A DNA stretch of 23,694 nucleotides, taken from the IMG/VR virus record IMGVR_UViG_3300049597_000526, positions 1-23,694 of that record; one strand, given 5' to 3'. Source of the stretch: a virus. Both the position numbers and the translations under genes were made by a program. Under the pieces are notes generated by a model that ran no database searches, was not told the origin of the DNA, and saw only the letters and a program-made list of their open reading frames with translations. Of this stretch, positions 1-23,694 are shown one piece after another (the stretch's first letter is position 1; every line of letters starts with the position of its first letter).

Positions 1-20
1 TTAGTGGATAATTAAAAACC

Positions 21-452
21 ATGACAAAACAACAATGGCTGCTTTCTCAAATTGAACAATTCCCTGAACTATCTCCCAGGGAATTAACTTCATACCTCAA
101 CGATAAAGTATTAGTAGATAATCCAGTTCCTATAGGTCAAGTATCTGTAAAGACAACTTTAGAAGAAGTTTCAGCAGTAGTCACAGATGCGGAAGTTTTG
201 GCACTAGCTGAAAGTCCAGTCTATTTAAGGATATTGGATGCTATTACCCAGAATAGACCTGATTGGATTGTTGGAAATCTGACCACTTTAAAACGTGGCA
301 GCAAACTAAGCCAAGCAAGTTTTGATGCCATCATAGCGTTACTGCAACGAACTGAACCAGACCCCAATTACCAAGAGCAAATAAGTATAAGCCCTGCTGA
401 GTTAGCGGGGCATGGGGCTATTTTAGTTAGTGATGTTGAGGAATTAATTTAA
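21..452 (+). CDS. Hypothetical phage protein, head/tail region
   Basis: I do not recognise this 143-residue protein. It is acidic and mostly helical by eye, with an N-terminal segment MTKQQWLLSQIEQFPELSPRE and a conserved-looking stretch around residues 65-100 (YLRILDAITQNRPDWIVGNL). The ATG at 21 follows a short AT-rich leader with no clear Shine-Dalgarno. It is the first of a same-strand series leading into connector and tail genes, so a virion or assembly role is plausible but unproven. Its codon choice differs from the genes after it: it uses CTG, CCC and GCG more freely and carries few AGTTA/TAACT pentamers, suggesting a different evolutionary source. Confidence 0.7.
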   Translation: MTKQQWLLSQIEQFPELSPRELTSYLNDKVLVDNPVPIGQVSVKTTLEEVSAVVTDAEVLALAESPVYLRILDAITQNRPDWIVGNLTTLKRGSKLSQASFDAIIALLQRTEPDPNYQEQISISPAELAGHGAILVSDVEELI

Positions 453-487
453 TGTTATTATTAACTTAGTTAACCTACTTAATAACT

Positions 488-841
488 ATGGCAATTTCAT
501 CTTCATTCAATCGCGAAAAACTAAATCCTACTATCTCTAAAGCATTATCATTTACTGGTGCTATTGCTCAAGGTACAGATGAATTTATTGTTGATATTAA
601 CTTAACTATTACTAAGGATGATACAACTACAGTAGTTAAAACTGTTCAACGTATTGTTATTCCACTTAATATTCTCAATAACAAATTAACAGTTATTCCT
701 AAACAATATGTATTTCCAGGTAGTGCAACTACTTATTCTAGTGGTGGTACAACTCCATTATTAAGTGCTGGCACTATTGGTAATATAATTGATTTAAATA
801 CATTCTTAACTCAAGCTGGTGATACACCAGAAAACTCATGA
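488..841 (+). CDS. Hypothetical phage structural-region protein
   Basis: A 117-residue protein of unknown function, rich in Thr, Ile and Asn and predicted by eye to be mostly beta strand (residues 30-75 alternate hydrophobic and polar residues). The C-terminal third is Gly/Ser/Thr-rich. The stop overlaps the next gene's start in an ATGA, which indicates translational coupling. Its position upstream of the DUF1320-like connector gene suggests a head decoration or completion protein, but no motif supports a specific call. No Shine-Dalgarno is visible before the ATG at 488. Confidence 0.75.
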   Translation: MAISSSFNREKLNPTISKALSFTGAIAQGTDEFIVDINLTITKDDTTTVVKTVQRIVIPLNILNNKLTVIPKQYVFPGSATTYSSGGTTPLLSAGTIGNIIDLNTFLTQAGDTPENS

Positions 842-1122
842 ACTTAACAACTAAAGTAACTTTAATTCAACAATACATGGATCGTAATGGTAACATCTAT
901 CCAGCTAACTTACCTTATCTCTATGGTCAGTTACCAGAAGACATTAGAGATAATGGTGCTTATGTTAAATCACTTGAAACAGTTGAGATTACATTAGAAC
1001 CATATCAAATGATTAACGTAGATGAAATAGATACTGGTACTGCTAATCGTCCAGAGAGAGTTAAGAAGCAAGTAGTTAAACAACGTGACTTAATTGAGAC
1101 AACTGAAATAACTAAGGTGTAA
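838..1122 (+). CDS. Hypothetical small protein, coupled to upstream gene
   Basis: A 94-residue protein that I cannot assign. It begins at the ATG of an ATGA overlap with the preceding gene. A possible glycine/tyrosine patch (YPANLPYLYGQLPEDIRDNGAY) lies at residues 20-41, followed by an acidic strand region and a basic C-terminal segment (RPERVKKQVVKQRD). It resembles short accessory proteins found between capsid and connector genes in tailed phages, but this is context only. The downstream gene starts one base after its stop. Confidence 0.75.
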   Translation: MNLTTKVTLIQQYMDRNGNIYPANLPYLYGQLPEDIRDNGAYVKSLETVEITLEPYQMINVDEIDTGTANRPERVKKQVVKQRDLIETTEITKV

Positions 1123-1123
1123 T

Positions 1124-1393
1124 ATGTTCCTAATGACAGATATCAATAGGAGTGCTGTCATTAGAACAGCTAACTTCAAACGCGGTCGAGATAAAGTTAA
1201 GCGTAAGAAAAAAAAGGGAATCAACTACAAAGAAACTAAAGATACAGTTAAAGTAGGTCAAAAGTTAGCATCAACTGGGACTAATATAAGTCGTGAACTT
1301 CGTGGTTGGCTTAAATTAGTAAATCGCACGAAAGATGACCTTCGACGACTTAATTTCCTCAGAGCAGCTAGAAAAATAGCTAAAGGTGAATAA
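1124..1393 (+). CDS. Small highly basic protein with MF..D.N / RGRD.KRK N-terminus
   Basis: An 89-residue, strongly basic protein with a Lys run at residues 26-31. An AAGG six bases upstream of the ATG at 1124 supports this start over the in-frame ATG at 1133. The N-terminal peptide (MFLMTDINRS, then NFKRGRDKVKRK) matches the start of the protein at 10649-11137, which reads MFILNDVNLS then NYGRGRDRIKRK. The rest of the two proteins is unrelated by eye. The basic character suggests nucleic-acid or membrane-surface contact, but the function is unknown. The gene ends exactly where the connector gene begins. Confidence 0.75.
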   Translation: MFLMTDINRSAVIRTANFKRGRDKVKRKKKKGINYKETKDTVKVGQKLASTGTNISRELRGWLKLVNRTKDDLRRLNFLRAARKIAKGE

Positions 1394-1984
1394 ATGACCT
1401 ATACACCTATCTACTGCAATAAGGAATCAATCGGGCGCAAATTGAAGGCGCGACTTAATATCAAACCAAGTCAATATCAATCTGCACCATATAGTAGTCT
1501 ACCTAGTAATGAAGTTGATGATGTTCTGGTTGATGAAGTTATCGAACAACAAGAGGAGTTCCTTAACTTAATACTCAATCAGATATATGAGTTACCGCTA
1601 ATCAATAATCACTCAATACTAACTACTATTGTTGATGATCTAGTAATAGCGGAGTTACTGCGTATCCACTTCATAGGAACTGGAATGGCGCAACTAGGTG
1701 GTGATGTGGCGGGAACTAGTACAGATACTAAGTTACACGCATACAGTCTACTGGCGATGTTAACTACTGGTCATAACATATACATTCCCGGTATGCCTCT
1801 AGTAGCAACTAATGTTGGAGTTGCACAACCTCAACCAATTAGATTAACAGGTGAAGTTAATAGAAGTAGTTATGACGATACTATAACTCGACTTGAAGTG
1901 TACGTTACAACTAGACCTAAGTTAGCAGCACTTCGTGATGTTGAGTTTATTAATGAAACAGGTAAAGGAGATATATACTGGTGA
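1394..1984 (+). CDS. Head-tail connector / adaptor protein (DUF1320/Gp36-like)
   Basis: A 196-residue protein whose central helical block (VDEVIEQQEEFLNLILNQIY, then ELPL, then a helix VDDLVIAELLRI) resembles the Gp36/DUF1320 and gp6-type head-tail adaptors. In that family an N-terminal helix with a (R/I)Y-LPL signature is followed by an IA-x-L/Y-x-L helix. Such proteins sit beneath the portal and prepare the head for tail joining. The order connector, small protein, terminator, tube agrees with this. The ATG abuts the upstream stop. Its end overlaps the next gene in GTGA. The family assignment is by pattern only. Confidence 0.55.
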   Translation: MTYTPIYCNKESIGRKLKARLNIKPSQYQSAPYSSLPSNEVDDVLVDEVIEQQEEFLNLILNQIYELPLINNHSILTTIVDDLVIAELLRIHFIGTGMAQLGGDVAGTSTDTKLHAYSLLAMLTTGHNIYIPGMPLVATNVGVAQPQPIRLTGEVNRSSYDDTITRLEVYVTTRPKLAALRDVEFINETGKGDIYW

Positions 1985-2208
1985 AGATAAACAGTGATAA
2001 GTTAACTGAGTTAAGTAATCAATTTAAAACGATGAGAGATTACACAGTTGGAGATCGTGATATTGCGCCACTTATATTAGATGAAGTTAGTTATCCAATT
2101 AAACTTAGAGTTAATCAAGGTATTCCTAACGTAGCGAAGTTATCTAGACCTACTACTAAATACGAAGAGTTAATTAAGTCTATAGTTAAGGTGTTGCTGA
2201 AACCATGA
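1981..2208 (+). CDS. Small head-tail completion candidate (GTG start)
   Basis: A 75-residue protein starting at a GTG that shares four bases with the upstream stop (GTGA). AAGGAG at 1965-1970 lies ten bases ahead and supports this start. The protein is basic and helical at both ends and has no motif I recognise. Its 3' end overlaps the next gene in ATGA. Sandwiched between an adaptor-like and a terminator-like protein, it may be a head-tail stopper or neck accessory; that is inference from order alone. Confidence 0.7.
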   Translation: MKINSDKLTELSNQFKTMRDYTVGDRDIAPLILDEVSYPIKLRVNQGIPNVAKLSRPTTKYEELIKSIVKVLLKP

Positions 2209-2654
2209 TTAATGAAGATTACTTAACTGGACATATAGCTAACTATCTTAAACGTGAACTTAATAGACGTGCTAATGACGAAGGATTAACTGTACCTATT
2301 ATTAATAGCTATCGTTTATATGATGCGTTTAATGTACCTGTGCAAGACTTCCCACTAATTAAAGTATTTAGAACTAGTTCACAATACACTGTTAGTAATA
2401 AACGACTTAGCTCTATTCAAGTTCACTATTCATTAGTGTTACCTAATCTAGAGGTATTATTACCTTATTTAAATTGGGTTGATTATAATATTAATGAGGT
2501 ACTTAGTTTTGCATTACATGATATAACTGTATTTATAGAACCAACTTCTAAACGTTGCGAATACAGAACATTAATGAATGAGTTAGGAACTCCTATTTAT
2601 AGTTTCCTCCGTTTCTCCTTCAACGTAACAGAAGGTCAACCTACTATTTGTTAA
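2205..2654 (+). CDS. Putative tail terminator / tail completion protein
   Basis: A 149-residue alpha/beta protein directly upstream of the putative tail tube gene. It begins with a helix (residues 1-25), then a segment FPLIKVFRTSSQYT and alternating strands. This is the usual look of tail terminator or minor tail proteins that cap the tube and join it to the head. Coupling to the preceding gene by ATGA overlap supports the start. The fold call rests on size, position and secondary-structure impression; no diagnostic motif is present. Confidence 0.5.
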   Translation: MINEDYLTGHIANYLKRELNRRANDEGLTVPIINSYRLYDAFNVPVQDFPLIKVFRTSSQYTVSNKRLSSIQVHYSLVLPNLEVLLPYLNWVDYNINEVLSFALHDITVFIEPTSKRCEYRTLMNELGTPIYSFLRFSFNVTEGQPTIC

Positions 2655-2664
2655 GGCTACAATT

Positions 2665-3456
2665 ATGACAATCGGTAAATTATACGACACTATTAAAGGC
2701 GTTGCTAATTTAAAGTTAACTCGTCTATCTGATGGTGCATTATTACATCTACCTACTCCAACTGGATTTGTAATTGATAACAATATTGAAGAAAAGATTC
2801 AAACAACTCAAAATAACCAGGGTGAAATGACTCGTTCTGGTAGTTACATTACTGGACGTATGCCAGTTCTGCGAGTTGTCTATTCCTATATGCAACCAGA
2901 GATCCTGCAATTTAAAATTGGCAATCAATTTGATGCTAAGACTGGCACATTAGATGTAGTTAAGAGTTATCAAGTAACTCAGAATAACTATGCGGCAGTT
3001 ACAACTGGTTTTCTAGGTTATGGTGTTGCACTTAACGCTCCTAGTAAAGCATCTGTTCAACGTAATAATCTCTCAGTTCAATTAACTCAAGTTAGTATTG
3101 CGAGTTTTAGTGCAACTACAGATGATACATTTGCAGTTGGAGCATCTCTCAATGTTAAGTTCTCTAATAATCTCGTTACCGCAAATGAAACAGTTAGTTT
3201 AACTACAACTGAAACATTTACTGGAACTGGTATTAGTGATAACGTAGTTGGCGCACATAAAGTTAGTGCATTACTAATTACGAAGGCTAATAAAGTAATT
3301 CACTTTAAATGTGATAACGTAACACCTAGTTACGCGGGATCTACACTTGATCCGAAGGCAGATGCAATTGAAATACCATTCTTCATTAATGATGTTCCAG
3401 GTGTCTGTTTCCCTTATGAATGGAATTATGTACCTATTCAAGTTGGTTGTAACTAA
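2665..3456 (+). CDS. Major tail tube protein candidate
   Basis: A 263-residue, beta-rich protein (Thr, Ser, Val, Asn) located immediately before the tail assembly chaperone pair, the normal place for the major tail tube protein that stacks into hexameric rings around the tape measure. Two beta-rich halves are visible: residues 1-120, and residues 120-263, which end with a long patch of short strands. No sheath-like gene lies between it and the chaperones, arguing for a non-contractile tail. A short 8-residue spacer separates its ATG from the upstream stop. The assignment is positional plus composition. Confidence 0.6.
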   Translation: MTIGKLYDTIKGVANLKLTRLSDGALLHLPTPTGFVIDNNIEEKIQTTQNNQGEMTRSGSYITGRMPVLRVVYSYMQPEILQFKIGNQFDAKTGTLDVVKSYQVTQNNYAAVTTGFLGYGVALNAPSKASVQRNNLSVQLTQVSIASFSATTDDTFAVGASLNVKFSNNLVTANETVSLTTTETFTGTGISDNVVGAHKVSALLITKANKVIHFKCDNVTPSYAGSTLDPKADAIEIPFFINDVPGVCFPYEWNYVPIQVGCN

Positions 3457-3474
3457 TTAATGTAATAATAGTAG

Positions 3475-3945
3475 ATGAATAATCTACTATTTAAATCTAT
3501 GAATAACTTTGATATAACATACAGTGACGGAACTATAGATACAGTTAAGCGTGTAACTCGCACTAAGTTAAAGGACTTAATTGTACTACAACAGAAACTC
3601 CTCTACTTTTTTCTTACTCATAATGCTAATGTCGGGGCTTGTGTTGCTGATGATGCGTGTTGGAGTGTAATTAAAACTACATCTAAATTACTAGCAGTAG
3701 TTGGAGATGGAGCAGTCAAGTTAGAGTTACTTGAGGATAATTTAGAACAGTTAAGTAATATATTCTTCACTACATCTACACCTGAAGAAATAGCTCAATA
3801 CACTAATATCGGTAAGATGATTGAAGCTGAAACATGGTACAAGCCATCTCTCATCAGTCAGTTACATCAACTTAATTATCGAGGAGATAGTGGTGAAGCA
3901 ATAAAAAAAATGACACAGGAACAACCAGAAGTTCCTACGCTATAG
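3475..3945 (+). CDS. Tail assembly chaperone, short (G-type) product
   Basis: A 156-residue protein between the tail tube and the tape measure, helix-rich after an N-terminal beta segment (NNFDITYSDGTIDTVKR). It is the 0-frame product of the two-frame chaperone gene, ending at the TAG at 3943-3945 a few codons after the A run. In lambda-like phages the short form (gpG) and the frameshifted long form (gpGT) coat the tape measure and recruit tube subunits without entering the virion. An internal ATG at 3499 is an alternative start; neither has a strong Shine-Dalgarno. Confidence 0.75.
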   Translation: MNNLLFKSMNNFDITYSDGTIDTVKRVTRTKLKDLIVLQQKLLYFFLTHNANVGACVADDACWSVIKTTSKLLAVVGDGAVKLELLEDNLEQLSNIFFTTSTPEEIAQYTNIGKMIEAETWYKPSLISQLHQLNYRGDSGEAIKKMTQEQPEVPTL

Positions 3946-4190
3946 ATTTAGCGGCATTAATTGAGATATATGGTGGTGTTGAGAATGCACTACTACTAGT
4001 TAACTCACTAGATGATCTGGAGATACATGATCTGATTAATCAGACAACTGAGTTACGTAAAGATCCATCAGTTCGAGATGCTGAGGAAGTAGAAAGAGAT
4101 TGGAATGATTATGTTATTAATAATGATCTAGATCAGGAGATAATCGTAGACGGTAAGAAAACAAGTATAAATCAATTAATGGGGTTCTAA
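3475..4190 (+). CDS. Tail assembly chaperone, frameshifted (GT-type) fusion
   Basis: Slippage of -1 on the A run at 3903-3910 joins codons 1-145 (3475-3909) to a second frame running 3909-4187, with its TAA at 4188-4190, giving about 238 residues. I read the whole -1 frame and found no stop. It encodes NDTGTTRSSYAIDLAALIEI and a charged helical C-terminus ending INQLMGF, with the compact helical, acidic look of T-type chaperone domains. Its stop overlaps the tape measure ATG by one base (TAATG). Without a frameshift this 240-base stretch before a 6.4-kb gene would be empty, which strengthens the case. Confidence 0.82.
3903..3936 (+). promoter_or_regulatory. Programmed -1 ribosomal frameshift signal
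   Basis: The heptamer A_AAA_AAA (3903-3909) is in the correct phase for tandem slippage: zero-frame codons are ATA AAA AAA ATG. Seven bases downstream is a perfect 6-bp hairpin, AGGAAC (3917-3922) with GTTCCT (3931-3936) around an 8-nt loop. This slip-plus-spacer-plus-stem layout is the known architecture of -1 frameshift sites in tail chaperone genes. Confidence 0.8.
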
Positions 4191-7100
4191 TGGATCAATA
4201 TAATCAAGACGTTAACATTAACTTCCAAGGTGAAGATAATATAAGTGGAGTTATTGATAAAGTTAATGAGAAAGTTGGTTCATTACAATTCAAGATAATG
4301 GCACTTAACATAGGGTTAGGTGCATTTGGTAAACAGTTATTTACTAACTCTGATAACTTAGCTAAGTTTACTAAGGTTCTTGGTACAACTGATGTTCTAT
4401 TAAATAAGACATTTGCAGTAATTGGAGTAGTTAAAGTATTCTCAATACTAGGAACTGGTATTAATGATGCGAAAGCTAACTTAGATGGATTTAATGATGG
4501 ATTGAAAGCAATGCAAGCTAGTGGACTTGATATTGGCATTATTACGCAATTCACGCAATTACAAGATGCAGTATTAGGAAGTCGTAATGCTCTAGATTCA
4601 TTTAGTTTAACTGCATTAACTACATTTAATAGATTCAATAAAGTTAAATCAGAAGTAGCTACATTGTTTCCTGAGAATGATCCATTTATTAAGAATCTAT
4701 CTACTAGTATTCAGAAACTAGTTAATGAGGATCTTAAAAATGCAGTAACTAGTATTGACGCATTAAAAGCTAGTTATGAAGCTGCGTCGTCTGGTTTTAC
4801 TGAAGCTGCTGATAACCAAGCTGTAATGACAGCAGGACTTAAATTAGCTAAAGCTGGTGGTGCTGATACTGGAGCAACTATGAAGGTACTTGCTCAAACT
4901 ATTAGTGCTTATAATCTGAGTGCTGGTGATGCAACTAAAGTTAGTGCAGTTCTAAATCAAACTGTACAATTAGGTGTAACTACAATACCAGAATTAAGTA
5001 ATGGTTTTGCTCAAGCAGCAGTAACAGCTAACGCAGCTAAGATTAAATTGCAAGAGTTAGGTGCTGCTGTAGCAACATTAACATTAAAAGGTTTTGACAC
5101 AAACAGTGCATTAACAGGTATTGAATCATTATCGCGCGTAATTATCAGCAAAACTCCTCAAGCTGCTGCTGCATTGCGAGAATTACGTGATGAAGGTGGT
5201 AAACCAATTAGATTTGACGTTAGTGAAATAAAAGCTAAAGGTCTTACTAAAGCAATACAGGATTTAAATATAGCAGCTAAGGGTAACGTTGAAGTAATTC
5301 GTGAAATAATTGCAGATTCTACTTCTTATAATACTTTCTTAGCATTAGCAGCTAATAACTCTGAGAAATTGGGTGAATTTACTCAGAAGATGTTTGATGT
5401 TAGTAAAACAGGTGAAGTTGCACGTAAAGCATTAGATAGTGTATTTGGAATTAAATTAAATAACCAAGCTGAAACATTCGATGCAATTGTAAATAGAATA
5501 ACTGAACAATTCATACAATTTGGTGAACAGTTAGCTCCATTCTTTGACACTGGAGTTAAAGCATTAGAAACGTTCACTAAAACATTATCTGGAATTAGTC
5601 CAGAAATGAAGAAGACTATAGCATCAATATTGCTAGGTCAATTAGCATTTAATAAAGTAACTGATACTATTGGTATTTTAGTTGGAACTATAACTAAAGC
5701 ATTCTTAGCATATCAAGGTTTGCGAGTAACCTTGATGTTCATGAATGGAACTATAGGTGAACAGTTCAACTTAATTAATGGATTAATTAAAACTAAAGCA
5801 GGATTAGTTCCCGTAATTAAACAGTTAATGGGATTTGATCAATCACATCTATTAATACAAACTAAATTAAATACAGTTACTAAAACTAGGGGTGAATTGC
5901 TTAAAGCTGTATTTACTGGAGAAGGTGATAGATTAACTAACCTTAAACAATTAGTTGGTTTAGAGAAACAATATGAACTTAATGTAGGTGAGTTAAACAA
6001 AACATTAGATGGTAGAAATAAGATACTTGATAATCAAGTAGATAAAGTTAATGGAGTTATTAAAGCAACGGCTAAAGTAAAGGATGCTGAAGCTACAGCT
6101 AACTCTATTAAACAAGAAGGTCTACAACTATTAGATGAGTTAGAGATATCTAATGCTAAACAACTTGATATTAAAACTAAATTAATTAAGGTAGAAGATG
6201 ATCTTAAATTAGGTGGTTCTAATACTGTTGCATTACAGAAGGAATCAATACTACTTAATAATCAATTAACTAATTCACTTGATGAACAACAACAACTACA
6301 AGAGTTAATTAACGTAAATAACGTTAAGTATGGTGATGCAACTAAAGCATTAGTAACATCAGAACTCGCACTTGATTCAACTAGACTTGCAGCTAAGGAA
6401 AGACTTAGTGTTATAGTTACTAAACAATTAGCTATTGAACAACTGCAAGCTAACTTAACTATCTATAATGAGAAAGCAGTTAAGTTATCTACTGCTGCTG
6501 AGTTATTAAGAACTAAAGCTAAAGTTGATTCTGCCAACGCTTCTATTTTCTTACAACGTGCAGAGTTTCTACAAACTAAATCAACTGAATATGCAACGTT
6601 AGCAACTACAACTCAAACTGCTATTATCGCTGGTAATGCAGAAGTTAGAAAACTTAAAATAGCAGCATCATTAGCAGAACAAGTTGCTGATGGTAATTTA
6701 ATTAAAGTACAAGTAGGTTTAGGTACTAGTTACATTGCTAATAGTTTACTAACGAGAATACTGTTCTTCGATATTACTAATTTAGCTGGAGCTACTAAAG
6801 CAGTTAGTGTTGCAGGAACTGGATTTGCAGGTGTAATTGGTGGTTTATGGACAACATCAATTGGTATAGCTAGTGCAACATTAAGATTCCTAGATGCTCA
6901 ACTTACAACACTGTATCTTAAATTAGCTCCATTTACATTAGCGTTAGCTCCCATAGCAGTAGCATTAGGATTAATTGGTACTATTGGTTATGAAGCATTC
7001 TTCGGAATGACAGGTCAATTAAATAACTTAAATAAAGAATTAAAAGAATTAGATAAACAAGGACAACTTAATTTAATACGTGAATTAGATAAATTACAAA

Positions 7101-10100
7101 TTAATAAACAACTTAATGAATCAGAACAGAAGAGATTACAACTATTGAAAGAATCAGTAAGTGTAGCTAAAGAAGCTGATGAAAGTTCTAAAGGTGTTAT
7201 GGATCGTGTGGGCGATTTTAATAATACTATAGAAAAGTTTAATGCAACTAAAATTATATTTAATGGTATTATCAGTGGATTTGGTAAAGTTATTAATTTA
7301 TTTAGAGCAGATGCTGTAGTAAAAGTTCTTGATGATATAGATGTTGCATCATTAAAAACTCGTGATTCTATTAATGAATTAACTAAATCAACTAAGAAAC
7401 TTCAATTGGGATTTACTGGAATTGAAGAAGTAGATAAATTAATTAAGCAAGGTAAAATACTTAGCGCAACAGACATAGATAAAATTGCTAATGAAGCTAA
7501 AGTTGCAACTAAGAGAACTGAATTAGAAATATCAATTAATGAAAATAAAATTAAGGCAGTTAGTGAACAACTTAAAGATTTCGATAAGTTAAGTATTGAA
7601 GAACGTAAACAAGCTAGTGACCACGAAAAACAATTAGATACACATCGTACAATATTAGAAACTGCTAATGATAAATTGAAAGATGTATTAAGTAAGAAAA
7701 AAGAGATAGATAAGGCGCGAATAGAATATCAAACTCAACAGAACATATTACTTAAGAGAGTATTAGATAATAATCTGGAAATAGAAAAAGGTAGCACTAC
7801 TATAGAAGGTGATCAAGGAGCTAACGCACTTCAAACTAGAATGAAGAAGGGACTTAGATTGGCGCAAACTGATCTAGAACAATATCGTCGTCAAGTTAAA
7901 GCAACATTAGATGGAACTGGTGAATATCTTGATGCTAATAATAAGAAGGTTAAAATTGACGTAACTGATATGACTGATTACGTTAATAAATTTGACACTA
8001 ATGTTAATGGAGTTATTAGTAGTATTGATCAGTTATATCAAGTTAATGGTACTAGTGCAACTGAAGCAGCTAAAACACTTAAAGCTGTATTAGATACTAA
8101 TAAACAAGAGATGAATATAACTGATTATATTAATGGAATTAACCAAGCTATAGGTTACATGAGAGATGGAAGTAAAGTAACAATAGACTTACTTAACTTA
8201 GAAGGTGAAACTCGACGGGCTATGTTAGATAGTGGAGTTACATCAACTAGAGAAACAAATGCTGCGATACGTAAGTTAAATGCAGCTAAGTTAGAAGAGG
8301 AAATTAATAATCAGAAACAACTAATTGAATTTACTAAAGCTACATCTGGTGCAGATCAGAAGAAGTTAGATGCTGCTAAGTTAAAGTTACTTGAACAACA
8401 ACTAGCTGCACAACAACGTGATAATCTTAAAGCTGAATTAGATGAAAGATTTAAACAACAACAAGTAGCATTAGATAGAGAACAAGAGCTAATTAAGTTA
8501 GATAAAGTTAAACGTCTTATTAGTGAAGAAGAATATAACAATAAGATAGCTGAGGATACTAAACGTAACTTAGATTTAAAACGTAAACAACTACTACAGG
8601 AACTAGAGTTAAATAAAAATGATTTAGAGAAAACTAAGTCTATTAATAATCAATTACTAGGAATTGATGTACAACAACAAGAGTTAATAACATCTAATTT
8701 AGAACGTGCAATTAATGTACGATCTAAAAAACGTGAATTAGAGTTAACTAGAGAACAAGCTTTAGTTGTTTTGAATAGAAGTAAGTTCTTAACTACTGAA
8801 GAACAATCTATCAGAGATATAGATGTGGTAAGAAAAAAGGAGATATTAAATAAACAACTATCTCTTAATGAACAACTTAAGTTAGTTGAACATGATAAAA
8901 CTAAACAGACGGAAATACAGAATCAATTACTTAATCTACAGTTAGATTATCAGAAGATAATAACTGATAATTTAGAACGTGAGTTTACTAAACGTAGTAA
9001 ACTCATTGAAAATGCCGCGAATAGAACTAAGTTAGTTTACCGTGAATTAACTAACACCATTGATAATAATGTAGCATCACTTAACGAAGAGAATAAGATA
9101 ATAGATAGTCGTAATAAGTTAACATCATCTACACTTGAAAATGAAAGTGCGCGATTAACTAACTCACTTAAAGTAACTAACGATATTGAGAAACGTGCTG
9201 CTATTGAAACTAAGATAGCTCAACTGCGCGAATCTAATCGTGTAGTTACAGATGCTACTGAACAACGTAGTTTAATTAATCAACAGAAGTTAATTGAATT
9301 ATCATTGCAGAAACAACAAATAGAGTTAGATAGTCGGCGCAATGATGCTAATAATAACAGTAAGTTAATACAACTTGAGTTAGAGAAAGCTATTAAACAG
9401 AAGAGAAATAAAGAAGATATAGATGCAATTAAAATTAGATTAGATGCTAATAAACAAGAACAATTAGCTATCACTAAACAGAATGAGTTACTAGATGTAA
9501 CTAAACGTAATCAAAGTGAGATTAATAGTAATGCAAGTAGAGAACTAGAGATTAGACAACGTATAGGTAGAGAAGGTGGATTGCTCGATCTAGAGATAAC
9601 TAAACAAAATGAGAAAATAGCTAGGTATGAGAAGATTGCACAACTGGCAAATCTAGAAGCTACAATTGCAGAAACTAATGCTAATAAAATGCAATTAGCT
9701 GGTGATCTACAAATTAAAAATTACCAAATGCGATTAGACCTTCTTAATAAACAAGCTGAATTAGAACAACAGCATCAAGATAATACACAACGTATGTTTA
9801 AGATGGCTGAAGGATTAGCAGTAAGTGATTATCAGAAACGTAAGTTAGCAGAACAAGCTGCTAAACAAGAGTTACTTAACCTTAATAAGAAACATCAAAT
9901 AGAACGTGATATATTAGCTATTCAAATTAAGATGAATGAACTAGCTCTAATTAAAAGTGAGTTAGATCAAAAGAGTGCCGAAAAGAAATTAGCAGCAGAA
10001 CTTAAAGTACAAGAAGCTGAAACAGCTAAAGTATTAAAGAGTAGAACTGCAACTGATGAAGAGAAGAAAGGATCATTAGCAACATTAGATGCTAAGAAGT

Positions 10101-10615
10101 TTGCATATCAAGCTAAGTTAGAAGAACGTCCTATATTAGAACAGCAAGCAGAATTAAATAGATATACTAATACTATTCAAAAGGCTGCATTAGATAATAA
10201 ACAACGTAATGAAACTCAAGATAAGACCGTTGCAGTTGCTAAATCTACATTTACTACTGCTGATGATCGTGCCATTTATCGGGCATTAATGAATAATCTA
10301 AGAGGAGATAGACGTGAGTTAGATAACACTCGTATTAATTTCAGTCAGGAGAAGTTATCCAACTTATTTTCTTACCCTAATAGTAATGTCAACTTAGAAA
10401 GACCTAACTTTGATTCAAATAGTGGTAAGTCTAAATCAAGTAATAGTAAGTTAAATAAAGATGTAGTTATTAACTTTAATCCAACTACTAATATTGAAGT
10501 TAAAGGTAGTGCTGATGTTAAGGAGTTCTCTAAACAACTTAATAGTGAAAGTGATAAGTGGATTAAGGGACTTCATGAAACACTTCGTAGAGTTAACACT
10601 GAATTAGGTAACTGA
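4190..10615 (+). CDS. Tail tape measure protein
   Basis: A 2141-residue protein that sets tail length and is ejected during infection. Residues about 180-420 match the PhageMin_Tail/TP901 pattern: a helical array with AGGADTGATMKVLAQTISAY, VTTIPELSNGFAQAA and LGAAVATLTLKGFDTNSALT. Hydrophobic segments lie near residues 70-90, 473-525 and 850-940, the last with several membrane-type stretches. From about 950 to 2060 it is a long Gln/Asn/Lys/Glu-rich coiled coil. The C-terminus (residues 2091-2141, VVINFNPTTNIEVKGSADVK then a helix) is typical of tape measure ends. No lysozyme or peptidase domain is seen. At 0.15 nm per residue it predicts a tail near 320 nm. The ATG overlaps the frameshifted chaperone stop. 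Confidence 0.93.
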   Translation: MDQYNQDVNINFQGEDNISGVIDKVNEKVGSLQFKIMALNIGLGAFGKQLFTNSDNLAKFTKVLGTTDVLLNKTFAVIGVVKVFSILGTGINDAKANLDGFNDGLKAMQASGLDIGIITQFTQLQDAVLGSRNALDSFSLTALTTFNRFNKVKSEVATLFPENDPFIKNLSTSIQKLVNEDLKNAVTSIDALKASYEAASSGFTEAADNQAVMTAGLKLAKAGGADTGATMKVLAQTISAYNLSAGDATKVSAVLNQTVQLGVTTIPELSNGFAQAAVTANAAKIKLQELGAAVATLTLKGFDTNSALTGIESLSRVIISKTPQAAAALRELRDEGGKPIRFDVSEIKAKGLTKAIQDLNIAAKGNVEVIREIIADSTSYNTFLALAANNSEKLGEFTQKMFDVSKTGEVARKALDSVFGIKLNNQAETFDAIVNRITEQFIQFGEQLAPFFDTGVKALETFTKTLSGISPEMKKTIASILLGQLAFNKVTDTIGILVGTITKAFLAYQGLRVTLMFMNGTIGEQFNLINGLIKTKAGLVPVIKQLMGFDQSHLLIQTKLNTVTKTRGELLKAVFTGEGDRLTNLKQLVGLEKQYELNVGELNKTLDGRNKILDNQVDKVNGVIKATAKVKDAEATANSIKQEGLQLLDELEISNAKQLDIKTKLIKVEDDLKLGGSNTVALQKESILLNNQLTNSLDEQQQLQELINVNNVKYGDATKALVTSELALDSTRLAAKERLSVIVTKQLAIEQLQANLTIYNEKAVKLSTAAELLRTKAKVDSANASIFLQRAEFLQTKSTEYATLATTTQTAIIAGNAEVRKLKIAASLAEQVADGNLIKVQVGLGTSYIANSLLTRILFFDITNLAGATKAVSVAGTGFAGVIGGLWTTSIGIASATLRFLDAQLTTLYLKLAPFTLALAPIAVALGLIGTIGYEAFFGMTGQLNNLNKELKELDKQGQLNLIRELDKLQINKQLNESEQKRLQLLKESVSVAKEADESSKGVMDRVGDFNNTIEKFNATKIIFNGIISGFGKVINLFRADAVVKVLDDIDVASLKTRDSINELTKSTKKLQLGFTGIEEVDKLIKQGKILSATDIDKIANEAKVATKRTELEISINENKIKAVSEQLKDFDKLSIEERKQASDHEKQLDTHRTILETANDKLKDVLSKKKEIDKARIEYQTQQNILLKRVLDNNLEIEKGSTTIEGDQGANALQTRMKKGLRLAQTDLEQYRRQVKATLDGTGEYLDANNKKVKIDVTDMTDYVNKFDTNVNGVISSIDQLYQVNGTSATEAAKTLKAVLDTNKQEMNITDYINGINQAIGYMRDGSKVTIDLLNLEGETRRAMLDSGVTSTRETNAAIRKLNAAKLEEEINNQKQLIEFTKATSGADQKKLDAAKLKLLEQQLAAQQRDNLKAELDERFKQQQVALDREQELIKLDKVKRLISEEEYNNKIAEDTKRNLDLKRKQLLQELELNKNDLEKTKSINNQLLGIDVQQQELITSNLERAINVRSKKRELELTREQALVVLNRSKFLTTEEQSIRDIDVVRKKEILNKQLSLNEQLKLVEHDKTKQTEIQNQLLNLQLDYQKIITDNLEREFTKRSKLIENAANRTKLVYRELTNTIDNNVASLNEENKIIDSRNKLTSSTLENESARLTNSLKVTNDIEKRAAIETKIAQLRESNRVVTDATEQRSLINQQKLIELSLQKQQIELDSRRNDANNNSKLIQLELEKAIKQKRNKEDIDAIKIRLDANKQEQLAITKQNELLDVTKRNQSEINSNASRELEIRQRIGREGGLLDLEITKQNEKIARYEKIAQLANLEATIAETNANKMQLAGDLQIKNYQMRLDLLNKQAELEQQHQDNTQRMFKMAEGLAVSDYQKRKLAEQAAKQELLNLNKKHQIERDILAIQIKMNELALIKSELDQKSAEKKLAAELKVQEAETAKVLKSRTATDEEKKGSLATLDAKKFAYQAKLEERPILEQQAELNRYTNTIQKAALDNKQRNETQDKTVAVAKSTFTTADDRAIYRALMNNLRGDRRELDNTRINFSQEKLSNLFSYPNSNVNLERPNFDSNSGKSKSSNSKLNKDVVINFNPTTNIEVKGSADVKEFSKQLNSESDKWIKGLHETLRRVNTELGN
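8618..9035 (+). repeat. Diverged tandem repeat in tape measure coiled coil
   Basis: Two related coiled-coil units begin near residues 1481 and 1570 (about 89 residues apart). They share a KTK, then NQLL, then Q(E/K)(L/I)IT-x-NLER and RSK pattern. A weaker third copy may follow near residue 1660 (NDIEKRAAIETKI). Repeats like these allow tape measures to change length by duplication. Boundaries are approximate. Confidence 0.45.
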
Positions 10616-10648
10616 TATAATGAAGGTAATTAATAAGTGATTAAAAAT

Positions 10649-11137
10649 ATGTTTATTCTAAATGATGTTAATTTAAGTAACTATGGTAGAGGTAGAGATC
10701 GTATCAAACGTAAAAGTAGAGGTAACTTATTACGTAATGCTGCAATTGGAGTTGGTGGATTAGCAGTTGCAGGAGGATTAGGTTATTTAGCATTAAGAGG
10801 TAAAGGTAAAGCAGTAACTCAACCTAGTATATCTAAACCTCCAGTAACTACAATTAAAATATCTAGTAAACAAAAAAGATTAAATAGAGAACGAGCTTTA
10901 CAACAGGGGGAGGGTAAAGATTTATGGACAGATATGTATTATGTGGATTTAGATAGAAATACTTTAAAGAACTTAAATAAACAATACTATGAAGGTAAGA
11001 AAACAAATGCTTCAAATTTAAACGATTTGAAAAAAGATAGAGATGGATTTCAACAGTATTTAAAAGATAATGTTAAAGCATTAAGAAAATCAAATCCCGC
11101 AATTTACAAATCACATATAACCTTAAACAACTTTTAA
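10649..11137 (+). CDS. Small membrane protein with MF..D.N / RGRD.KRK N-terminus
   Basis: A 162-residue protein with one hydrophobic Gly/Ala-rich helix at about residues 30-52 (AAIGVGGLAVAGGLGYLALR), flanked by basic residues, and a hydrophilic C-terminal half. The first 23 residues mirror those of the protein at 1124-1393, so I chose the ATG at 10649. A GTG at 10637 with GAAGG ten bases upstream is a real alternative and would add MIKN. From 10853 onward the DNA lacks the AGTTA/TAACT words common elsewhere, so the C-terminal half may have a different origin. Position after the tape measure suggests a tail-tip or ejected membrane-active protein. No known family recognised. Confidence 0.72.
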   Translation: MFILNDVNLSNYGRGRDRIKRKSRGNLLRNAAIGVGGLAVAGGLGYLALRGKGKAVTQPSISKPPVTTIKISSKQKRLNRERALQQGEGKDLWTDMYYVDLDRNTLKNLNKQYYEGKKTNASNLNDLKKDRDGFQQYLKDNVKALRKSNPAIYKSHITLNNF

Positions 11138-11170
11138 TTTGACAACGTAAGAAAAATAGGATAACTAATC

Positions 11171-11794
11171 ATGTATCAATTTAGTATTTCAATTCCTCTA
11201 ATTAAATGTTACGTTCGCAATGAATATCTATTTAACTTAGAATCTGGTTATGGTGAATTTACTCCAGTTGTTGTGTTCGGGTTAACTAGTTTAACTGGAC
11301 GTGCAATTGGATTTCACATAATGACTAATGGTGGCGCACAAATAGCACGAGTTCCAATTAGTGCATTAGTTAGTAGAGTTGATGCAAATAACTTAAATCT
11401 TGATTGGTTACAATTATGGGATTGTTTCAGTTATCAAACTCAAGTTGTTTCTTACGATTATCTGAAGGAAATGAAATGTAAGGTTCTACTTAAAGATAAG
11501 AACTGGTATCAAGGTGAATATGTATTTACTATTGATTGGATAGGTGGTGATTGGGCAGAAGAAGCTAGTGATTATAAATGTGGACATCTAATTAAATTAG
11601 ATAATGGATGTTATGCAATTCAACCTAATAATCGTATCTATTGGTTAGGTGATCCATCATTCATAACAGAACCATTAACTGAGTTTCCTGGTTATAAGAT
11701 TAATACTCATAATTGGAAGTGCGAGAATCAAGATAAATGGGTAACTGAGAATACAGATAATTATTTTTATCATATTGACAAAGTTGAAGAATAG
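11171..11794 (+). CDS. Conserved phage protein of unknown function (LQLWDCF family)
   Basis: A 207-residue protein starting MYQFSISIPLIKCYV, with hallmark stretches LQLWDCFSY (about residues 80-88), GEYVFTIDW (about 116-124), HLIKLDNGCYAIQPNNRI (about 140-157) and a following W-x-DPS. I associate this pattern with a conserved protein of unknown function in aquatic phages, recalled rather than searched. Aromatic-rich and probably beta-structured, soluble, no signal peptide. AGGA at 11158-11161 supports the ATG at 11171. Its 3' end contains the promoter of the RNA unit that follows. Confidence 0.75.
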   Translation: MYQFSISIPLIKCYVRNEYLFNLESGYGEFTPVVVFGLTSLTGRAIGFHIMTNGGAQIARVPISALVSRVDANNLNLDWLQLWDCFSYQTQVVSYDYLKEMKCKVLLKDKNWYQGEYVFTIDWIGGDWAEEASDYKCGHLIKLDNGCYAIQPNNRIYWLGDPSFITEPLTEFPGYKINTHNWKCENQDKWVTENTDNYFYHIDKVEE

Positions 11795-11803
11795 AGTTAT
11801 AGT
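11775..11803 (+). promoter_or_regulatory. Sigma70-type promoter for the ncRNA/tRNA unit
   Basis: TTGACA at 11775-11780, a 17-base spacer, and TATAGT at 11798-11803: a perfect -35 and a five-of-six -10 at ideal spacing. It lies over the last codons of the upstream gene and should start RNA near 11810, just before a perfect hairpin. It is one of the two best promoters I find in the window. Confidence 0.7.
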
Positions 11804-11810
11804 AACTAAT

Positions 11811-11946
11811 GTTAGACGTAGGTACTCCTTGATATACTAGCAGAATATCCGACCCTACGTTATGATATTACTAGGAGTTAATTACTAACTCAAAGAGTTA
11901 TCAAGTTATCATAACTGTTAGTCGGTGAAACATTAAGGATAACTCT
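11811..11946 (+). ncRNA. Candidate structured non-coding RNA upstream of tRNA-Pro
   Basis: No gene fits here, but the RNA would fold extensively. Stem 1 is a perfect 7-bp pairing, ACGTAGG (11816-11822) with CCTACGT (11854-11860), plus a flanking G-U pair. Inside its loop ACTCC (11824-11828) can pair with GGAGT (11874-11878), which would form a pseudoknot. A 6-bp hairpin GAGTTA/TAACTC spans 11875-11891 and competes with that pairing. Stem 3 is a perfect 9-bp pairing, AGAGTTATC (11894-11902) with GATAACTCT (11938-11946), ending four bases before the tRNA. The AT-rich repeats of this genome could yield some stems by chance, but the GC-containing stem 1 and the 9-bp stem 3 are harder to dismiss. 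No Rfam family recognised. Confidence 0.45.
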
Positions 11947-11950
11947 CCAA

Positions 11951-12024
11951 CCAAACCTGGGCTAATGGTAAGCCGCCTCTTTTGGGAAGAGGACATCATG
12001 AAAGTTCAATTCTTTCGGTTTGGA
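11951..12024 (+). tRNA. tRNA-Pro (anticodon UGG)
   Basis: A full cloverleaf is visible. The acceptor stem is CCAAACC/GGTTTGG (7 perfect pairs). T8 and G9 are followed by a 3-bp D stem GGC/GCC with GG in the loop. The anticodon stem is CCTCT/AGAGG with loop TTTGGGA (anticodon TGG at 11983-11985). The T stem is GAAAG/CTTTC with loop TTCAATT, and the discriminator is A. The variable region is seven bases, slightly longer than usual. CCA is not encoded. UGG reads CCA, the proline codon most used by the surrounding phage genes, which suits a translation-support role. Confidence 0.88.
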
Positions 12025-12050
12025 TTGTTTGTGACATATATTGCCTCCTA

Positions 12051-12079
12051 ACTCAAGTATTAGCGTACTTGAGTTTTTT
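12051..12079 (+). terminator. Rho-independent terminator after tRNA-Pro
   Basis: A perfect 9-bp stem ACTCAAGTA / TACTTGAGT with a 6-base loop (TTAGCG), followed directly by a run of six T. It closes the ncRNA-tRNA unit and isolates it from the next promoter. Confidence 0.88.
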
Positions 12080-12086
12080 ATTATCC

Positions 12087-12115
12087 TTGTCATTTTGAAA
12101 TAAAGGTACTATACT
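12087..12115 (+). promoter_or_regulatory. Sigma70-type promoter for the regulator cassette
   Basis: TTGTCA at 12087-12092, 17 bases, then TATACT at 12110-12115, with a start expected near 12122. It lies just past the terminator and 27 bases ahead of the regulator ATG, giving the 12143-13527 cassette its own transcription. Confidence 0.65.
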
Positions 12116-12142
12116 TTAAACAGTAGTCACAAGGTTAATAAT

Positions 12143-12997
12143 ATGAGTGAGATAACTTACGCACAATCTTATATTGGTGAAGATGATATTGAATTGTATG
12201 TAACTAACGATGGTAAAGTTACAGGAGTTAGTCTATCAGGACTTGCTAAATTATGTGGTGTAACTAGAAAAGCAATAAGTCAAGTTACTAACAGCTTAAC
12301 AGCACCCGGAACGAATACATACCCGAAATCGCTAGAACCCTTAGCTGGTAAGGTTTTTAACCCGGAAGTAACTGGAGAACGAGGTGCAAAAATAGTAATG
12401 GAAGATGTTGCAATTAGAATAGTTGAGTATTACGCTTATGAATCTAGAGTTAAAACAGATGTAGCTAAAACTAATTTTCGTTTGTTAGCACAGAAAGGTT
12501 TAAATGCTTATATTAAAGAACTTACACCAACTGATAATGTAACATCAGTTAACTTAAATGACATTCAGAATACATTAACTCAACTTCTATTAAAGGTAGA
12601 TGAGAATAATAAACAACTACTTGAGAATCAACAGATAGTAGTTGAATATAAACAACTTAGAAATACAACAGTTACTATTATTCCAGGAGTAGATAAATTA
12701 TTAAACGATTATTTAGAATTAGATAGTGATTTAACATTAACATCTAGTGATAGAATACCTTTAACTAAATGGTTAGAAGTTGAGAAAGGTTGTACATTAG
12801 ATAGAAAAACACTACATAAGTTAGCTCACTTAGTTAGTGGTGCTTATAAGTCAACCACAAATAAAGAACCAGTTAGAGGTACATTTGTTAAACGTATTGT
12901 TAATGGTAAGAAAAAAGTACAAGCTAATACTTGTTTATATTCGTCAGATGAATTTCCAATATTAGAGATGGCATTTAATAATTTAATGGGGGTTTAA
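12143..12997 (+). CDS. HTH / antirepressor-like regulatory protein
   Basis: A 284-residue protein with a probable helix-turn-helix at residues 29-53 (VSLSGLAKLCGVTRKAISQV). A middle segment (VMEDVAIRIVEYYAYES, then NFRLLAQKGLNAYI) resembles phage antirepressor-type proteins seen in cyanobacterial genomes. A short coiled coil follows at about 137-176. The distinct C-terminal domain (residues 180-284) is rich in charged residues, with a patch KRIVNGKKKVQANTC. AAGG eight bases before the ATG is a good ribosome site. With its own promoter and an adjacent terminator it looks like an independent regulatory cassette inserted in tail genes. DNA binding is inferred, the target unknown. Confidence 0.6.
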   Translation: MSEITYAQSYIGEDDIELYVTNDGKVTGVSLSGLAKLCGVTRKAISQVTNSLTAPGTNTYPKSLEPLAGKVFNPEVTGERGAKIVMEDVAIRIVEYYAYESRVKTDVAKTNFRLLAQKGLNAYIKELTPTDNVTSVNLNDIQNTLTQLLLKVDENNKQLLENQQIVVEYKQLRNTTVTIIPGVDKLLNDYLELDSDLTLTSSDRIPLTKWLEVEKGCTLDRKTLHKLAHLVSGAYKSTTNKEPVRGTFVKRIVNGKKKVQANTCLYSSDEFPILEMAFNNLMGV

Positions 12998-13000
12998 GTT

Positions 13001-13387
13001 ATGAATAATCAATTAGTTAAGTTAAGTAAAAAAAATAATATAGTAGCGGCATTTATTGAACATTACAAATTAGGATTAATAGATTACAATGTAATGCTAA
13101 AACAACTAACGTTAACTTTATGGGAAGTTACAAACACATTAATTGATGAATTTAAGTTACGTAAAGTAATTGATCCAATTCAATTAGTTAAATTAGATGA
13201 TGTTCAAATTGAGTTAGAATACCTCTACTTAATTAACTACATTCAACCTCATTTAGAATGTTTAGCTATCTATATGAAATCACATGAGGTAGAAGTAAAC
13301 ACAATTAAAAGTTATATTATTAATAACGATAACTTAAATGAAGTTAATATTGATGATATAACTATGTTAAATAACTTACTATTTTAA
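13001..13387 (+). CDS. Hypothetical protein in regulator cassette
   Basis: A 128-residue helical protein, rich in Leu, Ile, Asn and Glu/Asp, without a motif I recognise. It starts three bases after the HTH gene's stop, with GGGGG 12-16 bases ahead, so the two are almost certainly cotranscribed. It might be a partner of the regulator; no direct evidence. Residues 60-95 form an amphipathic stretch (VQIELEYLYLINYIQPHL). No signal peptide or membrane segment. Confidence 0.7.
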   Translation: MNNQLVKLSKKNNIVAAFIEHYKLGLIDYNVMLKQLTLTLWEVTNTLIDEFKLRKVIDPIQLVKLDDVQIELEYLYLINYIQPHLECLAIYMKSHEVEVNTIKSYIINNDNLNEVNIDDITMLNNLLF

Positions 13388-13392
13388 ACAAC

Positions 13393-13527
13393 ATGATTAA
13401 CAACAAATTAACTGGTACTTTAGTTACAGATAAACTAGTACCTCTATATGATAAAGATAACAAGTTAATAGGTTACTTTAATAATCCATTAGCAGATCCT
13501 AAGTTAGTTAAAGAAGTATTTAAATAG
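13393..13527 (+). CDS. Small 44-residue protein, end of regulator cassette
   Basis: A 44-residue reading frame from the ATG at 13393 to the TAG at 13525-13527, starting five bases after the previous stop. The product (MINNKLTGTLVTDKLVPLYD, then KDNKLIGYFNNP and a basic helical end) has a plausible beta-hairpin signature and phage-like codon use. It fills the gap up to the terminator exactly. No Shine-Dalgarno is visible and no family is recognised. Confidence 0.55.
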   Translation: MINNKLTGTLVTDKLVPLYDKDNKLIGYFNNPLADPKLVKEVFK

Positions 13528-13531
13528 ATAA

Positions 13532-13567
13532 AATAAATCCACTAGCAATTAAGTTAGTGGATTTATT
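13532..13567. terminator. Bidirectional terminator between convergent operons
   Basis: A perfect 13-bp inverted repeat (AATAAATCCACTA / TAGTGGATTTATT) with a 10-base loop lies between the 3' end of the plus-strand regulator cassette and the 3' end of the minus-strand stress operon. T-rich flanks are present on either strand, so it can stop transcription from both sides. Confidence 0.75.
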
Positions 13568-13573
13568 AGTATG

Positions 13574-13645
13574 TTATTTATCTCGTCTGTTAAGCTTCGC
13601 CATTAACAATAGATAAACTAATCTAGATATGCCATTATATCTCAT
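13574..13645 (-). CDS. Possible 23-residue peptide, last cistron of minus operon
   Basis: A very short frame (MRYNGISRLVYLLLMAKLNR then RDK) whose ATG overlaps the previous cistron's stop in ATGA, the same coupling used throughout this operon. It ends just before the terminator hairpin. It is basic with a hydrophobic centre. Coding status is uncertain because of its length; coupling and position are the only support. Confidence 0.3.
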   Translation of the reverse strand: MRYNGISRLVYLLLMAKLNRRDK

Positions 13646-13821
13646 ACGTAACTAACTCTAACTATCTCACAGTTAACATATCTACTTTTAATTACATTAC
13701 CAGCTAACTGATGATTACACTTCTCACGATTAACAGTTACATTAACTAACTCATTAGCACCAATACACCAATGTCCATCTGATTTAAGATAGTTAAATTT
13801 AACATCATATTGTTCAATCAT
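13642..13821 (-). CDS. Small Cys/His-containing protein downstream of Dps
   Basis: A 59-residue protein beginning at an ATG that overlaps the Dps stop in ATGA. It contains H17-W18-C19, C35-N-H37 and C51, a spacing that could bind a metal ion, though it does not match a zinc-ribbon I know. Codon use is like its neighbours. It lies in a stretch that would otherwise be about 240 bases of empty sequence. Co-expression with a ferritin-like protein makes a metal-related role conceivable, but that is speculation. Confidence 0.6.
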   Translation of the reverse strand: MIEQYDVKFNYLKSDGHWCIGANELVNVTVNREKCNHQLAGNVIKSRYVNCEIVRVSYV

Positions 13822-14357
13822 TGCAAGTGCTTCTCTATTAAATAAACAAACTTAATTAACGTAGCTGCTAATTCTAATAATGTATTAGCATTAACTCTAT
13901 CACCATTATCATCTAAATCATTACTACAATCAGTAACTTCTTTAATAACGTAAGAAAATAGAGTAGCTAGTTTAGTGAGACATTCATTACTATCACTACA
14001 ACAACTGATAATATCAACGTTAGATAACTCAGTTGTATTACAACTAATAGTAGCATTACCTCCAAATGCTACTATAACTTCAGCAATAACATCAACATAA
14101 CTATCTAACTCACTTTGAATATCATCTAACATACTATGAACTGCTTTAAAGTTCATACCTTTAATGTTCCAATGACTTATTCTAGTTAAGTTACGTAAAT
14201 CAAACAGTAGATTAAGTAACTCACTTAACTTAGTTACAGAATGGGTGCGGATCTCAGGACTAATTAATAAACTAGTTACATTAGGAGTATTAGTAACTGT
14301 AGTTGCTGCAAATGTAGATAATCTTCTGTTAGCTAATGCTTCTTTAATCTTATTCAT
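13818..14357 (-). CDS. dps: Dps-family ferritin-like DNA protection protein
   Basis: A 179-residue protein with the complete Dps signature: HWNIKG (H62), NFKAVHSMLDD (H74, D78) and a following helix with D89 and E93 before FGG. These five residues match the inter-subunit ferroxidase ligands of E. coli Dps (H51, H63, D67, D78, E82). The N-terminal 40 residues are basic and Ser/Thr-rich like a DNA-binding Dps tail. The C-terminal helices are present, so it is full length. Dps forms 12-subunit shells that oxidise Fe(II) with peroxide and coat DNA. It is coupled by ATGA overlaps to the MazG-like gene and to the 59-residue gene. Several Cys (C106, C119, C120, C125, C143) are uncommon in Dps. An active ferroxidase is inferred from intact ligands. 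Confidence 0.88.
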   Translation of the reverse strand: MNKIKEALANRRLSTFAATTVTNTPNVTSLLISPEIRTHSVTKLSELLNLLFDLRNLTRISHWNIKGMNFKAVHSMLDDIQSELDSYVDVIAEVIVAFGGNATISCNTTELSNVDIISCCSDSNECLTKLATLFSYVIKEVTDCSNDLDDNGDRVNANTLLELAATLIKFVYLIEKHLQ

Positions 14358-14833
14358 CTATTGTCACCACTACCTTTTAATGTGTTGTTTACATCACGTT
14401 TAGTTAACTTAGCTACGTTAATCTCAATTAACTCTTCTGTAGTTAAATTAAGTTGTTTTAATTCATTTATTATAAAGTCATGATAACTAAGCAGTGTAAA
14501 TACACAATCAGTTGTATTATTATCACCTCTATATAGTCGCTTTAAAAATCCCGCTAACTGCAATGATAATTCACTAACTGATAATAAATTATCAAACTCA
14601 AATTTTAAAGCTGATTTTAATGGAGGAAATCCTACTTTATTTAAAGCTAATACTAAATAAGCTAGTACGTCACCTAACTCTTTTTTCTTACTTAACTCAT
14701 CATCTGCTAAATTATATTCATTAAGTTCTTCTATTAATCCTGCAATATAAACAGTCAATTTGCTTCGCTCATCTGCAATTGCATACTTATTACTAAATTC
14801 AATTAACCAAGTTGAGTATTCATTTAAGTTCAT
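14354..14833 (-). CDS. MazG-like nucleotide pyrophosphohydrolase
   Basis: A 159-residue all-alpha NTP pyrophosphatase candidate. The metal-binding MazG pattern is visible as E36-x-x-E39 (GLIEELNEY) and E52-x-x-D55 (KKELGDVLAYLV), followed by a C-terminal NVAKLTKR motif typical of MazG proteins. Such enzymes hydrolyse (d)NTPs to NMPs plus pyrophosphate. In phages MazG has been linked to control of nucleotide pools or host alarmones. The gene overlaps the ClpP-like gene upstream and dps downstream by ATGA, so the three are made together. Which substrate it uses cannot be told from sequence. Confidence 0.82.
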   Translation of the reverse strand: MNLNEYSTWLIEFSNKYAIADERSKLTVYIAGLIEELNEYNLADDELSKKKELGDVLAYLVLALNKVGFPPLKSALKFEFDNLLSVSELSLQLAGFLKRLYRGDNNTTDCVFTLLSYHDFIINELKQLNLTTEELIEINVAKLTKRDVNNTLKGSGDNR

Positions 14834-15336
14834 ATAATTTCACTAATAAGTCCTAATTCTAAAGCTTGTTGTGCAGTTAAATATGTATCTTTCAACATCA
14901 TATTGCTAGTTAACTTAGTGTCTTTATAACACTCCATACAATATGACTCTAATTTATCCCACCAATCAATTACATTCTTAGTTCCAGTTAAATCATGCTT
15001 AATACTACCTCTTAATTCATGTACCATAAATGTTGTATAACTACTACACTTACTAGTAGCTGCACATAATAATAATGTACCACCACTAGCTACATAACCT
15101 TCTGCAATAATAGTTATATTAAGTGAACTACGTTTAATAACTTCATACATCTTAAGTGAACTAGTTACACATCCACCATAACAATCTAGATAAATAGTAA
15201 TTGATTTATCAGCAGATGATTTTAAATTAGATTCTAATTCACGCAATAGATAAACAAACTTAGTTGATGATAAGTTATTAATGTTTCCAGTAAAATATAA
15301 ATCAGTACCTTTATAGAAGCATTCAAATTCGGACAT
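14830..15336 (-). CDS. clpP: ClpP-type serine protease
   Basis: A 168-residue ClpP/crotonase-fold protease. Motifs in order: IYLDCYGGCVTSSLKMYEVI (substrate-binding GG region), AEGYVASGGTLLL with nucleophile S84, FMVHELRG with H106, and LKDTYLTAQQALELGLI with D150, giving an intact Ser-His-Asp triad. It is shorter than bacterial ClpP (about 195-205 residues) with a reduced N-terminus. Phage ClpP-like proteases often act as prohead maturation proteases beside capsid genes. This one instead sits in an operon with MazG and Dps, so a role with host Clp ATPases is possible. The start is the ATG at 15336; no good Shine-Dalgarno is seen. Confidence 0.85.
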   Translation of the reverse strand: MSEFECFYKGTDLYFTGNINNLSSTKFVYLLRELESNLKSSADKSITIYLDCYGGCVTSSLKMYEVIKRSSLNITIIAEGYVASGGTLLLCAATSKCSSYTTFMVHELRGSIKHDLTGTKNVIDWWDKLESYCMECYKDTKLTSNMMLKDTYLTAQQALELGLISEII

Positions 15337-15352
15337 TATTTACTTTGATTAA

Positions 15353-15595
15353 TTATTGGTTAATTGTTCTTTTGTCAATCATAAATTTAGCTAAATCAAT
15401 TAATACGTTATATCGAATAGGATTCAGTATAAAAGTTCTATCTATTTTATCTAACGTATTTACACAATTTAACCAGCCAGTATTATCTGTAATTTTATCA
15501 ACTACAGATATTTCCCTAAGTAATATTCTAACTAACTTTAAATATGGACATTGATTTTCTAATAATTCTTGCTCTTCATTATATAATTCAGACAT
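15353..15595 (-). CDS. Hypothetical 80-residue protein in stress operon
   Basis: An unknown helical protein: acidic N-terminus (MSELYNEEQELLENQC), then alternating basic and hydrophobic helices to a basic C-terminus. It begins within the 3' end of the 31-residue cistron (8-base overlap) and ends 16 bases before the ClpP-like gene. I compared it by eye with NblA, which cyanophages sometimes carry, and it does not match. A role as an adaptor for the adjacent protease cannot be excluded but has no direct support. Confidence 0.65.
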   Translation of the reverse strand: MSELYNEEQELLENQCPYLKLVRILLREISVVDKITDNTGWLNCVNTLDKIDRTFILNPIRYNVLIDLAKFMIDKRTINQ

Positions 15596-15683
15596 TATCT
15601 ACCTCATTTATTAACTTAGTTAACTCATCTTCAGTTAGGACTACACTACTATCATCACCTACTTTAATCAACTGATATATCAT
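15588..15683 (-). CDS. Tiny 31-residue coupled protein
   Basis: A frame from the ATG at 15683 to the TGA at 15588, product MIYQLIKVGDDSSVVLTEDE then LTKLINEVDNV. The ATG overlaps the DUF551-like stop as ATGA, and the end overlaps the next start. The sequence looks like a beta hairpin followed by a helix typical of small phage proteins, and it fills an otherwise empty 85-base gap. Coding status is supported by coupling, not homology. Confidence 0.5.
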   Translation of the reverse strand: MIYQLIKVGDDSSVVLTEDELTKLINEVDNV

Positions 15684-15952
15684 AGACGTAATAAAACAGG
15701 GAGATTGGCGAAATTAGGACAATAACACCATTCAATTACAGGTGTATTAATTAAACTTGCAGGTATTTGTTGATTTATGTAAAATTCTCGATCTTTAAAG
15801 TTATAATTTCCATTATTAATTACTAATTTACCAGCACGCCATATTACCTTAATTAATAAATTTTTACTATAAGGATAACTACTATAGTTATCATCAGGTA
15901 ACATCTCATCTACACTAAACCATTCTAATTCTATTACTTGTTTCTTACTCAT
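15680..15952 (-). CDS. DUF551-like protein, first cistron of minus operon
   Basis: A 90-residue protein of the W-x-SV-x-(E/D)-x-LPDD type (EWFSVDEMLPDD at about residues 10-21), then strands LLIKVIW and a final V(I/T)EW-C-Y-C-P motif where DUF551 proteins have VTHWMPLPEPP. DUF551 proteins are common small phage accessory proteins of unknown function. It is the promoter-proximal gene of the minus-strand stress operon and is divergent from the baseplate gene that follows on the plus strand. Confidence 0.6.
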   Translation of the reverse strand: MSKKQVIELEWFSVDEMLPDDNYSSYPYSKNLLIKVIWRAGKLVINNGNYNFKDREFYINQQIPASLINTPVIEWCYCPNFANLPVLLRL

Positions 15953-15957
15953 ACTTG

Positions 15958-15987
15958 TTACACTTGTAATTGACGGAGTTATACACT
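15958..15987. promoter_or_regulatory. Divergent control region with palindrome and TATACACT box
   Basis: In the 44-base gap between divergent genes lie an inverted repeat TTACA-CT-TGTAA (15958-15969) and the octamer TATACACT (15980-15987), nine bases before the plus-strand ATG. The same octamer sits at 20246-20253 in the other divergent gap. TTGTTA (15955-15960) could be a -35 at 18-19 bases. A shared promoter/operator is plausible but unproven. Confidence 0.35.
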
Positions 15988-15996
15988 TTAATTAAC

Positions 15997-16482
15997 ATGA
16001 CTTGCGAATTATCAACAACTAGTTTAATCAAGAATCTATATATAGAATGTCAAACACCTATATTAGATCAATTCAGCATAACTAATAGAGCTACATTTAG
16101 TGGTGTTAGTTATTTAGTTATTCCAGTTATATCATCTAATTATACTAGATTATTAACCGAACGATCAGAATTAGTAGATACATTAAATACCGCATTTATT
16201 AGACCTAAACCTGTGCGAGTTGGATTTACTGTACGTATAGTTAACAATGATTGGAATGTACATCGTTGTCTAGAGTTTCTAGCTATTAGTAGTGTTACTA
16301 GTAGTTACAATAACTATATTCCAGTAACTGTAATTGATTATGTGCGACCTGAAGTAACTGATGCTACTGCTACAGTTCGTAAAGGTATGCTAACTTTATC
16401 TGCTGGTAATGGTAGAACTGGTAACTATACTGAAGATTATGAGATTACATTTAATGAAATAACTAAACGAGTGATAATGTAA
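15997..16482 (+). CDS. Putative distal tail / baseplate protein
   Basis: A 161-residue, beta-rich protein directly upstream of the hub. I chose the ATG at 15997; a TTG at 15970 would add nine residues (MTELYTLIN) but lacks a ribosome site, while GGAG at 15975-15978 lies 18 bases from the ATG, rather far. Strands dominate (FSGVSYLVIPVIS, VRVGFTVRIVNN, YIPVTVIDYV), as in distal tail or baseplate ring proteins. No specific family recognised. It resumes the tail module after the inverted stress operon. Confidence 0.5.
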   Translation: MTCELSTTSLIKNLYIECQTPILDQFSITNRATFSGVSYLVIPVISSNYTRLLTERSELVDTLNTAFIRPKPVRVGFTVRIVNNDWNVHRCLEFLAISSVTSSYNNYIPVTVIDYVRPEVTDATATVRKGMLTLSAGNGRTGNYTEDYEITFNEITKRVIM

Positions 16483-16499
16483 AGGACAAAGTCAACATT

Positions 16500-19163
16500 A
16501 TGTTTATTCTTACTAATACAGATTTACCGGAATTAGCAACTACATACTATAACAGTTGTATTAATAGCATTCTTAAACAATCAACTAGTTTAACTAATAG
16601 TGGTTTAATATCGAAGCTATTTAGTAATGTAACTACAACTATTACAACTGTAACTGCGAATAATAATGGAACATACGAATTAACTACAGATACATTACCT
16701 GATTTAATAACAACTACAAATGGAACATTCACATTAGCTAAGGATATTAATAACCCTGTTAATGGTGAGTTTATTTACATTAATAATAAAGTAGTTATTT
16801 ATAGTGCAGTTAATTTAATTAATGTAACTGTATTTAGTTCACCAATAGTTAATTCACTTAGAATACCTACTATAAATGGATTAGCAGGATTGCCAGTTCT
16901 ATCTAACATAACTATTAGTGAATCATTTCAAGATCATCCAACTGCATCTATTAGTTTAGTTACTAGCGTTAATTACATTGCTCAAGTTAGAAGTCTATTT
17001 AGAGTAAGTAGTTTATTTAATCTCAGTAAATATCAGTTTGTAGTTAATAGTTATAATGAAGAGTTATCTAGTGATGATGATATATTAAGAGTTAATATTA
17101 ACCTACGTGGTAAATGGGATAACTATGTTAATTATCCAATAGCACTTAATAATACAACTGATATTAACAATAACTTTCAAGATCCAGAATGTTCAATTGA
17201 TGCAACTGAAATAGCTAAAACTAAGAAGTACGTAACTATTAATGAAGTTGCTGCTAAAAGTGGAGCTAGGATAACTGGCATTGAAGGAACTGTAATTGTA
17301 GATAAATCAGATAATAATGCAACTGTAACATTAGGTAGTTTAATTAATGAATACCTTGATATTAATTCTGCATTTGTTGATTACAATAAACCTGATGTAA
17401 TAGTATGTAGAAAACTTAATGCTGTTACTAGTTGGACATATAATAGTGATAAGATATTAAGTAACTTTAATACTACTATTAATCGTAATTTACCATTACC
17501 AATTAACGGTAGTTACGGATCAATCAATAACAACATCAGTTACACATCGTTAGTTCCAACAACTATAACTAATCGTGTAACATCACTAACTGCTGAAAAT
17601 ATATCTATCATTCCATATCCAACTATCTACAATTACACAACTCCTGATAACTTTAATGACGCTGGTAATATAGTTATTGAGGAAGCAACTAAGGATATTC
17701 AATCTAAGTTTGAAAATCGTAAACCAGTTAAACGTACTTATATTAAAGGTGATTTAGATGCAGCAACTTGTCCATCTAACATAACTAGACTTAAAACACT
17801 TGATCTTAATCATGATAAGAGTGGTGTAACTAAAACTATTATAGATATAACTGAAGAAGATAATAATCCAATAAGTGAAGTTACGCGACGTTATGGATTT
17901 GCATATACAGCATGGGATATAACATTAATTAGTGGTGAAAGTATTGAATTAGATAGTGCTGCTACTAATTGGTGGACACTAATTGAAGAAACTAAAACTA
18001 CATATAACTATGATGATAAAACTGGATATCTACTTGGTTATGATTTAACTGGACGTAAACTAATTCGCGCCAATATAGAAGGTGATGATAGATATACTCA
18101 AGAATATCAACTTGCAGTTAACGATGGTGAAACTCCATCTAGTGCGGATACTGCAACTTATAACACTTATCAATTTAAGTTTGTTCGTGTTACAGGAGCT
18201 AAGAGATATGAGTTAGCTCAACATAGAGATTACTATCGTCAATTTGGACAACAATCTAAGTTTATTAAACAATGCAATAAAGATGGTTCTAGTAGTTATG
18301 TAGCAGATCCAACTTATATTGAACCTATGTTTGTAATAGCTGAAGCAGAACAATATAGTTGTTTCTTAAGTGTTGATAATCCACTTAATTTAGAACGCAG
18401 TCAAAGTTATCCAGTTGAACCACCATTAACTAGCGGACAAGAGACATATAACAGAACATTCCTTAAAATACTACCATCTAAGAATAGTGCTAAACAACAG
18501 AACTTCCGTAGTGACTATCAAGGTGAAGACACTTATATCTCATATACTAGTAACTTTACATCACAAGATCCTGGATTTCGTGCAGTTACTGAAGAAACAA
18601 GTAGTTCAACTAATACAGGAATACCACCTGTACATACTCGTAAACCACCTAAATATGAATTAATTGAACCTAAGAAAGAAGAAGATAAAGTTACTAATAA
18701 TTATAGATATGTTTATTGGACAACCCCTTATACTGGTGGTTATCCTAGAACTGGTAGTTATAACTTCGATAAAGCTAAGAATATAAGTGAAGTAACTGCT
18801 GCTGTTAATAATCAACTTAGAATAGATGATATTAGAAATACATTAACATCAACTATGACTATTCCATATAACGATAGTATTACAACTGGAGATAAAGTAA
18901 CTGTTATATTTAATGGTTTACAATGTCGAAGACGAGTAGTTAGTATAACTCATTCTATAGAACAAGAGGTTACTAATGTTGGTATTGAAACTACAGCAGT
19001 AACTAATTTAACTATGGGTATTGATAGAGATATTAGTGTTAGTAGTAAAAAAGAAAAGATAGTTAAACCCATTAAACCAACACCTAAAACCCCATCTGAT
19101 GTTTATGATAAAGGATTTAAATTAGGTTCATTATTACCAAATACACTAGGACGTGGATCATGA
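16500..19163 (+). CDS. Tail hub / baseplate protein (gp27/Tal-like)
   Basis: An 887-residue protein with hub-like features. A region near residues 137-200 (ITISESFQDHPTASISL) resembles hub domain 1, and VTINEVAAKSGARITG (about 246-261) resembles the segment of late-control/hub proteins that follows. The C-terminal TSTMTIPYNDSITTGDKVTV, followed by a RRVVSITHSIEQ strand (about 780-820), matches the hub oligonucleotide-binding-like end. The middle is Thr/Asn/Tyr-rich and may carry adhesive or peptidoglycan-contact domains; no catalytic motif is seen. AAAGGA lies 13 bases upstream. The N-terminus MFILTNTDL faintly echoes the MFIL/MFLM starts of two other proteins here. The 3' end overlaps the next gene in ATGA. 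Confidence 0.62.
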   Translation: MFILTNTDLPELATTYYNSCINSILKQSTSLTNSGLISKLFSNVTTTITTVTANNNGTYELTTDTLPDLITTTNGTFTLAKDINNPVNGEFIYINNKVVIYSAVNLINVTVFSSPIVNSLRIPTINGLAGLPVLSNITISESFQDHPTASISLVTSVNYIAQVRSLFRVSSLFNLSKYQFVVNSYNEELSSDDDILRVNINLRGKWDNYVNYPIALNNTTDINNNFQDPECSIDATEIAKTKKYVTINEVAAKSGARITGIEGTVIVDKSDNNATVTLGSLINEYLDINSAFVDYNKPDVIVCRKLNAVTSWTYNSDKILSNFNTTINRNLPLPINGSYGSINNNISYTSLVPTTITNRVTSLTAENISIIPYPTIYNYTTPDNFNDAGNIVIEEATKDIQSKFENRKPVKRTYIKGDLDAATCPSNITRLKTLDLNHDKSGVTKTIIDITEEDNNPISEVTRRYGFAYTAWDITLISGESIELDSAATNWWTLIEETKTTYNYDDKTGYLLGYDLTGRKLIRANIEGDDRYTQEYQLAVNDGETPSSADTATYNTYQFKFVRVTGAKRYELAQHRDYYRQFGQQSKFIKQCNKDGSSSYVADPTYIEPMFVIAEAEQYSCFLSVDNPLNLERSQSYPVEPPLTSGQETYNRTFLKILPSKNSAKQQNFRSDYQGEDTYISYTSNFTSQDPGFRAVTEETSSSTNTGIPPVHTRKPPKYELIEPKKEEDKVTNNYRYVYWTTPYTGGYPRTGSYNFDKAKNISEVTAAVNNQLRIDDIRNTLTSTMTIPYNDSITTGDKVTVIFNGLQCRRRVVSITHSIEQEVTNVGIETTAVTNLTMGIDRDISVSSKKEKIVKPIKPTPKTPSDVYDKGFKLGSLLPNTLGRGS

Positions 19164-19330
19164 ACGACTATATGAAGTTACTAGAAGATGAGTTAAGAAG
19201 ACTAGTTAAGAATAAGGTTACAGTTAATGTAGTTAATAGTAATTATGTTATTGATGTTAGAGGTAAACAAATAACTGTACCTCTAACAAATACAACAACC
19301 GTAAGAAAAAATAGTATTAAGAGTAAGTAG
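19160..19330 (+). CDS. Small 56-residue protein coupled to the hub
   Basis: A short frame from an ATG that overlaps the hub stop (ATGA) to the TAG at 19328-19330. The product has an N-terminal amphipathic helix (MNDYMKLLEDELRRLVKNK) and a beta-rich, basic C-terminus (VIDVRGKQITVPL). Its codons match the hub gene. Its 3' end overlaps by 14 bases the 3' end of the convergent minus-strand gene. Likely a hub or baseplate accessory; function unknown. Confidence 0.62.
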   Translation: MNDYMKLLEDELRRLVKNKVTVNVVNSNYVIDVRGKQITVPLTNTTTVRKNSIKSK

Positions 19331-19736
19331 CGTCCTCGTATTTAAACCTACTATAATAACGTTCCTCTACTATATGTTTCTCACTATTTAATACACCATG
19401 TAATTTAATATTTCCCTCTTTAATTTGTTGATCTAATGCTAATTTAAGTAAAACTAAATCTATGTTATGTTTAGTAACTAGTTCATCTAAGGTATAACCT
19501 TTAGGTAAACTAGCTTCTTTTAACTGTAATTTAAATAGATCAAGTAATACTGGTTGCACATAATCACTATGGCGTAATAAATAGGCGCGATTAATTGATT
19601 GTTCTATTTCTAATTTAAGCGTCTCTTCTTTTTTCTTACATTCATAAAGTTCATTTAATTGAGTTAAATAAACTGGTTTATTATCAACTAACATTAGTTG
19701 AAGTAGTTCATTGATTGCTTTATCTAGGTTATTCAT
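19317..19736 (-). CDS. Hypothetical protein with possible winged-helix end
   Basis: A 139-residue, largely helical protein. Residues about 25-75 form a charged coiled-coil-like segment (ELYECKKKEETLKLEIEQS). The C-terminal region (GYTLDELVTKHNIDLVLLKL, then a GNIKLHG wing) resembles a winged-helix fold, so DNA binding is possible. It is the last gene of a three-cistron minus operon, joined to the preceding one by ATGA, and converges with the 56-residue plus-strand gene. Confidence 0.6.
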   Translation of the reverse strand: MNNLDKAINELLQLMLVDNKPVYLTQLNELYECKKKEETLKLEIEQSINRAYLLRHSDYVQPVLLDLFKLQLKEASLPKGYTLDELVTKHNIDLVLLKLALDQQIKEGNIKLHGVLNSEKHIVEERYYSRFKYEDATYS

Positions 19737-19984
19737 AGTGCGTTAAGTATGTCAAGGTAACTAACAAGTTTAATATCAGTAATAACATCTGGTAGATCAC
19801 AGAATCTCACATTTAAATAATCGTCAACTAATCCATAATAACGTACTGTATTATAACCATTAGCTTTTAAATAAATACCAATATTGTGTAGTGTAGCTGT
19901 TCTATCAGGTAATCCTTCTAATGGTGGTAATTTACCATTTAAAACATTATTAATAACGTCTCTAACTTGTTGTTTAGTTATCAT
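19733..19984 (-). CDS. Hypothetical protein ending in SYLDIL motif
   Basis: An 83-residue unknown protein, coupled on both sides by ATGA overlaps. It begins with a helix (MITKQQVRDVINNVLNGK) and ends with VSYLDILNAL, nearly the same end as the adjacent upstream cistron (LSYLDILDKL), including 17 identical bases. The rest of the two proteins is not obviously alike, though both have a Y-x-x-R/W-type middle. Function unknown. Confidence 0.6.
   Translation of the reverse strand: MITKQQVRDVINNVLNGKLPPLEGLPDRTATLHNIGIYLKANGYNTVRYYGLVDDYLNVRFCDLPDVITDIKLVSYLDILNAL
19748..19764. repeat. 17-bp direct repeat, copy 1
   Basis: TATGTCAAGGTAACTAA occurs here and at 19996-20012, at the 3' end of two neighbouring minus-strand genes, where it encodes their shared SYLDIL-type C-terminus. 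Confidence 0.85.
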
Positions 19985-20229
19985 AGTTTATCTAATATGT
20001 CAAGGTAACTAAGTTGTGGTAATTCTTTAACAGCAGATAGATTTATTATTTCTACATTACAAGTTTTCTCTAACCAAGCTATTGTAGTCATATTAAATGG
20101 GTTAGCTATAGCGGACATTTGATTATAAGTACGTCCACTTAATCTAATTGATGTAGGTCTATTACCACTTTCTTTATAAGAACATCGAATTAAATTGCGG
20201 ATATATGATTGAGCTTCTTGTAAGTTCAT
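19981..20229 (-). CDS. Hypothetical protein, first cistron of second minus island
   Basis: An 82-residue unknown protein beginning MNLQEAQSYIRNLIRCSYKE and containing RLSGRTYNQM and a W-L-E-K-T helix before the terminal LSYLDILDKL. It is divergent from the tail fibre gene with only 36 bases between starts. The minus strand has TATAAT at 20237-20232 close to its ATG, too close for a normal leader, so its promoter is unclear. No family recognised. Confidence 0.6.
   Translation of the reverse strand: MNLQEAQSYIRNLIRCSYKESGNRPTSIRLSGRTYNQMSAIANPFNMTTIAWLEKTCNVEIINLSAVKELPQLSYLDILDKL
19996..20012. repeat. 17-bp direct repeat, copy 2
   Basis: The second identical copy of the 17-bp sequence at 19748-19764, 248 bases away, again within the last codons of a minus-strand gene. 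Confidence 0.85.
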
Positions 20230-20245
20230 ATATTATAATTACTCA

Positions 20246-20253
20246 TATACACT
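20246..20253 (+). promoter_or_regulatory. TATACACT box upstream of tail fibre
   Basis: This octamer lies 12 bases before the fibre ATG, in a divergent gap. It matches the box at 15980-15987 ahead of the baseplate gene. It may be a -10 element of a phage late promoter. No good -35 is visible. Confidence 0.3.
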
Positions 20254-20265
20254 ATTTTCTTACTC

Positions 20266-23200
20266 ATGACAACAACCTATAGTTCGGGTAAATTACAACT
20301 TACATTTAATTCAGGTAATGTATCTGTAGTTAATGGTTCAGGTAACTTAGGAGTTACAGGAACTTACTATATCTCTATTCAAGGTCGGAATCTAATTGGA
20401 CTTAATCTGAATAGTACATTAGTTCCAGTTACTTTAACTACAACATCTACATTAACTATAACATTACCATCATTAGCTAGTGGTGAAACTTGGTCTGACA
20501 TAGTTATATCAGCATCAACTACTAATAACGTATCTGCCTTAACTCAAGTAATGGTAGTTAATAGTGCTGATTTTAATTCGCCAGTTATATTAACTAGTGT
20601 TGAGTTGTTCAAGCTAACTACACTTGCTCGTACTGTAGCTAACTCTGCTGCATTACCAGCAACACCAATTCAGGGACTTATAAGATACATAACTAACCTC
20701 AACTACTACTATGAATACGATGAATACAGTACAGCAACTGTAGATAACTTAACTGTATTAACTGCAACTACTGGTAGATGGCTTAGAGTAGGTGCAATTA
20801 GTACGTATATAACTGATACTACAGCTACAGATGGATGTGATCAAGATGTTCGCACACCTAATCTAATTGTTAATGCACCATCATATACTTGTGATGGTAG
20901 TAAAGGTGATGGAGTTACCTTCTGGTTACGTAATGAATTTAGCACTATTATTTCAAGTGGAACTAGAATTAGTTGTACTGTGCGATTATTTGAGGAAGAT
21001 AAATCTCAATTGTTCGATAGTCTCCTAATACTAGAACTACTTGGTTATGTTAATTTAATAACTGGAGTATTAGATGCTTCAGTTAGTAGTGGTGAAGTAA
21101 CTTATCAACCTCGTAGTCAATGGTTAACATTACCAGAGGATCTCGACATTGGTTATGCTGCTGTAGTTAGAGTTAGTCCTAAATTCACCATTACTGATTT
21201 AGATAACAATGTTCCATATCTAGCTAACTTAACTACATACGTTACATTTGCTCCAACTAGCGGTATCTATACTCCTGGTGTATTCGGCAACTTAATTTAC
21301 AACGAATATGATAAGTGGCGCATTTATTCTGATGTTGGACTTAGTGTAATTAAGAGTAAGGGTAGTGGAATAGTTAATAATTATGAACTTAATGATATAT
21401 CCGCCGAAACTATAACAGGGTTAAGTTCTAATACCGCCAACCAGTATATTTTTCTTACTAGTAATGGTACTTCGTTCGCATCAACTACTAGTTCATTCGT
21501 TAGTGCAGTTAAGCGATGTGTAGTTAGTACAGTTAATGGTATAGGAACTCCAGTTAGTTATGGTAGCTTCGCGTTAAATAACACTAAGAAGTTATCTGTA
21601 ACTGTTAATTATCCAACTAGTGTTAGAAGTAATTATCCTGATGCTCTTATTGCAGGTTCTAGTAAAGGTAAGTTTAATGCAACTAATGTTGTTATCTATA
21701 TTAAGAATAGTAGTAATGCCGTATTCGTAACTGAAGTTAACATAACTCCATCTGCTAGTAATGATGTTTATGTACTTAATTATAGTGACTTTACTAGTTC
21801 TACATTAGCAACACCATCTAGTAATTATGGTTTATATACACCATTAAGTGTAACTACTTCAACTCCATCTAACAGTAGTACATTTCCTACTGGTAGTTAT
21901 GAAGTGTTTGTTGCATTTAAATACACTGGAGTTGTTACAGTTATTGATCATAGTGTTAGTGAGTTATATGAGATAACAAGTAACCTGAGTGAGTTATTCT
22001 CAACTAGTGCAACAGTATGGTATAGCGATAATGGTGTTCCTAGTAGTTTAATTGGTGAAGATGGTTCATATTATCTTAATTATGATAATGCTAATATTTA
22101 TAAGAAGGTTAATGATACTTGGAGTTTAGATGGAAATATTAGTGTTATTTCACCTTCATTTACTACTATTGCAGTTAGTGGACAAAGTAATGTAGTTGCA
22201 GATCAAACTAATGATAGTTTAACTCTAGTTGCAGGAACTGGTATTACATTAACTACTAATGCCACAACCGATGCTATTACTATTACTGGAACTAGCGTCA
22301 CTAATACATTTAGTACAATAACTGTAGCTGGACAACCTGATCTAGTTGCTGATAATGGAACTGATACATTAACTATTGCTGCTGGTAGTGGTATTACCTT
22401 AACTACAAATTCTGCAACTGATACATTAACTATCGCAGGAACTGCTGTTAGTAATACTTTTAGTACAATTGCAGTTAGTGGTCAATCTGATGTAGTAGCT
22501 GATAGTGCCAGTGATACTATTACGTTAGTTGCTGGAACTGGAATGACTATTACAACTAACACCACTACAGATACTATTACTTTTGAAAGTAGTGGTGTTA
22601 ATGTTGATGTTACGCGAACTTCTACAATGTCTAATAGTATTGGAACTGGTAGTAAGACGTTTACTTATACTGCTAGTTCTAACTTAGGATGGTTAGTTAG
22701 TACGAGATTGCGTGCTGCGTATGATGTTTCTAACTATATGGAAGGTGTAGTTACTGCTGTTAGTAGTACCTCAGTTACTATTACATCAGATAATGCAGTT
22801 GGTAGTGGAACTTATACTAGTTGGAACATAACAATAGCTGGAGATAAAGGTTCTACTGGAAGTGCTGGTAGTTTAAATGCCGCATCTGGATTTATATTAA
22901 CTCCTGTTGGAAGTCCCATTACTACATCAACTAACGAAGTTGGTTTCTATGTCGATAGCACTGATAACTTATTTAAAACTAGAGACGTTAATAATGGTAC
23001 AGTTAGAACATTAGCATCATTAAATAGAGTTCAAGCATTTACTCAAACACAATATGCTACACCTGTTATTAATAATTCTGCTACTGGGACAGTAACTTTA
23101 GACGGTAGTGCTAGTAATGTTTTCATACTAACTCTAACTGGAAACCTGACTCTGACCATGAACAACATTCAAGTTGGAGCAACTTATATCATCTACTTAA

Positions 23201-23367
23201 TTCAAGATGAAACTGGTAGTAGAACTATTACACTTGATGCTATATTTAAACGATTAACTGGTGATACAACTACAGTTAATACAACAGCTAATAAAGTTAA
23301 TATGTTAACTGGAGTAGCTAGATCATCTAGTGCAATTACATTAGCTCCTATATCAGTTGAGGTTTAA
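20266..23367 (+). CDS. Tail fibre / receptor-binding protein
   Basis: A 1033-residue modular, beta-rich protein (Thr/Ser/Asn/Val). Residues about 122-170 contain a fibre element ending VLTATTGRWLRV. Residues about 586-620 have the GVPSSLIGEDGSYYLNY module, found in phage fibres and related surface proteins. Residues 632-781 are three 50-residue repeats (FSTIAVSGQSDVVAD then LVAGTGITLTTN pattern). Residues about 786-860 form the IGTGSKTFTYTAS...NYMEG...GSGTYTSW module. A short collagen-like GDKGSTGSAG follows near 860, then a C-terminal head domain with TLDGSASNVFILTLTGNL. Such proteins trimerise and bind the host surface. The gene is divergent from a minus island. Confidence 0.85.
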   Translation: MTTTYSSGKLQLTFNSGNVSVVNGSGNLGVTGTYYISIQGRNLIGLNLNSTLVPVTLTTTSTLTITLPSLASGETWSDIVISASTTNNVSALTQVMVVNSADFNSPVILTSVELFKLTTLARTVANSAALPATPIQGLIRYITNLNYYYEYDEYSTATVDNLTVLTATTGRWLRVGAISTYITDTTATDGCDQDVRTPNLIVNAPSYTCDGSKGDGVTFWLRNEFSTIISSGTRISCTVRLFEEDKSQLFDSLLILELLGYVNLITGVLDASVSSGEVTYQPRSQWLTLPEDLDIGYAAVVRVSPKFTITDLDNNVPYLANLTTYVTFAPTSGIYTPGVFGNLIYNEYDKWRIYSDVGLSVIKSKGSGIVNNYELNDISAETITGLSSNTANQYIFLTSNGTSFASTTSSFVSAVKRCVVSTVNGIGTPVSYGSFALNNTKKLSVTVNYPTSVRSNYPDALIAGSSKGKFNATNVVIYIKNSSNAVFVTEVNITPSASNDVYVLNYSDFTSSTLATPSSNYGLYTPLSVTTSTPSNSSTFPTGSYEVFVAFKYTGVVTVIDHSVSELYEITSNLSELFSTSATVWYSDNGVPSSLIGEDGSYYLNYDNANIYKKVNDTWSLDGNISVISPSFTTIAVSGQSNVVADQTNDSLTLVAGTGITLTTNATTDAITITGTSVTNTFSTITVAGQPDLVADNGTDTLTIAAGSGITLTTNSATDTLTIAGTAVSNTFSTIAVSGQSDVVADSASDTITLVAGTGMTITTNTTTDTITFESSGVNVDVTRTSTMSNSIGTGSKTFTYTASSNLGWLVSTRLRAAYDVSNYMEGVVTAVSSTSVTITSDNAVGSGTYTSWNITIAGDKGSTGSAGSLNAASGFILTPVGSPITTSTNEVGFYVDSTDNLFKTRDVNNGTVRTLASLNRVQAFTQTQYATPVINNSATGTVTLDGSASNVFILTLTGNLTLTMNNIQVGATYIIYLIQDETGSRTITLDAIFKRLTGDTTTVNTTANKVNMLTGVARSSSAITLAPISVEV
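22159..22608 (+). repeat. Three tandem 150-bp repeats in tail fibre
   Basis: Units start at 22159, 22309 and 22459, encoding residues 632, 682 and 732 onward. Each has the order F(S/T)TI, V(S/A)GQ, VVAD/LVAD, L(V/A)AG(T/S)G, TTN, TD. The period is exactly 50 residues with no indels, typical of beta-helical fibre shafts. Confidence 0.88.
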
Positions 23368-23369
23368 TC

Positions 23370-23694
23370 ATGTTTACTTTTCCAGTTGGTTTTTTTAATC
23401 CTATTGTTAGTGGTGGTGTAGATCCTTTTGCCGCAAACGTAGCTCTATTTCTGAAAGGAAATGGATCTAATGGTAGTACAAATATCATTGACAGTTCACC
23501 AACTCCTAAAACAATTTCTGTTTTTGGCACTGCTCAAATTAGTACAGCGCAAAGTAAATACGGTGGAAGTAGTTTGTTTTCGACAGATACAACTTTGGGT
23601 AGCTTTGTACAAGCAACTACTACAATAAACTTGTCAAACTATACATTTGAAGTCTGGATATACCAGACAGTAGTATCTGATTGGACTTTATTTG
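23370..23694 (+). CDS. LamG-like adhesin / tail protein (3' end outside window)
   Basis: A gene starting three bases after the fibre stop and still open at the window edge (108 codons read). The N-terminus is MFTFPVGFFNPIVSGGVDPF, followed by ANVALFLKGNGSNGSTNIID, SSPTPKTISVFG, AQISTAQSKYGGSSLF and TFEVWIYQTV. This is the familiar pattern of concanavalin/LamG-like carbohydrate-binding domains in phage tail proteins. It contains none of the AGTTA/TAACT words that crowd the fibre gene just before it, so the composition changes sharply at the gene boundary, suggesting recent exchange of a host-range module. Confidence 0.8.
   Translation, partial: MFTFPVGFFNPIVSGGVDPFAANVALFLKGNGSNGSTNIIDSSPTPKTISVFGTAQISTAQSKYGGSSLFSTDTTLGSFVQATTTINLSNYTFEVWIYQTVVSDWTLF

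Follow-up and report, generated by a model that had tools for sequence, protein, structure and literature searches.

We found that a 23,694-base virus record, analyzed over its full length and referred to here as the window, encodes at positions 13818-14357 what is, by the sequence and fold tests that we ran other than the curated cut-off of the NCBIfam equivalog and one weak signature pattern, a canonical Dps. The protein is probably an accessory, canonical ferroxidase mini-ferritin that would remove Fe2+ and H2O2 during infection of what is probably a filamentous cyanobacterium. Both this kind of protein and the presence of its genes in phages were known before. Most notable among the new findings are that near-identical phages carry a naturally truncated copy, that the closest relatives form a sister group from phages, and that an Arg and an Asp, a pair conserved elsewhere, have been lost together.

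The dps gene, its predicted fold and its ferroxidase residues

Dps mini-ferritins are small cages that sequester iron and lessen peroxide damage. They have the four-helix ferritin fold without a fifth C-terminal helix, and a short BC helix is their hallmark. The gene and the codons of the ferroxidase ligands, placed by alignment, are as follows.

13818-14357, minus strand: dps gene, 179 amino acids, ATG start, uninterrupted frame; canonical Dps mini-ferritin with a basic N-terminal tail longer than that of its relatives
14172-14174, minus strand: codon of ligand H62 (E. coli H51); two shortened sister copies end directly after it
14136-14138, minus strand: codon of ligand H74 (E. coli H63)
14124-14126, minus strand: codon of ligand D78 (E. 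coli D67)
14091-14093, minus strand: codon of ligand D89 (E. coli D78)
14079-14081, minus strand: codon of ligand E93 (E. coli E82)

The Dps identity put forward in a preliminary description of this DNA was borne out by protein families, by the closest crystal structure and by the predicted fold. Pfam Ferritin (PF00210) matched with 51.4 bits (E 1.5e-13), above its gathering cut-off of 24.5 bits, phrog_3636 matched with an E value of 3.4e-19, and the top PDB sequence match was Brucella Dps 3ge4 (E 4.1e-15). The NCBIfam Dps equivalog NF006975 (PRK09448) was also matched (83.6 bits, E 1.6e-23), below its curated cut-off of 114, so that the equivalog was not assignable. These scores place the protein clearly within the family, as a diverged member. 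The AlphaFold2 single-chain model had a mean pLDDT of 90.3 and a pTM of 0.81. It contained helices at residues 34-64, 70-97, 110-113, 123-150 and 154-178, so that a short BC helix accompanies the four-helix fold and a fifth helix at the C terminus is absent, and the helices before and after the ligands were intact, as had been claimed. When the model was compared with the crystal structures of Brucella, Agrobacterium and E. coli Dps, a check that had been proposed beforehand, it matched all of them (Z ~22, 1.3-1.5 A, 150-154 residues), with a Z of 22.6 against 3ge4.

All five ligands assigned earlier to the E. coli ferroxidase site were found there. Residues 62, 74, 78, 89 and 93 correspond to positions 51, 63, 67, 78 and 82 of an enterobacterial reference row (L016), taken from a phage-collection record that is probably host DNA, and the five columns were invariant in a 39-row Dps alignment. 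Because this reference gave no match by megablast against E. coli genomes, the E. coli numbering is based on the alignment with E. coli Dps 8pv9, which has no gaps across the ligand stretch. In a wider alignment, 93 of 95 rows, the window counted, had the complete five-ligand set. The canonical Dps center is described as composed of two His and one Asp from one chain and an Asp and a Glu from the other, and the His-type cyanobacterial Dps NpDps4 as having His at 78 and Asn at 67 in E. coli numbering (PMC6675082). The His-type signature of NpDps4 and TeDpsA was absent from the window Dps, which has Asp at both 67 and 78. Judged from these residues, its ferroxidase site is of the canonical type and not of the His type. 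The agreement with Dps as a whole greatly exceeds what chance would produce.

Residue 94 is Val in the window Dps, while 93 of the 94 other rows of the 95-row set have Arg, and residue 168 is Ile, while 91 of 94 have Asp. These two residues may form a salt bridge in other Dps. Among 14 phage rows compared (window included), R94 was missing in three, namely the window, L228 and cyanophage S-SRM01, and D168 was missing in the same three; D168 alone was missing in two phage rows of the 95-row set. The second Dps signature pattern includes Glu-Arg and was not found in the window Dps, with V94 in place of the Arg, but this is a weak criterion because it was matched by just 28 of 51 Dps rows. Furthermore, the window Dps has five Cys (106, 119, 120, 126 and 144), whereas the median for the 94 other rows is 0. 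It has the most in the 95-row set, the runner-up being a Cronobacter phage Dps with four. The earlier remark that the extra cysteines are uncommon for Dps thus holds, even if some other phage Dps carry 3-4.

One could imagine from this that the cage was kept but repurposed, the Cys-rich BC-loop region and the altered Arg/Asp pair serving a new redox- or metal-dependent role. We regard such a change of role as very unlikely. A Cys content exceeding that of all 94 other rows, and an Arg and an Asp that changed together here as they did in L228 and S-SRM01, speak for it. Against this, the ferroxidase site is untouched, and the ClpP-like and phrog_3704 proteins encoded by the same phage are Cys-rich as well (7 and 6 Cys, respectively), so that the enrichment may partly be phage composition.

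The overlapping minus-strand genes and their state in sister contigs

The surroundings of the gene comprise the following features.

14830-15336, minus strand: ClpP-like serine protease gene, 168 amino acids (Pfam CLP_protease E 1.5e-17; phrog_94 head maturation protease E 1.6e-20)
14354-14833, minus strand: MazG-like gene, 159 amino acids, weak match (phrog_229 E 6.8e-6; Pfam MazG below cut-off); 4-base overlap with the dps start
13642-13821, minus strand: 59-amino-acid open reading frame (ORF); 4-base overlap with the dps stop; no NCBIfam match
13532-13567, no strand assigned: hairpin separating convergent plus-strand genes from the dps operon
13647-14172, no strand assigned: ~526 bp missing from sister contigs L006 and L007, which have ~5 bases instead; the stretch spans dps from codon 63 to codon 179 and almost the whole 59-amino-acid ORF

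The ClpP-like gene, the MazG-like gene, dps and the 59-amino-acid ORF form a minus-strand run of four in which every junction is a 4-base overlap. These ATGA overlaps argue for a single co-translated operon. The run is located downstream of the tape measure gene, amid tail genes and read against them, and since it is flanked by oppositely read tail genes, it looks like a self-contained accessory cassette. Read as minus-strand RNA, the downstream hairpin had a predicted energy of -15.1 kcal/mol (z -7.7), and none of 200 shuffles was equally stable. In a terminator scan it was terminator-like on the plus strand only, and its minus-strand tail is weakly T-rich by eye. Promoter-like sites were not in excess (21, versus 20.0 in shuffles). 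The phage context noted before is well founded: the source is a virus record with tail genes, and one sister contig of 111,623 bases carries a terminase and a ribonucleotide reductase with a B12-type (class II) domain.

The full dps gene was found in four other IMG/VR contigs, identical to the window at 540 of 540 bases, although these copies and the window may represent one population. L006 and L007, in contrast, retain only dps codons 1-62 and stop right after H62. The gene is thus intact in 5 of 7 copies (the window plus six other loci). Both truncated contigs retain the MazG-like gene and also the ClpP-like one, which in L007 runs into the contig end; L006 is 97.8-100% identical to the window across long shared stretches. 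The occurrence of identical full copies next to truncated sisters indicates that dps is accessory, and the absence of most of the gene in two sister contigs suggests that its benefit is not general. Because the Dps start is retained in L006 and L007, loss is a simpler reading than gain. The two remnants are identical to each other, and the truncations may be one event. In the truncated allele, codons 1-47 are identical to the window and six codons differ within 48-62, which makes recombination with a diverged allele likely.

The exchange is not restricted to dps. A 284-amino-acid gene (12143-12997) and a 128-amino-acid gene (13001-13387) had no match in L006 or L007, and at this stretch L006 bears a different, 276-amino-acid gene (L006:10353-11183), so that a variable slot lies between the tRNA and the dps operon. 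The 284-amino-acid gene weakly resembles a phage family of the BstA type (phrog_6287, E 8.2e-7). The MazG-like gene also varies between near-identical phages, being 87-88% identical in L004 and L005 and 100% identical in L002, unlike the adjacent dps, which shows no variation among full copies. Near-identical phages with and without a working dps represent a natural pair with which the role of a phage Dps could be tested, with the caveat that neighboring genes have been exchanged in the same stretch.

The truncation raises the question of whether the gene is a decaying passenger, useful in an ancestor and now close to neutral. The loss after codon 62 in L006 and L007 (identical remnants that may count as a single event), the R94V and D168I changes of the window copy and its very long branch would all fit. 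However, neither the five ligands nor any part of the fold has been lost at an identity of ~23-35% to bacterial Dps, which points to purifying selection over a long time; the reading frame is uninterrupted with its overlaps preserved, and the window and four contigs do not differ by one base, with the same reservation that they are possibly one population. Decay to near-neutrality is, in our opinion, unlikely.

Relatives, origin and a possible role in DNA compaction or the virion

The window Dps has ~23-35% identity to bacterial Dps, and the top-scoring among the best 80 bacterial loci were mostly cyanobacterial Dps (26-35%). Its end branch was extreme, with 4.34 changes per column in the 95-row tree and 7.7 in a 42-row tree. 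In the 95-row tree, from which L076 and L100 were dropped because their extracted frame was wrong, it stood weakly beside a bacterial MAG row, L061 (87/50). After addition of the phage Dps of L215, the closest relative found (40% identity), a 50-row tree joined the window to L215 (99/88) and then to L023 (99/98). The 42- and 50-row trees are chosen subsets, the latter without L096 and the Streptomyces, enterobacterial, Aeromonas, Lactobacillus and S-SRM01 phage Dps; the duplicate loci L220, L226 and L227 as well as L223-L225 were left out of the trees. A recent acquisition from the host was not supported, as the 95-row and 50-row trees place the window outside the cyanobacterial clade. AU tests nevertheless gave p values of 0.336 (42 rows) and 0.295 (50 rows) for the window joined to cyanobacteria and, with 42 rows, of 0.404 for the alpha/enterobacterial clade and 0.5 for L023 alone, so that each of these placements was neither favored nor rejected. 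The suggestion that phylogeny might date the acquisition therefore could not be followed: the branch is very long, and neither the trees nor the AU tests resolve a donor.

L215 (IMGVR_UViG_2909739949_000001) is a phage contig of 70,971 bases that encodes a Mu-type portal and a capsid E protein. Its dps is the first of three consecutive genes read in the direction opposite to the head genes. The window Dps is similar to it in that the two are 40% identical, sisters in the 50-row tree and encoded on the strand opposite to structural genes. However, L215 is a different type of phage, and its Dps keeps R94 and D168 and has neither Cys nor an N-terminal extension. Among its ORFs of at least 80 amino acids, called in 20-kb pieces, only Dps and one phrog_37791 protein matched the phage of the window. 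Canonical bacterial Dps (E. coli, Brucella 3ge4, Nostoc Dps1-3) share with the window Dps the five ligands, the four-helix bundle, the BC helix and an N-terminal tail, while R94V, D168I, the five Cys, the longer N terminus and the phage operon set the window apart.

A more elaborate and quite improbable proposal is that the window, L215 and L023 form a phage-adapted Dps lineage whose genes, in the window and L215, are cassettes transcribed on their own from the strand opposite to the structural genes. The window cage would have been retuned by the V94/I168 hydrophobic pair and the BC-loop Cys cluster, becoming redox sensitive and suited to a collapsing oxygen-producing host, with selection varying between near-identical phages.

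The position and the tail of the protein bear on another alternative, in which Dps uses this tail to attach to phage or host DNA and either condenses the host DNA or is packaged along with the phage genome, and iron chemistry is secondary. The N-terminal extension comprises 43 residues ahead of the residue-44 column (median 25 in 51 rows), with basic residues K3, K5, R11 and R12 and a predicted helix at 2-10. Additionally, a head-maturation-type ClpP-like protease is encoded two genes upstream of dps, the dps of L215 is surrounded by head genes, and some predicted viral Dps-fold proteins bear the name prohead protease. On the other side, residues 43-179 are acidic (pI 4.5), dps lies downstream of the tape measure gene against the tail genes and is truncated in two sister contigs, and the L215 gene is on the strand opposite to its head genes. 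A separate head-maturation-protease-like gene (phrog_976, E 3.3e-6) is located ~12 kb from the terminase of the sister contig; the idea that the ClpP-like neighbor is the phage's own prohead protease, with Dps packaged, was therefore unsupported. A primary role in DNA compaction or in the virion thus seems improbable to us. Virion packaging, one of the functions first listed for this gene, found no specific support, given a dispensable gene among oppositely read tail genes and a protein that is acidic after residue 42.

Probable host, proposed role and Dps in other phages

The phage of the window shows partial kinship to Aphanizomenon phage CL131. The phrog_3704 protein is 61% identical to that of CL131, the C terminus of the tail fiber is 81% identical across 158 amino acids, and both phages have the order tape measure, small ORF, phrog_3704, tRNA and ~290-amino-acid gene. 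This order is shared as gene types, since the tape measure and the ~290-amino-acid gene had no CL131 match in the comparison of sister-contig ORFs. An 887-amino-acid tail protein matched, in the phage collection, Nodularia phages only (9 of 9 records). Based on these four observations, the host is probably a filamentous (Nostocales) cyanobacterium. Against this host, only 11 of the 126 sister-contig ORFs had a match in CL131, and 4 in 2AV2 (first 50 kb); these are ORFs of at least 80 amino acids called in 20-kb pieces, with genes at piece ends, the phrog_3704 gene among them, uncounted.

Several proteins were rejected as host markers. The terminase matched 1426 records spanning many hosts and a 660-amino-acid protein matched 492. 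The tape measure was mixed and mainly pointed to Vibrio phages (19 of 23 records, the other 4 having cyanobacterial hosts), and a 263-amino-acid protein (2665-3456) gave zero matches in the host-marker search.

In such a host, we propose that the subunits assemble into a 12-subunit cage in which a pair of Fe2+ would be bound at each dimer interface by H62, H74 and D78 from one subunit together with D89 and E93 from its partner. The iron would be oxidized mainly with H2O2 and the ferric product stored inside the cage. Free iron and peroxide would be removed in this way while host photosynthesis and iron proteins fail, and phage DNA would thereby be spared. The basic N-terminal tail may add DNA binding, although not all Dps bind DNA, as the title of PDB 1o9r states. 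Canonical Nostoc Dps1-3 are reported to oxidize Fe2+ with H2O2 and not with O2 alone (PMC6675082), and NpDps2 to be critical for H2O2 tolerance (PMC6116882), which makes this biochemical role plausible in a cyanobacterium of this kind. The gene is of interest because the phage encoding it probably infects Nostocales, a group in which photosynthesis and nitrogen fixation both centrally involve iron and peroxide.

The rarity implied by the preliminary description was not supported. DPS has been reported in Gratiaviridae and 36 further gut phage genomes (Benler 2021, PMC8008677) and a Dps-like ferritin in Lactobacillus phages (Kyrkou 2019, PMC6669764). These resemble the window Dps as phage proteins for which a role in oxidative stress is proposed in both sources, but their hosts are gut anaerobes or lactobacilli and not oxygen-producing cyanobacteria, as we infer for the window. 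A cyanobacterial Dps bait matched 108 of 50,697 phage records, 95 of them Streptomyces phages, and the L023 bait matched 73, including Cronobacter, Proteus, Aeromonas, Salmonella and Lactobacillus phages; these phage-collection totals, like one of 14, include GenBank/RefSeq duplicates and records that are probably host DNA. Since phage Dps are both published and common in databases, the window Dps joins an already known class. Unannotated "phage" records with a bacterial-type Dps (for example OR851605, OR850242, OR845009 and OR848374) are probably host DNA; such suspected records, several of them short, are named Salmonella S.Kent, Staphylococcus SA, Listeria LM and Enterococcus.

A Dps is also annotated in the record of cyanophage S-SRM01. 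Like the window Dps, it belongs to a phage of a freshwater cyanobacterium. Unlike it, it is distant in sequence, has no N-terminal tail, has Gly at the D78 ligand and comes from a Kyanoviridae phage. Of 293 pattern-matching IMG/VR stretches, 292 were confirmed as carrying a Dps of the S-SRM01 type, and the best 80 were kept. In the one aligned member of this cyanomyovirus type (L122:4995-5429), Gly takes the place of the Asp67 ligand, and His/Gly that of the Arg/Asp pair. Judged by this member, the ferroxidase site may thus be incomplete in a viral Dps that is very common. No title or abstract among the matches listed in our literature search treats a cyanophage Dps, from which we claim no absence. 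The S-SRM01 paper (PMC8557907) does not contain the words Dps, starvation, ferritin, iron or oxidative, though the record annotates the gene, and the CL131 paper (PMC6293099) does not contain Dps or ferritin.

Three further observations were made. Proteins of uncultured phages named prohead protease in BFVD (for example A0A6J7WIS1, A0A6J7WPK9 and A0A6J7XDU5) matched the Dps fold, with E values up to 3e-4 and rmsd of 3.5-11.2; these predicted structures hint at capsid-associated Dps domains in other phages. The phrog_3704 gene of the window (11171-11794) is widespread, with 114 phage records, and carries conflicting labels, being named ferredoxin in PHROGs and PurM or phosphoribosylaminoimidazole synthetase in many cyanophage and pelagiphage records, so that its function looks unsettled. 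Finally, off-diagonal matches between the window and the sister contigs revealed ~75% identical internal repeats at 22157-22584, within a 1033-amino-acid tail-fiber-like gene.
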